Positions 1 to 64,000 of a DNA stretch of 64,000 nucleotides are shown piece after piece. The stretch is from the NCBI RefSeq assembly GCF_900156105.1, contig NZ_FTMS01000005.1, positions 1 through 64,000 on the forward strand, written 5' to 3'. The first letter of the stretch is position 1. Every line of letters begins with the position of its first letter. Position numbers and translations under genes: made by a program. Below the pieces are notes generated by a model. That model was not told the DNA's origin and ran no database searches. It saw nothing but the letters and a program-made list of their open reading frames with translations. This stretch comes from Alkalispirochaeta americana (lineage in GTDB: Bacteria > Spirochaetota > Spirochaetia > DSM-27196 > Alkalispirochaetaceae).

Positions 1-399
1 GCCGGAGGCGGCGAGATTCTTCAGGCTCTGACCCAGATGAGGGAGATGACCGGCTCGGTTCAGGGTGGATCGGGGGAGATGAAATCGGGGAACGAGCAGA
101 TGCTCACGGCCATGCGGAACGTGAGCGAGATCACCCTGCGCTCGCGCGACGCCATGGATACGATCATTGCCAGCGTGGAGCAGATCAGCGCCGCCATCGG
201 CGATATCTCCAGCGTGAGCGATGTAAACCATTCCCAGATCGAGGAGATCCTCCGGGCCACGGGCGAACTCAAACTGGCATCGCGGGACACCCTGGCATCG
301 CAGGAAAAAGAACAGGAAGAAGAGCAGGAAAGAGAAGCCCGTCAGAAAAAACAGCCACGGCGCAAAAAAAAGACCCCCCGGGACGAAAAGGCATCCTGA
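1..399 (+). CDS. methyl-accepting chemotaxis protein, C-terminal fragment
   Basis: The reading frame is open from base 1, so the 5' part lies outside the window. The visible 132 residues are an alpha-helical, Ala/Ser/Glu-rich stretch with the heptad pattern of an MCP signalling tail (for example EQISAAIGDISSVSDVNHSQIEEI). It ends in a very charged, Lys/Arg/Glu-rich tail. MCPs sense ligands at the membrane and control the CheA kinase through this cytoplasmic coiled coil. The hairpin tip that binds CheA/CheW is not in the window, so the subfamily cannot be told. A peptide-type ABC importer follows 114 bases later on the same strand. Confidence 0.75.
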   Translation, partial: AGGGEILQALTQMREMTGSVQGGSGEMKSGNEQMLTAMRNVSEITLRSRDAMDTIIASVEQISAAIGDISSVSDVNHSQIEEILRATGELKLASRDTLASQEKEQEEEQEREARQKKQPRRKKKTPRDEKAS

Positions 400-425
400 A
401 GCGCTCCGGGCTCCGGTTTTTTCCC

Positions 426-455
426 TTGACCTATCCCGAAGCAAAGCCGTATCAT
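426..455 (+). promoter_or_regulatory. sigma70-type promoter for the peptide ABC operon
   Basis: TTGACC (426-431) and TATCAT (450-455) are separated by 18 bases. The predicted transcription start near 462 leaves about a 50-base leader with a good Shine-Dalgarno sequence (AAGGAG at 503-508) before the ATG at 514. Confidence 0.55.
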
Positions 456-513
456 GGTGCGATTACTCGTCAATGCGTAGTTTTCAATTCACAGGTGGCA
501 AAAAGGAGAAAAC

Positions 514-2076
514 ATGCGGCTTTTTTTTAGAGATTTTCGTGCTTTGGCAATTACGGTAGGTACCGCACTTATCATAGGTGGTCTTTTCATTTCCTGCGGT
601 GGCGCCGAGACAGAGGGAGAACATCCGGCAAAACGGGACAACGCCGAGACTCTGGTGGTCGGAATGCCCGGGGACCCCCGCTCCCTGGACCCTCACCGGA
701 CAAACGACCAGCCCTCAAGTCGTGTGAAGAAGCAGATCTACGATACCCTGATGTACCAGACGTCGGACCTTACCGTAACGGGCGATGGCCTTGCCGAGTC
801 CTACGAGGTGATCAGCCCCACGGAGTTTGCCTTCACCCTGCGCCAGGGAGTTCTCTTCCATAACGGAGAAGAGCTGACTTCGGAAGATGTCAAGTTCACC
901 TTCGAGCGCATGAGGGAGCTGAACGCCCCCGCCGCCTTCCTGGTGAACGCCCTGGATCGGGTAGAAATTATCGACGATTACAACTTCGTCATGCACCTCT
1001 CCTTTCCCTTTGGTCCCTTCATCACCCATCTGGCTCACCCTGCAACGGCTATTATAAACAAGAAAGCTGTCCTGGAAGCCGGTGATAACTATGGCAGGAA
1101 TCCTGTTGGAACCGGTCCTTTTGCGTTTGTGGAATGGCGCTCCGGAGACTCCCTGACGCTCAGGCGCTTCGATGATCATTTCCGCGGTCCCGCCGCCAGC
1201 GAGCGGGTTATCTTCCGGATTATAACCGAGGACACCCAGCGAGCCATCGCACTGGAAACGAGCGAGGTCGACCTGATCTATGACGTGGGACCCAACGATT
1301 TTCGTGACCTGGCTGCGATTGAAAACGTTATCGGTTTTCAAACCTCGGGCCTCACGACCTTCTACATGGGATTCAACGTCGGCAAAGAACCCTTCGACGA
1401 TGTGCGGGTCCGACAGGCTATCAACCTTGCCCTGGACGTGGAAGCCGCAACACAGGTTGCGTTCCGCGGCTACGCAACCACCGCCAAGGGACCTCTGGCA
1501 CCTACCGTCCAGTTTGCGAACACCGATCTCCCCGGCTACGGTTATGACGTGGAACGAGCCAAAGCGCTTTTGGCCGAGGCGGGGTATCCCGACGGGTTTT
1601 CCACCTCGATCTGGACAAACGACAACCCCGTGCGCGTAATGTACGCCGAGATTTTCCAGGAACAACTACGCGCTGTGGGTATCGCGGCCAGCATAGAGAT
1701 TGTTGAGTGGGCTCCTTATCTCGACAGAACCGCCCGGGGCGAGCATGACATGTTCATGCTGGGCTGGGTTGCCGTGACGGGTGATGCCGACTATGGTCTG
1801 TACTCCCTCTTCCACTCGGAAGAGTTTGGCGATGCCGGAAACCGCACGTTCTGGGCCCACGAAGAGGTGGACCGCCTCCTGGTGGACGGAAAAACAAACC
1901 CCGATCCCCAGGCTCGTGAGGCAGCGTACCTCCAGGCACAGAAGATCATCTTTGAGGAAGCTCCCTGGACTTTTCTGGCCTTCCGCGATGAGCTGAATGC
2001 CACCCGCGATTATGTCCAGGGCTTCCAGCCCCACGCAGCGGGTCACCATATCCTGTACCAGGTATACAACAACTAG
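514..2076 (+). CDS. peptide/nickel-type ABC transporter substrate-binding lipoprotein
   Basis: This 520-residue protein is a family 5 extracellular solute-binding protein (SBP_bac_5; DppA/OppA class). It captures oligopeptides or similar ligands outside the inner membrane and delivers them to the permeases encoded next to it. The N-terminus is a lipoprotein signal with lipobox F-I-S-C at Cys28. The family pattern is clear: GDPRSLDPHRTND near residue 55, the 'L..G..FHNGEELTSEDVKFTFERM' region, and NPVGTGPFAFVEW. An AAGGAG ribosome site precedes the ATG. It is the first gene of a five-gene importer. The ligand cannot be assigned from sequence alone. Confidence 0.93.
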   Translation: MRLFFRDFRALAITVGTALIIGGLFISCGGAETEGEHPAKRDNAETLVVGMPGDPRSLDPHRTNDQPSSRVKKQIYDTLMYQTSDLTVTGDGLAESYEVISPTEFAFTLRQGVLFHNGEELTSEDVKFTFERMRELNAPAAFLVNALDRVEIIDDYNFVMHLSFPFGPFITHLAHPATAIINKKAVLEAGDNYGRNPVGTGPFAFVEWRSGDSLTLRRFDDHFRGPAASERVIFRIITEDTQRAIALETSEVDLIYDVGPNDFRDLAAIENVIGFQTSGLTTFYMGFNVGKEPFDDVRVRQAINLALDVEAATQVAFRGYATTAKGPLAPTVQFANTDLPGYGYDVERAKALLAEAGYPDGFSTSIWTNDNPVRVMYAEIFQEQLRAVGIAASIEIVEWAPYLDRTARGEHDMFMLGWVAVTGDADYGLYSLFHSEEFGDAGNRTFWAHEEVDRLLVDGKTNPDPQAREAAYLQAQKIIFEEAPWTFLAFRDELNATRDYVQGFQPHAAGHHILYQVYNN

Positions 2077-2093
2077 GTCGTATCCGGTTTCAT

Positions 2094-2225
2094 CCCGCCC
2101 CCCTCATGTGGGGGGAGCGGGTCTGGCCCCGCCGATTCCCGGCCGGGGCTGAACTGTTCCAGTGACGAGGGAAGGCCTCACAAAAAAAACCTGATCCCCT
2201 CCCGGAAATCCCGCGAAGTCAGGTT
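2094..2225 (+). other. two hairpins between binding protein and permease genes
   Basis: The 238-base gap after the binding-protein gene holds two potential RNA stems. The first is GC-rich: CCCGC plus CCCCC (2094-2103) pairs with GGGGG, a bulged A, and GCGGG (2111-2121). The second pairs AACCTGA (2188-2194) with TCAGGTT (2219-2225) and is followed by a loosely T-rich stretch. Such stems commonly protect a binding-protein mRNA segment or attenuate readthrough so that the binding protein is made in excess; that role is inferred here. Confidence 0.45.
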
Positions 2226-2314
2226 CTTTCTGTGATTTGTTCCCCCGACACCCCACATGGGTACATGCAGGGAACGGCCAGGACGTTCCAATACACAGGC
2301 CAAGGCAGGAGAAG

Positions 2315-3241
2315 ATGTATAAATATATCCTACGACGCGTATTATTGCTAATCCCGGTGATGCTGGGAGTTTCCTTTGTGGTCTTCACGATCATGTTTTT
2401 CACGCCGGGAGATCCGGCAAAGTTACTGTTGGGAGAACGAGCCCCGGAAGCCGAGGTACAAGCCCTGAGAACCCAAATGGGCCTGGATGATCCCTTTGCA
2501 ATTCAGTACGGCCGGTTCCTGTTTAATGCCCTCCGGGGAGATTTGGGACGTTCTCTTGTAACGCGGCAGCCCGCTGCAATGGAACTCTTCAACCGCTTTC
2601 CCGCAACCCTCCTGCTTGCCGCAGCGGGAGTGCTTGTGGCCGTACTTATCGGAATACCGATTGGCATTGTCTCGGCGACCCGGCAGTATTCTCTTTTCGA
2701 TACTTTTTCCATGATTTTTGCTCTCATCGGCGTGTCCATGCCCAACTTCTGGCAGGGAATCATGATGGTCCTCCTTTTTTCGATCATGCTGCGCGTGTTG
2801 CCCTCCAGCGGCTACGGCACACCGGCTCATCTGGTCATGCCGGCGCTTACGATCGGCACCAGCTCAGCAGCAACGATCACGCGAATGACCCGCTCCAGCA
2901 TGCTCGAGGTGGTCCGTCAGGATTATATTCGCACAGCCCGGGCCAAGGGCCTCAGCGAGCGGGTTGTTATCAACCGCCACGCTCTGAAAAATGCCCTGAT
3001 CCCCATCGTGACTGTGGTGGGGCTCCAGTTTGGATACCTCCTGGGAGGAGCCGTTCTCACAGAGACGATCTTTTCCTGGCCGGGCGTGGGCCGCCTTATG
3101 GTGGATGCCATCCGCCAGCGAGACTACCCTGTCGTGCAGGGAGGGGTTCTCCTTCTGGCCCTGACCTTCAGCGTAGTGAATCTCTTTGTTGACATTCTCT
3201 ACGCCTATATAGATCCCCGAATCAAGGCGCAGTACAAATAA
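2315..3241 (+). CDS. ABC transporter permease, DppB type
   Basis: 308-residue inner-membrane permease of the BPD_transp_1 family, one of two channel subunits of the importer. It starts MYKYILRRVLLLIPVMLGVSF, the usual DppB opening, and contains the EAA loop region near IRTARAKGLSERVVINRHALKNALIP. An upstream in-frame ATG (2237) exists, but the ATG at 2315 has an AGGAGAAG ribosome site directly before it and gives the family's normal N-terminus. The next permease follows after 13 bases. Confidence 0.93.
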   Translation: MYKYILRRVLLLIPVMLGVSFVVFTIMFFTPGDPAKLLLGERAPEAEVQALRTQMGLDDPFAIQYGRFLFNALRGDLGRSLVTRQPAAMELFNRFPATLLLAAAGVLVAVLIGIPIGIVSATRQYSLFDTFSMIFALIGVSMPNFWQGIMMVLLFSIMLRVLPSSGYGTPAHLVMPALTIGTSSAATITRMTRSSMLEVVRQDYIRTARAKGLSERVVINRHALKNALIPIVTVVGLQFGYLLGGAVLTETIFSWPGVGRLMVDAIRQRDYPVVQGGVLLLALTFSVVNLFVDILYAYIDPRIKAQYK

Positions 3242-3254
3242 CGAGGACGATAGA

Positions 3255-4268
3255 ATGAAATCTGAAACACCCGAATCCCGAAACTCCACAGACCCACCGC
3301 TTCTGAAAACGGATTTGCTTGAATCGGACAGCCTGGAAGCGGAATCCCTTCTCCACGATCAATCCCACTCCCCGGGAGAATCCCCGGAAGGGCAAAACCC
3401 TCCTGCAATAAAGGCCTTCACTGCCCACCGAAGCCAATGGGCAGAGGTCTGGCGACGGCTGAAACGGAACCGCATGGCCATGGCAGGGCTCGCTGTAATC
3501 GGGTTAATCATTTTTACCGCCTTTTTTGCCGAGATAATCGCTCCCTACGGGTACCGGGAACAGAATCTTGCCCGTATCGCCGATCCTCCAAGCCGTGAAC
3601 ATCTCCTGGGCACAGATGATTTGGGACGAGATATCCTCTCGCGGATCATTTTCGGCGCGCGAGTATCGCTTCAGGTCGGCTTTGTGGCCGTTAGTATCGC
3701 CCTGGTTGTGGGGGGAACACTGGGCGCGCTCTCGGGCTTCTACGGCGGCAATGTGGATAATGTGGTGATGCGATTCATGGATGTGTTACTGGCAATCCCC
3801 TCGATACTCCTGGCCATTGCCATCGTCTCCGCCTTCGGAGGCGGTCTGGTAAACGTAATGATCGCCGTGGGAATTTCAAATATTCCTGTCTACGCGCGAA
3901 TTGTGAAGGCCTCGGTTATTTCCATAAAAGAACAGGAGTTCATCGAGGCGGCCCGGGCGGTGGGAGCCAGCGATTTCAGGATCATTACCAAGCATATCCT
4001 TCCAAATTCCATGGCGCCTATCATCGTTCAGGGAACTTTGGGGGTAGCCATCGCAATTCTCTCGGCCGCAGGTCTGAGCTTTATCGGCCTGGGCATTGAA
4101 CCCCCTACCCCTGAATGGGGAGCCATGCTCTCGTCAGGCCGCCACCTCATCAGAAGAAGCCCCCACGTGGCAACATTTCCTGGCCTGGCTATCGTGATAA
4201 CCATCTTTGCGTTGAATCTTCTCGGCGACGGTCTCCGGGATGCTCTCGATCCACGACTGAAGCAGTAG
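3255..4268 (+). CDS. ABC transporter permease, DppC type
   Basis: 337-residue second channel subunit. About 75 hydrophilic residues (rich in Ser, Glu and Pro) precede the first membrane segment; DppC N-terminal domains are usually shorter. The conserved core follows: RNRMAMAGLAVIGL, then the family motif SREHLLGTDDLGRDILSRIIFGARVSL, and the EAA loop FIEAARAVGASDFRIITKHILPN. GAGGACGATAGA before the ATG acts as ribosome site. It is nine bases from the ATPase gene downstream. Confidence 0.93.
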   Translation: MKSETPESRNSTDPPLLKTDLLESDSLEAESLLHDQSHSPGESPEGQNPPAIKAFTAHRSQWAEVWRRLKRNRMAMAGLAVIGLIIFTAFFAEIIAPYGYREQNLARIADPPSREHLLGTDDLGRDILSRIIFGARVSLQVGFVAVSIALVVGGTLGALSGFYGGNVDNVVMRFMDVLLAIPSILLAIAIVSAFGGGLVNVMIAVGISNIPVYARIVKASVISIKEQEFIEAARAVGASDFRIITKHILPNSMAPIIVQGTLGVAIAILSAAGLSFIGLGIEPPTPEWGAMLSSGRHLIRRSPHVATFPGLAIVITIFALNLLGDGLRDALDPRLKQ

Positions 4269-4277
4269 GAGGTTGTT

Positions 4278-5288
4278 ATGAGCGACACCTTGTTGGAGAT
4301 CAAAAATCTCAACGTTACGTATTCCACCCAGGAAGGGGTGGTTCAAGCGGTGGAAAACCTCGACCTCACCCTGAACCGAGGAGAAAGCCTGGGACTGGTG
4401 GGGGAAACGGGAGCCGGGAAAACGACTACCGCTCTTTCCATCATGCAGCTTGTCCCTGCGCCCCCAGGCAGGATAGAGACCGGGGAAATATGGTTCGACG
4501 GTGAAGATCTGCTGAAAAAGCGTATCGAGGAGATGCGCAGCATCCGGGGAAACCGGGTCTCCATGATCTTTCAGGACCCCATGACATCGCTGAACCCGGT
4601 CCTCACCGTGGGATTCCAGATCACCGAGGCGATCACCCTGCACCAGAACCTCACGGCAAAGCAGGCCGAACGGCAGGCCCGGGATATGCTGAAACTGGTA
4701 GGAATCCCTGAAGGGCGTGTCGATGACTATCCCCACGAGTTTTCCGGAGGGATGCGGCAACGCGTAGGTATCGCCATGGCGCTCTCGTGCAATCCGAAAC
4801 TTCTCATCGCCGATGAACCCACCACAGCCCTGGATGTTACGATTCAGGCCCAGGTTCTGGACCTGATGAAACGCCTGCGCGAAGAGTTTGGCACGTCGTT
4901 GCTTCTCATCACCCACGACCTGGGGGTTGTTGCCGAGGTCTGCGATTCCGTGGCAATCATGTACGCTGGTTCAGTGGTAGAACACACGACCACGCCTCGT
5001 CTCTTCGAAAACCCCCGACATCCCTATACCCAGGGACTCTTTAACTCGATCCCGAGTCTGGATGAAGAGGTTCCCCGCCTGAACCCCATCAGGGGACTGA
5101 TGCCTGACCCTACCGATCTACCCTCGGGGTGCCGTTTCCACCCTCGCTGCCCCCAGGCTATCCCCCTGTGCAGCACCAGAACTCCGGCCCGCACCGACCT
5201 CACCCCGGATCATCACGTTCAATGCATGATCTACGAAGGGTTAGTTCCGGGGGCCAACGGGCCAGACCCCAGGAAGGAGAATAACTAG
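4278..5288 (+). CDS. ABC transporter ATPase, DppD type
   Basis: 336-residue ATPase powering the importer. Walker A (GETGAGKT, about residues 42-49), signature FSGGMRQR (about 153-160) and Walker B LLIADEPTTALD (about 174-185) are intact, with the H-loop in LLITHDLGVVAEVCD. The C-terminal oligo_HPY region (GCRFHPRCPQAIPLC) is typical of peptide/nickel importers and contains cysteines. AGGAGG precedes the ATG. Its stop lies one base from the next ATPase gene. Confidence 0.94.
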   Translation: MSDTLLEIKNLNVTYSTQEGVVQAVENLDLTLNRGESLGLVGETGAGKTTTALSIMQLVPAPPGRIETGEIWFDGEDLLKKRIEEMRSIRGNRVSMIFQDPMTSLNPVLTVGFQITEAITLHQNLTAKQAERQARDMLKLVGIPEGRVDDYPHEFSGGMRQRVGIAMALSCNPKLLIADEPTTALDVTIQAQVLDLMKRLREEFGTSLLLITHDLGVVAEVCDSVAIMYAGSVVEHTTTPRLFENPRHPYTQGLFNSIPSLDEEVPRLNPIRGLMPDPTDLPSGCRFHPRCPQAIPLCSTRTPARTDLTPDHHVQCMIYEGLVPGANGPDPRKENN

Positions 5289-5289
5289 T

Positions 5290-6285
5290 ATGGATGCAGC
5301 TACGCAGAAAGATCCGATTCTCTCGGTTCGAAACCTGAAACAGTTTTTTGAGACAAAGCGCGGAACCCTCAAGGCGGTGAACGATATCTCCTTTGACATC
5401 TATCCCGGAGAGACTCTGGGCATAGTCGGTGAAAGCGGTTGCGGAAAATCAACTACAGGCCGATCTGTACTCCGCCTGGTGGAACCCACCGGAGGGAGCG
5501 TGGTCTTTCAGGGACAGGAGATAACAACCCTTTCACGGCGAGAGGTTCGAAGCTTCCGCAGGGACGCACAACTTATCTTTCAGGATCCCTTTGCTTCTCT
5601 GGATCCCCGGATGAGCATCGCTGCCATCATCGCCGAGCCCTTTGAGATATTTAACCTCTATTCCCGGGCTGAACGGGTTGAACGGGTTCAGGCGCTGATG
5701 TCACTGGTGGGACTCAGCCCCCGCCTGGCCAACGCCTTCCCCCACGAGCTTGACGGGGGACGACGCCAGCGCGTAGGCGTGGCACGAGCCCTGGCGCTGG
5801 ACCCAAAGTTCGTCGTCTGTGACGAGCCTGTCTCGGCCCTGGACGTCTCAATCCAGGCCCAGATCCTGAATCTTATTCAGGATCTCCAGGACCGTCTGGA
5901 CCTGACCTATATGTTTATCTCTCACGACCTCAGCGTGGTCCGCCACATAAGCAACCGCGTGGCGGTAATGTATCTGGGAAAGATCGTCGAGATAACCACG
6001 TATCATAAAATCTTCACCGAACCCCGCCATCCCTATACGAAGGCGCTCTTGTCGGCAATACCGATTCCCAAGGTAGGGGCCAAGCGCGAGCGGATTATCC
6101 TGGAGGGAGATGTTCCCAGCCCCATCAACCCGCCCAGGGGGTGCATTTTTTCCGGCCGCTGCCCCTTCGTGATGGACAGGTGCAAGGAAGCGCCTCCTGA
6201 ACTCTACGAGACAGAACCGGAACACCGCGTGGCATGTTTTCTGGCCCATAACGTGGCGGAAACCCCGGATCAGAGTGATACCTAA
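5290..6285 (+). CDS. ABC transporter ATPase, DppF type
   Basis: 331-residue second ATPase of the importer. Walker A GESGCGKS (about 47-54) and Walker [13 protein letters not shown] are standard. The signature helix reads LDGGRRQR rather than LSGGQRQR, so the usual Ser is Asp; I believe this variant occurs in other DppF-like proteins, so it need not mean loss of activity. The C-terminal oligo_HPY segment ([15 protein letters not shown]) is present. The start overlaps nothing and follows AAGGAGAA. It is the last gene of the operon; no clear terminator follows before the converging membrane-protein gene. Confidence 0.93.
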
Positions 6286-6366
6286 CCCTGTGGGGGCTTT
6301 GAGGACTCTGGGGCGACGCACCTGGAAATCCCCACGCGCCCTGCGAGCAGGAGGAGTGTTTCCTCT

Positions 6367-6939
6367 CTAACCGAAGCGATGCTCTACGGGGACGCCCAGG
6401 GCCTGGGCAAGCGTCCGGGCCAGTTCCTTGAGGCTCTCCCGATTGCGGAGAGGCTCCGTCTGAAGAAGCAACGTTTCCCGGGAAGCCGCGTCGCCTGAAT
6501 CGGGTCCCGACGGATCGGGCGCAAGTTCCAGAAAAAGCTGTGCATAGCCCCGCTGGAAGGGTGCAGAACCAGCACGGCGGGAGCCGATCAACTCCCCCGG
6601 AGCAGCTGCTGCATCGGGGTCGAAGGGAGCGCGCAGTCGCACCAGAACCCGCTCCACCCGGGAGAGGCGGTAACGGCGGACCCGACACAGAAAAAACACC
6701 CCTACCCCTGCGACGATCTCATCCGACGAAGGAAGAAAACTCCAGAACTCCTGGTAGAGCGCTGCACCAAAGGATAGGAGGGCCAAAAATCCCACAACAC
6801 CGCGAACCTCGCCGTCGTAGAGAATGACCCCGAGGAAGATCATTGTCAGGAGGACAAAGAACGCCCTCCACCCCCAGCCGAGACGCAGGGCAAGCCCCCC
6901 CGCCGGGAGGGACCTCGGCGCAAGCCGATAGACCGTCAC
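6367..6939 (-). CDS. small membrane protein of unknown function
   Basis: About 190 residues. Two hydrophobic segments (AFFVLLTMIFLGVIL and VGFLALLSFGAALY) are followed by a cytoplasmic-looking domain of about 110 residues with no motif I recognise. The open frame extends upstream to 7035 inside hisB; I chose the GTG at 6939 because it lies five bases after the hisB stop and has GGGAG upstream. It is the last gene of the fructokinase-hisB cluster. No function can be assigned. Confidence 0.6.
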   Translation of the reverse strand: MTVYRLAPRSLPAGGLALRLGWGWRAFFVLLTMIFLGVILYDGEVRGVVGFLALLSFGAALYQEFWSFLPSSDEIVAGVGVFFLCRVRRYRLSRVERVLVRLRAPFDPDAAAAPGELIGSRRAGSAPFQRGYAQLFLELAPDPSGPDSGDAASRETLLLQTEPLRNRESLKELARTLAQALGVPVEHRFG

Positions 6940-6943
6940 GAGG

Positions 6944-7576
6944 CTACAACACTCCCTTGGTAGAGCGCACCCCCTTCGAGGGGAGATACGCCGCTCCCAA
7001 GGCTCGACCGGAAGCCTTGAAAAGAGCCTCTGCAAGATGATGACCGTTCAGACCGTAGCGGCCGAGAATATGCAGATTAATCCGGGCATTCTGGGCAAAC
7101 CCGGTGAAGAACTCCCTCACCAGGGCCAAATCAAACCGGCCCGCCCAGGGCTGGGGAAAGGAGACCTGGTAGACAAGATAACTCCGCCCACAGGCATCGA
7201 CCACCACCTCGCCCAGGGAATCGTCCATGGGAACCAGAGAATGGCCGAAGCGCTCCACCGGGCCAAACTGTTCGGTTACACGGGAGAAGAGCGTTCCCAG
7301 GACGATACCCGTATCTTCGACGGTATGATGATCGTCGATCTCCAGATCGCCCTTGGCCCTGATCTCCCCCGCAAATCCGCCGTGAAAGAGAAACGCCTGG
7401 AGCATATGATCAAAAAAGGGTATTCCTGTATCCACGGAAATCACCCGGTCCCGGAACCCCTGGCTCGGTGAGCCCGACTCCTCCTGAGGCGGCTCCCGAA
7501 ACGGCTCCGGAAACGTAAGGGATGCAAAAATATCGGTCTCTTTGGTGGTTCGCGAAACTTCCAGATTTCGTACCAT
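6944..7576 (-). CDS. hisB: imidazoleglycerol-phosphate dehydratase
   Basis: 210-residue enzyme of histidine biosynthesis that dehydrates imidazoleglycerol phosphate to imidazoleacetol phosphate. The metal-binding motifs are present: FFDHMLQAFLFHGGF, IDDHHTVEDTGIVLG, and the C-terminal GLNGHHLAEALFKASGRAL. It is a monofunctional HisB without the phosphatase domain, with about 35 extra N-terminal residues. AGGAGAAGATC precedes the ATG. It stands apart from other his genes, ten bases downstream of fructokinase. Confidence 0.95.
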   Translation of the reverse strand: MVRNLEVSRTTKETDIFASLTFPEPFREPPQEESGSPSQGFRDRVISVDTGIPFFDHMLQAFLFHGGFAGEIRAKGDLEIDDHHTVEDTGIVLGTLFSRVTEQFGPVERFGHSLVPMDDSLGEVVVDACGRSYLVYQVSFPQPWAGRFDLALVREFFTGFAQNARINLHILGRYGLNGHHLAEALFKASGRALGAAYLPSKGVRSTKGVL

Positions 7577-7585
7577 GATCTTCTC

Positions 7586-8539
7586 CTACCAGGAACGGAA
7601 GCGGGTTTGAACTTCCGAGAGTCGCGGAGGATCTGCCCCGGCACGACTACAGGTTTTTGCCGCCACAGCTCCGGCAAAGCGGAGCATCTCTTCAAGCTTT
7701 TCCCGGCCCAACTCGCCCACCGACTGCTCATTCAGGGCATCCGAATGATAGAGCCATGCCAGAAGAGCCGCATGAAAGGAATCGCCTGCACCAATCGTAT
7801 CGGCCACGGAGGCTTTCTCCGCCGGCACCTGCACGGAATGGTCCCGCGAATAGGCCCGGGATCCCTGACCTCCCTCGGTAACGATCACCAGTGAAGGCCC
7901 CTGGGCCAGAAGAGTCTGCGCACTCTCGGCCAGATCGGAGGAGCCACTCATCCAGAGGAGATCCTCGTCACTCACCTTGACGATGGTGCTGGCCAAAACG
8001 GCCCGGCGAATACGCTGGCGATAGGCATCCTCATCGGCTACCAGGGAAGCCCTGATGTTTGGATCGAAGGAGACCACGCACCGGCCCCGGCAGTGCTCGG
8101 CCAGAGAAAGAATGGTCGACCCCACGGGATCAGGAATCAGCGCTATCGATCCAAACTGGATCGCCTGGGTTGATTCCGGAAGCTCGGGAAGATCCTCTGG
8201 CTGCAACAGTCGGTCTGCAGATCCTTGGGCAAAGAAGGCATACCGGGCCTCACCACGGTCGTTTTTCTTTACAAAGGCCAGCGTAGAGGGGGCATCGTCA
8301 CGCACGACCAGATCGGTGGCAACACCGTTCTCGACAAGGCCCTGCATGAGCTGATCACCAAAAAAGTCACGGGAAATTCTTCCGAAGAACGCCGCCGGAG
8401 CCTCAAGGCGGGCCACGGCGATTGAAGCGTTATAAGGAGACCCTCCAGGAGCGGGAAAAAAGGCGGTTCGTCCACCGGCATCCCGAACGGGTATAAAATC
8501 GATTAAAGCTTCTCCAGTGTGAATAATCATGCCTGACAT
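7586..8539 (-). CDS. fructokinase (PfkB family sugar kinase)
   Basis: 317-residue PfkB/ribokinase-fold kinase, most like bacterial fructokinases (fructose to fructose 6-phosphate). The N-terminal substrate motif GGSPYNASIAVARL and the catalytic DTIGAGDSFHAALL (base Asp about residue 252) are both present. The start is either ATG 8539 (MSGMIIHTGEALIDF) or ATG 8530; the longer open frame runs into the divergent gene and has no family similarity there. Substrate assignment is by family resemblance, and other hexoses are possible. The gene heads the cluster with hisB. Confidence 0.85.
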   Translation of the reverse strand: MSGMIIHTGEALIDFIPVRDAGGRTAFFPAPGGSPYNASIAVARLEAPAAFFGRISRDFFGDQLMQGLVENGVATDLVVRDDAPSTLAFVKKNDRGEARYAFFAQGSADRLLQPEDLPELPESTQAIQFGSIALIPDPVGSTILSLAEHCRGRCVVSFDPNIRASLVADEDAYRQRIRRAVLASTIVKVSDEDLLWMSGSSDLAESAQTLLAQGPSLVIVTEGGQGSRAYSRDHSVQVPAEKASVADTIGAGDSFHAALLAWLYHSDALNEQSVGELGREKLEEMLRFAGAVAAKTCSRAGADPPRLSEVQTRFRSW

Positions 8540-8714
8540 GATACGCGAGGATGGGCTGTACCGCAACGGCTGATTAGTCGCTATACTGTAACAGGGGGCA
8601 GAACTTTTTCTGAAAAAGCACGCGAAGGCCCGGGCGGGAATGACCGGAGGAGTTGCCCCGATCTGTACAGGCACTGTACTGCGATAGAAACAAAAATACA
8701 GAGAGGACAAGACC

Positions 8715-9782
8715 GTGCCCAGCCATATCAGCCATGCCCTCTTGGCAGAATCCTGCATTGAATCTCTTGAGAAGAACCCGCGAGGCATCCCCCGGGAACT
8801 TCTGCCAGACACCCCCCACTTGCGTTCGCTGGCAGTGCTGGGTGCCCAGGGCCCCGATATTTTTCTGCATAACCACCGCCGGAAACCCCGGGCTTTCCGC
8901 TACGGAGCGATCCTGCACCGCAAGGGGAACGCCCGCGTCCTGGCGAGCCTGGCCCTCACGGCGGGAACATCCCGGGAGAGCACCGCCAAAGAGATCCTGT
9001 CCCTGCCTGCCCGGGAGCTCGCAGCCTTCTCGCTGGGCTATATCAGCCATGTCTGGCTCGACCGGTTTGTTCATCCCTTTGTGAATTACCGCTCCGGCTG
9101 GCGCGGTGTTCCCGACAAGCACCCCGACCGGCCCGCCATGCATGCCTTCCTGGAGCGGATCATCGATATCCAGCTTCTGCGCCTTCTGCGAAATCAGAGT
9201 GTTCAGGAGTACCGCTTTCTGGATCGGATATCTCCTCAGCGGCATCAGCTGGTTTTCCTCAGAAAATCCGTGGCCCGGGCGATCCAGGATTCTCTCCGGA
9301 GCGCCGGCGATGATCGGGAACTGGAGCGACGAATTGCCAACGCCCTCTACGACAGCCTGAGTTACTACCGTTTCACCGAGTCTCCCGGAGCTGAATATTT
9401 TTCCGTTGGCCGTGCGCGAGAGCGGGCGGGTCTCATAACGCCCCGCTGGCTCTCGGTTGTTCACCCTCCCGAGGAGCTGCTCATTCTGGACGGCTTAAAC
9501 CGGGACCAGGCCCCATGGAAACACCCCTGTGATCCCAGCAGAACCAGCAATGCCACCGTACCATCCCTCTTCAACCGGGCCCAGGCTCGAACCCTGGAGG
9601 TCTTTGGCCTCTGGGTTTCGCTGGTCCTGAAAACAGCCCCCCCGGAGAAGATGATCCAAACCCTGGGAGAGGAAAATCTGAATGATGGCATCTCCGGAGA
9701 TCCTCCCTGCAGGAAGATCCACTGCGACCCCCTTCCTCTGCTCTCACTCTATCACCAGATCAAAAGTGCCTTTGACAAATAA
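8715..9782 (+). CDS. zinc-dependent phospholipase C-like protein
   Basis: 355-residue protein resembling the Zn_dep_PLPC family (PF00882). The spaced His/Asp metal ligands fit: N-terminal SHISHALLAE, then LGAQGPDIFLHNH, GAILHRKGN, and GYISHVWLDRFVHPFVNY. No signal peptide is visible, so it is probably cytoplasmic, and its substrate may not be phospholipid. The GTG start at 8715 follows a GAGAGGACA ribosome site and is divergent from fructokinase. The last 23 bases overlap the converging DUF1853 gene. Confidence 0.7.
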   Translation: MPSHISHALLAESCIESLEKNPRGIPRELLPDTPHLRSLAVLGAQGPDIFLHNHRRKPRAFRYGAILHRKGNARVLASLALTAGTSRESTAKEILSLPARELAAFSLGYISHVWLDRFVHPFVNYRSGWRGVPDKHPDRPAMHAFLERIIDIQLLRLLRNQSVQEYRFLDRISPQRHQLVFLRKSVARAIQDSLRSAGDDRELERRIANALYDSLSYYRFTESPGAEYFSVGRARERAGLITPRWLSVVHPPEELLILDGLNRDQAPWKHPCDPSRTSNATVPSLFNRAQARTLEVFGLWVSLVLKTAPPEKMIQTLGEENLNDGISGDPPCRKIHCDPLPLLSLYHQIKSAFDK

Positions 9783-10749
9783 TACCCCGGGATGACTCCC
9801 GAAATCCCGAGGGCCCCTCCTCGCCGCCGATGACAAGGCAGGTTTCGTCCATGCCAGGAGACAGCTCGTCCCGAATCATCGCCACCGGCGAAACCAGACC
9901 TGCCGGGATACTCTGATCGGAAGCACCCCACAGGGGACCAAACCATTGGCGCTCACTCCCCCGCGCCCACCGGGAGGCCTCGGGTGCTCGGCGAAGAAAC
10001 TCCCGGGAGTCACCCCACCAGTAACGGGGCAACCCCTGACACCGGGAATCGGAGAGGGGCTGGAATATCACCCCCCGAAGCGAGACAATCCGCCGGTCGG
10101 GCCTGGGAATGCTTCTCTCGGTCAGGGCTTTTTCTCCCTCGGCGGTCAGGCTCATCTCCCGCTGGTGGTTGAGCATGTGGGAGACCTTCTGGTCCAGCCG
10201 CTCCTTGAGGTCTCTCCCGATATAACGCGAGAGGTCGTTCCCTGCCCCCGGCAGGGAGAGGTAGTACTTTACCGCTACTTCCAGATGAAGGATCTCTCCC
10301 GCCCAGTTCAGAATAAAATCAAGCTCCCCTATCGAGCGCCGGGAAGGGGACCGTCTTCCTCCCCTCGTCTCCCGACGATAGACGGGAATATCCGATCCCA
10401 GGAGTTCCACCAGGGGGTCCATCTTGAACCACCAGGCGAGGAGTCGTTCGAAAAGAAGCCCCCGCCGTCTCCCCACAAAGGGAGCAACCCATTCTCCAAG
10501 CGGTGAGGGATCCTTGTCCAGGGCCGACAATCGGGGCGAAACTCTCTCCCAGCTTGCCAGCAGATCTTCCCTGGACAACCAGTGGGAGGGATCGCTCACC
10601 AGACAGGGACGATCCCCTCGTGTTTCCCGATCGTCTGATCCCGGAGGCCAGCTCAGATCCAGCACGGGCGCACACAGGGCCGCCCAAACCAGGTCCCTCA
10701 CCAGGGGGGAGGAGAATCGTTGAAACTCCTCGGGAGGTATCAGGGTCAC
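9760..10749 (-). CDS. DUF1853 family protein
   Basis: 329-residue protein matching DUF1853 in pattern: an N-terminal [14 protein letters not shown], a nuclease-like core [21 protein letters not shown] and [11 protein letters not shown]. The ELDF...LEVAVK arrangement resembles the D-(D/E)xK centre of restriction-endonuclease-fold proteins; that link is inferred. The GTG start overlaps the metH stop (GTGA), which suggests translational coupling to metH. Its role is unknown. Confidence 0.75.
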
Positions 10750-13700
10750 CGGGGGGGCTCGGGATCATAGGCAAGAACCGGTGCAAGAAGCCTTTCAGCC
10801 TCGGCGCAGGAGATTCCCTTCCGGAGAGCCCAATCGGCAACCTGATCACGCTGGATCTTACCCACGCTGAAATAGCGGCTCTCGGGATGGGAGAAGTAGA
10901 ACCCGCTGGTGGCTGCAGCAGGAACCATCATGTAGCTCTCGGTAAGAGAGATGCCCAGTTTCTCCGCCTCCAGAAGCGAAAAGAGCATCTCCTTGTCCTG
11001 ATGATCAGGACAGGGAGGATACCCCGGGGCAGGTCTGATTCCCTGGTACCGCACTGCCAGAATATCCTCCTGCGAAAGGTTCTCCCCAGGGGCGTATCCC
11101 CACCATGTTCTCCGCACCTCCTGATGGAGTTTCTCGGCAAAGGCCTCGGCCAGCCGGTCTGCCAGGGTTTGTGCAAGGATTGCATGGTAGTCGTCACCCT
11201 CGGCGCGGAATTTCTTGAGATACTCCTCCAGCCCCAAACCGGCACAGGTACAGAAGCCGCCAATGTAATCGGGAATATCCGATGATTCCTCCGTCAGATA
11301 ATCCGAGAGCGAGAGGGAATAGGGAACCCGCTCCTTTCTCTTCTGCTGACGCAGGGTATGCCAACGAGCGATCACCTCCCGGCGGGATTCATCGCGATAT
11401 ATGTTAATGGTATCCGTGGCTGTACGGGCCGCAGGATAGAGAAAAACCGCCCCGGCAGCGCGAGGGAGGCCAGAAGCGATCATGTCGTCGAGCATATCCT
11501 GGGCATCCTGGTAGAGTTTGCGCGCTTCGGCTCCCAGGCGGGGATCATCCAGGATATGGGGAAACTTTCCTGTCATCTCCCAGGCAACAAAGAAAAAACT
11601 CCAGTCGATGTAGTCCCGAAGCGACTCCAGCGGATAGTCGGGAACGTGTTTGACCCCCACCATGGCTGGTTTCTGAGGAGGCCTGGAGAAATCAGGCCGA
11701 AATCGTCTCTCCCGAGCCTCTTCCAGGGAGAGGAAGGTTTTGGCACGGCTTCGCTCCTCCCGCTTCTCCCGCTCCTTCTGGTGCCCCCGGGCAACTTCCC
11801 GGGCAAAGGATTCCCTCGATTCTGACGAAAGAAGATTCTTGACGATTCCCGCCGCCAGCGAGGCATCTTTCACATGAACCACCGGCGCCGAGGGATAGGC
11901 CGGCGCAATTTTAACGGCCGTGTGAACCCTGCTGGTAGTGGCGCCCCCCAGGAGGAGGGGGATTTTCATTCCCTGGCGTTCCATCTCCTGGGCGAGAAAA
12001 ACCATCTCCTCCAGGCTGGGGGTGATCAGCCCGGAAACCCCCACTATATCAGCCGCCTCCTCCCGGGCCGCCCGGAGGATATCCTCGGCAGGAACCATCA
12101 CCCCCAAATCAATGATCTCGTAGTTATTGCTTGCCAGAACGACACTGACAATGTTTTTCCCGATATCATGAACATCACCCTTGACCGTGGCCAGGATAAT
12201 TTTTCCCCGGGCCGAAGAACCCTCCCCCGAAGCCTTTTCCTCTTCGATGAAAGGAGCAAGGTAGGCCACGGCCTGTTTCATAACACGAGCGCTCTTCACT
12301 ACCTGGGGAAGAAACATCTTCCCTTCACCAAAGCGTTCACCCACAATATTCATGCCCGCCATGAGAGATTCCTCGATAACCGACAGCGCTCGCGGCGCCC
12401 TTTGTCGGGCCTCCTCCACATCCTCCTCGATCCAGCGGGTGATGCCCTTCACCAGGGCGTGAGCCAGACGATCGTCCAAAGGAGCATCTCGCCACTCCAA
12501 ATCTTCGGTTTGAGCTGTCTTCCGTCCGGCGTAACTCTCGGCCAGCTCCAGAAGCACCTCCGTGGCATTACTGGTCCGATTCAGCACAAGGTCTTCCACA
12601 GCGGCACACAGATTCCGGGGAATCTCGTCGTATACTGCCAGTTGCCCGGCGTTGACAATCCCCATGGTCATTCCCGCCTGGAGAGCGTGGTACAAAAAGA
12701 CAGCGTGAATTGCCTCCCGAACGGCATCCATGCCCCGGAAAGAAAAACTTACATTGCTCACTCCCCCCGACACTTTTGCCAGAGGCAGATTTCCACGGAT
12801 CCAGCGGGTTGCCTCAAAAAAATCAAGAGCGTAGTTTCGGTGTTCCTCGATGCCCGTACCAATGGCAAAAATATTGGGGTCAAAAATGATATCCTCCGGA
12901 GGAAACCCGACCTGCTCGACCAGGATTCGGTAGCTTCTGCGGCAAATATCCCGCTTCCGATCAAGCGTATCCGCCTGCCCCTCCTCGTCAAAGGCCATCA
13001 CCACCGTGGCCGCCCCGTAGTCAAGGATCGTCCGGGCCTGGTCAATGAAGATCTTCTCTCCCTCTTTCAGGGAGATTGAGTTCACCACGGCCTTCCCCTG
13101 GACACAGGCTAACCCAGCCTTGATCACAGAGAACTTGCTGGAATCAATCATGACGGGAACTCGGGAGATATCGGGCTCCGATGCGATCAGATTGAGAAAG
13201 CGCACCATTTCACGCTCTCCATCGATCATGGCCTCGTCCATATTGATATCGATGATCTGAGCTCCCCGCTCCACCTGCTCCCGAGCTACGGCAAGAGCCT
13301 CCTCGTAGAGCCCTTCCCGGATCAGACGAGCAAACTTCCGGGATCCCGTGATGTTGGTCCGCTCCCCCACGTTCACAAAGCCCGTCGCTTCCGTTACCTC
13401 CAGGGGTTCCAACCCGGCCAGGCGCATCGTACGGGGGTTTTTTCGGGGCTTCCGAGGCGGGATATCCCGACAGACCTCCACGATCTGCCTGATATGTTCC
13501 GGTGTGGTTCCGCAACAGCCTCCCACAATATTCAGAAGCCCCTCCCGGGCCATCTCTTCGATCACCGAAGCCATTGCTCCGGGGGTGTGGTCGTACTCGC
13601 CAAACTCGTTGGGCAGCCCCGCGTTGGGATGGATACTCAGGGGATGTTCCGCTACACGAGCCAGGGCCTGTGCGTGCTGACGCAGCTGATCCGCACCCAG

Positions 13701-14453
13701 GGCGCAGTTAAGCCCCACCGAGAGAGGATTCCCGTGCCGGAGAGAGTAATAGAAGGCCTCTACGGTTTGACCCGAGAGGGTGCGGCCACTCTGATCGGTG
13801 ATAGTCCCCGAGATCATCACCGGTACAGGCTGAGTCCGTCCGCGATTGCAGGATGTTATTGCGTGAAGAGCCGCCTTGGCGTTGAGGGTATCAAAAATTG
13901 TCTCCACCAGGATAAGATCTGCCCCACCCTCGAGGAGACCCTCCAGGGCGTTCGCGTAATCCTGAGCCAGATCCTGAAAGGTGATCGCCCGATACCCGGG
14001 ATCGTTCACATCGGGAGAGAGAGAGAGGGTCTTGCTGGTAGGACCCAAAACACCTGCTACAAGACGGGGGCGATCGGGCGTTCGTTCGGTGTACCGGTCG
14101 GCCGCAGTCCGAGCTATCCGAGCGCCCTGGCAGTTCAGATTCCGCACAAAGACCGGGTCCTCGAGACCATAGTCACTCTGGGAAACGCTGGTGGCATTAA
14201 ACGTGTTCGTCTCGATAATATCGGCGCCAGCGGCAAGAAAACTCTCGTGAATTGCCTCCACCTCTCCGGGAAGTACCAGCGAGAGCAGATCGTTATTCCC
14301 CTTGAGCTGACCGGGAAGATCCCGGAAAAGCTCCCCCCGGTAGTCCTCCTCGTTCAGACCAAGCTTCTGAATACTGGTCCCCATGGCTCCGTCCAGAAAA
14401 AGGATGCGCTCCTGCATGACCTCTCGCAAACCCTGAAATCGATCGTTTCCCAT
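10746..14453 (-). CDS. metH: cobalamin-dependent methionine synthase
   Basis: 1235-residue full-length MetH, which transfers a methyl group from methyltetrahydrofolate to homocysteine through cobalamin. Domains in order: homocysteine-binding barrel with zinc cysteines ([19 protein letters not shown]), pterin-binding barrel ([19 protein letters not shown]), cobalamin cap and binding domain with the B12 ligand in DVHDIG (His about 761), and the AdoMet reactivation domain ([12 protein letters not shown]). ATCAGGAC precedes the ATG. I saw no cobalamin or SAM riboswitch in the 164 bases upstream. Confidence 0.97.
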
Positions 14454-14605
14454 GTCCTGATCACCCCTTCGCTGGCAGATTATTCACGTATTTCACAATC
14501 AAGTATGACAAAAGGAGCTATCTCTTTCTACTGCCGCCAGGACCAGGTGCCGGCAGGATCAGATTCTGCCGGAAGATTCAGGTTTTTCGGCAAGACCATT
14601 TCTGA

Positions 14606-14611
14606 TACAGT
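14606..14611 (+). promoter_or_regulatory. -10-like hexamer directly upstream of alaX start
   Basis: TACAGT ends six bases before the ATG at 14618, and no Shine-Dalgarno sequence intervenes. This is consistent with a leaderless transcript. No good -35 is visible. Confidence 0.35.
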
Positions 14612-14617
14612 ATTGCC

Positions 14618-15805
14618 ATGACAGAACCACTCTTCTATCAGGACCCCCTGGCGAGCACCTTCCAGGCCCGGCTCATTGAAATCTCCCGGGACCGAAAAGA
14701 ACTCATTCTGGACAGAACGCTTTTCTACCCCCAGGGAGGAGGACAACCCGGCGACCAGGGGACCCTTGAGAACTATTCCGTGATAGACACCCAGAAAGAT
14801 TCCGACGGGCGTATCATTCATATCCTGGAATCTCCTCTTCCTGGCGGAGTATTAACGGAAACTATCATGACGGGGAAACTGAACTGGGAGTTCCGCTTTG
14901 ACTATATGCAACAGCATACAGGACAACACCTTCTCTCGGGAGCGCTTTTCCGTATCGCCGGAGCAAATACGGTAAGCGTCCATCAGGGAACAGAGACAAC
15001 CACCATAGAGATCGACCTCCAAACCCTCTCCCGGGAAACCCTGGAAGCCGTGGAAGATGAGGTGAATTACCAGATTCGCTTGAACGCACCAGTGAAGACC
15101 TTTACCGTGGATCACCAGGAGCTCCACGCCTATCCCCTGAGGCGCCCCACGAACCGCACCGGGATAATCCGTCTGGTGGAGATTGAGGGTATTGATCGTG
15201 TTGCTTGCGGCGGCGTACACCTTCCCCGGACGGGACTTCTGAACCTGGTACAGACCGTGGGTAGCGAGACGATCCGCAACCGCCTGCGCCTGGCCTTCAA
15301 GATCGGCAACCGGGCACTCCGTGACTACCGGGAAAGCCATCGCGGGATCTCCCGAAGCGCCGATCTCTTCTCATGCCGCCCCGGGGAGGTTCCCCACCGC
15401 ATCAAGGCCGCCCAGGAAGAGCTTCAAGACCTGCATCGCGATCTTCGCCTCCGGACCGAGGCTCTAGCTCAGCACATTCTGAAAGAAACAGGCTCCCCCG
15501 AGAGACCTCGGGAACTGCTTCTTGAGGATGAGCCCGAGGACCTCCTGAAAGCTCTGGCCGAGGCGGCCTGCGATGACCCGCAACGCCGGATCATTCTGGT
15601 AAACCGTCGCAGAAATGAAGCTCTCTGGGCGATCGTGGTGGGAGAAACGCACCCTTTTCCACAGGAAGAACTCCGCAAGAATGTCCTGACTCCACTCCAG
15701 GCAAAGGGCGGTGGCAAACCGCCTCTCTGGCGCGGCGCTCTTCCCGACGCATCTCCCGAGAGGGTCCGAAAAATGACCACAGCCTTCCTTGATCTGTGGC
15801 CCTGA
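14618..15805 (+). CDS. alaX: alanyl-tRNA editing protein AlaX with DHHA1 domain
   Basis: 395-residue free-standing homologue of the AlaRS editing domain, which hydrolyses mischarged Ser-tRNA(Ala). The zinc ligands are in H100-T-G-Q-H104 and C197-G-G-V-H201. An N-terminal AlaRS-like barrel (DRTLFYPQGGGQPGDQG) and a C-terminal DHHA1-like segment (LQAKGGGKPPLWRGA) make it an AlaX-long type. It is divergent from metH and converges on the antiporter cluster with a 13-base gap. Confidence 0.9.
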   Translation: MTEPLFYQDPLASTFQARLIEISRDRKELILDRTLFYPQGGGQPGDQGTLENYSVIDTQKDSDGRIIHILESPLPGGVLTETIMTGKLNWEFRFDYMQQHTGQHLLSGALFRIAGANTVSVHQGTETTTIEIDLQTLSRETLEAVEDEVNYQIRLNAPVKTFTVDHQELHAYPLRRPTNRTGIIRLVEIEGIDRVACGGVHLPRTGLLNLVQTVGSETIRNRLRLAFKIGNRALRDYRESHRGISRSADLFSCRPGEVPHRIKAAQEELQDLHRDLRLRTEALAQHILKETGSPERPRELLLEDEPEDLLKALAEAACDDPQRRIILVNRRRNEALWAIVVGETHPFPQEELRKNVLTPLQAKGGGKPPLWRGALPDASPERVRKMTTAFLDLWP

Positions 15806-15818
15806 ACGCTACCGGTTT

Positions 15819-17462
15819 TCAGGCAACAAGATAGGCATAGCCCAGCAGAGCCCCGAAAAAGATGGTCATGAAAACCGTGACCTGATTGAAACTGAACTTG
15901 AAAACCCTCACCGCCTGAAGAAGACTTCCAATCCGGCACACCAGATAGCGGTAGGTTACCAGCGCCAGTACCAGGGTAGCTGCGAAGATCGCAATCTTTT
16001 CCGGGGCCAGCGCACCACCAGTGGCGAGGGCTGGCCCGAAGAAGAGCTCCACCGCAGCGCTGCCGAAGAGTCCCCCCGCCAGACACGCTCCGCCGAAGAG
16101 GAGCGATACCGTTGCTACATAGGGATCCCGGGGTGAAGGAGTGGTTGCTGGAGGATCGCCAAGCAGAATGGTCGAGTACTTCACAAAGGAGAGGATCGTC
16201 CCAAAGTTGATCAAATACAGCCCCAACTCGGCGGGACTACCCTGGAGACCCTGATGAATAAAATACTTGGAAATGCTTCCATTGAAAAAGGGAGCCCCCG
16301 TGATCCCCAGGACCCCCGCCACGGTGGCAATCCCCACAGCGGGCATCCGCCGAAGAACCCCCCGGATCTCCCCGTAGGAACGCGTTCCGTATTCTTCGAT
16401 GATAATCCCTGCCGTGAGAAAGAGCACTCCCTTGAAGAGCGCATGGTTGATCATGTGATACATCCCGCCCCAGAAGGCGACCTGGGATCCCATATTGAGC
16501 CCCATCACGATCAGCCCCACCTGACTCACCGTATGATACGCCAGGATAAGCTTGATATCCTTCTGGGCGATCGCCAAAAGAAAACCTGCCGTGGAAGTGA
16601 GAAACCCCAGGACCATGAAAAAGAAGTGGGCATCCACCAGGGGGAGGAAGACCTGCCCCAGACGCACCAGCAGGTACACCCCCACCTTTACCTGAACCCC
16701 TGAAAGGACCGCTGAGACGATCGCCGGAGCGCTGGCAGCACCATGGGCACGGGGAAGCCATCCAAAAAGCGGAAGAAGCGCCGATTTGAGGGCCACGGCA
16801 GTCATGATAAGCGCATACGGCACAAGCCCCGCCCGGGGATCATCAAGAAGAACCAGCCGTCGATGGATCTCTTCCAGGTCCAGAACCCCTGTCAGGCGAT
16901 AGAGATAGCCGATTCCCAGAAGCATGAAAGCCATGGCGATAAAGTTCATCATCAGATAGAGCATGGCATCGTAGACAGCCTGCTTTTCCTGTTTGTACAT
17001 GATGAGAATCGCGATAGCGAGCATCCCCAATTCCATGAGGACGTAAATGTTAAAAAGATCCCCGCTGAGGAAAATCCCCAGAATAGCCGCCTCAAGAACC
17101 ATGAAGAGGAAGAGAAAGGTCTTGTCCCGATAGGTCCCGCGGGTGCTGAAGAGGAAGACCCCGGTAAAAAAGACTGCCGTCAGCAATACCCAGGGAGCCG
17201 ACAACTGATCCGCCCGCAGGGTAATCGCCACAGGAACGGGCCAGGAAGCCAGACTCTGGACCACTGCCCCCTCCCAGCGAACCTGCCGGAACAAAGCCAG
17301 CGCTGCCAGAGTAAGAACCCCATTGGCCGCGAGAAGCACATTCTGATACCAGACGCGGGGAAGCGCAAACGCCACAGCCCCCACAAGGACCGGGAGAAGA
17401 ACAATTGCATGCAGAGTCATTCCGAAAGACACCCTCGACACGATCAGACCCAGGAGTTCCAT
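15819..17462 (-). CDS. mrpD: Mrp/Mbh-type antiporter subunit D
   Basis: 547-residue polytopic protein of the MrpD/NuoN/MbhH family and the only large antiporter-like subunit in the cluster. The first helices (MTLHAIVLLPVLVGAVAFAL), the LMELGMLAIAILIMYKQEKQAVYDAMLYLMMN region and the lysine/histidine-bearing helices (ALKSALLPLFGWLPRAHG; HTVSQVGLIVMGLN) fit the family's ion path. I chose ATG 17462 (MELLGLIV) because it starts two bases after the mrpC stop with a GGAGAAG ribosome site; the open frame continues upstream to 17546. It is the last gene of the operon. Confidence 0.92.
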   Translation of the reverse strand: MELLGLIVSRVSFGMTLHAIVLLPVLVGAVAFALPRVWYQNVLLAANGVLTLAALALFRQVRWEGAVVQSLASWPVPVAITLRADQLSAPWVLLTAVFFTGVFLFSTRGTYRDKTFLFLFMVLEAAILGIFLSGDLFNIYVLMELGMLAIAILIMYKQEKQAVYDAMLYLMMNFIAMAFMLLGIGYLYRLTGVLDLEEIHRRLVLLDDPRAGLVPYALIMTAVALKSALLPLFGWLPRAHGAASAPAIVSAVLSGVQVKVGVYLLVRLGQVFLPLVDAHFFFMVLGFLTSTAGFLLAIAQKDIKLILAYHTVSQVGLIVMGLNMGSQVAFWGGMYHMINHALFKGVLFLTAGIIIEEYGTRSYGEIRGVLRRMPAVGIATVAGVLGITGAPFFNGSISKYFIHQGLQGSPAELGLYLINFGTILSFVKYSTILLGDPPATTPSPRDPYVATVSLLFGGACLAGGLFGSAAVELFFGPALATGGALAPEKIAIFAATLVLALVTYRYLVCRIGSLLQAVRVFKFSFNQVTVFMTIFFGALLGYAYLVA

Positions 17463-17464
17463 GA

Positions 17465-17818
17465 CTACTTCTCCAACCGCCTGATCAGAATCTTCCAGTC
17501 CGCCGTGCCATACCGGTAGGCCACTCTCATATACATGGCCAGACACATGGCGACAACCGAAACACCGATAACGATAGCCGTAATCATCAGCGCCTGGGGA
17601 AGAGGATCGGCCATCTGCCCGGGAGGAGTTCCCGAAACGGGAGGCCGCGCACCTTCCTGGTAGTTTGCCATCATGAAAAAGGTAATCGCCGCGACATCCA
17701 TAATCCCCACGGACATAATCGTCTTGATGATATTACGCTGGGTCATGGCTCCGTAGAGCCCCAGAAAGAAGAGCGCCACCGCCAGATCAGAAACGGTTAG
17801 AGCTTCTATAAACGCCAT
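17465..17818 (-). CDS. mrpC: Mrp-type antiporter subunit C (NuoK-like)
   Basis: 117-residue three-helix membrane protein of the MrpC/NuoK family, part of the multisubunit cation/proton antiporter. It has the typical GLYGAMTQRNIIKTIMSVGIMDVAAITFFM helix pair and a final helix ALMITAIVIGVSVVAMCLAMYMR. A Gly/Pro-rich external loop of about 20 residues lies between them. It overlaps the end of mrpB by 13 bases. Confidence 0.9.
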   Translation of the reverse strand: MAFIEALTVSDLAVALFFLGLYGAMTQRNIIKTIMSVGIMDVAAITFFMMANYQEGARPPVSGTPPGQMADPLPQALMITAIVIGVSVVAMCLAMYMRVAYRYGTADWKILIRRLEK

Positions 17819-18231
17819 GTTTTCCCCGTACCCTCAAAGAAAGCGAAACGCAATACCGCCACCCCCACACCAAAACCAACCTGAATACCTATGAGCAGAT
17901 CCATCACTGTCAGATAGAGAGGGCGAAACCGGGGATAGCTGTGGAGTAATCCCGGGAAAAGCACCACCACGGGGGCGATCAGAATAAGGGCGAGAAAGAC
18001 TCGCTGGTACCGGTGAAGATCCTCACTGTTTATATCATCTCGGGGAGAGACCACGTACCGGGCGACCAAGAGCGTTGCCAGAACACTCCCCCCCTGAAAC
18101 CCTCCCCCAGGCGTATAATGGCCGTTGAGAATTACATAAAATCCCAGAAGAAGAATAAAAGGATACAGAAAACCGATCACCACCTGCAGAATCAGGGATT
18201 GCTCGGCCAGATCGGAGTTACTCATCGGCAT
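17806..18231 (-). CDS. mrpB: Mrp-type antiporter subunit B
   Basis: 141-residue MnhB/MrpB-family membrane protein with four predicted helices. The family loop HYTPGGGFQGGSVLA (usually GHNAPGGGFVGG) is clear. The ATG at 18231 has GGGAG seven bases upstream and overlaps the previous gene by 14 bases. It forms part of the membrane scaffold of the antiporter. Confidence 0.9.
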   Translation of the reverse strand: MPMSNSDLAEQSLILQVVIGFLYPFILLLGFYVILNGHYTPGGGFQGGSVLATLLVARYVVSPRDDINSEDLHRYQRVFLALILIAPVVVLFPGLLHSYPRFRPLYLTVMDLLIGIQVGFGVGVAVLRFAFFEGTGKTWRL

Positions 18232-18493
18232 CGCGCAGCTCCCGGGACGTGGGCAAAAATTGTTTCATTCCGATGATCGCCGTCAGCAGAATCAGGGCCT
18301 CGAACATCGTATCGTACATGCGGTAGTTGAGAAGAATCGCGGCGATCGCATTGTGCGCTGCCGTGTCTCCTTCGAAGGACTCGGTGATGTACAGAAAGAT
18401 CGTAGGCTCCATCTGTTCCTGATGGAGATTCCCCACAGCAGTAACGCCGAAAAAGACGGTCACAACCAGGAGCGCTGACAAGAGATACCTCAC
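18218..18493 (-). CDS. MbhE-like protein (MrpA C-terminal domain as separate gene)
   Basis: 91 residues with two hydrophobic segments: an N-terminal one (LLSALLVVTVFFGVTAVG) and ILLNYRMYDTMFEALILLTAIIG. The 'NAIAAILLNYRMYDTMFEA' block matches the last part of MrpA and the MbhE subunit, where a conserved acidic/aromatic helix joins the proton path. In classical Mrp systems this segment is fused to the large MrpA; here it is free-standing. It starts with an ATGA overlap with the DUF4040 gene. Confidence 0.75.
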   Translation of the reverse strand: MRYLLSALLVVTVFFGVTAVGNLHQEQMEPTIFLYITESFEGDTAAHNAIAAILLNYRMYDTMFEALILLTAIIGMKQFLPTSRELRDADE

Positions 18494-19041
18494 TGTTCCT
18501 CCTCGGGATCGTAGCGCACCACCCGGACCCCCGCCTCGGTACCGTGAATCCGGAACATCAACTCCAGTTCTTCCAGGGCGAAAGTATCGCGAGAGCCATA
18601 GAGAACGATCTCGTCCTGCTCCTCCACGATAACCAGATCGAAGGAGGAACCCCGAAGAGCCTCGTCCAGGGTCGCCTCCGAGAAAACCACCTGGGGCTCC
18701 ATCTCGCGAAGTTCGAAAAAGTGCCGTATCTCCCGGAGAGCACGGCTTCGTTCCAGATAGTTTACATAGGCATCGGTCATGCGATACCGGTGCCCCTCGG
18801 CCAGGACCGCGATGGTATAGACCTTGTTTCGTTTCAGGGCAGCCAGATAGAGGAGCGTCACCAGACCACTCCCGATCACCGCCTCGGCAATGGCCAGCTC
18901 CGGCGCAGCGTAGAGCACGTAGAGGAACGCTCCCAGAAGCGAGAAGACCGCCAGATAGATGACGGCCCGCCGCAGGAGCGTACTGTGGATGGCCAAAGCC
19001 GCAAAGACCCCCATGAGAAGAATCGTTCCTGTCTCAATCAC
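18490..19041 (-). CDS. MbhD-like DUF4040 subunit with C-terminal soluble extension
   Basis: 183 residues from the GTG at 19041. The N-terminal part has three helices of the MbhD/DUF4040 type (GTILLMGVFAALAIHS; AVIYLAVFSLLGAFLYVLYAAPELAIAEAVIGSG). About 110 hydrophilic residues follow (from YTIAVLAEGHRYR to VVRYDPEEEQ), longer than the plain MbhD domain and of unknown role. The GTG overlaps the mrpG stop by eight bases and has GGGAAG upstream. In canonical Mrp this domain belongs to MrpA. Confidence 0.75.
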   Translation of the reverse strand: MIETGTILLMGVFAALAIHSTLLRRAVIYLAVFSLLGAFLYVLYAAPELAIAEAVIGSGLVTLLYLAALKRNKVYTIAVLAEGHRYRMTDAYVNYLERSRALREIRHFFELREMEPQVVFSEATLDEALRGSSFDLVIVEEQDEIVLYGSRDTFALEELELMFRIHGTEAGVRVVRYDPEEEQ

Positions 19042-19366
19042 GGGGCGCTTCCCTTGTCGTAACGGTGCGGGCACGGTACCCGCTGATCCAGGCGGAACGG
19101 ACGATTGCGTGGGCACCGGCAGAAACGGTAAGAAGCTCGAAAAGCAGGATCAGCAGGAGCTTCAGCGAGACCGGAGAAAAACCGGACAGAAGAATTGCCC
19201 CGGCGATAACCGTCATGAATCCAAGGGCCTCCACCTTGGAGGTCACCACAACACGCGCGTAAAATCCATCCAGCCGAAGCACGGCGTAAACCCCGAAGAG
19301 GGTGATCAGAAGCCCGAGAACCATGATTGTCTTGCCCAGGAGAGGAACCAGATCCAGCACGCTCAC
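19034..19366 (-). CDS. mrpG: Mrp-type antiporter subunit G
   Basis: 110-residue MnhG/MrpG family membrane protein with three helices and the family block GVYAVLRLDGFYARVVVTSKVEALGFMTVIAGAIL. It is a small scaffold subunit of the antiporter. It lies 11 bases after mrpF and overlaps the DUF4040 gene by eight bases. Confidence 0.92.
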   Translation of the reverse strand: MSVLDLVPLLGKTIMVLGLLITLFGVYAVLRLDGFYARVVVTSKVEALGFMTVIAGAILLSGFSPVSLKLLLILLFELLTVSAGAHAIVRSAWISGYRARTVTTREAPRD

Positions 19367-19377
19367 CGAAGCTCTCC

Positions 19378-19635
19378 TTAGACAACACCCTGGCGCTCAA
19401 TAAACCGCGCCAGAAGCACTGTAACCAGAAACCCCAGAACCGCAAAGAGCAGGGCCAGGTCCAGCAAATACGACTCAGGGATAGAAACAGCCAGAAGAAC
19501 CACCGCCAGGGTTACCTTGCTGGCTCCCAGACCAATGCCCAACAGGCGGTCCCACACGGTGGGCCCCAGGATAACTCGCAGGAGACTTCCGAAGGTCGAT
19601 ATTCCAATCAGAATCAGGGCTGTCATCCGAAACAT
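19378..19635 (-). CDS. mrpF: Mrp-type antiporter subunit F
   Basis: 85-residue MnhF/MrpF family protein with three helices. The conserved LGPTVWDRLLGIGLGASKV block, including the GPT-x-x-D-R motif, is present. Its ATG shares one base with the mrpE stop (TGATG), so the two genes are translationally coupled. Confidence 0.92.
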   Translation of the reverse strand: MFRMTALILIGISTFGSLLRVILGPTVWDRLLGIGLGASKVTLAVVLLAVSIPESYLLDLALLFAVLGFLVTVLLARFIERQGVV

Positions 19636-20207
19636 CAGCTCTCGTCCTCTCTCTTGGGCTCCATCACCGCATTCCCCCCGGAGGATCTTCCCAGAAAGAC
19701 CCGCTCAAACCGTCCTTTTATCATTTCTCCCGCTTCTTCGGGGTCTGTGGTGGGACAATCGATCCAGACGACTTTGAACCGCTTTGTGTCGTAATCCACA
19801 GTAACAGTTCCAGGGGTCAGGGTGATGGCATTCGCCACCAGAACACCTGCCAGAGTATCCCGGAGATCGGTTGGCACGTCTACAATCCCCACGTTAATAC
19901 GATTTGTCAGCGTTACGTATATGGCGTGAATGCCGGATCGCACAATCTCTCCCAGAAGAACCACAACATAGCGAAAAGCTTTCCCCGGTCCAAGACGATA
20001 TACCCCCTGATACCGCTCCTTCAAGAGAAAGCGGTTGGTGACACAGAGAGCCATGATTCCCAGGATTGTTCCCTCCAGGAGGGTATACAGCGAGAGCGAT
20101 TCGTTCCAGACAGTCCAGACCAGGAGCAGCATCGCCAGGGAGCCCAGATAATCGCCCCCCCCTCGCAGGGTATCCTTGATGAAGCGGTTTCTGCGAGGAT
20201 CAATCAT
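19635..20207 (-). CDS. mrpE: Mrp-type antiporter subunit E
   Basis: 190-residue MnhE/MrpE family protein, first gene of the antiporter operon. Two N-terminal helices are followed by the cytoplasmic domain with the family signature VANAITLTPGTVTVDYD. It has about 20 extra basic residues before the first helix (MIDPRRNRFIKDTLRGG). GGAG lies about 11 bases before the ATG. The leader upstream is about 190 bases long if the predicted promoter at 20402-20430 is used. Confidence 0.92.
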   Translation of the reverse strand: MIDPRRNRFIKDTLRGGGDYLGSLAMLLLVWTVWNESLSLYTLLEGTILGIMALCVTNRFLLKERYQGVYRLGPGKAFRYVVVLLGEIVRSGIHAIYVTLTNRINVGIVDVPTDLRDTLAGVLVANAITLTPGTVTVDYDTKRFKVVWIDCPTTDPEEAGEMIKGRFERVFLGRSSGGNAVMEPKREDES

Positions 20208-20336
20208 CTACTCATGTTCTCCGCGATTCTCCCCGGGGCTTTGGACTGATCAAGATGTCCGGTTTTTTCTGCGTTGTCCATATGCAAGAACCCTCCCGGT
20301 CTGGTTGCTCACCCGCTGCGATGATGGCTGGCACCA

Positions 20337-20396
20337 GGCACCCGTGGCCGTGGCACGCGTGGTCGAGGCACCCGTTGCCGTGGCACGCAAACCACC
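20337..20396. repeat. two copies of an imperfect 30-bp tandem repeat
   Basis: GGCACCCGTGGCCGTGGCAC at 20337 recurs at 20367 as GGCACCCGTTGCCGTGGCAC. The first 22 bases of each unit match with one change, and the rest of the unit diverges. The repeat lies in the predicted leader of the antiporter operon and encodes nothing obvious. The rest of the 315-base gap (20208-20522) shows no gene. Confidence 0.7.
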
Positions 20397-20401
20397 GGTA
20401 A

Positions 20402-20430
20402 AGTATGATAAAATCGCCCCGCCCTGTCTA
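20402..20430 (-). promoter_or_regulatory. predicted promoter of the antiporter operon
   Basis: Reading on the minus strand, TAGACA (20430-20425) and CATACT (20407-20402) are 17 bases apart, matching consensus at 5/6 and 4/6 positions. Transcription would start near 20395 and give a leader of about 190 bases that includes the 30-bp repeats. Confidence 0.45.
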
Positions 20431-20522
20431 CGTGAAGATCCGATTCCCCAGAAGGTTTTTCTCGCCCGCAACACACGCGAGGGGCCGTGACAAAGGGACC
20501 TGCCGGCACCACATCATGCAGA

Positions 20523-21713
20523 CTACCCTCTCCTTTCCTGCGAGATCTGGGCCTTTAAGGATTTGGCCGCCATGGCATATCCTCCATCGGCAGCATCGAT
20601 AAAATGAACTTCCGATCCCGACTTCATGTGCATCAAACAGGTCATCAAGGCGCGGTCAGAGCGATGCATACCATAGAACACTAGCCCCTCTTCCCGACGT
20701 TGCCGAAAAAAATCTTCCAGAAGAACCGCTTCTTGGGGAGTCGCCGAGACAACCATCTTGAGCGACCCGTCAAACTTCTGAAAATCAGCGTTAACCATGA
20801 AGTTTTCCCTGAGCCTTCTGATTTCCATCCCTTGAACCCGCAGGGGGATCTGCCAACTCATAATCAGTTTCATCATCGGGATCATCATTGCCAGGATCAT
20901 CCCCTGGAGGTGATACCGCAGCCCCCCCCGTTGGCGCGACATAACCCGTTGTTCGCGGTACATCTCCTTCCGGGATATCTTCAGACTCTCCCTGCTCAAA
21001 GGGTGGTACCTCGTTTCATCCCCCAGAATTTTCTGCACCCCCCGGAATACGTCCTGCAAAATGGCAACCTCCCGGGTGGATTCAGCTGCTCGAGCCTTCA
21101 CAATCAGGGAGATCGTCTCTCCTCTGGAACTGGGAACATCGCTCCACCGGCAGGTGAAACCGGCATAGTCAGCCTGCCCCGTTCGCGGCCAATCATCGGG
21201 AACAAGCCAGGGGTTATCAGGAGAGGAGTCTTTCAGCAGCCCCTCGGCCATATCGACACCGTTTCCGGTGATTAGCGCCTGGTGGTAGGAATTGCTGATA
21301 CATACCTTGGCCACCTTAAGTTCGCACCCCCGGTGATAGACATCCCCCACAGGAACCAAGCCAATCCGCAAATCGAGCGAAAACACATCCTTGACCAGCC
21401 CTCGGGTATCAGCCAGAACGTCTTTTACCGGGTTCAGAAGATCCGGCGGGATCAGATAGGTCATTCCATCCCCGCCAAAGAGGAAGGGGAAGTTCATGTC
21501 ATCCCTGATGTTGCTAATCGCCATGACAGCGATACTCCCGGCCGTATTTACCTCTTTATACAACCCCGACTCGATAGCCTGCGTCGAATTGCGGACATCG
21601 GTCATGACCACGTACCAGTCTTCGGGAAGATCAAAGAAACGGGAACTCCTGAAGATCTCAGAGAAATCCTCGATAACGGGCATGTTCTCATAGCTCGTAA
21701 AGCTTGTAGTCAT
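20523..21713 (-). CDS. DUF3095 family protein (possible nucleotide-cyclase-like fold)
   Basis: 396 residues from ATG 21713. The pattern WYVVMTDVRNSTQAIESGLYKEVN ... FPFLFGGDGMTYLIPP ... LRIGLVPVGDVYHRG is that of DUF3095. It also resembles class III adenylate/guanylate cyclases, in which an 'F.D.r.ST' segment carries a metal-binding Asp, followed by 'GDG' and 'riG...G.v'. The resemblance is my reading, not an established assignment. The C-terminal half has no recognised motif. The start has no ribosome site but has TATAGT six bases upstream. It is cotranscribable with, but 315 bases from, the antiporter operon. Confidence 0.75.
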   Translation of the reverse strand: MTTSFTSYENMPVIEDFSEIFRSSRFFDLPEDWYVVMTDVRNSTQAIESGLYKEVNTAGSIAVMAISNIRDDMNFPFLFGGDGMTYLIPPDLLNPVKDVLADTRGLVKDVFSLDLRIGLVPVGDVYHRGCELKVAKVCISNSYHQALITGNGVDMAEGLLKDSSPDNPWLVPDDWPRTGQADYAGFTCRWSDVPSSRGETISLIVKARAAESTREVAILQDVFRGVQKILGDETRYHPLSRESLKISRKEMYREQRVMSRQRGGLRYHLQGMILAMMIPMMKLIMSWQIPLRVQGMEIRRLRENFMVNADFQKFDGSLKMVVSATPQEAVLLEDFFRQRREEGLVFYGMHRSDRALMTCLMHMKSGSEVHFIDAADGGYAMAAKSLKAQISQERRG

Positions 21714-21719
21714 AGCTAT

Positions 21720-21725
21720 ACTATA
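21720..21725 (-). promoter_or_regulatory. -10 hexamer six bases before the DUF3095 start
   Basis: TATAGT on the minus strand (21725-21720) ends six bases before the ATG (21713-21711). GTGGCA lies 18 bases further upstream (4/6 match to a -35). No Shine-Dalgarno is present, consistent with a leaderless mRNA. Confidence 0.4.
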
Positions 21726-21810
21726 ACCCCGGCTGGATTCGCATGCCACGAATGAACCCCTTCTGTCCACAAATACAAGCACCAGACCTCTTCCATCCAT
21801 CCTGAAAGAT

Positions 21811-23541
21811 ATGGAAGACCCAATTCTCGCCATAGCCCGGGAGCGTTTCGGCCTGGCTTTTCTTTTTCCCTACCAGCGGTTGGTGATCAGCAATATCCTT
21901 GAGGCAGCAGAGAGAACAGACGAGGAATCGCGGGCCCTGGGAAAACAGATTGTTATCCTTCCCACGGGAGCAGGCAAGAGCCTCTGCTTTCAACTCCCGG
22001 CGGCGGCCCTCCGGGGGATTACTCTGGTGATATATCCTCTCTTGAGCCTCATGAACGACCAGGCTCGGCGTATGGCCTCGGGAGGGTTCTCGGTTGTTCA
22101 GTTGCGAGGAGGGCAGTCAGGAAAGGAACGGAAGGAAGCTCTCACAACCATAGCCCGGGGAGACATCGACTTTGTGATCACCAACCCCGAAACCCTCCAG
22201 AACCAGACGATCCAGAGGGAACTTCGACGGGCCCGGGTTATCCACGCCGTGATCGACGAGGCCCATTGTGTGAGCGAATGGGGTGACACCTTCAGGCCCG
22301 TTTACCTCACCCTGGGCGAGACCCTGGAACGGTTACAGGTTCCCCTGGTGACCGCCTTTACCGCCACGGCGGGAGAAAAAGTTCTGGCCAGGATCAGGGA
22401 GAGCGTGTTTCCCGAGGGAGCGGCCCGCCTCATCCAGGGTAATCCCGACCGGGAAAATATTTCCTACCGTGTGCAGCCCTGCATCTCCCTCTCCCGTGCC
22501 GTGAGAAGTATTTTTTCCTCAGCTTCTCCCGGGCCCGTGGAGTCGCTCTGGCGCCCCGGAAAGAATCTGGCGCTTCCGGCGATTATCTTCTGCCGGACGC
22601 GCAGGGAAACCCGGCTGTACGCAGCGCTGGTTTCCTCCGTCCTGGAGGGCGATCAGGTGATCTGGTATCATGCAGGTCTGGAAAAAGAGGAAAAAGAAGC
22701 CAGGGAAAAAGCTTTTTTCGAGTCCTCCCGGGCGGTACTCTGCGCCACCTGCGCGTACGGCATGGGCGTGGACAAGGGAAATATTCGCTCCGTGGTCCAC
22801 ACCTACCTGCCCGATTCGGTGGAGGCCTTTCTTCAGGAAAGCGGCCGCGCCGGAAGGGACCGCGAGCAGGCTCAGTCGATTCTTCTGGTTGACCCCCAGG
22901 CAGAAGAGCAATACCGGAGAGACCAGGCCAGGGAAAAGGCGGGCATCCTGCAAGGCGTTGCCTTTGGCACGACCTGCCGGAGAGACCCTCTTCTGGAAGC
23001 GATGGGATCGGTCTCGCAAGGTGCTTGCTCTGGCTGCGATCGGTGTGAGGAGCGCCAGGCCCGTCCTCCCTTAATCGCCCCCTCCTCGACAACCGAGACA
23101 GCTGCCGCCCGGGTGGTTCGTTCCGCTGTTTCCTCCCGGCCGGGACAATTCATGGTCCACGAGTGGGTTCGAATCCTCCGCGGAAGGGCTTCCTGGCAGG
23201 ACCACTGCCGGGGGACACCCTGGATCTCCCACTTTGGATCCCTCCGGCACTGGTCAGATGATGAGGTGACCCAAGCGCTGGAGGGGCTTACTGCCCTGGG
23301 GGCGCTGCGCCTTCGGCGAAACCGGCGGCTTGTTCCTTCCGAAGGAGCATTTTCCGCCGGAACGCACTGTTCTTCCGGCCATGATTCCACGGACAGACTC
23401 CCTTCGCCGGGCGATCACTCTTCGCCAGGCGATCACTCTTCCCCAGGGAGAAGACAGAAAGGGTCACCCCCCACCATTCCCGAGGCCGAGAAGAGCGCCT
23501 CGTTGATCGCTGCGGCAGCGTCGATAAAGGTTCGGGGATAG
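21811..23541 (+). CDS. recQ: RecQ-family ATP-dependent DNA helicase
   Basis: 576-residue superfamily 2 helicase that unwinds DNA 3' to 5' in recombination and repair. Walker A PTGAGKS (51-57), the DEAH box in VIDEAHCVSEWGDTFRP (about 149) and motif VI (QESGRAGRDRE) are intact. A C-terminal cysteine cluster (C-R-R-D ... CSGCDRC) fits the RecQ zinc-binding region. The classical HRDC domain is not seen. The tail carries an 18-bp repeat giving repeated GDHSSP units and overlaps the converging lipoprotein gene by 109 bases. Confidence 0.88.
   Translation: MEDPILAIARERFGLAFLFPYQRLVISNILEAAERTDEESRALGKQIVILPTGAGKSLCFQLPAAALRGITLVIYPLLSLMNDQARRMASGGFSVVQLRGGQSGKERKEALTTIARGDIDFVITNPETLQNQTIQRELRRARVIHAVIDEAHCVSEWGDTFRPVYLTLGETLERLQVPLVTAFTATAGEKVLARIRESVFPEGAARLIQGNPDRENISYRVQPCISLSRAVRSIFSSASPGPVESLWRPGKNLALPAIIFCRTRRETRLYAALVSSVLEGDQVIWYHAGLEKEEKEAREKAFFESSRAVLCATCAYGMGVDKGNIRSVVHTYLPDSVEAFLQESGRAGRDREQAQSILLVDPQAEEQYRRDQAREKAGILQGVAFGTTCRRDPLLEAMGSVSQGACSGCDRCEERQARPPLIAPSSTTETAAARVVRSAVSSRPGQFMVHEWVRILRGRASWQDHCRGTPWISHFGSLRHWSDDEVTQALEGLTALGALRLRRNRRLVPSEGAFSAGTHCSSGHDSTDRLPSPGDHSSPGDHSSPGRRQKGSPPTIPEAEKSASLIAAAASIKVRG
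23404..23448. repeat. 18-bp tandem repeat in the recQ tail
   Basis: TCGCCGGGCGATCACTCT (23404-23421) is followed by TCGCCAGGCGATCACTCT (23422-23439) and half of a third unit (23440-23448). The unit is a multiple of three, so copy-number change keeps the RecQ frame. The last 16 bases of the block also fall inside the overlapping minus-strand lipoprotein gene. Confidence 0.8.
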
Positions 23542-25238
23542 TCCCGGATAATGGCATCGATCGCTGCCGCCCGGTTTGGCAGGGCCCGGCGAATCCGCTC
23601 GGCGATGCGTGTTCCGAAATACCAGTTAGCCGACCTCTCGCCCTGCTGGAGCAGGTACGCCTGGAACTCGTTCACCATGAGATACCGGTCATCGGGATCG
23701 TAGGACATCCAGGAGAAGAAGGTCTGCCAGAAGTCCCGTTCACGCCGGGATAACCGATGATCCCAATAATCATAGGCGGCACGGCGGAACTCCGGTTCCT
23801 CGTAAAACACACCATGCATCGCCTCATGAACCGTCAGGAGCCTCCGAAGGGGAGAAACGCTCTCCTGGCTGATGCTCAGGACCCCGCCCGTTCCCGGCAG
23901 CCACCGCTCACCCGCAGGAGCGTCTCCGGAGGACTGTCGTATCAGCAGACCCTGCTCATGGGCGATATCCCTGAGAACCAGCTCTTCCGAGTTCAGTTCA
24001 AAACCGGAAGCCTCGGCAGCGTTAAAAAAGTCGGCCAGACCTTCGGGCCGATAATTATGGGCGTTCCATCCGTGCAGATCTTCCAGCTCCTGATTCGAGA
24101 GAAGACGCCCCTGGTATCCCCTCTTTTCCACAAAGAAGGCCAGACGGCGGAACATGCGTGCCTGGGTTTGATAGCTCCGGTGGTCCATCCAGAGTATTCT
24201 CGGGTACGCAGACCAGGAAAAGAGCTCGAAGTCATCCCGCCGCCAGAGTTCCCGGGGCCACCGCTGGAGTTCCTCCAGGTCGATCAGGATCGGTTCCCGA
24301 GGGTTCTCGGGGAGACTGTGGTGACGAATCTCTTTCAAAACCACCCCATCCAGGAGAGGAATCGTGAGGGACTCAGCCCGGGGAAGCCATCGCTGGGGCC
24401 AGAGAACGATCTGTCTCTCTCCGGGCCGAAGCTGGACCTGGACTGTTCGGGATTCGCCATCTGATCCTTCCAGGAGAAGGTTCAGACGGGGACGATCCCG
24501 TCGATCCAGAAAGAGCTTCTCCTCGGCCCGGTAGCGAATCTCCAGCGAATGGGTGTGATCCCGCACAAGCCGGGTTGTGACGGGGAGAACCAGAGCTTCG
24601 TCGTCTGCGACCAGGGGAAGCAGCATATCGGCCTCGAGGACCTCGCCAAGGGTAATTTTTGGCGCCTTCGACCCGAAAAGCAACTCCTCTACCCGGTATC
24701 CCCGGGACCCTCGGGGAGCACGAAACTCCACCTCCCAGGGACCGCTTCGGAGCGAGGCCAAAGGAAAGGAGAGACGATACCGCCGCGGGCTCCCATCATC
24801 CCCAAGGGATCTCTTGTCTGTCAGCACTCCTGAAAAGGAATACCGAAGCCCTTCGTCTCCTGCAAAGAGAAGGATCTCCCCCCCCGTGATATCTCCTGAG
24901 ACCGTCACCGTGAGGCGAGGATCGGGATCCGCCACGAAAAGAGGCTCATCCCCGGCTGCCTCAATGCGGTACCGGAAGGGACGATCGCCCTCCTCCAGGG
25001 GACCCACAAGAGCTTCTTCCCCGGTTGGCCGCCGGCCCAGGTCTCGCAACTTTAGAGGCAGTTCTCCCTGATCACCTTGAACGGTCACATCCAGGGATTC
25101 CAGGGAATGGTTGCACCCCGTGAGAAGAAGGAAAAGAAGAGCCAGCACGGAAGGAAAAACCAGAATATGCAGAAGAATATTAAGAAACCGGACATCACGG
25201 GGAGTCCGGGAAAAAGGAGTCCGGGAGAAAATTGTCAT
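23433..25238 (-). CDS. large lipoprotein with HExxH metallopeptidase-like motif
   Basis: 601 residues from ATG 25238, which is preceded by an AAAGAAAGGTG ribosome site. The N-terminus is basic, then hydrophobic (ILVFPSVLALLFLLLTGC), with a lipobox L-T-G-C, so it is probably an exported lipoprotein. The middle is beta-rich without a known motif. Near the C-terminus, VHEAMHGVFYEE (His471, Glu472, His475) is a zinc-protease-like HExxH motif, and E in NEFQAYLLQQ about 50 residues later could be a third ligand. Protease activity is inferred only. The 3' end overlaps recQ. Confidence 0.7.
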   Translation of the reverse strand: MTIFSRTPFSRTPRDVRFLNILLHILVFPSVLALLFLLLTGCNHSLESLDVTVQGDQGELPLKLRDLGRRPTGEEALVGPLEEGDRPFRYRIEAAGDEPLFVADPDPRLTVTVSGDITGGEILLFAGDEGLRYSFSGVLTDKRSLGDDGSPRRYRLSFPLASLRSGPWEVEFRAPRGSRGYRVEELLFGSKAPKITLGEVLEADMLLPLVADDEALVLPVTTRLVRDHTHSLEIRYRAEEKLFLDRRDRPRLNLLLEGSDGESRTVQVQLRPGERQIVLWPQRWLPRAESLTIPLLDGVVLKEIRHHSLPENPREPILIDLEELQRWPRELWRRDDFELFSWSAYPRILWMDHRSYQTQARMFRRLAFFVEKRGYQGRLLSNQELEDLHGWNAHNYRPEGLADFFNAAEASGFELNSEELVLRDIAHEQGLLIRQSSGDAPAGERWLPGTGGVLSISQESVSPLRRLLTVHEAMHGVFYEEPEFRRAAYDYWDHRLSRRERDFWQTFFSWMSYDPDDRYLMVNEFQAYLLQQGERSANWYFGTRIAERIRRALPNRAAAIDAIIRDYPRTFIDAAAAINEALFSASGMVGGDPFCLLPGEE

Positions 25239-25323
25239 GAGAAAAGCACCTTTCTTTTGCTTCGAAGGATCCGAGATTTCAGATTCAGCCCGCCACCGGT
25301 CAGGCGCGGGCATCCGGGGCCTT

Positions 25324-26094
25324 TCAGGAGAGACGAAGAGCACTCAGGGTGATCAGCCGGGCGATCTCCCTTCTGCGGGTATCGCTTATAGCCACATCGG
25401 AACGCAACAGATACGCCAGGCGGGTCTCGAACTCTTCGGGAAGAACCGGCAGCGCCAGGAGCGATTCCTGAAGCGTACGCCCCGGCGGTTCAAACTCCCG
25501 GTTTACAGCGAAGAGGAGCGACGAGAGAGCCTCCAGGAAGGCCGCCAGGGAAAGCTGGTAAAAGAGCGCCTCCCCCGCGTAGGCTGCACTGGTGAGATCG
25601 GCCAGGACATGGTCCATCCGGGCCTGATAGGCAGCTATCCGGGCGGCCCAGAAGGCATCGGGAAGATACTGCAGGGTCTTTCGGGTGGAACGAAGCCAGT
25701 CTCCCCGTTCCAGGATCGCTGTAGCCTGGAGGAGACGGAAAAACCCGTAGGTCGAGGTGACTGAAGCTTCAGCTGCACCGCCATCGGAAGCAGCCAGGAC
25801 GAGGCGGTCTACCTGGTCCACAGGCTTGTACTCAAGCCTGACGGGAATATCCTCCACCATAATCCGGTCCTTCTCGCCGTCCCGGGTGGATTCAAAACTG
25901 ACAGCAAAGGTAAAAAGCTGCTCCCGCTCCCCCGGTTCCGGAATTGGCCCCCGGTGGTACACATCGTAGCTGATAAAAAAACTGGGGTCGTAACGGTCAG
26001 TTCCAAAACGGAGCACCGAGAGCGCCTCCAGGGAATCCCACCCCTGAAGCACCCCCAGGATTTGTTCGTTGGTAGTACGGAGAATTGCATCCAT
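25324..26094 (-). CDS. conserved protein of unknown function
   Basis: 256 residues, starting MDAILRTTNEQILGVLQGWDSLEALSVL. It contains a patterned block DRYDPSFFISYDVYHRGPIPEPGERE and KDRIMVEDIPVRLEYKPVDQVDRLV, suggestive of a folded enzyme, followed by an all-helical half. I do not recognise the family. The longer open frame (to 26640) overlaps the divergent gene and has no protein-like composition. There is no ribosome site; TACAGT lies nine bases upstream. Confidence 0.6.
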   Translation of the reverse strand: MDAILRTTNEQILGVLQGWDSLEALSVLRFGTDRYDPSFFISYDVYHRGPIPEPGEREQLFTFAVSFESTRDGEKDRIMVEDIPVRLEYKPVDQVDRLVLAASDGGAAEASVTSTYGFFRLLQATAILERGDWLRSTRKTLQYLPDAFWAARIAAYQARMDHVLADLTSAAYAGEALFYQLSLAAFLEALSSLLFAVNREFEPPGRTLQESLLALPVLPEEFETRLAYLLRSDVAISDTRRREIARLITLSALRLS

Positions 26095-26103
26095 GATAGA
26101 TCT

Positions 26104-26118
26104 ACTGTAGCATAGACT
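26104..26118. promoter_or_regulatory. back-to-back -10 hexamers for two divergent genes
   Basis: TACAGT on the minus strand (26109-26104) and TAGACT on the plus strand (26113-26118) are three bases apart. They precede the starts at 26094 and 26126 by nine and seven bases. TAGGCA lies 17 bases upstream of the minus-strand hexamer. The two promoters would occlude each other. Confidence 0.35.
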
Positions 26119-26125
26119 GCGGAAA

Positions 26126-26812
26126 ATGCCTATTATTGTGTCAGTATTACGACTTCCGGCCAACATCGAACGATCCTGGATGGACCTCCAGGATGCGCTT
26201 TTTCGCCGTTGCGGCCTGGATTCTACACGACTCTTTCCTCCGCTCATTCCCCTTGTCCCCCTGGGAGACCTGATCGCGGGAGACCCGGACGACACAGCCC
26301 GCAAGAAGACTCTGACCCACACTCTGGAGGGGTTTCGAAAAAAACACACCCTGGAGATCGTCCCGGACACGCCCTCCCCGGAAAACCCCCGGAAGCTTCC
26401 GGAACCAGACGCAACGCTTCCCCCGGGAGTTCCTCTGGAAATTGCAGGATTCGCAGAGCTCCGGTCTGCCCTGTCCCGGGAATTCCCGAAGAGGGCCAGG
26501 AAAGACGAGTCGCTTCTGGAACGGTCCTTTCGCTGCCCCGCCAGTAGCCTTCTTTGCTCCTGGGAGCCCCTGGAGGAGACCTCACCCCTGGCACAGAGCC
26601 TTATTCTGCACCACCACCAGGAGCAATTACTTCCCCGCACACGAGCCTTCTGGCTCAGTGCGATCGAAATCCTGCCCGGACCTGATCAGCGACACTGGTG
26701 GAGAGGGGCTCTCTGGAAGGAGATCTTTTGCCGCCGAACCACGGTGAAACCAGAGCCGCCACCCCCGAGGGGCGGAACGGCCCCTGTCCCTCCATATCCA
26801 GATCGGCCATGA
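26126..26812 (+). CDS. hypothetical protein, divergently transcribed
   Basis: 228 residues with no recognised motif and no membrane segment. It is rich in Pro, Leu and charged residues and carries a short acidic/Pro linker (EIVPDTPSPENPRKLPEPDATLPPG). It looks like the partner of the minus-strand unknown gene, which starts 31 bases away in the other direction. The ATG has no Shine-Dalgarno sequence but TAGACT (26113-26118) ends seven bases upstream. The C-terminus is Pro-rich and may be disordered. Confidence 0.5.
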   Translation: MPIIVSVLRLPANIERSWMDLQDALFRRCGLDSTRLFPPLIPLVPLGDLIAGDPDDTARKKTLTHTLEGFRKKHTLEIVPDTPSPENPRKLPEPDATLPPGVPLEIAGFAELRSALSREFPKRARKDESLLERSFRCPASSLLCSWEPLEETSPLAQSLILHHHQEQLLPRTRAFWLSAIEILPGPDQRHWWRGALWKEIFCRRTTVKPEPPPPRGGTAPVPPYPDRP

Positions 26813-26851
26813 GACATCCCTGGAGGCACCGGTCTGGACGGAGCATCTGTA

Positions 26852-28534
26852 TTATGTCCGGGCGATCATAGTGCGGTTTCGGCCCTTTTCCTTGGCCAGA
26901 TACAACGCTCTGTCGGCTGCTTCATTCAGTGCGGCTGCCGAGGAGAAACGGGGGAAATCAGCTATCCCGCAACTCAGGGTGACCATAAACTCCCTGGATC
27001 CATCGCTTTGACGCAGAATGGAAAAATCCTGTCGGATTTCCTCCATAATTGTCTCGGCCCAGGAGGCATCGGTATCAAAGAGAATCACCCCGAACTCCTC
27101 TCCTCCATAGCGACCTATGGTGTCGCTACGCCGCAGCCGCTCCCGCAAGAGCCGGGAAAGACTCTTTAACACCCGATCTCCCGCCAGATGGCCATAGCGA
27201 TCGTTCACCTCTTTGAAATGATCCAGGTCGATCATGACAAATGTGAGAGAGAGCCCGATACGACGCGCCCGCTGGACCTCCTGGTGTAGATGTTCTTTCA
27301 AGTTTGTGTGGTTTAGAAGACCTGTGAGAGAATCCCGTTCCATATAGAACCGCATCGCCCTGGTCCGGGAAGCCCTGACACGGATCGATGTGACAAAATG
27401 CTCGGGAATAACAGGCTTCACGAAAAATCCATCGCCGCCGCTGCACAGAGCTTCAATTTGTTTTCCCGTGTCCTGCTCAACCGAAAGATAGAGGATGGGA
27501 ACCCCTACAAAACTCTCGTTCTGACGAATGATCCTGGTGAGCTCTGCCCCGGTGCACTCTGGCATGTACATATCCATGACGATCAGTTCGGGCCGGTACT
27601 CCACAAGGACGCGGAAAATATTGCTGGGGTCTGTCACAACCGAAGTAACCATGCCAGCCTCTTGCAGAATCAGGGCCGTGTCAGAAACCTGCTCAGGGTC
27701 GTCGTCGATGATGAGAATGTGGTAGGGGTCCTCGCGATCACTCCTCATGGCACTGTCCAGGCGTTCCACGAAGGAGGCCATCTCGAGAGGAACCGGCAAA
27801 AACATGCTGGCACCGTACCGCACAGATCGAAGCCGGCTCGAAAAATCATCGTTTTTACCGACCAGGGCAAAGACCAACCTCTGATCGTAGCGCTTCTGAA
27901 GCCGGGAGATCACCTGAAGCCGACGAACATCCTCGGAGAAATACTCGAGACTTGCCACCACAGCCATGGTGCGGCAGGTGTCGGGGCAGTCGCCCAGACG
28001 CAGTCCACATACTTCGGGAAGCAGATCAATCTCGGGCACCAGGAGGAGGGCAAAGCGGAAAACTGCCATCTGCTCCGCAAAATCCTCGGGTATTCCCGGG
28101 ACACTCCCCAGAAGAACTACCACCCGGTTTGTCTCCACCTCGACCGGAGAGGCTGCCTCCTGGGGAGTCTGATCGGCCCGATCCTCCCCTGCAGCACAGG
28201 GCTCCTCGCTCAGCATCTCCCGGGCCATCGCCAGGAAGGCATCGAAAGCCTCGACGGTCTGTTGCGAGGGGCCTTGATCTTCACGCAGGAGATCCTGCTC
28301 TACCCGTTCCTCAACCCTCCGGGCTTCCTGCCCCAGCTGCTCGAAACAAAAGGTGGCGGCGCTCCCGGCAAGACGATGCACTCCCAGCCGGAGCCCCCGC
28401 AGGGCTTCCTGGTTTCCCGCCTGGGATTGATCTATCTGGGCCTGAAGGGCCCGGAGATCTCCGGGAAGCCTGGCCAGAAAGGTATCGGCCAACTCCTGCA
28501 ATCTGTTCTGGACACTCTCGGGGAGCTCCTTCAT
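26852..28534 (-). CDS. diguanylate cyclase with Hpt and two receiver domains
   Basis: 560-residue cytoplasmic signalling protein predicted to make cyclic di-GMP. Domains in order: Hpt (HRLAGSAATF, phosphorylatable His53), a degenerate receiver (about 130-290), a canonical receiver (LIIDDDPEQ; Asp321 in VMDMYMPE; K in FVKPV) and GGDEF. The active site is GGEEF (about 477-481) and the inhibitory RxxD I-site lies five residues before it, so product feedback is expected. GGAGGG precedes the ATG, which is one base after the queG stop. The kinase feeding it is unknown. Confidence 0.92.
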   Translation of the reverse strand: MKELPESVQNRLQELADTFLARLPGDLRALQAQIDQSQAGNQEALRGLRLGVHRLAGSAATFCFEQLGQEARRVEERVEQDLLREDQGPSQQTVEAFDAFLAMAREMLSEEPCAAGEDRADQTPQEAASPVEVETNRVVVLLGSVPGIPEDFAEQMAVFRFALLLVPEIDLLPEVCGLRLGDCPDTCRTMAVVASLEYFSEDVRRLQVISRLQKRYDQRLVFALVGKNDDFSSRLRSVRYGASMFLPVPLEMASFVERLDSAMRSDREDPYHILIIDDDPEQVSDTALILQEAGMVTSVVTDPSNIFRVLVEYRPELIVMDMYMPECTGAELTRIIRQNESFVGVPILYLSVEQDTGKQIEALCSGGDGFFVKPVIPEHFVTSIRVRASRTRAMRFYMERDSLTGLLNHTNLKEHLHQEVQRARRIGLSLTFVMIDLDHFKEVNDRYGHLAGDRVLKSLSRLLRERLRRSDTIGRYGGEEFGVILFDTDASWAETIMEEIRQDFSILRQSDGSREFMVTLSCGIADFPRFSSAAALNEAADRALYLAKEKGRNRTMIART

Positions 28535-28535
28535 G

Positions 28536-29597
28536 TTAATATCCCTCCAGCGCGGTAATTGCCTGTTCTGCCTGAGCCGCAATAATCTCGTCGGCGTCTT
28601 CCCGCAATACCCGCAACTGGGGAAGAAGATCCAGCGCCCCGGAGTTGGCCGCTGCGATGCATGCGTTGCGAACCAGCCTGGTTCGCCCTGCCCGCATAAG
28701 AGGACTTCCGGCGAAGCGGGCGAGCATATCCTCCTCCCGCAGGGACAAAAGATCTCTCAGCAAGAGGAAGCTCCCCCCGCGATGCTGCAAAAACCCCTCT
28801 ATCCCGGTGGAAGGGACCCCTTGATTGAAGGGACACCGTTCCTGACAAAGGTCGCACCCGAAAACCCAATCTCCCAGGGAACGGGCGAGATCGGGACCGA
28901 TAACTCCCTGGTATTCGATGGTGAGGTAGGATATGCAACGGCTGGCGTCGATCCGGTGCGGTTCCATTAAGGCCCGGGTAGGACACGAATCGATGCACCG
29001 GGAGCACCGATCGGGGCAAGTCCTGGTGCGAGTAGCAGTAGCAGAAGAGGAACAATCCCGAGAGGGCCGATGCTCCCGGAATTTCAACGTCGAGAGGATT
29101 TCCCCCAGAAAAAACCAGCTTCCAAAGCGCCGATGGATAATCAGATTGTTTCTGCCGGAAAACCCCAACCCTGCCAACTCCGCGTAGTACCGTTCTGCCA
29201 GAGGCGTTGCATCGGTCCAGCTGCGAAAATGATGGTGGGGATACCGCCCCTGCAGAGCCCGCACAACTCTCCGGAGCCGTTTGCCCAGCTCTTTGTGATA
29301 ATCTCTTCCCCAGGCGTAACGAGCAACCCGTCCAGCCGGTTTGTCCGGTGCCCGAGGTAGCGGCTGATAGTAGTTGAACCCCACAAAAATCATCGATCGA
29401 CACCCCGGGAGCAGTCCCTGAGGTCGATATCTCATTTCGGCGTGGCGCTCCATCCATTTCATCGTCCCGTGCCTTCCCTGGGACAGCCATTGTCTGAAGA
29501 CCTCCTCTTCCTTTTCCGGCGCTGACCGGGCATCCATCACAGCAAGACACTTAAGTCCCTCCTGGCGAGCCAGCTCCCGGAGCTCATCATCAACCAT
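28536..29597 (-). CDS. queG: epoxyqueuosine reductase
   Basis: 353-residue cobalamin/iron-sulphur enzyme that carries out the last step of queuosine synthesis in tRNA. The two 4Fe-4S motifs are visible in CPDRCSRCIDSCP and in CISYLTIEYQG ... CDLCQERCP, with WVFGCD typical of QueG. HEAT-like repeats form the C-terminus (LLSLREEDMLARFAGSPLMRAG onward). The start overlaps the nth stop by eight bases. A queuosine-precursor transporter gene is also in the window (52516-53211), whereas tgt and queA are not. Confidence 0.93.
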   Translation of the reverse strand: MVDDELRELARQEGLKCLAVMDARSAPEKEEEVFRQWLSQGRHGTMKWMERHAEMRYRPQGLLPGCRSMIFVGFNYYQPLPRAPDKPAGRVARYAWGRDYHKELGKRLRRVVRALQGRYPHHHFRSWTDATPLAERYYAELAGLGFSGRNNLIIHRRFGSWFFLGEILSTLKFREHRPSRDCSSSATATRTRTCPDRCSRCIDSCPTRALMEPHRIDASRCISYLTIEYQGVIGPDLARSLGDWVFGCDLCQERCPFNQGVPSTGIEGFLQHRGGSFLLLRDLLSLREEDMLARFAGSPLMRAGRTRLVRNACIAAANSGALDLLPQLRVLREDADEIIAAQAEQAITALEGY

Positions 29598-30240
29598 GAA
29601 GGTTTTCCGTCTCCTCCCGGGAGGGACAAAGCGCCTTCAGGGGACAGGCGCCACAGGCAGGTTTGCGGGAAAAGCAATAACGCCGCCCGTGGTAATTCAG
29701 CCGCATACTTGCGGCGTTCCAGTGTTTGCGCGGCAACAGATCTGCCAGGTCATGCTCCAGCTTTACCGGATCATTCTTCTGGCTGAACCCCAAGCGGCGC
29801 ACAACCCGTCCGAAATGGGTATCTACAATGATCGCCGGTTCATCGTAGATATGCAACAAGACAACCCCGGCGGACTTCCGCCCCACACCGGGGATCTTCA
29901 CCAGGGACTCCATTGAGCCCGGAACCATACCTTCATGATAGTCTAAAAGGTGACGGGATGCCCCTATAATGCTCTGACTTTTTCGCCGAAAAAACCCCAC
30001 CGAGTGAATCAGCTGCTCCACCTCCTCCTGCGATGCCTGGGCCAGCTCCCGGGGGCCGGGGAAGCGGGAAAAAAGACCGGGAAGAACAGCGTTTACCTGC
30101 TCGTCCGTGGTCTGCGCCGAGAGGATCACCGCAATGAGAAGCTCGAAGGGAGACCGATAATCAAGCATACTGGGGGTTTGCTGGTACTCCCCTTCCAGAA
30201 TTTTCAGTATTTTCAGGATTCGTTCCGATGAAACATCCAT
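29590..30240 (-). CDS. nth: endonuclease III
   Basis: 216-residue base-excision DNA glycosylase/AP lyase. The helix-hairpin-helix with catalytic Lys is IPGVGRKSAGVVL and the catalytic Asp lies in VDTHFGRVVRRLG. The C-terminal iron-sulphur cluster has the exact C-x6-C-x2-C-x5-C spacing (CFSRKPACGACPLKALC). I chose ATG 30240 (MDVSSERILKIL); the longer frame to 30306 overlaps the divergent response-regulator gene. It heads the nth-queG-diguanylate cyclase operon. Confidence 0.95.
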   Translation of the reverse strand: MDVSSERILKILKILEGEYQQTPSMLDYRSPFELLIAVILSAQTTDEQVNAVLPGLFSRFPGPRELAQASQEEVEQLIHSVGFFRRKSQSIIGASRHLLDYHEGMVPGSMESLVKIPGVGRKSAGVVLLHIYDEPAIIVDTHFGRVVRRLGFSQKNDPVKLEHDLADLLPRKHWNAASMRLNYHGRRYCFSRKPACGACPLKALCPSREETENLHG

Positions 30241-30304
30241 AGCCCGGGTAAGATACCACCTCCCTTCAGGGAAGGAAAGATAGAAACAGGAGGACGGCAT
30301 AGCC

Positions 30305-31093
30305 ATGGCGCGAGTATTTGTGATTGAAGATAACGAGGGCCTGCGAGAAGCGATCGTCTCGTATCTGGAGCTTTCCGAACACCAGGTCTATCCTTTTGGC
30401 ACGATTGACGGGGTGATCGAGGCAGCCAGAACCCTGGAACCGGAGCTCTTTATCCTGGATGTGATGCTCCCCGACGGTGATGGCTTTCACCTTGCCAGGT
30501 CGTTACGAAAACATCTCTCCACGCCCATTATTTTCCTCACGGCCCGAACCTCCGAATCTGACCGGATCACAGGATTCGAGTTGGGCGGAGATGACTATGT
30601 CACCAAGCCCTTCTCCATGAAAGAGCTTGTCTTGCGCGTTCGGGCGGTCCTGAGCCGCGCTGCCTTGGCGACCGGCCCCGCACGGGAAGAAGCCCTGCTT
30701 TCCGGGGGCCCCAGGGCATCCGGCGCAATTACCGCTCGATGGATTCTCCCGGATACACCGGAAGCAGGGATGCTTTGCCTGGAGGAAGAGGCTCACCGGA
30801 TCACCCTGGGAGAAAAGCCTCTGGACCTCACCGCAGCGGAGTGGCGCGTACTGCACCTGCTTGCCGGAAACGAGGGGATCGTCTTTTCTCGCGAACGGAT
30901 ACTCTCCTCGGCCCTGGATTACATCCACGATGCCTCTACCCGAACCGTGGACACCCATATCAAGAATATTCGCTCAAAACTTGGAAATCCTGCCTGGATC
31001 CAGACCGTCCGCAGCTTTGGCTATCGCTTTGCCGGAACGAAGCCGCCCCCGGTTCCCTCCCAACCTCATCAACCTTATCAGAAGGAGCTATAG
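30305..31093 (+). CDS. OmpR-family response regulator
   Basis: 262 residues. The receiver domain has the acidic pair (IEDN), phosphorylatable Asp52 in LDVMLP and Lys101 in VTKPF. The C-terminal winged helix (LTAAEWRVLHLLAGNEGIVFSRERIL ... STRTVDTHIKNIRSKLG) binds DNA. A Gly/Ala-rich insert of about 40 residues (PAREEALLSGGPRASGAI) makes the linker longer than usual. GGAGG precedes the ATG. The partner kinase starts two bases after its stop. Confidence 0.93.
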   Translation: MARVFVIEDNEGLREAIVSYLELSEHQVYPFGTIDGVIEAARTLEPELFILDVMLPDGDGFHLARSLRKHLSTPIIFLTARTSESDRITGFELGGDDYVTKPFSMKELVLRVRAVLSRAALATGPAREEALLSGGPRASGAITARWILPDTPEAGMLCLEEEAHRITLGEKPLDLTAAEWRVLHLLAGNEGIVFSRERILSSALDYIHDASTRTVDTHIKNIRSKLGNPAWIQTVRSFGYRFAGTKPPPVPSQPHQPYQKEL

Positions 31094-31095
31094 CG

Positions 31096-32448
31096 GTGAC
31101 AAGTCTCTTTCGGAGAACCCTGGGGGCCTTTTCCCTTATGGTGCTGCTTCTGACAACCATCCTGGCAGCAGGTCTTTTTTCGGGATACAACCGATCCATC
31201 ACCGCCTGGGGCAGGGAACGGGAGAGTTCGGTGGAACCGATTGTTCGGGACATTCTCACGGAACATCGAAAAAAAGCGAGTACCCCGGAGGGCTTCCTGC
31301 CGGAGGCACTCTCCCGCCTTCCTCTGGATGTGCCAGTTTTCATCTTTGACACCGACCGAGAGATGATCTACTCCAACCGGGGAGCCGGTCGACGTCGCGA
31401 AGCAGAAGGAATGACCCTGGCCGCTGTCAGGGATGACCAGAAACGCCATCTCGGGTACTACACCGTTGGCGCAGCACAGTTCCACCGGGATGCAGCAAAC
31501 CTGGCCCTCCAGGAGGCGCTTTTTCGGGCCGCCCTGGGGGCGATTCTCGCAGCCGGAGCACTTGCCATGATCGCAGCCGGTCTCCTGGCACGATACCTGG
31601 CCCATCCTGCTGCAGAGGTTGCTTCCGGGATTGATCGAATCGCTACGGGGGAGAATCTGTCTCCCATTCCGGAAGTGGGCGCACAGGAAATCAGCACCAT
31701 CGCCCGTTCGGCCAACATTCTTGTCCGGCGCCTCCAGGAGGAGCAACACCTGCGTGCGCAGTGGGTTCGGGATGTTGTCCACGATCTACGCTCCCCCGTT
31801 GCCATGGTGACAGCCCAACTGGAAGCCATTGCCGATGGAATCTACGCTCCGGAGGAACAGAGGATTCACCGAATACTGACAGAACTGGGACGAGTCGAAG
31901 GACTTATTCAGAATCTGGACGAGCTGATGCGGCTGGAAGCTTCAGAAATCATCCCGGATATCAAAACCTTCTCTCTGGAAGCCCTCCAGGAGAGCCTGCG
32001 GAACCGCTTTGACGACGCAGGAAGAGAAAAGAACATCTCTCTCTTCTGGGAAATTGCACCGAGTCCGGAAGAACCTTCCCCCGAAACATCGACATCCCTG
32101 ACCGCCCCGTCGATCACGGGAGATCAAAACCTTCTCTACCGGGCTACAGCAAACCTCCTGGATAACGCGATCCGCTACACCCCCCCGGAAGGAACGATCC
32201 GGTGCATTCTGGAGCGCATGCCCGGGGAGGCGCGAATCACCGTGACAAACAGCGGCGCTCCGATCCCTCCCGATGAGCTGCCCCATCTTTTCGACCGTCT
32301 CTATCGGGGAGAATACGCAAGGAACACCCCGGGGTCGGGACTGGGCCTCACCATAGCCCTCCGGATCGCCCGGATTCACCAGGGATCGATCACGGCAACA
32401 AGCTCATCGGACCAGGGGACCAGTCTGGTTATTATCATCCCGCAGTAA
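31096..32448 (+). CDS. sensor histidine kinase
   Basis: 450 residues from the GTG at 31096 (AAGGAGC ribosome site), immediately after the response regulator. Two transmembrane segments (LGAFSLMVLLLTTILAAGLF; LGAILAAGALAMIAAGLLARYL) flank a periplasmic sensor of about 110 residues. HAMP, HisKA (His229 in VHDLRSP) and HATPase_c (NLLDNAIRYT; GSGLGLTIA) follow. The signal is unknown; the downstream redox-type genes suggest an electron-transfer or envelope stimulus, which is inference. Confidence 0.92.
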   Translation: MTSLFRRTLGAFSLMVLLLTTILAAGLFSGYNRSITAWGRERESSVEPIVRDILTEHRKKASTPEGFLPEALSRLPLDVPVFIFDTDREMIYSNRGAGRRREAEGMTLAAVRDDQKRHLGYYTVGAAQFHRDAANLALQEALFRAALGAILAAGALAMIAAGLLARYLAHPAAEVASGIDRIATGENLSPIPEVGAQEISTIARSANILVRRLQEEQHLRAQWVRDVVHDLRSPVAMVTAQLEAIADGIYAPEEQRIHRILTELGRVEGLIQNLDELMRLEASEIIPDIKTFSLEALQESLRNRFDDAGREKNISLFWEIAPSPEEPSPETSTSLTAPSITGDQNLLYRATANLLDNAIRYTPPEGTIRCILERMPGEARITVTNSGAPIPPDELPHLFDRLYRGEYARNTPGSGLGLTIALRIARIHQGSITATSSSDQGTSLVIIIPQ

Positions 32449-32542
32449 ATCCTCTGGCAGCAAACCGTCGGGGAACCACATCTTCACAAAACACTCACAT
32501 ATCCTCCCTCCGGAATTCACCAGGAACGATAAGTATGGAAAG

Positions 32543-32977
32543 ATGAAACATAAACGCTGGATACTTGCAGGTGCAGTTTTTTTTGCATCTCTCAACTCCG
32601 CCTTTGGTTGTGACTATCTCTACACCATCATGGACCAGGCCGGGACAGAACGCGTCCTGAGAGAGGGCGAGACAGCCCTCCTTCGGGCGAACGAGACGTA
32701 CACCCTGCGCATGGAATACCGGGAAAACCACCGCAACTGTTCTGTCACTCCGGAACAAACCCTGTACCTCCTGGAAGGAGCTCGCTGGAGGGTAGCCAGG
32801 GAAAGCCAGCCACTGGTTCTTGTGGCACCTCCTCAGTGGGAACAGCCCGCTTCCCGCAGCCATCGCGGGGATTTCACCTTTCTGGCTTCTCAGGATGGAT
32901 ACTGGACCCTGGAGGTGATTCGCTCCTGCGACCGGGGGGGGTACCACGGAACGATATATCTGGAGGTGAAACCATGA
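32543..32977 (+). CDS. small secreted protein with three cysteines
   Basis: 144 residues. A signal peptide (MKHKRWILAGAVFFASLNSAFG) probably ends before a Cys-Asp at residue 23-24. The mature part is beta-rich, with cysteines at the N-terminus, in NCSVTP and in RSCDRG, and a C-terminal GGYHGTIYLEV strand. I do not recognise the family. It overlaps the polyferredoxin gene by ATGA, so the two are probably translated together and may act together in the periplasm. Confidence 0.65.
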   Translation: MKHKRWILAGAVFFASLNSAFGCDYLYTIMDQAGTERVLREGETALLRANETYTLRMEYRENHRNCSVTPEQTLYLLEGARWRVARESQPLVLVAPPQWEQPASRSHRGDFTFLASQDGYWTLEVIRSCDRGGYHGTIYLEVKP

Positions 32978-34188
32978 ATAAACCAGGCCGCTCCATGTAT
33001 CGGGTTCTTCCCCAGACAGCCCTCCTCGTTCTGGTTGTGGCCGGAGCAACTCTCCGAAACAGAGGATTTCATACACCGCTGATCCCTGAGCTTCCCGGCC
33101 TGTGCCCCCTGGGGGCAGTACAGGCTCTGGCCTCCCTGGATTGGTCGCGACTGGCAGTTCCGGCAGGAGTTATTCTCACGGCCCTTCTGGCAGGACCCGT
33201 CTTCTGCGGACGTCTGTGCCCTTTGGGAACCCTTCAGGAGTGGGCAGGACGGCTGGGAAAGCGCATTTTTGGAAAACCTCTTGCCCCTTCCCCGGCTCAG
33301 GATACCACCCTGAGCCGAATCCGCTTCGCAGTCCTTCTTCTGGTCATTCTTGTCAGCGCCCCTATCCCTGGAGTTGCGGGAGGATTTTTCTCTTTCGATC
33401 TGGACATGATAAACCCCTCCCCTGCCTTTATTCACCTCTGGACACAGGCAGTACCTCTCTCGGCAGTAATGATTCTTTTCACTCTTCTTGCAGTTTCGAT
33501 TCGCACAGAGCGGCCCTGGTGTCGCTGGCTGTGTCCCTACGGAGCACTTCTCGGCTTCATCGGGAAAGCAAGCCCCGTGAAAATCAGGAGAGTTAACGAG
33601 TCCTGCCTGCACTGCAAAAAATGTGACCACTCCTGCCCTATGGGACTAACTCCCTCTTTGGTGGAGGCTGTTCGAGATGGGCGATGCAATCGCTGTGAGC
33701 AATGTATTCCGGCCTGCCCCGTACAGAACACACTATCGATGGCCACGCCCCCCAGAACGGCATTATTTTCGAAGATGCGAAAGCCTCTTTCTGGTCCTTA
33801 TCAGGGAAGGCCTGGCAAAGAGATATCGGGCTGGTCGCTCACAGCAGTGGCGGTACTTCTTTTTTTTACGCCTCTTCTTGCAACCGGAATCATCGGGACA
33901 CTCAGGGATTCCGCCGCAACCCCTCTTGCAGGTGCCCCCCTCTCCGCCCGAGATATCTCCCCTACGATGACGCTTCAGGAGCTTTCAGAGCAGGCGGGAA
34001 AAGATTCTGCAGAATTACTCGAGTTGTTGCGTCTGCCCCTTGAGCTGGATACCTCGCTCATGCTGATAGACCTGGAGGATGAACCGGGACTGGAGGAGAT
34101 CACCCTGGGGTACATCCGGGCAATCTTCACAGACACTTCACGAGAGCCCCACAGCACCACTACAGCCCCGGGAGATACTCTAAAGTGA
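32974..34188 (+). CDS. NapH/polyferredoxin-type membrane iron-sulphur protein
   Basis: 404 residues with about five membrane helices. Two membrane-linked C-x3-CP motifs (CGRLCPLG, CRWLCPYG), as in NapH/NosR/CcoG proteins, and two 4Fe-4S motifs (CLHCKKCDHSCP, CNRCEQCIPACP) follow. Such proteins pass electrons across or along the membrane, often from quinol to a periplasmic acceptor. A C-terminal hydrophilic domain (TMTLQELSEQAGKDSAELLELLRLPLELD) is probably periplasmic. Its electron acceptor is not in the window. Confidence 0.85.
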   Translation: MNKPGRSMYRVLPQTALLVLVVAGATLRNRGFHTPLIPELPGLCPLGAVQALASLDWSRLAVPAGVILTALLAGPVFCGRLCPLGTLQEWAGRLGKRIFGKPLAPSPAQDTTLSRIRFAVLLLVILVSAPIPGVAGGFFSFDLDMINPSPAFIHLWTQAVPLSAVMILFTLLAVSIRTERPWCRWLCPYGALLGFIGKASPVKIRRVNESCLHCKKCDHSCPMGLTPSLVEAVRDGRCNRCEQCIPACPVQNTLSMATPPRTALFSKMRKPLSGPYQGRPGKEISGWSLTAVAVLLFFTPLLATGIIGTLRDSAATPLAGAPLSARDISPTMTLQELSEQAGKDSAELLELLRLPLELDTSLMLIDLEDEPGLEEITLGYIRAIFTDTSREPHSTTTAPGDTLK

Positions 34189-34209
34189 AGAACAAACCAT
34201 AGGAGGTTT

Positions 34210-34815
34210 ATGATGAAAGGTTTTACAATCACCCTTCTGTTTCTTATCGGAGCAGGAACCATCGCAGCATGGGCTCATAGCCCGGTGCGGGAGCACACAC
34301 CCTCGGGAGACCTCATTGATCCCCCGGGACGAGTTGTCGCCGCCCAGGGAACTATGGACACACTCTCGGGAAATCTGGTGTGGGAGGATCAGGAGTGGCA
34401 TCTCCGGGAATCCAGCAGCTCCAGGATGTATGAATTGCACATGGGGCCCTACGGACACCAGGAAGAACCCCTTTTCTCCACCGGTGCCACCGCCACCGTG
34501 AAAGGCTTTGTCTTGGGAGGCCACATTGCCCCTGTTTCGGTCGAGTCCGAGGGTTCCACCCGGGAATTCTGGACCCCCGCCAGAATTCCCCGCTGGGCAG
34601 GATCAGGAGAAGGGGAAGGAAGAGTTGCCTGGGAGCGCGACGATGTCCCCCAAGGGCACCGCCTGGCGGTGGCCGATCCTGGGAACAGAGCGAATCGGGA
34701 AAGCGCTGACGACGCCCCCAGGCTTTTGCGGAACCGCAGAACCGACAGTCCTGACTCCCGGGGCACTCCCCAAACCCGGCCTGTGCCCGAGAGAGGACGC
34801 GCAAGAAACCAGTAG
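34210..34815 (+). CDS. secreted OB-fold-like protein of unknown function
   Basis: 201 residues with an N-terminal signal peptide (FTITLLFLIGAGTIAAWAHS). The next 110 residues are beta-rich: GTMDTLSGNLVWEDQEWHL, ELHMGPYGH and ATVKGFVLGGHIAPVSVE read like a small OB-fold, ending FWTPARIPRWAGSGEG. The last 55 residues are polar and Arg/Pro-rich, unlike the rest; they may be a disordered tail or the result of a frameshift. AGGAGG precedes the ATG. It is 21 bases after the polyferredoxin gene. Confidence 0.6.
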   Translation: MMKGFTITLLFLIGAGTIAAWAHSPVREHTPSGDLIDPPGRVVAAQGTMDTLSGNLVWEDQEWHLRESSSSRMYELHMGPYGHQEEPLFSTGATATVKGFVLGGHIAPVSVESEGSTREFWTPARIPRWAGSGEGEGRVAWERDDVPQGHRLAVADPGNRANRESADDAPRLLRNRRTDSPDSRGTPQTRPVPERGRARNQ

Positions 34816-34831
34816 TTCCCTGTCCCTTCGG

Positions 34832-34853
34832 AAGCCCCCCGGCAGGGGGGCTT
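34832..34853. terminator. hairpin between converging genes
   Basis: AAGCCCCCC (34832-34840) and GGGGGGCTT (34845-34853) form a perfect nine-pair stem with a four-base loop GGCA. It lies between the OB-fold-like gene and the converging kinase gene. No T-run follows on either strand, so termination is likely but not proven. Confidence 0.55.
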
Positions 34854-34907
34854 TGCGGAGAGGGCTCGCCCAAGAATGGCCGGATTCCTTCTTCCAGTAT
34901 CAGATGA

Positions 34908-36557
34908 TCAGGTATCACTCCGGGATTCACTATCCTCACCGGAACTATCCTCACCGGAGCAGACCAGCCCTGTGGCAAACTCCAGAACCCAGGAGGTCCC
35001 GCCTCCTTGCACAGGCTCCCTTTGAAGCGATCCCTTCAACTGGCTACACAGGCTCTCAACCAGGGTCATTCCAAAAGAGTTCCGTCGTCTTCGCCCTGGA
35101 TCGTCCCCGAAACCTCCTGCAGAACCATCTCCAGGAGCTGACCGGGAAGTAAAACCTACCCCGTTGTCAGAAATCGTTACACGCACTGAGGTGGCTGTAG
35201 CAGCCGCAAGAGAGACTTTGATCACCCCCCCTTGCCCGGAAGGAAACGCGTGCTTCACCGCATTCAAAACCAGTTCACTCACGATCAGCCCGAAGGGGAC
35301 CGCCCGATCCAGAAGGCACTCCAGCGCCGGAGGCCCCTCAAGGTGGAAAGAGAGCTTCCGTTCTTCCCGGTAATAGCCCGTTTCGACCTCCTGCATCACC
35401 TGATCAGCGTAACTCACCAGGTTCACCCTATCCAGAAGCTCCGAGTTATACAGCGACTCATGCACCGCCGAGAGAGCGAGTATTCGCGTGCGGAGACTTG
35501 ACAGAACCTCTTGCGCATCCTCATGAAGATCCTCGGCATGGAGGCTCATCAGGCTTGAGACAAGCTGCATGTTGTTCTTCACCCGGTGATGTAACTCCCG
35601 CAGGAGGACCTGCTGGGTCTCGTTGGCCGCCAGAAGCTGCTGATAGAGCTGGGAGTTTACGATCGCCACAGCGGCGTTATGGGCCAGAGCAGTAGCAACC
35701 TGGATATCTCCCTGGGAAAAGGGCGCCACCCTGGAACGGTCCATGGTAAAGATTCCCACAACCCGGCCTTCCTGAATCAGGGGAACCCCCAGCCAGGACC
35801 GGATATGGGCTGACTCGTATCGCCCCTCCTCGGTGAGAAAAAAGGGGTATTGAGACTGGATATCCTCAACCGCTACGGGAGTCTGTTCTTCCAGAACGAA
35901 GACATTCGGAAAACGCCGATCCAGGGGAAACTGCAAGCCCACCACCTTCTCGGGTCGGGAAAATCCCCAGACCTGAACAACCCGCAGATGGTGATCTTCC
36001 AGGAGCTGGACCGAACCGGTGTCGAAATATACGCTTTCGGCCAGGAGTGCCATCGTATCCTGATAGATCTGTTGCGGTTGCCTGATGGAGCTGTTCAGCC
36101 GTACCGCCGATTCAAGCAACGTCTGGAGTCGCCCTGCCAGCCGGGTTGTCCGCAACTCCCCATAATAGCGCTCGGTGATATCGTGAGCAACGATTGAGAC
36201 TCCACGGGTTCCCTGATCCGGAACATCCACGGGCGTGAGAAAGATTTCAAAGTACCAGCTTCTGCCGTCCACCCGGTACTGTTCTTCCAGAGAGAAGGAT
36301 TTTCCCGAAAGCGCGCGCTGACACCGCTCACGCCACAGCCCCCGTGCCTCACGAGGGATTTGCTCAACCAGATCCTGCCCTTCATCGATTCGCACGTGAA
36401 AGAGGCGAAAGAAGAGTAACAAAAAACTGCGGTTGTACGCCAACAGCCTGAGATCCCGATCCAGGAAACACATGGCGTCGGAGTTGCTATCCAGGAGCAG
36501 GCGGAGATTCATCTCGCTCACAGACTCAAGACTAATGGAGGTTTTCCGGAATGGCAA
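34908..36557 (-). CDS. PAS-GAF sensor kinase with HisKA_2 domain
   Basis: 549-residue soluble histidine kinase. PAS (residues about 20-135, with FLDRDLRLLAYN), GAF (about 160-310, with WLGVPLIQEGRVVGIFTMDR), then HisKA_2 (ELHHRVKNNMQLVSSLMSLHAE, phospho-His in LHHR) and HATPase (VSELVLNAVKHAF; ISDNGVGF; NSFGMTLVESL). No receiver gene is adjacent. The open frame begins at a TTG (36557) without a ribosome site; ATG 36512 is a possible alternative. The C-terminal tail is Ser/Asp-rich. Confidence 0.9.
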   Translation of the reverse strand: MPFRKTSISLESVSEMNLRLLLDSNSDAMCFLDRDLRLLAYNRSFLLLFFRLFHVRIDEGQDLVEQIPREARGLWRERCQRALSGKSFSLEEQYRVDGRSWYFEIFLTPVDVPDQGTRGVSIVAHDITERYYGELRTTRLAGRLQTLLESAVRLNSSIRQPQQIYQDTMALLAESVYFDTGSVQLLEDHHLRVVQVWGFSRPEKVVGLQFPLDRRFPNVFVLEEQTPVAVEDIQSQYPFFLTEEGRYESAHIRSWLGVPLIQEGRVVGIFTMDRSRVAPFSQGDIQVATALAHNAAVAIVNSQLYQQLLAANETQQVLLRELHHRVKNNMQLVSSLMSLHAEDLHEDAQEVLSSLRTRILALSAVHESLYNSELLDRVNLVSYADQVMQEVETGYYREERKLSFHLEGPPALECLLDRAVPFGLIVSELVLNAVKHAFPSGQGGVIKVSLAAATATSVRVTISDNGVGFTSRSAPGDGSAGGFGDDPGRRRRNSFGMTLVESLCSQLKGSLQREPVQGGGTSWVLEFATGLVCSGEDSSGEDSESRSDT

Positions 36558-36567
36558 GGTATATTGC

Positions 36568-36579
36568 TATATCGATATA
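36568..36579. promoter_or_regulatory. 12-bp AT-rich palindrome upstream of the kinase gene
   Basis: TATATCGATATA is a perfect palindrome in an AT-rich island of an otherwise GC-rich region, 10 bases before the TTG start at 36557. It could be an operator or simply part of the promoter. No binding protein can be named. Confidence 0.35.
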
Positions 36580-36659
36580 TAATATGCCGTAGCAACCGCT
36601 GCTCACGCTACCGGACAAGCGGAGCCGGCAACAGGTTGCACCCGGAAAGAAGCGGCCTC

Positions 36660-36699
36660 AGAACGACAGAACGCTAGAACGACAGAACGCTAGAACGCT
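36660..36699. repeat. 16-bp tandem repeat, 2.5 copies
   Basis: AGAACGACAGAACGCT occurs at 36660-36675 and 36676-36691, followed by the half unit AGAACGCT (36692-36699). The half unit supplies the last two codons and stop of the NnrE-like gene. The rest of the 132-base gap to the kinase start carries an AT-rich palindrome but no gene. Confidence 0.85.
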
Positions 36700-37448
36700 C
36701 CCTGAAGGGGCAGGACAAAAGCGTCCCGAAAAACGCAAGGGTACGCAACAATCGCAATTTTCTGGTACGCCCTGGCAGGTATTCCCGCATCGGCCACCGC
36801 GATGCGCCCACACGAACCCTCCTGAAGTCCTGTCTTGGGCAACGCCAGACACAGCGTGCGATCAGGCCTGACGGCGCCCTCTGCAGCGACTCCCGTGGTG
36901 GCATCCACCCCGCAGGGAATATCCAGCGAGAGAACCTCCGATTCCTGACGGCGGGCTTCATTGATCCAGCGACAAAGCCGGGCTGTGTCGGGATCATCCA
37001 GCATCGCCGGACCCGCCGCCGGCATGGCCTCGACGATCAGCCTCGGGCGCCGGGGAAGTTCGGCCAAAGAAGAGGCAACCACACCCTCCGTCTCCAGAAA
37101 TGCCCGCCACTGGTTTTCCGCTGCCGATGCAAGCCCGGGGAGAGCGATGCTGTTCTGGTGCGGTATCTCGAGAACAACCACAGAGATACCATGATTGGAG
37201 AGGTGGCGAGCCAGGGATAATCCCACCGCTCCCGACAGGGTGCCCCGTTCCGGAAGGATCACCACGGGAAGCTCCCGGGAAGATCTTTCGGCGCAAGCCA
37301 CTGAATAGGCACTCCTGCCGCTGCACTCGATAATCTCGGCAATTCCCGGCGATTTAGTTCGGTCTGCCACGGCCAGAAGCTGGCGCGCCTCCGCCGCCGT
37401 TACAGCCGATACGGGGTCTCCTTTTTCGGTCAGGAACAGACGTTGCAT
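36690..37448 (-). CDS. nnrE: NAD(P)H-hydrate epimerase-like protein (YjeF N-terminal family)
   Basis: 252 residues from ATG 37448 (GGAGAAAAG ribosome site). The family pattern is clear: TAAEARQLL, the segment SGAVGLSLARHLSNHGISVVVLE, and VLSLDIPCGVDATTGVAAEGAVRPDRTLCLALPKTGLQEG. NnrE epimerises damaged NAD(P)H hydrates for repair. The usual 'DALFGTGL' segment reads EAMPAAGPAML here, so a catalytic or substrate-binding part may differ. The companion dehydratase domain is not attached or adjacent. Confidence 0.75.
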   Translation of the reverse strand: MQRLFLTEKGDPVSAVTAAEARQLLAVADRTKSPGIAEIIECSGRSAYSVACAERSSRELPVVILPERGTLSGAVGLSLARHLSNHGISVVVLEIPHQNSIALPGLASAAENQWRAFLETEGVVASSLAELPRRPRLIVEAMPAAGPAMLDDPDTARLCRWINEARRQESEVLSLDIPCGVDATTGVAAEGAVRPDRTLCLALPKTGLQEGSCGRIAVADAGIPARAYQKIAIVAYPCVFRDAFVLPLQGAF

Positions 37449-37458
37449 CTTTTCTCCA

Positions 37459-38355
37459 TCACCCGTAGCGAGCCAGCACATCCAGGAAGGCTTCCCGGGT
37501 TTTCCAGGGGGCTTCCGAGGTGGGGCAATGTCCGCAGTCCTCAATTCGTACCCGCCTTGACGAGGGAACAGCCTCCTGGAAACGATCCAGGGCAGAGACG
37601 TCGGTCACCTGATCGCACTCCCCCCACAGAACCGTTACAGGGGAACGGAGCTCTTGCAACCGTTCCCCCAGAGGATCTTCGCCTTGCGAAAAAAGCTGAT
37701 CAAAAATTCGTTCCAGCACGTCCCGTTTGATCTCGATCTCCCGCAGGGCCGTTCTGCGCAGAAAGCCCGGCAGGGGCCGGGGCTGGTGATAGAGTGTATG
37801 CATCATGACGTCCCACTCCGCTTCGTTTCGGGGAAGCAGAAGGTTTCGTCCTGCCCGGTATTCCTCCCAAAAGGGCGTCTGCCGCAACGGACGAATACCG
37901 GCCGGGCCGATAAGGATCACCGCTCGGCAGAGATCGGGGATTTCACAGGCCACAAGGCCGGCGATCATGGCTCCCAGGGATGTGCCGATGATTATCGGTG
38001 GCTGTCCCCAGCGGACAGCCAGTTCGCGAAGGAGAGAAACACAGACTCCGGCATACCAGGAGGGGGTATACTGATCATCTTCAAGCGGGTAGTGCCCGCC
38101 GAAACCGGGAAGATCCACCGCAACAAGCTCCCGGTTTTCCGAGAGCTCGGGGAAAAACGAGAGCCACGAAGAGCCGTCGGAGCCAAACCCGTGAAAAAAA
38201 ACGACAGGCACGCCCAACACATTTCCGCCCTTGCTCCGGACGTGATACAACGTCCAGGCTCTGCCCGTTCCATCGTGGATAGTACGGTATCGGGCGCGAG
38301 CCGCCCTGCGCCGACGTCGTCGATACAGGGTCAGGCGGAATTGATCTCCCCACAT
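37459..38355 (-). CDS. alpha/beta hydrolase
   Basis: 298-residue hydrolase with the classical triad: oxyanion region VVFFHGFGSDGSSW, nucleophile elbow GTSLG, Asp in WGECDQVTD and His in CGHCP. The N-terminus is basic (LYRRRRRRAARARYR). The fold is shared by esterases and related enzymes, so the substrate cannot be given. It lies 10 bases before the NnrE-like gene and 18 bases after the Crp-type regulator, so they are probably cotranscribed. Confidence 0.87.
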   Translation of the reverse strand: MWGDQFRLTLYRRRRRRAARARYRTIHDGTGRAWTLYHVRSKGGNVLGVPVVFFHGFGSDGSSWLSFFPELSENRELVAVDLPGFGGHYPLEDDQYTPSWYAGVCVSLLRELAVRWGQPPIIIGTSLGAMIAGLVACEIPDLCRAVILIGPAGIRPLRQTPFWEEYRAGRNLLLPRNEAEWDVMMHTLYHQPRPLPGFLRRTALREIEIKRDVLERIFDQLFSQGEDPLGERLQELRSPVTVLWGECDQVTDVSALDRFQEAVPSSRRVRIEDCGHCPTSEAPWKTREAFLDVLARYG

Positions 38356-38373
38356 ATCAGGATGGCCCCAACT

Positions 38374-39006
38374 TCATCCTTGTTCCCTGCGCCGACTCGC
38401 CACGAGGCGCTGTAAATCATGGATGTTGTTCACCACAATCTTGTCGGGATATACACTCATCCTGTTCTGTTTGACAAACTGATTGACCACAGCCTTAACT
38501 CTCTCCGGGGGAAGACCGGCCCAGTGGGCGACATCGTTCACTGTGACGGGAAACTCCCAGCGGTCCTGCTCGTAGTTTCGCGGATTTTGTCCCTCGGAGA
38601 ACATGAGAAATACATCGGCCACCCGAGCCTGCACATCCTCAAGTTTGAGAATGAGAAAGCGCCGTCGCTGATCGTGGATGCGTTTTACAAAGGTTTTCAG
38701 GAGCGTAAGAGCAATCTGGGGATTCCCCTGCATGAGAATCTCGAAGTTTGCGCGGTTGAATTCCAGAAGTATCACCTTGTCCAGGGCGATTGCACTGGCG
38801 CTGCGAGGAGCTTCTTCCAGGATTGCCATTTCCCCGAAAAGTTCGCCGGGATGGAGGATATCTACGGCCTTTTCCAGTTCACCCATCACCTTGGTGATCT
38901 GTACCCGCCCCTCCTGAATCAAGTAAAAGGTATTTCCTGGCTCATACTCGCAAAAAATCATCTGCCCTTTTTTGTAGGTCTTGGCAAAGCGGTCGAAAGC
39001 TCCCAC
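38374..39006 (-). CDS. Crp/Fnr-family transcription regulator
   Basis: 210-residue regulator. The N-terminal cyclic-nucleotide-binding-type barrel has LHPGELFGEMAILEEAPRSASAIA (family RSA motif), then a dimer helix and a helix-turn-helix (VTVNDVAHWAGLPPERVKAVVNQFV). The cysteines required for an Fnr-type cluster are absent, so a small-molecule ligand is more likely. The GTG start at 39006 follows GGAGGGGTAAC and is one base after the stop of the TPR-linked cNMP protein, so the pair is coupled. Confidence 0.88.
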   Translation of the reverse strand: MGAFDRFAKTYKKGQMIFCEYEPGNTFYLIQEGRVQITKVMGELEKAVDILHPGELFGEMAILEEAPRSASAIALDKVILLEFNRANFEILMQGNPQIALTLLKTFVKRIHDQRRRFLILKLEDVQARVADVFLMFSEGQNPRNYEQDRWEFPVTVNDVAHWAGLPPERVKAVVNQFVKQNRMSVYPDKIVVNNIHDLQRLVASRRREQG

Positions 39007-39007
39007 G

Positions 39008-40000
39008 TTACCCCTCCATATCTTTCAGAGCGCGGTCTATTCTCCTGAGCAGGGCTGAATCGTCTCCACCTGAGGCCCGGGCCTTCCCGAGAATCATTTT
39101 TGCCTTTTCGCTATTGCCGTTTCGAGCATAACTGGCCCCCACATAATAGAGAACCTCAGCCATTTGAGGCAGACGAGGTACAGCTTGAATCAGTTGGGAG
39201 AAATGTCGAAGCGTTGTGGCGTAGTCACCCTTCTCGAAATAGGAACGACCCAGCTCAACCTTTGCCTTCAGGGCATACTCCTCATCATCGGGATAATCCG
39301 AAAGAACCTTCTGGTAGTACCCGATAGCTCCCTCGAAATCGTCCTGGGCAAAGGCTCGCTCGCCCTCAAAAAAGAGGCGCGACGGGGACTGCGGAGCCTC
39401 CCTTCGGGATGGGGCCTGGCTCACAGCGGCGGAGCCCCCTCCACGGCCCCCCTCGTCGGCAGTGGCCGCTGCACCATGACCGATTCTTTCGAGGTTTTTT
39501 CGGGCTTCTTCAAGGTGGCGCCCGTGTGGATAAAGCTCCTGATAGCGGTTCCAAATGTATGTAGCGTGATCAAACTGGCGGGTGCGGTAGTAAAAGAGGG
39601 CGCTGTTGTGCAATCCCTCTTCGGGGTCCATCGTGTCCTGCTGTTTCAGCATGGATGAGACTTTCGTGTGTATCCGTCGCAACTGGGAGGAGAAGACCTT
39701 GAGCATCTTTACGATAATTCGGGTGTTGGCGCTTACCACCTGCTCAAACTCGGTCACCGAGAACTGGATCAGCTCTGCATCGGTTGAGACGAGGGCGTCT
39801 TCCTCACGGGGGTAGCGCCCCAGAGCACTGCGGACCCCAAAAAACTCACCCATTGTCACCAGGTCGTGAATTTCCTGACCCGTCTCGATATCCTGGGAGC
39901 GAAGAACCACACGGCCGGACTTCAGGATATAGATACGCTCGTCGGTATCGCCGTGGAAATAGACAACTGAACTAGCTTTGTATCGGACTGACTTGGGCAA
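39008..40000 (-). CDS. cNMP-binding protein with TPR repeats
   Basis: 330 residues if started at TTG 40000. The N-terminal barrel (VVYFHGDTDERIYILKSGRVVL ... TMGEFFGVRSALGRYPREEDALVSTD) is cyclic-nucleotide-binding type; a Ser/Gly/Ala linker and at least three TPR-like repeats follow (HNSALFYYRTRQFDHATYIWNR onward). I prefer the TTG because GGGGAGG lies before it and the predicted promoter (40019-40047) overlaps the longer frame beginning at ATG 40036. It has no DNA-binding domain and may signal through protein contacts. It resembles a spirochaete-type protein. Confidence 0.8.
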   Translation of the reverse strand: MPKSVRYKASSVVYFHGDTDERIYILKSGRVVLRSQDIETGQEIHDLVTMGEFFGVRSALGRYPREEDALVSTDAELIQFSVTEFEQVVSANTRIIVKMLKVFSSQLRRIHTKVSSMLKQQDTMDPEEGLHNSALFYYRTRQFDHATYIWNRYQELYPHGRHLEEARKNLERIGHGAAATADEGGRGGGSAAVSQAPSRREAPQSPSRLFFEGERAFAQDDFEGAIGYYQKVLSDYPDDEEYALKAKVELGRSYFEKGDYATTLRHFSQLIQAVPRLPQMAEVLYYVGASYARNGNSEKAKMILGKARASGGDDSALLRRIDRALKDMEG

Positions 40001-40018
40001 AGGTCCTCCCCTGGATGA

Positions 40019-40047
40019 ACTGTAGCGACTTACCATTCAAAAATCAA
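40019..40047 (-). promoter_or_regulatory. promoter of the cNMP-TPR/Crp operon
   Basis: On the minus strand TTGATT (40047-40042) and TACAGT (40024-40019) are 17 bases apart. The predicted start near 40012 places the GGGGAGG ribosome site and TTG start just downstream. It is back to back with the Mla operon promoter. Confidence 0.5.
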
Positions 40048-40078
40048 GCACGAAATACACAGCCACGAAAGATGGCAC

Positions 40079-40107
40079 TTGCCGGGCCTTCCCTCTTATC
40101 CTAGTAT
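40079..40107 (+). promoter_or_regulatory. promoter of the Mla operon
   Basis: TTGCCG (40079-40084) and TAGTAT (40102-40107) are 17 bases apart, each matching consensus at 4/6 positions. AAGGA follows at 40113-40117, 13 bases before the ATG at 40131. Confidence 0.5.
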
Positions 40108-40130
40108 GAAAGCAAGGAATAGACCAGAAA

Positions 40131-40913
40131 ATGATTTTCGAGACCACAGGAGCGCGGGTTTTCGCAACAGTCCAGGATTTCTTCTACGCCATGGGCTACT
40201 GCTACCAGGTTGCACGCGAGACCGCCCTCTTCTTTCTTAAAAAGCGTTCCCGCCAGGTTCTCACACTCCAGATCCTCTTCACAGGCGTGGAAGCGCTCCC
40301 GGTAATAGCACTCCTCTCCCTTGGCTTGGGGGCCATTATTATTGTTCAAGGGGCTACTCTCCTGCCTCAGTTCGGACAGGGAGAGCTGGTCTACGCAATC
40401 CTGATCACCGTAATCACCCGGGAACTGGGGCCGATCCTGACCGCCTTTGTCGTGACCGCCCGATCAGGCACGGCTATCTCTACCGAACTGGGAAACATGG
40501 TGGTAAGCCACGAAATTGAAGCCTACGTTGCAAACGGCATAGATCCCATCAGTTACCTGGTAGTCCCCCGATTTCTGGGGGTGGTTGTATCGGTGGTTCT
40601 CCTTAACCTCTACTTCAACCTCTTCGGCCTCCTGGGTTCTTTTCTGGTAACCTCCCTCATCACAACGATCAATCCCAGAGATTACTTCTCCAACCTTCTC
40701 AACGCCCTGATTCTTCCGGATATCGCCATCTCTCTGGCGAAGAGCATTGCCTCGGGCGCAATCATATCGCTGGTCGCCACCTACTACGGATTCAAGGTTG
40801 ACCGCTCGTCCACGGAGGTTCCCGTCATGGCAATACGAAGCGTGGGCCGTGGGTTCACCCTGATAATCATGGTGAATATGTTCCTGACGATTCTCTATTA
40901 TCTGTGGATATGA
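40131..40913 (+). CDS. mlaE: MlaE-type ABC permease
   Basis: 260-residue permease of the MlaE family, which with an ATPase and an MCE protein moves phospholipids or related hydrophobic molecules between membranes. The family block ITRELGPILTAFVVTARSGTAISTELGNMVVSHEIEA is intact, and five hydrophobic segments follow the N-terminus. It is the first gene of a seven-gene operon. The next gene overlaps its stop by ATGA. Confidence 0.93.
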   Translation: MIFETTGARVFATVQDFFYAMGYCYQVARETALFFLKKRSRQVLTLQILFTGVEALPVIALLSLGLGAIIIVQGATLLPQFGQGELVYAILITVITRELGPILTAFVVTARSGTAISTELGNMVVSHEIEAYVANGIDPISYLVVPRFLGVVVSVVLLNLYFNLFGLLGSFLVTSLITTINPRDYFSNLLNALILPDIAISLAKSIASGAIISLVATYYGFKVDRSSTEVPVMAIRSVGRGFTLIIMVNMFLTILYYLWI

Positions 40914-41752
40914 TATTTATGGACATGACTATGGAGCGCGTGGACACAGAACACACAACAATAGAGCTCCAAAAAGCAGGGTTTTCCCATAGTGGCGAGA
41001 CGCTGCTTCAGGAAACGTCACTCTCCATCAGCGAGGGATCCTGCGTTCTTGTGATGGGGCCTAGCGGCGCAGGGAAATCGCTCTTGCTAAAAATTCTGGC
41101 CGGCATCATTCCTCTTACCACCGGCAGGATTACCCTGGGCGGAACGGACCTCGGCCAGGCTTCAAATCGCGAGATGAAGAGCCTGCGCACACGTCAGGGC
41201 TTTGTTTTTCAGGATGCCGCCCTGTGGCAGAACCTCTCGATTCGCCAGAATCTCTCCCTCCCCCTTCAATATAACGGCCCGCACCGCTCACCCCGGCAAA
41301 TCGAGGAACGGATCGCCTCCCTTGCAAACCGCATCGGGTTTTACCAATCCCTCGATCTCCGCCCGGCCCGCCTCTCCAGCGGAAGCCAGATGATGGTAGG
41401 GATCATGAGAGCGCTCATGACAGATCCCGAAATCTGCTTTCTTGACGAACCCAGCAACGGCCTGGATACCGCAACACAGCAAAATCTTCTGGACATCCTC
41501 CAGGATTTGAAGCAGCGAGGAAAAACCCTGGTAATCGCCAGTCACGACAGCACTATTGCTTCGAGGCTGGCCGACCAGTTTCTCCTGATTGATCAGGGCG
41601 AGGTGATCTTTTTCGACACAGCCCACAATAGCACCCGCGCCGAAAACTCCCGGGTCCGGGAAATCCTCCAGGGTGTGCTGGGTTTGAGCGCAACCTACGA
41701 TGCTGATATACTGGATATCCTGGGAGGGGGAGATGAGAACCCCTTTGGCTGA
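40910..41752 (+). CDS. mlaF: MlaF-type ABC ATPase
   Basis: 280 residues from ATG 40910, chosen for its ATGA overlap with mlaE; the open frame begins at GTG 40904 and other ATGs follow at 40919-40931. Walker A GPSGAGKS (50-57) and Walker B ICFLDEPSNGLD are standard, as is the Q-loop FQDAALW. The signature reads LSSGSQ rather than LSGGMQ, a real deviation that keeps the second Gly. It powers lipid transport by the MlaE permease. Confidence 0.9.
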   Translation: MIFMDMTMERVDTEHTTIELQKAGFSHSGETLLQETSLSISEGSCVLVMGPSGAGKSLLLKILAGIIPLTTGRITLGGTDLGQASNREMKSLRTRQGFVFQDAALWQNLSIRQNLSLPLQYNGPHRSPRQIEERIASLANRIGFYQSLDLRPARLSSGSQMMVGIMRALMTDPEICFLDEPSNGLDTATQQNLLDILQDLKQRGKTLVIASHDSTIASRLADQFLLIDQGEVIFFDTAHNSTRAENSRVREILQGVLGLSATYDADILDILGGGDENPFG

Positions 41753-41782
41753 TCGGGCAACTGCATTCTCGGGGAGGATTTT

Positions 41783-42838
41783 GTGAAGTTTCGCATTCGT
41801 TTTGCCCAACAGGTGGTGGGCGTGTTTTCTCTCATTGCCCTGGTCTCTATTGTAGGAATAATCGTCGCCATGGGCGCAAACCAGCGCTGGTTTGCACGGA
41901 ACTACGAGTTTTACAGCCTCTTCCCCACAGCCGAGGGTTTGAGCGTGGGCATGTCCATCAGGTACAAGGGTTTTCCAATTGGACGCATAACGGATATCGC
42001 CTTGGGCGAGGAAGATTACGTCCGGGTTTATTTCTATGTTCAGGATACATACAAGGACAGGGTTCGGCCCAACAGCGTTCTCCACCTGGTAGCGAGTCCC
42101 CTCGGGCTTGGCAGCACCTTGATGTTCTACCAGGGACGGGGAGAAACAGGATCACTCCCCGAGCATAGCATGGTTCCGGCAATCAATAGTTCAATGGGGC
42201 AGGAACTCGTACAAAGGGGGCTCGTTCAAATCCCTCCCGCCACGGATGAGATGGCGCGCATCATGGCCCAGATCGAGCCATCCCTTCGGAGCATGACAGA
42301 GCTGATGACATCCCTGGACCAGACAATGCACCATGTAAATCTGGCCCTGGCGGGAGAAACAACAGAGCCCCTGGGGCAAACCCTGGCTCAGACCATAACC
42401 CTTCTGGCAGAGCTGGAAGAGACCCTGACAGCCACAAGGGAGCCGACTCTGGACATCCTGGGAAGCACCGCCGTTATAACAGGCAACCTGGAACAGACCA
42501 CGGAAGCACTCCAGGACCCCACAGGATTGATTCCCCGTCTGCTGGATGCCGACGGTTCCATAACCACCTTTCTCAGGGATGAAAACCGCATTTTTAACGA
42601 GATCGAGGACATACTGAAGAGCATTAACGCCTCTCTGGCAGAAGTGAACGAACTGGCGATCTTTGCAAACCAGTCGCAACCTCAAATCGCAGGGATTCTC
42701 GAAGAGAGTCGCGAGACCCTGGGCATAACCCAGGATGTTCTGGAGGGATTAAGCAACAATCCCCTCATACGACGCGGGATTCCGCCGGAGCTACCTCAGC
42801 CTTCAACATTCCGGAGCCATCGCGATGCACAGTTCTGA
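41783..42838 (+). CDS. mlaD: MCE/MlaD family protein
   Basis: 351 residues from GTG 41783 (GGGGAGG ribosome site). One N-terminal transmembrane helix (about 12-32) anchors an MCE domain (YSLFPTAEGLSVGMSIRYKGFPIGRITDI ... SPLGLGSTLMFYQG), which forms hexameric rings or tubes for lipids in the periplasm. A long helical region of about 200 residues follows, predicted to be coiled-coil, without a lipobox. Its end overlaps the next lipoprotein gene by 14 bases. Confidence 0.92.
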   Translation: MKFRIRFAQQVVGVFSLIALVSIVGIIVAMGANQRWFARNYEFYSLFPTAEGLSVGMSIRYKGFPIGRITDIALGEEDYVRVYFYVQDTYKDRVRPNSVLHLVASPLGLGSTLMFYQGRGETGSLPEHSMVPAINSSMGQELVQRGLVQIPPATDEMARIMAQIEPSLRSMTELMTSLDQTMHHVNLALAGETTEPLGQTLAQTITLLAELEETLTATREPTLDILGSTAVITGNLEQTTEALQDPTGLIPRLLDADGSITTFLRDENRIFNEIEDILKSINASLAEVNELAIFANQSQPQIAGILEESRETLGITQDVLEGLSNNPLIRRGIPPELPQPSTFRSHRDAQF

Positions 42839-43994
42839 GATCATCCCGGGATCCCTCCAGGCACGAAACGCCCTCCGGGGCCACCCGCTCTCCTCGGGAA
42901 ACAGATCCCCGGGCTCTTTCCCGGCGCGAATTGTGCCGGTCCTGGCCACCCTGATTCTGGCAATCCTCTTGAGCATCTCCCTTGGAGGATGTTCCTCGAA
43001 ACCCGCCACACCGGAGTTTGAAACAGCCCGGAAGAACCAGGCCGCCCGCTACGCCGAGTTTGGAAACAAACAGATCTCCCTGGGAAACTATGATCTGGCT
43101 CTGCGATTCTTCACCCTCGCCCTGGAAGAGAACACCGCCGTGGACCACCTGTCAGGAATTGCCCAGGCCCACAACTCTCTTGGTCGGGTCTATCTGGCGG
43201 TGGGAGATCTGCAGGAAGCACAGGAGCGTTTTGAAACTGCTCTGGATTTTGCCGGGTTGGCACAGCACCAGGAGGTGCGGATGCAAGCCCAGGTAAACCT
43301 GGGGGTCACGCTCCTCCAGTCCGGCGAGAACCAGCGGGCCCGTGCTCTTTTCCAAGAGGCTCTTGGTGCGGTAGAAACCGGCGAGGCCCCTAGCAACGCC
43401 ATCTTGTACCACAGCATCGCCACGCTTCATGCCCGGGAAGGGGCCTTCGAGAGGGCCAGGCAATATCTGGAGAAAGCCCGGGACATGAACAAGGAAGATG
43501 GCCTCTGGGCAGAACTTGCCAGCAACCACTATATGCTGGCCTCCGTCGCGTCACGGCAGGGCCAATACCAGGAAGCACTCCAGGAAGCCTACCAGGCCCT
43601 GGCCTACGACAAGCGGGCTGAAAACAGTCCGGGGATTGCAGAAAATCTTTTTGCCCTGGGGGTCATTCATGAGCGCCTTTCCCGGGATCGCGAAGCCTAC
43701 CAGTACCACCTCCGGGCACTGCGCGTCTATCTGGCAATCCGCAATCGCTCGGGAGCGATCCGCTCTCTGGAAAATCTGGAACAGGTTGCTTCCCGCCTGG
43801 GCCGCGACGAGGAAGCTCTTTCGTTCCACCAGCAACGAAAACAGCTCATTTTGGTTCCCCCGGAAGAACTCACCCCGGAGGAACAGTCTCTGGAGGACCT
43901 CGCCGGGGAAGAACCTCCATTACCCCTGCCATCCCGGGAATATCAGAGACCTTCACCAGACATGACGGAGAAAGAGGAGGACCCTTCCCCATGA
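42825..43994 (+). CDS. TPR-repeat lipoprotein
   Basis: 389 residues. A 35-residue basic N-terminus precedes a hydrophobic segment and lipobox L-G-G-C (Cys about 55). The mature protein is a chain of TPR-like helical pairs (NKQISLGNYDLALRFFTLALEE; NSLGRVYLAVGDLQEAQERFETAL; further units to about residue 340). The tail is Pro/Glu-rich. TPR proteins are scaffolds; its place in the Mla operon suggests a partner in lipid transport or cell-wall work. An in-frame later Met is not required. Confidence 0.82.
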   Translation: MHSSEIIPGSLQARNALRGHPLSSGNRSPGSFPARIVPVLATLILAILLSISLGGCSSKPATPEFETARKNQAARYAEFGNKQISLGNYDLALRFFTLALEENTAVDHLSGIAQAHNSLGRVYLAVGDLQEAQERFETALDFAGLAQHQEVRMQAQVNLGVTLLQSGENQRARALFQEALGAVETGEAPSNAILYHSIATLHAREGAFERARQYLEKARDMNKEDGLWAELASNHYMLASVASRQGQYQEALQEAYQALAYDKRAENSPGIAENLFALGVIHERLSRDREAYQYHLRALRVYLAIRNRSGAIRSLENLEQVASRLGRDEEALSFHQQRKQLILVPPEELTPEEQSLEDLAGEEPPLPLPSREYQRPSPDMTEKEEDPSP

Positions 43995-44416
43995 AAAATA
44001 CCGTAGAAGCTCTCCTGTCCGGCTACGGAACGCTTTTTCAGCGGACCCTTCGAGCTATTTCAACCCTGATAATACTTGCTGCAGCGAGCGCCCTCACCAC
44101 GATTCCCATCTGGCTTCTGGCAACGCGTGTTCCCCGCCTTTTCAACGGACTGGTCCTGGTCGTTCTTTTGGCGGGGGGGATCTCGATCTTCCGGCAAAAA
44201 CGCCGTCTGCGCCGTATTGAGGGGGGTGCCGACGCTGCCAGAACGCCCCTGGTTCTTCGCGGGATCTCGCTCCTGGCAGCGCTTTTCGTTCTTGGCGGAA
44301 TACTCCGAAATTCCCTGGTCCTTGCGCTAGCGGGGGTGATTCTTCTTTCGGGACACCTCGCCTGGAGCCTGGGCAGCTCCCGAGGAAATTCCCGAAGGCA
44401 TCACCGGGGGAACTGA
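43991..44416 (+). CDS. small membrane protein of unknown function
   Basis: 141 residues with about four hydrophobic segments in two pairs (LIILAAASALTTIPIWLLAT and FNGLVLVVLLAGGISIF; LLAALFVLGGILR and LVLALAGVILLSGHLAWSL), separated by a basic loop RQKRRLRRIE. The C-terminus is basic and Ser-rich. No family recognised. It starts with an ATGA overlap with the TPR gene and ends four bases before the peptidase gene. Confidence 0.7.
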   Translation: MKNTVEALLSGYGTLFQRTLRAISTLIILAAASALTTIPIWLLATRVPRLFNGLVLVVLLAGGISIFRQKRRLRRIEGGADAARTPLVLRGISLLAALFVLGGILRNSLVLALAGVILLSGHLAWSLGSSRGNSRRHHRGN

Positions 44417-44419
44417 TTC

Positions 44420-45346
44420 ATGCATCACCGAGCGGCCTTCCGGGGGAAGCACGTTCTGATATTTTTCATTCCCCTGCTTCTCCTCCTGGAAGAGGACCAA
44501 TCCTTTGGGGCTCAGGAGGTTATGCTCCGTCTCGATCGGGATGACCCGCTCTATCTGCAGCACCAGGAGATGCTTGCCGAGTACCGCCATAGCCAGGCTC
44601 AGGAGGAGTCGCTTCCTCCCCTTCAAATCCTGCACTATGCCCCCTCTCGGGAGGATACGCTTTTTTCCCTGGCGACCCGCCTGATGATTCCCTACAGTAC
44701 CATCGCCACCCTGAACCGTTTGTCCCGCCCCGAAATCTCTCCGGGGAGCCTCCTCTCCATTCCTTCCCAGCCGGGAATTTTCCTCTATCCTCATCCAGAG
44801 ACCCCCCTGGAGGAGGAAGTAACCCGGCGCCTGTCAGGATCCTCGCGAGCCCAAAGGCTGGTACTGCCCAATCCGGAGGATGCCCCCAACTCCCCAGGGA
44901 TACTCCGTTTCATTCCGGGGGAGGATTTCACCCGCCGGGAACGGGATCTCTTTCTCCGTCCGCACTTCCAGAACCCCCTTCCCGAGGGAGTTTTTTCCTC
45001 CCCCTACGGCTACCGAAGACATCCCATGACAGGCAGCCGCTCCTTCCACCGAGGCCTGGACATCGCAGCCCCTTTCGGCAGACCTGTGCGGTCCAGCGCA
45101 GACGGCGTGGTTGCCGCCGTGGAGAGGGACCCTCTCTATGGCCTCTCCGTGCGGGTGCACCATGAACGGGAATACACCTCCGTGTATGCCCATCTCCAGG
45201 AAGCCCTGGTAGAACCGGGAAGGGCTGTTCGGGCTGGCGAGCCCCTCGGCACCGTGGGGAGCACCGGCTTCTCCACAGGACCTCACCTTCATTTCGAAAT
45301 TATTCACCAGGGGATACCTCTGGACCCGGAGCTCTTCATACAATGA
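44420..45346 (+). CDS. LysM-like/M23 peptidase
   Basis: 308 residues. A signal sequence (VLIFFIPLLLLL) leads to a LysM-like segment (EDTLFSLATRLMIPYSTIATLNRLSRPEISPGSLLSIP) and then a C-terminal M23/LytM domain. Zinc ligands are visible in FHRGLDIAAP (H-x3-D) and GPHLHFEI (HxH), so it probably cleaves peptidoglycan cross-bridges. The family also includes non-catalytic activators, but here the ligands are intact. It overlaps the next gene by ATGA. Confidence 0.88.
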   Translation: MHHRAAFRGKHVLIFFIPLLLLLEEDQSFGAQEVMLRLDRDDPLYLQHQEMLAEYRHSQAQEESLPPLQILHYAPSREDTLFSLATRLMIPYSTIATLNRLSRPEISPGSLLSIPSQPGIFLYPHPETPLEEEVTRRLSGSSRAQRLVLPNPEDAPNSPGILRFIPGEDFTRRERDLFLRPHFQNPLPEGVFSSPYGYRRHPMTGSRSFHRGLDIAAPFGRPVRSSADGVVAAVERDPLYGLSVRVHHEREYTSVYAHLQEALVEPGRAVRAGEPLGTVGSTGFSTGPHLHFEIIHQGIPLDPELFIQ

Positions 45347-46422
45347 TACACAAACAGGCTTCTTCCACCTTCCCCATCGGGATGCGTCCTGACTTCCCGG
45401 ATTTTCCGGCCACGATTTTTCCGGTTATGGCCTTTCTGGCAGCTTTTCTTTCCCTGGCTGGAATCTCCCCTTCTTACAGCCAATCCTTCCGAGGAGAGGT
45501 GCAGGCACTGGAGCGCATCTCCTCAGCGGAACCGCTGGAGATTCTTCTTGAAGGAGGGGCGGTACTCCTGCTCCTGGGCCAGGAGGAGTTTCCCTATCTT
45601 CAGGGATTGCGGATTATTGCGGACCCTTTGCCCCGGGGGATGCCTCCGGGAGGGTTTTCTCTCCTCGTCTTCGGCGATGTGGACCCGCCTCATGAGGAAC
45701 TCCTTCAGGACGCTCCGGGGCATCTTTCGCTGGCCGGCCGTTCCCTGGCCCGAATTCCCCTGAATCCCGAAAGGAGAGAATCACTAACCATTGAGCTTGC
45801 GCCCCCCCGCCCCTTCCCCGGTGAAGCGGCCCCCGGCCTGAGTGCAGCGACAGCAACCTCCAGTTTCTCCCGGGGAGCGATCGCCCTCCAAATTCTTCCC
45901 GCAACAAAGGGGTTTCTTCCCCGGCACGACGAGCACGCCCATCGCCTTCGGATAGAACCGATTGTGGCCCCCTTTGGCGGGATCCTGGTGGAGATGGAAG
46001 GAGACGCATCCTTGATGGAGAAAGCAAGCCCCCTGCTCTCGCTCAGTCTGGACGGCGAGAACCTCCAACCGGAAACTGCGACCTTTCTCTCCCCGGGAAT
46101 ATACCAACTCCAGGCTCAGGCGGGAGAGTATCTGCAACACCGCCAGAATATCGGTATCGAAGAAGCCGTCACCACCAGAATAACCCTTCAGCCCCACGAA
46201 CCACGGTCATTCCTTACGTTTCAGGTCCCCTCCGTGGCCGAGGTATTCCTTGATGGAGAGCCCCTTTCAGCCGACAGCGAAAAACCTCTGGAACACCCCC
46301 CGGGACTCTATCTTCTTTTCATTGGCCTGGGTGATTTCTTCATCAGCAGATCCATTCTTCTCGAACCCCACGGAGAGTACGAGATCGGCCTGGATCTTGA
46401 TGTCCTGATCAGGAAGCGGTAA
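45343..46422 (+). CDS. secreted protein of unknown function at the end of the Mla operon
   Basis: 359 residues. A long hydrophobic segment near residues 27-48 (FPVMAFLAAFLSLAGISPSYSQ) acts as signal peptide or anchor. The rest looks like beta-sandwich repeats; the C-terminal part (FLTFQVPSVAEVFLDGEPLSADSEKPLEHPPGLY) resembles PEGA-like envelope domains. I do not recognise the protein as a whole. It is translationally coupled by ATGA to the M23 peptidase and is followed by an intrinsic terminator. Confidence 0.65.
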   Translation: MIHKQASSTFPIGMRPDFPDFPATIFPVMAFLAAFLSLAGISPSYSQSFRGEVQALERISSAEPLEILLEGGAVLLLLGQEEFPYLQGLRIIADPLPRGMPPGGFSLLVFGDVDPPHEELLQDAPGHLSLAGRSLARIPLNPERRESLTIELAPPRPFPGEAAPGLSAATATSSFSRGAIALQILPATKGFLPRHDEHAHRLRIEPIVAPFGGILVEMEGDASLMEKASPLLSLSLDGENLQPETATFLSPGIYQLQAQAGEYLQHRQNIGIEEAVTTRITLQPHEPRSFLTFQVPSVAEVFLDGEPLSADSEKPLEHPPGLYLLFIGLGDFFISRSILLEPHGEYEIGLDLDVLIRKR

Positions 46423-46526
46423 AGTTCCGGGAAGCACTAAAGTTGCCGTCGGGGGGGGACGATAAAAATACCATCGGAGCCCGGGATAGTTCCCCTCCCA
46501 GTTTACTATATCGGGCCGATGTCCTT

Positions 46527-46557
46527 GGCCGGTTCTGCCGAACCGGTCATTTTTTTT
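46527..46557 (+). terminator. intrinsic terminator of the Mla operon
   Basis: GGCCGGTT (46527-46534) pairs with AACCGGTC (46541-46548), with one G-U pair and a six-base loop, followed by A and eight T residues (46550-46557). This is a canonical rho-independent terminator, 105 bases after the operon's last stop. Confidence 0.85.
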
Positions 46558-46613
46558 ACCTTCTATAGCCCCCCTTCACGCCCCGTCCTCTTCGAATCCG
46601 GCGCTCTCAAATG

Positions 46614-46643
46614 TTGACACAGCCTCGCATTCGTCCGTAGAGT
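46614..46643 (+). promoter_or_regulatory. promoter of the PBP1A gene, predicted leaderless
   Basis: A perfect TTGACA (46614-46619) is 18 bases before TAGAGT (46638-46643), and the ATG follows only six bases later at 46650. Transcription would start at or next to the A of the start codon, and no Shine-Dalgarno sequence exists. Confidence 0.55.
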
Positions 46644-46649
46644 CTCTCT

Positions 46650-49256
46650 ATGGATCGAAGACTTAGAATTGCCCTGGGGATTCTCATTGGCGTGCTGGGG
46701 ACAGCTGTTCTCACGCTGGGCATCATCACCGGATTGGCAATTGCATCAATAGAAAACATCAGAGACCTGGAAAGCCTTCACGACCAGGAATCAGCTCTCC
46801 CGTCGCAGATACTCGACCGCCACGGGCGGCTTATTACAGAGTTTTTCTCCGATGAAAACCGGGAGCTCATAACAATTGACGAACTGCCCCGCCACCTGAT
46901 CTATGCCCTGATCACCCGGGAAGACCAGACGTTTTTTGATCACCGGGGATTCAGTTTCCGTGGAACAGCGCGGGCCGCCTGGAATTTGGTAACAAACCGC
47001 TACGTTTCCGGGGGTTCTACCCTGACCCAACAGCTCGCAGGACATCTTTATGCTGACCGGAACGACTTTTCCCTGTACCGGAAAGTTATTGAACTCTGGT
47101 GGGCCTTGCAACTCGAACGGCACTGGACGAAATACGAAATTCTGGAAGCCTATCTGAACCGGATGTGGTTCGGCCACGGCAACTACGGTGTTGAGGCAGC
47201 GAGCCAGTTTTTCTTTGGCCACTCGGCTCAGGAGCTGACCGTTGCAGAATCGGTCATGCTGGTAATCCAGCTGGCAAATCCCTCTCTGTATTCCCCCATC
47301 CGCCGTCCAAATCAGGCACGCAATATGCAGCGAGTCATCCTGAACAGAATGGTTGATCTGGGCTACGCTACCCAGGATGAGGTGGACCTGAGCATGGAGC
47401 AGTATTGGTCCACCTACGACTTCACCAGAGCCAATACCTCCACAGCTTTCTTCGAACGAGAGGACCGGGCCCCTTTCTTCTCCGAATATGTTCGTTACGA
47501 ACTGGAAAACCGCTATCTGCTGGGAACGCTCAACGTCAATACCGACGGGTACGTGGTCCATACAACGCTGGACCTGGATTTCCAGGAGGCCGCCGACCGC
47601 CACGTCAGGACAGGGCTGGCCCGGGCAAACAGCGTGTACCGCCAGAATATCGCCTCCCGCGTCTCCCGGGGAGACGATCTTGTTCCGGTTATCGAGTTGC
47701 TTGCTCTTGGTTTTGACACCCCCAATCTGCAGGTGGGCCACTCCAAACAGCGGCACCGGGCCCGTCAGGAGTACCAGGAAAATATAAACCCCCTGGTCGA
47801 TGCGATTACTCTTCTCTTTGGGACCGGCCATGACCCGCTTCGCCACGCTACGCGGGAATCCTACGCCCAGAGACGAAGCACTTCCTTGCGTTCCACCGTA
47901 GAAGGTGCGCTTGTCACGCTGGAGAACGATACCGGCCACATTATGGCCATGGTGGGGGGCCGCGAGTTCGAGTCACGCAATCAGTTCAACCGCGCCCTCA
48001 GCGGCGCCATGGAACCGGGCTCAGCTTTTAAACCGCTCTACTACGCAGCCGCCATCGATCAGAGGGTGCTCACGCCGGCCACCATGATCTACGACGCCCC
48101 CATGGTCTTTACTGCCGATAACGGGGAACCCTACGCACCGCGCAACTTCCGGAACGAGTGGGTTGGCCCCGTGCTCGCCCGCTACGCCCTGGCACGATCC
48201 ATGAACGTCCCCTCGGTAAAAATTCTCGATATGGTGGGGTTCTCCACCGGCCTGGATGTCTCGGCCCGACTTCTGGGCATTCCCGAGGAGGAGCGGTCTG
48301 CCCGGGGCTTTGAGCGGCGCTATCCTGTTGCCTTGGGAACGGTCCAGGTCTCGCCCATCGAAATGGCAGCAGCCTACAGCGCCCTGGCCAACCAGGGCAG
48401 ACGCCGCACCCCCCTGGGAATCCGCTACATCGAAGACAGAACGGGCAGGGTCATTATGGAGCCCGAGGCGGAGGTCCGGCGGGAAGACCGCCGAAGCGGT
48501 GCGCATCAGCCCGTTATCAGCCCCCAGGCAGCGTACGTTATCACGGATATGCTCCAAACGACCGTTACTAGCGGGACCCTCCGCTACGCCCGAAACGTAG
48601 CTGGCGGCTTTGACCAGCCCACAGCGGGCAAGACGGGCACGACCCAAAACTGGCGGGCCGCCTGGACCGTAGGCTACACCCCCTATTATTCCACCGCCGT
48701 CTGGTTTGGCTTCGACCGTGGCGGGACAAACAGCTTGGGCGTGAACCAGACCGGAGCGATCACCACCGGCCCGGTCTGGGGACAATACATGAAAGACATC
48801 CACCGAAACCTTCCTCCCCGGGAGTTTGTCCGCCCCGATGGCATCGTCGAGGCCACCGTTACGGCACGGCAAGGGCTTCTCCCTCCGGCAGACTACTCGG
48901 GACGAACAATTCGGGAAGTCTTCATAGCAGGAACGCAACCAACCCAGTTCGACCGGAGCGATCAGTTTGCACAGCAGCAGGCCCCTGAACTGGTGAGCCG
49001 CCTGCGAACCTCTCTGGACAGAGCGAGCTTCTCTCTGGACAGCTCCGGCCCTGCCCTGCACCGCCAGCTCGATCTCAGCCTGGACATCTCCCCCGAAGGG
49101 CGCCGGGAGCGCACAGCCGACCGGGAGCCCCCGGAAGACCCGACCGATGACCGATGGGATGGCGAAGGCCTTCCCCTGGAATTACTCCAGGATCAACTTG
49201 ATCTTACCCCCGCACCATGGGATGATGGAGGCGGTGTGAATCCCCTGCTGGATTAA
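46650..49256 (+). CDS. class A penicillin-binding protein 1A
   Basis: 868-residue bifunctional peptidoglycan synthase. One N-terminal membrane helix, then glycosyltransferase 51 (catalytic Glu91 in REDQTFFDHRGF, and GGSTLTQQLAG) and a transpeptidase domain with Ser458 in SAFK, S517-M-N and K661-T-G. A Gly/Pro-rich, Asp-rich C-terminal tail of about 90 residues has no known fold. It polymerises and cross-links peptidoglycan outside the inner membrane. It is a single gene between the Mla terminator and a ParB-like gene. Confidence 0.95.
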   Translation: MDRRLRIALGILIGVLGTAVLTLGIITGLAIASIENIRDLESLHDQESALPSQILDRHGRLITEFFSDENRELITIDELPRHLIYALITREDQTFFDHRGFSFRGTARAAWNLVTNRYVSGGSTLTQQLAGHLYADRNDFSLYRKVIELWWALQLERHWTKYEILEAYLNRMWFGHGNYGVEAASQFFFGHSAQELTVAESVMLVIQLANPSLYSPIRRPNQARNMQRVILNRMVDLGYATQDEVDLSMEQYWSTYDFTRANTSTAFFEREDRAPFFSEYVRYELENRYLLGTLNVNTDGYVVHTTLDLDFQEAADRHVRTGLARANSVYRQNIASRVSRGDDLVPVIELLALGFDTPNLQVGHSKQRHRARQEYQENINPLVDAITLLFGTGHDPLRHATRESYAQRRSTSLRSTVEGALVTLENDTGHIMAMVGGREFESRNQFNRALSGAMEPGSAFKPLYYAAAIDQRVLTPATMIYDAPMVFTADNGEPYAPRNFRNEWVGPVLARYALARSMNVPSVKILDMVGFSTGLDVSARLLGIPEEERSARGFERRYPVALGTVQVSPIEMAAAYSALANQGRRRTPLGIRYIEDRTGRVIMEPEAEVRREDRRSGAHQPVISPQAAYVITDMLQTTVTSGTLRYARNVAGGFDQPTAGKTGTTQNWRAAWTVGYTPYYSTAVWFGFDRGGTNSLGVNQTGAITTGPVWGQYMKDIHRNLPPREFVRPDGIVEATVTARQGLLPPADYSGRTIREVFIAGTQPTQFDRSDQFAQQQAPELVSRLRTSLDRASFSLDSSGPALHRQLDLSLDISPEGRRERTADREPPEDPTDDRWDGEGLPLELLQDQLDLTPAPWDDGGGVNPLLD

Positions 49257-49279
49257 CCCGAATTGAGGAAGCAAGGCAC

Positions 49280-49783
49280 ATGAAAAACAGGGAAGTGAAA
49301 GAAATATCAATCTCGTCGATACGAACGAAGAACCGGACGCGCCAGGATCTTGGAAACCTTGACTCTCTTGTAGCGAGCATCCGAAAAAACGGCCTCCTCC
49401 ATCCTATAGTAGTTACGGAAGATTTCCTGCTCGTCGCAGGGCACCGGCGCCTGGAAGCGGCCCGCATCCTGGGGTGGCAGACGATAGACTGTAGCATCAT
49501 CTCTGATACGTCCCAGGAAGAACTCCTGCAGATAGAGCTCGACGAGAACGCCGTCCGGAAAGAGTTTACCAGTGACGAGATGGCCGATGCGCTTTTGAGA
49601 CTTGACCGAATCCGCAATCCTTCGGGCCTGAAACGTCTCTGGCGAGGTCTGTGCGACCTCGCCAGCAAAATCTGGCAAACCATGACCAGCCCCTACAGAA
49701 GATTGACAAACCGCAAAGACAAGCAGACAGAGGAACGAGAGATCCCGCCTCCTGCAACCGGAGAAGACCCCTCGCTGGAGTAG
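49280..49783 (+). CDS. ParB-like N-terminal domain protein
   Basis: 167 residues. A ParB/Spo0J N-terminal-type domain has LVASIRKNGLLHPIVV and the box GHRRLEAARILGW (G-x-RR), which binds and hydrolyses CTP in true ParB proteins. The DNA-binding helix-turn-helix and dimerisation domains of ParB are absent; instead a short helical, basic C-terminus follows. It is not next to parA. A role in chromosome segregation is therefore doubtful. AAGCAAGGCAC precedes the ATG, 23 bases after the PBP1A stop. Confidence 0.75.
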   Translation: MKNREVKEISISSIRTKNRTRQDLGNLDSLVASIRKNGLLHPIVVTEDFLLVAGHRRLEAARILGWQTIDCSIISDTSQEELLQIELDENAVRKEFTSDEMADALLRLDRIRNPSGLKRLWRGLCDLASKIWQTMTSPYRRLTNRKDKQTEEREIPPPATGEDPSLE

Positions 49784-49857
49784 ATGCCTGACGACTTCCC
49801 ATACCAGCCCCTCTGGGCAGGTCAATTCCGGGGGCTTTTCGCCTTCACCCACCACAA

Positions 49858-49895
49858 AACCCGGGGAGCAACCGGGAGCACCGCTCCCCCGGGTT
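49858..49895. terminator. strong hairpin between converging parB-like and P83/100 genes
   Basis: AACCCGGGGAGC (49858-49869) pairs with GCTCCCCCGGGTT (49883-49895) with one bulged C. On the minus strand the stem is followed by TTTTG, so it should end the P83/100 transcript; on the plus strand only a weak T-rich stretch follows. Confidence 0.7.
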
Positions 49896-49910
49896 GAACA
49901 CAGCCGTTCT

Positions 49911-51542
49911 TTATTGCAGGTTCAGTACGCGCAAGTCCCCCCGACTTCCCTGAACCAGCACGTGATCTCCCCGCACAACAATATCAGTGTCGGGACTTAC
50001 CGCATCGGCAGAACGCCTCACAAGAACCAGATCCGAATCGAACTCGCCCACAAAAGCAGCTCCATTCTCCTCGATCAATGTAAGAATAGAATTTCCCTGA
50101 AAGACAACCCTGCTGCCGGGCCGCACAGATCGCTCGCTTTCTGCCCGAACCGAAAGAGATGAAGGCTCCAGAAGAAGCATTCTTCGGGTACCGCGGTGAA
50201 CCGCCAAAAGCCCTCCCCGATACTCCAGAACAGTCCGGCCCGCCAGAGGGATAATCTGCCGCTCGGCCAAAACCGGGCCATCCAGATTCACCACGGCGAT
50301 CTCATAGCCCCCCTGACCATCGGCCAGGACAAAGGGAACCAGATCGGGCGGCGCAGCCCGATCATGCAGAGTGGCTTGATCCTCAGCTGTGTCCTGATAC
50401 AACTCTTCAAGCTGATCCATCAGAACCCCCAGTTCAGCCTCTTCAGCAAGCAACTCCTCCTCGCGTTGGTCCAGGGCCTCTTCGCGTTCCCGGAGAGCCT
50501 CTTCATCCTCCAGAGATTCATCCTCCGGAGGGGGGGCAGGAGCATCTTCCTGGACAGGCCGATCCGGTTCAGGATCCTGATCAACTTCATGCTCCGGATC
50601 TTCCCGGGGAGTTTCGGGAGGCAGAAGGTCATCCTCATCGGCATGGGGGGTGGCCTCGGGCAAAGGATCCTGAGGATCGGCGTCCAGCGCGGGAGCCGGA
50701 TCCTGCTGGAGGTCCTCTCTCCTGCGCGCAATCTCCTCCCGTTCCTCTTCGATCTCAGCCCGCTCAAGAGCTATCTCATCGAGACGAACCTCTACAACCC
50801 GCTCGATAAACTCGATAATTGCCTTGCGGTCATCGATCCCCAGATCGGCGCGGCTCCTCAAGTCGCCGATAACTGCTGGCCCCACAAGCTGGCCCGGGTC
50901 AACCGCGTCAAGATCACCGGGATCGCGCCCTCCCCTGAGGGGAACCACCATCTGGGTCTGTCCGGGCCAGTCCCGATAGGAAAGAGCGATACCAACGCGC
51001 TGGGGGTCCAGCGCGTTCGACACAGCCTCGCGATAACGGGCCACAAAAAAATCCATATCTCCACGATGGACAGCGTTGTAGATTGTGATAAACCGCGCCA
51101 GGAGATCCGCATCACCGCGCTGGTATCCCCAGGCGGTAATCAGGAACTCCGAAAGAATCCTGCGGACATTTTCGATGTGATCAACCCGGGCAGCAGGAGA
51201 AAATTCAATGATGTCGGCAGCCCGGCGACGGTCAAGAGGGTCGCCAATGATGCGGCGGATGATATATCGATTGAAATAGTCGTAGGTCTCGTCTTCGGCA
51301 GCTCCCTGGCCCAAAGCAGAACCGATCCCGCGTATTGCCTGGGCGGTATCGAACTGCTGGACTTCTCCCAGGAAGCTTTCAAACTCGATATCTGCCCCGG
51401 CTGCTGCTTCAAGCTCCGAGCGATCGATCTCCAGAGCGGAGACCGCCGGGAGAGAGCCCGGGACAAGAGAAACGGGAAGAGCTGCAACACCCCCCATCAA
51501 CAAAAAGAACGAAAGAACGAACGGGCGCCATCGAATTATCAT
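49911..51542 (-). CDS. P83/100 family protein
   Basis: 543 residues from ATG 51542. It matches the spirochaete P83/100 antigen in pattern: YDYFNRYIIRRIIGDPLDRRRAADIIE, VDHIENVRRILSEFLITAWGY, DADLLARFITIYNAVHRGDMDFF and WPGQTQMVVPL. A signal peptide opens the protein (MIIRWRPFVLSFFLLMGG). The middle (about 270-420) is an extreme Glu/Asp/Pro-rich coiled coil, and the C-terminus is beta-rich. The open frame starts at 51569, but TATACT ten bases before 51542 and the signal-peptide pattern favour the later ATG. Confidence 0.88.
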   Translation of the reverse strand: MIIRWRPFVLSFFLLMGGVAALPVSLVPGSLPAVSALEIDRSELEAAAGADIEFESFLGEVQQFDTAQAIRGIGSALGQGAAEDETYDYFNRYIIRRIIGDPLDRRRAADIIEFSPAARVDHIENVRRILSEFLITAWGYQRGDADLLARFITIYNAVHRGDMDFFVARYREAVSNALDPQRVGIALSYRDWPGQTQMVVPLRGGRDPGDLDAVDPGQLVGPAVIGDLRSRADLGIDDRKAIIEFIERVVEVRLDEIALERAEIEEEREEIARRREDLQQDPAPALDADPQDPLPEATPHADEDDLLPPETPREDPEHEVDQDPEPDRPVQEDAPAPPPEDESLEDEEALREREEALDQREEELLAEEAELGVLMDQLEELYQDTAEDQATLHDRAAPPDLVPFVLADGQGGYEIAVVNLDGPVLAERQIIPLAGRTVLEYRGGLLAVHRGTRRMLLLEPSSLSVRAESERSVRPGSRVVFQGNSILTLIEENGAAFVGEFDSDLVLVRRSADAVSPDTDIVVRGDHVLVQGSRGDLRVLNLQ

Positions 51543-51666
51543 AACACCAGTCAGTATAACCCATCCCATACCATTTCGAAATAACCATTGCGAAATTGCG
51601 AATCAAGATCATCTTCCCGGCAGCAGAATTTTCCTTGCCGGGGTTCTTTTCTCCCGCAAGAAGACG

Positions 51667-51672
51667 TATACT
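51667..51672 (+). promoter_or_regulatory. -10 hexamer six bases before a membrane-protein gene
   Basis: TATACT ends exactly six bases (GCCGCC) before the ATG at 51679, with no Shine-Dalgarno sequence. The -35 region is weak. It fits the leaderless pattern seen elsewhere in the window. Confidence 0.4.
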
Positions 51673-51678
51673 GCCGCC

Positions 51679-52452
51679 ATGTTCGGTTTCCTCATAAAGA
51701 AAGCTTTTTTTGATCTCTGGGACAACTTCCTCCCGGTAATGCTCCTGAACCTCGGATTTATCGCCGTGATAGCGCTCCCCATCCTTCTTCCGGCAGCGGT
51801 AGCCCCCTTCGGCCCAGTAGCTGGCATCACCGCCCTGATTATTGGTGTTCTTGTGGTCTTCTGCTACATCGGAGGACTGGCTGGCGTCGCACGGACAATC
51901 GTTGACTACGAAAGCCTGGAGTGGAATTCTTTCTTCTCCCCGTTGCGGCAGTTCCTCCCGGTGACCCTCTCCCTGGGCGCAGCTGTACTCCTCCACTGCG
52001 CACTTCTGCTTGTGGCCATCCCGGTCTACACGGCCTTGGGAAACCTCTTCAGCATTTTTGCCCTGGCCATCCTCTTCTGGATGTCTCTCATCTGGTGGCT
52101 CGCGATTCAGTACGTCTTGCCCGTGCGGGCCAGACTCTCCCGGCAGCCTCTGGCTGTCCTGAAAAAATCATTTATTCTGACCCTGGACAATACTTTTTTT
52201 ACCATCGCCATCGCTCTGGGTGCCGTGGTAATTGCAGTCCTTTCAACCTTTACAGCTTTTCTGCTCCCCGGAGCAGCAGGTATTGCAATCTGGTACCAGG
52301 CAGCACTCAAACTCCGCCTCTACAAGTACGATCACCTGGAAGAGACCGTCGATAAAAAAGCCTCTATCCCCTGGGACGCCCTTCTCTACAAGGACCGGGA
52401 ACGGGTCGGAAAACGAACGCTCCGGGGAATGATCTTTCCCTGGAAAGAATGA
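51679..52452 (+). CDS. six-helix membrane protein of unknown function
   Basis: 257 residues with about six transmembrane helices (LPVMLLNLGFIAVIALPILLPAAVAPF; ITALIIGVLVVFCYIGGLAGVA; FLPVTLSLGAAVLLHCALLLVAIPV; FALAILFWMSLIWWLAIQYVL; FTIAIALGAVVIAVLSTFTAF). The loop LRQFLPV and the C-terminal LRLYKYDHLEETVDKK are hydrophilic. I recognise no family. It is divergent from P83/100 and convergent with the queuosine-precursor transporter. Confidence 0.75.
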   Translation: MFGFLIKKAFFDLWDNFLPVMLLNLGFIAVIALPILLPAAVAPFGPVAGITALIIGVLVVFCYIGGLAGVARTIVDYESLEWNSFFSPLRQFLPVTLSLGAAVLLHCALLLVAIPVYTALGNLFSIFALAILFWMSLIWWLAIQYVLPVRARLSRQPLAVLKKSFILTLDNTFFTIAIALGAVVIAVLSTFTAFLLPGAAGIAIWYQAALKLRLYKYDHLEETVDKKASIPWDALLYKDRERVGKRTLRGMIFPWKE

Positions 52453-52515
52453 TTTCAATCTCCAAAAAAAGAACTCGATGAGCGCGCCGAAAAACCGGCC
52501 GCCCACCGAGAGCTG

Positions 52516-53211
52516 TTACTCGCCTCCCGGGGTGTCCGCCTTTTCCGGCGGCCTCAATCTCAGAGCCAGATACAGGAAGGGCGTGTCCAGAAGCGCCACA
52601 ATGAGCTTGAAGAGATAGGTTGTTATCACAATCTCTACCATAACACCGGCAGGAAAAACTCCCAGAAATGCAATGAGAGTAAAAACGAGACTGTCTATGA
52701 GCTGACTCACACCGGTGCTCAGATTATTTCTGAGCCAAAGCGGACCGGGAAATCGCTTCTTCCAGAACTGAAACGCCCAGATATCGTGGGACTGACTCAC
52801 CAGATAGGCAGCAAGACTGGCAAGCACAATTCGGGGAAGGAGACCAAAGATCGCCACCAGGTGGATCTGCATCTCGTCCGAGGGGGCTGGAGCAAAGAGG
52901 AGCGCCAGCTGCATGAGGACCGTAAAGGCCAGAATGGAAAAAAATCCCACCCAGACGCCTCTGGTAGCACTTTTCTTTCCAAATCGTTCCGACAGGATAT
53001 CCGTAGCGAGAAATGACCCTGCATAGACGATATTTCCCAGGGTCGCTGTCATCCCAAAGAGAATAACCGTCTTGCTGACCTGGAGGTTCGCCGTTATTCC
53101 AGCGATGGCAATCCAGATAAAGAGCCCCTGTTTTCCCCAAAAATACCAAGCCAGGGTGATGAGGCCAAAATTCAACATGAGCATACAGAGCCAAAGTAGT
53201 TCATTCATCAT
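52516..53211 (-). CDS. VUT-family queuosine precursor transporter
   Basis: 231 residues from ATG 53211, which overlaps the previous gene's stop (ATGA). The VUT/YhhQ pattern is clear: SKTVILFGMTATLGNIVYAGSFLATDILSERFGKK and NLSTGVSQLIDSLVFTLIAFLG, with about six helices. The family imports queuosine precursors such as 7-cyano-7-deazaguanine. With queG in the same window, this supports salvage of queuosine. The open frame to 53217 begins at a TTG and is less likely. Confidence 0.88.
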   Translation of the reverse strand: MMNELLWLCMLMLNFGLITLAWYFWGKQGLFIWIAIAGITANLQVSKTVILFGMTATLGNIVYAGSFLATDILSERFGKKSATRGVWVGFFSILAFTVLMQLALLFAPAPSDEMQIHLVAIFGLLPRIVLASLAAYLVSQSHDIWAFQFWKKRFPGPLWLRNNLSTGVSQLIDSLVFTLIAFLGVFPAGVMVEIVITTYLFKLIVALLDTPFLYLALRLRPPEKADTPGGE

Positions 53212-54413
53212 GGGCAAGAGATTCCTTTCGTATCGAACTTTTCTCGGGGTTCCTTTTTCCCTGTACCAGCGGATTCTGCTCCGGGGGGCGCATCAGGGAA
53301 CGTAAGGGGTCTCCTATTATCAGTAAGGCGCTGGGCAAGAAAGATTTTGTCCAGACCAAGATCATTCACAAGACCCCGTAGCGCCTGTTCGCTGATCAAG
53401 TTGCGTTCTGCAAAAAGGTATACCAGCGCACGTTCGGCCAGACAGGGCACGAGCAGGGCATTCCTGCACAACTGGTCCCGCTCGGTCTCTTCCCGGTGAT
53501 GCTGGTAAATCCATTGACCCAGCGCGGAACTGTTTGGATCCTGGTGGAGGAGCATCAGCTCCTCCCGAAGCGGTCCGGGAGCACCTGCAGCAGCCCGCTC
53601 ACCCAGAGGCTTCAGGATAAGGTAGGTGTATTCCTTGCCGGGGAGGACATGGTGCGCACCGCAACGGGTCTCATAGTTCGGCTCGAGCCCATCGTCATGC
53701 GTTTGGTCTCCACCCACAATGATCAGCGGATCAAAATAAAGAGCCGGGCACTCCACCCCTCTTCGCAGATAATAGCGATAGGTATAACTGGAATCTTCCA
53801 GGCACGATGGATGCTCACAATAGGCCGTGAGAGGGAAGACATCCTGAGCGGCATCCAGCAGAAGCCCCGCCGTATCGTTAAAGAGGGCGTTGCGAAAGTT
53901 AAGAATCAGGGTGGGCAAGATAAAGACCAGCCCGCGCTCCACCGTAAGCCGTCGAATAGCGTAGGCAATACGTTCATCATAGAACGATGCTTCATCAAGT
54001 ATCCAGGTTCCCGTCTCGGGATGATCATCTACAATTTGCTCCAGTTCGTAGGAGGTAGCAATGTCGGCGATGGCTGCTCCCAGCTTTTCGCATCCTCCCC
54101 GGTAGCTCAGAACATCCTCAGGAGCTTCAGCAAAACGGCGCTTGTCCAGACGAGATCGAAGAAAGAAGACGTTGCGAAGATCCGCCTCTGATCCCTGAAG
54201 CTGTGTGAGGGTCCGGACAGAATCGCTTTTCTTCAAGACCACCCGGGAATCGCGCCAGACCTGGGCAGCGAAGCCGGTCTTGCCTGACCCCATGGGGCCC
54301 ACCACCAGAATCACGCGCCCTGGCCGACGAAAATCGAAGTGATTGATCGGATGGTGCACGTGAAGCTTTGGCAATCCCAAGGTCTCGAAGAAAGAACGGT
54401 AGTTTGAATCCAT
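53208..54413 (-). CDS. divergent thymidine kinase-like (TK1-fold) protein
   Basis: 401 residues, about twice a normal TK1. The P-loop GPMGSGKT (39-46) and DEASF (about 140-144) correspond to the TK1 P-loop and the DEAQF catalytic Glu region. Beyond them, FILPTLILNFRNALFNDTAGLLLDAAQDVF, a CEHPSC ... CGAHH cysteine/histidine set and EPNYETRCGAHH mimic the TK1 lasso and zinc region. Insertions around these parts and about 140 extra C-terminal residues are unusual. Kinase activity is inferred. It is the fifth gene of the cluster. Confidence 0.65.
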   Translation of the reverse strand: MDSNYRSFFETLGLPKLHVHHPINHFDFRRPGRVILVVGPMGSGKTGFAAQVWRDSRVVLKKSDSVRTLTQLQGSEADLRNVFFLRSRLDKRRFAEAPEDVLSYRGGCEKLGAAIADIATSYELEQIVDDHPETGTWILDEASFYDERIAYAIRRLTVERGLVFILPTLILNFRNALFNDTAGLLLDAAQDVFPLTAYCEHPSCLEDSSYTYRYYLRRGVECPALYFDPLIIVGGDQTHDDGLEPNYETRCGAHHVLPGKEYTYLILKPLGERAAAGAPGPLREELMLLHQDPNSSALGQWIYQHHREETERDQLCRNALLVPCLAERALVYLFAERNLISEQALRGLVNDLGLDKIFLAQRLTDNRRPLTFPDAPPGAESAGTGKKEPREKFDTKGISCP

Positions 54414-54424
54414 TACTTTTGTGC

Positions 54425-55147
54425 CTAATTGTGCCGGGGATCGAGAACAGGGTTTTTCAGGAGGCCGATCCCTTCGATCTCCACCTCGATCACATCATTG
54501 TGTATAAGAGGGCCTACCCCCGCAGGAGTGCCCGTGAGGATGATATCACCCTCACGAAGCGTGAAATTTCGTGAGACGAAGGAGATTATTTCAGCAATGG
54601 GTGTAATCATCTGGGCTGTGGACCCTCTTTGCACCACACGGCCGTTGCACCGCGTCACTATCTCAAGGTCCTGGGGGTTCGGGATATCGCGGGAAGAAAC
54701 AATCCGGGGCCCCAGGGGCAGAAAGGTGTCGAAAGACTTGCCCCGGAACCACCCTGAACGATCTCCATTTTGAAGATTGCGCTGGGACACGTCATTCGCG
54801 CAGGTGAATCCGAAGATATACTCCCCGGCCCTGGCCGGAGAAATATCAAAACCGTCCCGACCAATTATGATCGCCAGCTCTCCCTCGTAATCGGTCCGTT
54901 CCTCCTCGAAGGAATAGTCATCCAGAATCAAGGGCAGACGGATTGCCTCGTGAGGACCAATAATGGATGAGGGCAACTTGGGAAAGAGAACCGGCTCGGG
55001 GGGCTCATCGGTTCCAAAGCCGCGAACCTTGACCGAGAGGCTTTCCTGAATATGCTCACGGTAGTTCAGACCCAAGGCGATGACCTTCTCGGGTTGAACG
55101 GCATATGTTCCCCCTCCTGCGCAGGGAAGATTCAGAACCTTCTTCAT
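54425..55147 (-). CDS. fumarylacetoacetate hydrolase family protein
   Basis: 240 residues of the FAH fold. The substrate/metal region GLNYREHIQES, DYEGELAIIIGRDGFDI and GFTCANDVSQRNLQ are typical, with acidic ligands in the EGEL segment. Family members act on acylpyruvates, oxaloacetate or catechol-derived diketones; the substrate here cannot be told. Start ATG overlaps the previous stop (ATGA), so it is coupled to the SanA-like gene. Confidence 0.9.
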   Translation of the reverse strand: MKKVLNLPCAGGGTYAVQPEKVIALGLNYREHIQESLSVKVRGFGTDEPPEPVLFPKLPSSIIGPHEAIRLPLILDDYSFEEERTDYEGELAIIIGRDGFDISPARAGEYIFGFTCANDVSQRNLQNGDRSGWFRGKSFDTFLPLGPRIVSSRDIPNPQDLEIVTRCNGRVVQRGSTAQMITPIAEIISFVSRNFTLREGDIILTGTPAGVGPLIHNDVIEVEIEGIGLLKNPVLDPRHN

Positions 55148-55836
55148 GAGGCGGATTCTACGTCAAAAAACGGGGAAAACTCAATGGGAAAACTGCCCTT
55201 CGGCTTTCCGGGCTCGGTCCTGAAGAGATACACATCAAGCACTGCCTGAACCCTGGCAAGATATTCTCTCAAACGCACGTAGACGTGAAGAACCCCGGTG
55301 GCATCCTCGGCAGCAAGACCGATCGCATCGACTCCACGATGAGCCGCGATGAAGAGCGCTCGCTCAACGTGAAAGGGCTGGGAGACAATCACAAACCGCT
55401 CCTGCCCGAAGACCTGTTGCATTCGCCACACCGAATCAAGGGTGCGAAGCCCTGCATAATCCAGGACAATCACCGATGAGGCCACACCAGCCTCGCGCAA
55501 CGCGTTATACATGCTCAGTGGTTCGTTATAGCCAACGCTCGAATTGTCTCCGCTGGCGACGATAGCAAGAACTTTTCCCGTCTCGTAGGCCTTGGCAACA
55601 GCCTGAATCCGGTGGTGAAAAAACTGGTTTGGCGCCCCTGATCGGGTGTATCGGCTTGTCCCCAGAAGCAGAATAACCGAGTCGGCCGGGAGATCCCGGG
55701 GGTCAGTGAGAATCTTCCCCTCTGCAGCGTGCTTCACCACGGCGTGAGAAAAAAAGACCACCAGGAGCACAAAGAGCACTCCCAGCCGCACCACCCTCCA
55801 GACGGTGGAGAGGAGAGATATCAGACGGTGCGACAT
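55144..55836 (-). CDS. sanA: SanA/YdcF-like DUF218 membrane protein
   Basis: 230 residues. One N-terminal helix (LGVLFVLLVVFFSHAVV) and a DUF218 domain with the family runs DSVILLLGTSRYTRSGAPNQFFHHRIQAVAKAYETGK, IVASGDNSSVGYNEPLSMYNALREAGV, LDYAGLRTLDSV and VSQPFHVERALFIAAHRGV. SanA-type proteins affect outer-envelope barrier function in other bacteria; whether that holds in a spirochaete is unknown. It lies seven bases after the HEAT protein gene. Confidence 0.83.
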   Translation of the reverse strand: MSHRLISLLSTVWRVVRLGVLFVLLVVFFSHAVVKHAAEGKILTDPRDLPADSVILLLGTSRYTRSGAPNQFFHHRIQAVAKAYETGKVLAIVASGDNSSVGYNEPLSMYNALREAGVASSVIVLDYAGLRTLDSVWRMQQVFGQERFVIVSQPFHVERALFIAAHRGVDAIGLAAEDATGVLHVYVRLREYLARVQAVLDVYLFRTEPGKPKGSFPIEFSPFFDVESAS

Positions 55837-55843
55837 GGCTTGA

Positions 55844-56545
55844 TCAGCGACCGTGATCCCTCATGTTCACGATAGCATCGACAGCCCGCATTCGCACTGT
55901 CCGTATGTACGGGCTTGAAGCTGTCTCGATCAGCGCGTTAAGGACTTCGGGATCGGCCAACCCGCCGTTTGCGTCGGAGAGACGCTCCAGAGAAATAATG
56001 ATCGAGTAGGCCAGGTTGTTGTCAGGCGTGGCCCGGGCATTTTCCCGCAACAGGGTGTGGACCAGATAATCCGATACCTCTCTGTTGTCGTTTAGCCCGA
56101 TTGAACCCAAGGCGTAGGCAGCTTCAGCAAGGACCACCACCTCGGGATCATCACGAAGGACACGGAGAAGGGTGTTTTTTGCCCGCTCTCCCCCGACCTG
56201 GCCCAGAAGCTCCGTGGCCTCACGACGGATCAAGGGGAAATTGTTCACGATTGATCCCTGGGAGCGCACCTGTCGGGAAACACCCTCGGAGGCAAGCGCC
56301 TCCAGCACCACATACACTCCGTCAGAGGCGGCCCCCTGCTCGACCATGGCCCGTATGCTCCGAAGCGCCAGACGCTTCATTTCGGGATCCGTTCCAAGAG
56401 CCTGGCTCCGAAGAATCTGAAGCTCGATATCCTGACTCAGGAAGAGATCCTCAATTGTTCTACTCGGAGCACCTTCCTGTTCCTCCGCAATAATCCAAAG
56501 AGGCGCCATCAGCAACAGACCAAGCAACAGATATTTCATTTTCAT
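55844..56545 (-). CDS. HEAT-repeat protein with signal peptide
   Basis: 233 residues from ATG 56545, which has GAGGG six bases upstream. Signal peptide MKMKYLLLGLLLMAPLWIIA. The mature part is a chain of helical repeats (LRSQALGTDPEMKRLALRSIRAMVEQG; LGQVGGERAKNTLLRVLRDDPEVVVLAEAAYALGSIG; later ones to the end) of the HEAT/PBS-lyase type, which bind proteins. A TATAGT hexamer (56573-56578) 27 bases upstream would allow its own transcription. Confidence 0.8.
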   Translation of the reverse strand: MKMKYLLLGLLLMAPLWIIAEEQEGAPSRTIEDLFLSQDIELQILRSQALGTDPEMKRLALRSIRAMVEQGAASDGVYVVLEALASEGVSRQVRSQGSIVNNFPLIRREATELLGQVGGERAKNTLLRVLRDDPEVVVLAEAAYALGSIGLNDNREVSDYLVHTLLRENARATPDNNLAYSIIISLERLSDANGGLADPEVLNALIETASSPYIRTVRMRAVDAIVNMRDHGR

Positions 56546-56580
56546 TGTGTCCCTCACATCTCCCTGAAGCGAACTATACC

Positions 56581-57291
56581 CTAAAAGGTATCGATCTTCC
56601 ACACATTATTTACATTTCTCAACAGGTACAGCACGTAAGGCCGTTCGTTGATAACCATTATCGCTTCCACCACGTCTTCACTCAGAAAGACCAGATCATC
56701 CAGCCGGGCATTGGCCCTGCTGGGAACCACAACGTAGGAAAAGTAATCTTCCAGGGATCTCAAGACGATGTTGTTCCGAACCAGGACGGAACTTTGCGAG
56801 CTCTGGTGAAGCGTTTCAGGATCCGAGTAGACCCGGCTATACCGCTCGGTGAGCCTATTCTTCCAGGCCGGGAAATCGCGTCGCCGGATGATCTCGTTCA
56901 ACTCGAGGATCGTTTCCTCCACTTCCAGAAAGGTCCTGTCGTAGACAGCTTCCGATATTTGGGGAGGCTCGGGCTCCGGTTCTGGTTCAGGCTCCGGTTC
57001 AGGCTCGGGCTCGGGTTCTGGTTCAGGCTCGGGTTCTGGTTCAGGCTCGGGTTCTGGTTCAGGCTCGGGTTCTGGTTCAGGCTCGGGTTCTGGTTCAGGC
57101 TCGGGTTCTGGTTCTGGTTCAGGCTCGGGTTCTGGTTCAGGCTCGATCTCAGGCCGGAGATCCTCTTGAGGATCGGGGAAACCCGGCTCCTCCTCAAGAT
57201 CGACCGAGGCGCATCCCCCCAGGACCCCCAGGGCAAAAAGGGAAGCCGCCGCGAGGAAAAGAAGAAAAAATCGCCCCTTGCAGTCTTTCAT
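56581..57291 (-). CDS. lipoprotein with a long Glu-Pro repeat
   Basis: 236 residues. The signal sequence ends in lipobox G-G-C (Cys about 27). About 20 acidic residues are followed by about 30 consecutive Glu-Pro pairs, an extended rod, then a 115-residue C-terminal domain ([32 protein letters not shown] ... [20 protein letters not shown]) that may be an NTF2-like fold. It is the first gene of a six-gene minus-strand cluster. The EP rod probably spans the periplasm or cell wall. The start has no Shine-Dalgarno sequence. Confidence 0.8.
56966..57144. repeat. Glu-Pro codon repeat with 18-bp unit
   Basis: About 180 bases made of 6- and 18-bp repeats; TCTGGTTCAGGCTCGGGT (plus strand) recurs several times in tandem between about 57015 and 57135. 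All unit lengths are multiples of six, so copy changes keep the reading frame. Confidence 0.9.
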
Positions 57292-57297
57292 GAGGTT

Positions 57298-57327
57298 AGT
57301 GTAGCCGGGTCACGAGAGAAGTGTCAA
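57298..57327 (-). promoter_or_regulatory. promoter of the Glu-Pro lipoprotein gene, predicted leaderless
   Basis: On the minus strand a perfect TTGACA (57327-57322) is 18 bases before TACACT (57303-57298), which ends six bases before the ATG (57291-57289). The spacing equals that of the PBP1A promoter. No ribosome site is present. Confidence 0.55.
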
Positions 57328-57355
57328 TTTTATTGTGTCTCTGCAGGGTTTATTG

Positions 57356-57384
57356 TTGCCCTGAGTCCGCTCTCTCCGTACAAT
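57356..57384 (+). promoter_or_regulatory. promoter of the 640-residue unknown gene
   Basis: TTGCCC (57356-57361) and TACAAT (57379-57384) are 17 bases apart. AAGGAAG follows and precedes the ATG at 57412 at normal distance, so this transcript has a leader, unlike its divergent neighbour. Confidence 0.55.
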
Positions 57385-57411
57385 GCACTCTGGAGAAAAA
57401 AGGAAGCAATC

Positions 57412-59334
57412 ATGGCCACTGTCCGGGACGTCCAGAAAATCATACACCGCTATGCTCGACACATACGGGGTCCGCGCTTTTCCCTGCTGGCGCTGATGGA
57501 GTACATCCCTTCCTTCGTGCGCCGTTACCAGGATGACCATCCGGAGCTTGAGCTCCTGCTGGGTCCGGACTCGCAGGATCTGCTCTTGGGTCATCTGGAC
57601 CAGTTGGAGCAGGCAGGGATAATCGAGTTGACTCGAGAAACTCCTTCGACCCCTCCCTCCTCCATATACTACAATACCTTTTACACGGCCGAGATCCAGC
57701 GATGGTACACTCGCATGAATGACGACAAGAGTTTGTCTTTCCCGACCGAGGAGGACATTCCCGTCCCCATTCCTTCTCACATTATTCAAACCGTGGCGGT
57801 GGCGGAAAATCTGATGCACTGGATTGAGGCGGAGGAAGAAGAACCAGGGCAGATTCTGCGCCTCCGCTTTCCCGACGGGGTCAATCCCTTGATTACCACG
57901 GTCCGCTCCCTCCGGGAGCAGATGCTTCCCCTGGTCCTGGCAAAGATCAGAGACTACCTGCGCAGCGACAACACAGCCAGCTTTATGGAGACCAAGCTGC
58001 GGGCAATCTTCCGGAACCGGGAGATGCTCGTCCGCGATGAGATAGAGACGGCCCAGATTCGCCCGAACGAGGCCCTGCAGTCGATCTTGAAACCAAATGA
58101 TTTTCAGTTTCACTTCTGGACCCAAATGTCCAGCATGATTATCAAGGAATACGCTCAAAAAGGGGAAAAGCTGGACCGGGAGCACTCCTTTTGTCAGGCA
58201 GCCTACTTGCTGGGCTACTACGTGGTTCACCACAAGACCTCTGTGCAGAAGGATCAACAACGGGAAGAGGCCCGCAAAATTCTCCGGGGCCATCTGCAAA
58301 AACCGCCCTACGTCTTCGAGCTTCATGATCTCTACATGCTCACCGACGATCGCGGTGTCCTTTTGACCAAAAAGATTGCCCGATCCGACATCGAAACCTG
58401 GATACAGGAGATGCTGAAACGTCCTTCCGAGCAGGAAATATCCGAACTTGTCTCGTTTGACACTCCCGAGAAAAAGGGCCTCATCATCCACTCAGGCCAA
58501 TATGTACCGCTCTTGCTCCGCCTCATCCAATCAGCAGCACCAGTGCTACGCCGCTCCCTGACGCACAGAATGCTGACCGAGTTGCAGGATGACCAACGGG
58601 AAGACTGGCATAAAGACGACGCCGCTTTCGAGTTTGAACTCCTGGAGCAGGTTCGCCGGGAGTTCCCCCTGCTCTACGGCCTGGCCTCGTTTAAGACGCT
58701 TTTTCTGGTCCTGGATGGCCAGGATCTTCCCCAGCACGAAAAAACCCCCGCCATGGCCATGATAGATCGCTCAAAGCACTCTCTCCGCAGCTGGTCCTCA
58801 ATCCTGAAGATTACTCGGGAGGAGGTCTTTCGGGACGCCCGGATACAACTCCCCTTCTGGATGGTGATCCCTGTCCTGGGCAGTCTGATCCGACTCTTCC
58901 GGGCAATGTTCTCCTCCTCCGGAGCCGATAAAAAGACGCAAAACAAGGCAAAACCAAAGGAAAAGAACCCACCCCGACCAACCAGCAGCCGTGGCAGGAA
59001 GCAGCATTTCCAGGCGCAGATCGAAGATTTACAATCCCGCTACCTCTCCCCCGGACAAAGCCCCCAGGATCGACTCGACCAGCTGAGACAATCCTGGAAT
59101 CCCCTGATCGATCCCACAGCCCACGAGAATCTTGTCCAGGATGTGAACACCCTTTGCCGTGACATTCTGCGCCGTCGACGGTACGACCGCTCACTTCAGC
59201 CGCCCTCACCCGAACACATCAGGGATCTTGCCCGGAAGATCGCGGCCTCCAGCTCCTTCGAGCGCATCAAGCGCCAAAAAGATCTTCAGACCTATCTCGA
59301 ACTCTACATGCTCACCTTACTCAAGAAGGTGTAA
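57412..59334 (+). CDS. large protein of unknown function, probably spirochaete-specific
   Basis: 640 residues from ATG 57412, chosen for its AAGGAAG ribosome site; the open frame extends far upstream through the EP gene's antisense and is an artefact of it. The protein is mostly alpha-helical and charged, opening MATVRDVQKIIHRYARHIRG. One hydrophobic segment lies near residue 481-501 (LPFWMVIPVLGSLIRLFRAMF), followed by a Lys/Pro-rich linker (KTQNKAKPKEKNPPRP) and a helical tail. I recognise no domain. It ends one base before the converging phosphatase gene. Confidence 0.75.
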   Translation: MATVRDVQKIIHRYARHIRGPRFSLLALMEYIPSFVRRYQDDHPELELLLGPDSQDLLLGHLDQLEQAGIIELTRETPSTPPSSIYYNTFYTAEIQRWYTRMNDDKSLSFPTEEDIPVPIPSHIIQTVAVAENLMHWIEAEEEEPGQILRLRFPDGVNPLITTVRSLREQMLPLVLAKIRDYLRSDNTASFMETKLRAIFRNREMLVRDEIETAQIRPNEALQSILKPNDFQFHFWTQMSSMIIKEYAQKGEKLDREHSFCQAAYLLGYYVVHHKTSVQKDQQREEARKILRGHLQKPPYVFELHDLYMLTDDRGVLLTKKIARSDIETWIQEMLKRPSEQEISELVSFDTPEKKGLIIHSGQYVPLLLRLIQSAAPVLRRSLTHRMLTELQDDQREDWHKDDAAFEFELLEQVRREFPLLYGLASFKTLFLVLDGQDLPQHEKTPAMAMIDRSKHSLRSWSSILKITREEVFRDARIQLPFWMVIPVLGSLIRLFRAMFSSSGADKKTQNKAKPKEKNPPRPTSSRGRKQHFQAQIEDLQSRYLSPGQSPQDRLDQLRQSWNPLIDPTAHENLVQDVNTLCRDILRRRRYDRSLQPPSPEHIRDLARKIAASSSFERIKRQKDLQTYLELYMLTLLKKV

Positions 59335-59335
59335 T

Positions 59336-61267
59336 CTACCCGCGAAAGACGATCATGGTCATGTCGTCCTGGGCGGGGGTTCCTTCCGCGAAGGCTGAGA
59401 CCGACGAAACAACCCCGTTGAGAACCGCTCGGGCGCCGGATCTTCCGGCCTCAACCAGAGCTTCTGCCTCGTTTTGAACAGCCTCAATCAACCGCTGAAG
59501 CCCAAACTCGTCACCCTGGCGGTTGACTGCTTCCAGGAATCCATCGGTATACAGAATACCCCAGGAACCCGCTGGAAAGGAAATTGTCCTGGAAGGATAT
59601 CGCACGTTTGGTTCAATACCCACCGGCAACCCTTCCACATCGAATTCTCCCTGAACCCTTCCCTCGGGGCTTACCAGCAGGAGGGGGTGGTGGCCGGCGC
59701 TTGCTACCACGGCCTCGCCACGGGCAGTATTGATGATCACAATGCCCACCGTGGCAAAACGGTCCTCTCCGACGCTGCCACTCACGGCTGCGTTAATCAT
59801 GCGAAGAACCTCTCCTGCATCGCAGGTTTCTTCCAGGGCCAGCCGGGCAGCTGTGCGGACGATCATCATCACCAGGGCAGCAGGAACTCCCTTGCCAGCC
59901 ACATCGCCCACAATGAGAGCGACCCGATCGCCATCGAGGGAAACGATATCGTAATAATCACCACCCACACCCCGAACGGGACGACACACGGCCGCAATAT
60001 CAGCTCCGGAGGCACTCACATCAGCTGGAGCGAGAAAAGACTCCTGTATGGTCGAGGCAATTTCCAGATCGCGTTCGAGCCGCCGAGCCTTGAGAAGGCG
60101 TGCGTACGCCTCATAGTTCTCCATGGCAAGGGCAACAAAGTTCACCATGCTCTGGGCCCGCGAGAGATCGGCCCGGTTAAAAAGCTGGGGATTGTCCCGG
60201 CGGGCGATCGACACAAGCCCCGATACACGTTGATTGATGACCAGGGGAAGGGTCATGAACGAACGCAGATGCAACACCCGGTCCTCGGCGTGTACCGCCA
60301 GGGCAGGATTTTTGCGCGCCTCCGGGATGAGTAAAGGAGTTCCTGTTTTCAGGACCTCCCCCCACAGCGGTGTAGCAAATCCCAGAGGGATCTGTTCCAG
60401 GTAGTTCCGCAGGGCAAGGGGTTTTGTCTTCACGATATCAGGAATCGGCACGGGAGGAGGAAAGAAACCGTGCACGGCACGAATACGGAGCTCTCCCTCC
60501 ACTTCGGTAACCACGGCACCGCAGTCAGCATGGGTAGCTCGCAGTATTGTTTCCAGAGCGGGAGGAAGAATCAGATGGGTATCCCTCTCCCGAAGATCTC
60601 CTATCTTCGACATGAAGTCGAAGATGTAATCGGTGTTTTGCTGCTGAAAACGAACTTCCCGCTGGAAGGCCCTGACTGAACTGGGGAAAAGCGCAACTCC
60701 AGCGGTCCAGAAGGGCGCCGTCCCCGCCAGGAGCAACGCGATCTGAAACCGCCCCGACGCCAGAGGCCATAACAGAAGCGAAACGGCACTCACCACGAGA
60801 GCTGTCCCCAAATACGGACGCATATCCTCAACATCCTGGGCCGAGGCAAGATTGTACCGATCAACCCTGAAAAGAGCGATTCCGGCAAGACCTGCCAGAA
60901 TCGGTGGCAGAAAAAAAGACCGCCGGTAGATTCCCGAGGGAAAGAGCAGACACAGAAGCCCCACCCCAAGAGTGACACCGATCGCCGTCCAGAGCGTCCT
61001 GTTTGTCCGCCGATAGAGGCCTGTCCATACGATGAGGCAAAGAAACCCGCCGGTCATCCCCCAGACAAGAAAGAGCTTCCGGACTGGAGGAGAAAGAGGG
61101 GCAAACCAGATGATCCCATCACGCAGAAGAATGATCAGAGCCGCAAGAATCAGCGGCCTGACGTCCTCACGGTTGCAGATACGGGAAAAAAACACAAAAA
61201 TTGCAACAAGGGAGAGAGAGAAAAAGAAAAGGACCCCGGCAGACGAAACAGTAATATTGTTGACCAT
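59336..61267 (-). CDS. membrane GAF-SpoIIE serine phosphatase
   Basis: 643 residues. About seven N-terminal helices form a membrane sensor, then GAF (about 220-400), then an RsbU/SpoIIE-type PP2C domain (GGDYYDI, VGDVAGKGVPAAL, ASAGHHPLLL, DDMTMIVFRG) with metal-binding Asp residues. Such phosphatases relieve anti-sigma factor antagonists or other switches. No anti-sigma or antagonist gene is adjacent. AAAGG lies before the ATG. It is divergent from the macroglobulin gene. Confidence 0.93.
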   Translation of the reverse strand: MVNNITVSSAGVLFFFSLSLVAIFVFFSRICNREDVRPLILAALIILLRDGIIWFAPLSPPVRKLFLVWGMTGGFLCLIVWTGLYRRTNRTLWTAIGVTLGVGLLCLLFPSGIYRRSFFLPPILAGLAGIALFRVDRYNLASAQDVEDMRPYLGTALVVSAVSLLLWPLASGRFQIALLLAGTAPFWTAGVALFPSSVRAFQREVRFQQQNTDYIFDFMSKIGDLRERDTHLILPPALETILRATHADCGAVVTEVEGELRIRAVHGFFPPPVPIPDIVKTKPLALRNYLEQIPLGFATPLWGEVLKTGTPLLIPEARKNPALAVHAEDRVLHLRSFMTLPLVINQRVSGLVSIARRDNPQLFNRADLSRAQSMVNFVALAMENYEAYARLLKARRLERDLEIASTIQESFLAPADVSASGADIAAVCRPVRGVGGDYYDIVSLDGDRVALIVGDVAGKGVPAALVMMIVRTAARLALEETCDAGEVLRMINAAVSGSVGEDRFATVGIVIINTARGEAVVASAGHHPLLLVSPEGRVQGEFDVEGLPVGIEPNVRYPSRTISFPAGSWGILYTDGFLEAVNRQGDEFGLQRLIEAVQNEAEALVEAGRSGARAVLNGVVSSVSAFAEGTPAQDDMTMIVFRG

Positions 61268-61348
61268 TGGGCGCCTTTCAAGCTATCACCAGGAAGGTTT
61301 CCGGTCAATCAGGCAGAGACCGTCTGCCGGGAGAGGATTCAAACAGCC

Positions 61349-64000
61349 ATGTCCAATAGTAGCCCGTCAGGAAAAAGGCTCTCGTCTATCGCAGCAGGCA
61401 TCCTGCATTCTGCTTTGCTCGGCACGTTGCTGGGGGTGGTCCTGCTGGGGACAGCCCTCTCCTGCAGCCGGGGAGAAACGGCACAGACCACCCCTGGGGA
61501 CCAAGGCGCCTCCCCGCATGATGCGATCCGGACCGCCCGGGATTTTCAAGTCCCATCCTCCTTTCTCCAGGGAACTCTGGTCTACTACCGGCCCGATCGT
61601 GACGAATCAGGCTGCGTCGAAGCAACTCAGCACGGACAGGGAGACCTCCTGGAAACGGCAGAACCGGTTCGCCCCCTTGACTGGGGTCCCCGGGATGAAC
61701 TACCCACCGAAAACAGGCGGCCCCGGGTGTATGTAACCTTCGATCAGCCCCTGGTGCCCCTGGCCATGCTCGGCACGGAACAACGGGAAAGCTCTGTGCT
61801 GACTCTGGACCCACCGATTCCCGGACGATATCGCTGGTACGGCTCCCGCACCATCGCCTTCACCCCCGACGAACCAATCGACGGCCAGCGACCGATCCGG
61901 GTCAGCCTGGGGCAGGCCCTTCTTTCCGGAGACGGGTCTGCTCTCCACAGGGACTATCGGGACTTTAGCTTCAGTTTTTTCCGGGAACATCTGGATCTGG
62001 TGCAGGTCCTTCCCGATGGCGGTGATCAGATCCCGAACCCTCTTCAGCTTCCTCCAGATCAACGGCGCTTCACGCTCCTCTTTAACGGGCCTGTCGATCC
62101 AGACCATGTAAAAAATTACATCCGCCTTGAAGTGGGCCAGAGAGAAGGAGCAGGCCAGAAAGAAACAGAAGAAAAAAAGACCTCACCCCCTGAAGCTCCC
62201 GGCTTCTCCCTGACCCATCCCCGGCACGAATCGGTTCAGGGAGATCTTAATCTTCGCGCACGCAGCCTGGTGCTGGAACTGGAGGAAGCCCTCCCGGAGA
62301 ACAGAGAAATCCGGATTATTCTGGAAGCTGGAGCGAGTCCCTTTCCGGGATACATCGCCACAACCGGGGATTCGGTTCACACCTTTCACACCATCACTCC
62401 CTTCAAAAAGACCGGTTTCTCAACCCGTTCCTACGCTTTTGCCCGCAGCCCCCAAGGTGACAGCAACCCCCTCTACATCGAGTTCAGCCACCCCCTGGAT
62501 AAGGATAGTCTCGATGGAAACATCACGGTGAGCCTTGACCTCAAAGACGAGGCTGTGACGGAGTTCCTGGACGTTCATCGACAGATCCTTCGCGTAAACA
62601 ATCTTCCCGTGGTCTACGAATCGACCTACACCCTCACCCTGGGAGCAAACCTGAGGGACATCTACGGCCGAACCCTGGGCACCCCCCGGGATCTGACGAT
62701 CGAAGTCCCCCGGGCTACCCGCTATTCTCACTTCCCGAACAGGGGCAGTCGCTTTCTTGAAGCTCAGTTTGAACCGAAGATCATTTTCGAACATCAGAAT
62801 ATCGACGACGGAGTCTGGCTCGCAGCTTCCATCGACGATCCCTTTGAATCCTTTCCGGCAGAACGCCTGGAACCCTACGATTTCAGCGACGTTCCCGAGA
62901 ACACCCGCTGGTTTGATGTGCTGAATTTGAGTCCCTATCTGAAGGCCAACGGCACAGGCTGGGTAGGACTCTCCTGGAACTTTGCAGAAAAAAATCACCG
63001 GGGAGAACGACCTTCCTGGGCCCAGGCGAACCTCCAGTTGCAAGTAACAAATCTTGGCCTGAGCGTTCGCTATGGCTACAACAGGGTCCTGGTGTGGGTG
63101 CGGGACCTTCGTGATAACAACCCCGTAGCGGGCGCCATGGTCAGCCTCCTCCCGTCTTCAAGAGAGACTGACCATGGGCACAGGGCCCTCACCGACTCCA
63201 GGGGGCTGGCGGCCATTGATATTGCGCCGGGAGTCTTCCGTGGCATCTACACAAACAGGAACGACTGGGATGATTTCATCATCCGCGTGAAGAGTGACTC
63301 CGATCTGGTGGAATTCAAGCCGAACCACAGTCATAACGCCTGGGCCCAGGGCATCAGGGCATCCCGAAATCCCGGTGGAATCGAAGACCCTCAACGAGCA
63401 ACCTTTCTTTTCAACGACCGGGGAATCTACCGTCCGGGAGAGACCATAACCTTTCGGGGAATAGATCGCGATCTGATTCTTGGAGAATACCAGGTCTACC
63501 AGGGTGACTACACGATAAAACTCGTTTCCAGCGACTGGCGCGCCCAGGGTGACTACGGTTCGATTTCAGGCATTACCACTGAAAACGGAGGCTTCCATGG
63601 CAGCTTTGAACTCCCCCGGGAGATGAACCCCGGATTCTACTACCTGGAATACGCTCGTGAAGGAGCACCAGCTCACGACCGGGAGCGCCTGCCCGTGCAG
63701 GTGGCGTATTTCCGCCGGGCCGCTTTCTCAGTGAGCCTTCAGCCTCCTGACTACCAGGTTCTGGCCGGAGAACAGGCCGCAGTGGGCATCTCTGCAGAGT
63801 ATCTTGCAGGGGGGGCCATGACTGCGGCTCCCTATCACTACGATCTGAGCCGGGAACCGGTAGTTTACCAACCACCGGGCAGAGAGTGGGAGGATTATCG
63901 TTTTGGACCAAAGCAACCCCGGACAGGCCGGAGTCATCTTGCCCAGGGCCAGGGACAGCTTGATAATACCGGCCGGGCTCTGGAGCAGATATCCTTCGAT
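61349..64000 (+). CDS. alpha-2-macroglobulin family lipoprotein, N-terminal part
   Basis: At least 884 residues, open to the end of the window. A signal sequence with lipobox A-L-S-C (about residue 38) anchors it to a membrane. A long N-terminal region (beta domains) leads to an MG2-type domain with the hallmark DRGIYRPGETITFRG. The thioester region, if present, lies beyond 64000. Bacterial homologues trap proteases in the periplasm and often neighbour pbpC; here the left neighbour is a phosphatase. GGGAGAGGA precedes the ATG. Confidence 0.85.
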   Translation, partial: MSNSSPSGKRLSSIAAGILHSALLGTLLGVVLLGTALSCSRGETAQTTPGDQGASPHDAIRTARDFQVPSSFLQGTLVYYRPDRDESGCVEATQHGQGDLLETAEPVRPLDWGPRDELPTENRRPRVYVTFDQPLVPLAMLGTEQRESSVLTLDPPIPGRYRWYGSRTIAFTPDEPIDGQRPIRVSLGQALLSGDGSALHRDYRDFSFSFFREHLDLVQVLPDGGDQIPNPLQLPPDQRRFTLLFNGPVDPDHVKNYIRLEVGQREGAGQKETEEKKTSPPEAPGFSLTHPRHESVQGDLNLRARSLVLELEEALPENREIRIILEAGASPFPGYIATTGDSVHTFHTITPFKKTGFSTRSYAFARSPQGDSNPLYIEFSHPLDKDSLDGNITVSLDLKDEAVTEFLDVHRQILRVNNLPVVYESTYTLTLGANLRDIYGRTLGTPRDLTIEVPRATRYSHFPNRGSRFLEAQFEPKIIFEHQNIDDGVWLAASIDDPFESFPAERLEPYDFSDVPENTRWFDVLNLSPYLKANGTGWVGLSWNFAEKNHRGERPSWAQANLQLQVTNLGLSVRYGYNRVLVWVRDLRDNNPVAGAMVSLLPSSRETDHGHRALTDSRGLAAIDIAPGVFRGIYTNRNDWDDFIIRVKSDSDLVEFKPNHSHNAWAQGIRASRNPGGIEDPQRATFLFNDRGIYRPGETITFRGIDRDLILGEYQVYQGDYTIKLVSSDWRAQGDYGSISGITTENGGFHGSFELPREMNPGFYYLEYAREGAPAHDRERLPVQVAYFRRAAFSVSLQPPDYQVLAGEQAAVGISAEYLAGGAMTAAPYHYDLSREPVVYQPPGREWEDYRFGPKQPRTGRSHLAQGQGQLDNTGRALEQISFD

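Follow-up and report, generated by a model that had tools for sequence, protein, structure and literature searches.

Start-codon-adjacent promoters and predicted leaderless genes in a relative of the spirochaete Alkalispirochaeta alkalica

The 64,000-base window, which covers bases 1-64000 of contig 5 in a source genome of 3.31 Mb and 65 contigs, contains two genes on opposite strands that share one promoter layout, TTGACA, 18 bases, TANNNT, 6 bases, ATG. The plus-strand gene encodes the penicillin-binding protein PBP1A and the minus-strand gene a Glu-Pro-repeat lipoprotein. Both layouts had been described in the original prediction and were found again at the same positions:

46614-46619, plus strand: -35 element TTGACA of the PBP1A gene, kept in 7/7 orthologues
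46638-46643, plus strand: -10 element TAGAGT of the PBP1A gene, 18 nt from the -35 element and 6 nt before ATG 46650
46650-49256, plus strand: PBP1A (transglycosylase-transpeptidase), predicted leaderless; Pfam Transgly 3.3e-55, Transpeptidase 1.1e-29
57327-57322, minus strand: -35 element TTGACA of the lipoprotein gene, kept in A. alkalica and a third species
57303-57298, minus strand: -10 element TACACT of the lipoprotein gene, 18-nt spacer, 6 nt before ATG 57291; hexamer and spacing identical in two relatives
56581-57291, minus strand: Glu-Pro-repeat lipoprotein, predicted leaderless; signal sequence begins at ATG 57291

In PBP1A, the source genome shares 93% protein identity with Alkalispirochaeta alkalica DSM 8900, a free-living spirochaete to which, by this comparison, it is closely related. 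TTGACA is present together with TAGAGT or TACAGT in all seven PBP1A orthologues, the -10 element lying 6-7 nt before the ATG, and in the same seven sequences the DNA further upstream of the promoter has diverged. Several orthologues also share part of the promoter spacer (window 46620-46643), namely CGTCCGTA ahead of GAGT or CAGT; this part may represent an extended -10 or the site of a regulator. The full TTGACA-18-TACACT-6-ATG layout of the lipoprotein gene is retained in A. alkalica and one third species. The lipoprotein carries a long Glu-Pro run; 20 of the 21 related genomes contain a match to it, a few of them to the repeat only, and its C-terminal ~130 residues are conserved in most of the 21. 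A plus-strand open reading frame (window 56545-59334) overlaps the lipoprotein gene only if an early start is assumed; its start is likely ATG 57412, preceded by AAGGAAG, which would place it divergently from the lipoprotein gene. An Rfam search of the window returned no RNA family, with no known riboswitch or leader RNA before these genes.

The pattern of TTGACA, a spacer of 16-19, TANNNT, a gap of 5-8 and RTG occurs exactly twice in the window, compared with 0.05 occurrences expected from dinucleotide shuffles, of which 1 in 100 also held two matches. In the whole genome it occurs at 23 places, and the reversed pattern at 4. Six further starts in the window had been listed as following a -10-like hexamer, and at each of them the hexamer and its distance agree with that description:

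14606-14611, plus strand: TACAGT, 6 nt before start 14618 (alanyl-tRNA-synthetase-related protein); TACAGT-6-ATG kept in A. alkalica, flanks diverged
51667-51672, plus strand: TATACT, 6 nt before start 51679; kept in A. alkalica
21720-21725, minus strand: TATAGT, 6 nt before start 21713 (DUF3095 protein)
26113-26118, plus strand: TAGACT, 7 nt before start 26126; A. alkalica has the same hexamer and spacing, with 50% protein identity
26104-26109, minus strand: TACAGT, 9 nt before start 26094 (predicted ~3-nt leader); kept in A. alkalica
51553-51558, minus strand: TATACT, 10 nt before start 51542 (Borrelia P83/100-like protein); kept in A. alkalica

The A. alkalica scaffold searched held no orthologue of the DUF3095 gene (start 21713, minus strand). 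None of these starts has a Shine-Dalgarno (SD) sequence under our rule, which counts GGAG, GAGG, AGGA or longer matches 3-12 nt before the start. The 16S tail, from which the species' own anti-SD would be read, was sought in the 1.26-Mb genome sample described below and not found. Two of the six sites belong to divergent genes whose starts, 26094 and 26126, are 31 bases apart, with TACAGT (minus) and TAGACT (plus) back to back in a gap that is nearly identical in A. alkalica. Since both -10 elements lie inside these 31 bases, each -35 must fall in the first codons of the other gene. A second divergent pair (L062:6143-7373; G000 C8 86143-87373) has starts 58 bases apart and a TANNNT exactly 6 bases before both, although one of the two, at 64 aa, may be a spurious gene call.

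The position of TANNNT relative to start codons was then counted in 1.26 Mb of the source genome, in which an in-frame hexamer model called 970 genes. Upstream signals had no influence on the starts, for which nothing but coding potential and a start-codon prior was weighed; this is a simple caller and not a curated annotation. As a rough proxy for operon position, a gene was termed first if its upstream neighbor was encoded on the opposite strand or lay at a distance of 60 bases or more. The original prediction had proposed such a histogram, with an expected peak at 6-7 bases, and the peak is there at 6: among 360 first genes without an SD, TANNNT stands at 6 bases in 44, against 4.2 in dinucleotide shuffles (largest of 200, 10). 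Over 6-10 bases the count is 107 against 21 in shuffles (largest 33), with 15, 18, 21 and 9 genes at spacings of 7, 8, 9 and 10, respectively, and approximately 4-5 at other positions. Only one of the 429 genes with an SD has TANNNT at 6 bases, and control hexamers of the same letters in permuted order gave no comparable peak.

Genes with spacing 6 rarely carry an SD (2%, compared with 44% of all genes) and are mostly first genes (88%, compared with 61%), as judged by neighbor distance and strand only. Their products are ordinary, among them a tRNA synthetase, redox enzymes, asparagine synthetase, AraC- and LuxR-type regulators, and a PTS protein. The excess over shuffles amounts to ~86 first genes without an SD, or to 91 over all genes (138 vs. 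47), and from this excess we estimate that ~9% of the sample (roughly 85-90 of 970, or about 1 gene in 11) would have leaders of 0-4 nt. When gene calls were set aside and TTGACA-16/19-TANNNT was followed to an ATG within 25 bases, 19 of the 51 distinct places listed had the ATG at 6-8 bases.

Further features of these sites are those of promoters. A TTG lies 16-19 bases before the -10 element at 44% of spacing-6 sites, compared with 19% of control sites, and the position of TTG[AC] tracks that of the -10, at -35 for spacing 6, -36/-37 for 7, -37 for 8, and -38/-39 for 9, while remaining flat in SD genes. A pyrimidine before the first transcribed base is the usual pattern at transcription starts, and 78 of the 97 genes with spacing 6-8 have a pyrimidine at base -1, compared with 57% of SD genes (p = 2e-5) and 53% of other genes without an SD (p = 6e-7). 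At spacing 9, a purine occupies the seventh base after the -10 in 19 of 24 genes (p = 0.03 vs. other genes without an SD), which fits a real 3-nt leader better than a start miscalled one codon late. Together, the pyrimidine at -1, the A at +1 and the purine at the seventh base point to transcripts that would begin on the start codon at spacings 6-8 and ~3 nt before it at spacing 9.

Comparison with A. alkalica showed that the -10 positions of nine spacing-6 genes are conserved, as are all nine start codons, and that in SD genes the conservation peak lies at the SD instead of the -10. The motif was retained at 25 of 28 sites with spacings 6-10, compared with 17 of 29 at 12-45 bases (p = 0.015), and other hexamers at the same 6-10 place were retained in 13 of 26 cases (p = 0.002 against the 25 of 28). 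This footprint rests on 28 sites from part of the A. alkalica genome, and the T, A and T of the motif show no clear advantage in retention over the middle bases (0.95 vs. 0.92). In these small numbers, what the retention test indicates is conservation of the stretch rather than of its three letters. The A. alkalica genome itself has 13 sites at 6-7 bases and 0 at 16-17.

Leaderless expression from start-codon-adjacent housekeeping promoters is, in our judgment, the best explanation of this pattern, with a probability of about 0.88. Under it, the promoters would be of the ordinary housekeeping (sigma-70/RpoD) type, with a -10 element ending 6-8 bases before the start codon, and transcription by RNA polymerase would begin with the start codon's own A (or G). 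A -10 at 9-10 bases would yield a transcript with about 3 nt ahead of the start codon. The resulting mRNA, which has no SD site, would most likely be translated from its 5′-terminal AUG. In other bacteria, the 5′-terminal AUG of a leaderless mRNA is translated by the 70S ribosome.

A gene whose -10 element adjoins the ATG may also have a second, longer transcript that begins at a promoter further up, and several starts are common among bacterial genes. It is nevertheless quite improbable that the genes are read mainly from upstream promoters and that the near -10 is a secondary start or a T/A-rich motif that arose by chance. Only TANNNT in register with a -35 is enriched, with no such signal for permuted hexamers or at other positions, the PBP1A elements are conserved while the sequence further upstream diverges, and the genes have no SD that a leadered transcript could use.

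A similarly improbable alternative is that the start codons are misplaced, so that the true starts lie downstream behind normal leaders and the -10 belongs to an ordinary promoter. Start calls from coding potential are imprecise and some are wrong; for example, the caller placed the start of the plus-strand gene beside the lipoprotein at 57166, where 57412 is the probable one. Wrong calls would, however, blur the peak and not sharpen it to a single base. Where starts were tested by profile matches, position 1 of the SerRS N-terminal domain falls at residue 1, Ham1 begins at residue 3, and position 2 of the semialdehyde dehydrogenase profile falls at residue 6, and therefore these starts cannot be much further downstream. 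The lipoprotein signal sequence beginning at its ATG and the start codon kept in 9/9 spacing-6 pairs argue in the same direction. Of the outcomes that the original prediction had named as counting against it, neither a lack of genome-wide positional enrichment nor, at the starts that could be checked, a start codon lying further downstream was seen. That the two window sites are a meaningless coincidence, as the one shuffle in 100 with two matches might suggest, can be dismissed in view of the 23 vs. 4 occurrences genome-wide, the 7/7 orthologues, and the histogram.

Beyond the source genome, leaderless expression from such promoters may extend to much of the phylum. Across 198 spirochaete genomes, the strict pattern is followed by an ATG at 6-7 bases 2598 times and at 16-17 bases 1206 times (2.2x), and the 6-7 count is the higher in 157 genomes and the lower in 30, in a tally that uses one strict -35, ignores gene calls, and includes genomes that are not independent within a family. 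By family, the ratio is 4.5 in f14, 3.0 in f10, 2.3 in f24, and 0.6 in f12, the last comprising 7 genomes of 1.0-1.8 Mb with 11 sites at 6-7 bases and 18 at the control distance. One genome of the same class (G157), in small contigs, is by far the richest of the 198, with 104 strict sites at 6-7 bases and 20 at 16-17. A tentative reading is that start-codon promoters are an old trait over most of the phylum, strongest in certain lineages and giving no sign in others, so that the mode would have been gained or lost within it. With lineages of strong and weak enrichment next to each other, the phylum could serve the study of how initiation modes evolve.

The original prediction held that leaderless genes are known mainly from Actinobacteria and Deinococcus-Thermus, which is incomplete, as spirochaetes have been on record since a 2011 prediction and the 2017 mapping in Leptospira. 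For this reason, the present case is a well-supported new instance of a known mode, not new in kind, and the novelty implied earlier is weaker. Our literature search found no paper linking Alkalispirochaeta and “leaderless”. The result matters for spirochaete annotation, since gene finders that rely on the SD readily misplace the starts of leaderless genes.

In their survey, Zheng et al. (2011; PMC3160421) predicted leaderless (TA-led) genes for 6 of the 18 genomes of Spirochaetes, with shares of 1.8-6.9%. Those genes, like the ones described here, have TANNNT ~10-12 bp upstream of the start and no SD, but they were found with the authors' own signal classifier and annotated starts, and the text consulted names no spirochaete species. 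Within the same phylum, 5′-end sequencing of Leptospira interrogans (PMC5243855) assigned leaders of <10 nt to ~440 genes and placed the 5′ end of 170-184 genes exactly at the start codon; leaders there were mapped, whereas here they are predicted from sequence. No common promoter motif except that of sigma-54 could be defined in L. interrogans, while the -35 and -10 elements and their fixed spacing are plain here, so that this lineage gains a defined promoter geometry, with the -35 placed 35-37 bases and the -10 placed 7-12 bases ahead of the start. In Deinococcus-Thermus (PMC12340547) and in Mycobacterium tuberculosis (PMC3898074), leaderless promoters likewise have a -10 adjoining the open reading frame and no SD, but they serve a larger share of genes, about one third in D. 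radiodurans (PMC12340547) compared with the ~9% estimated here.
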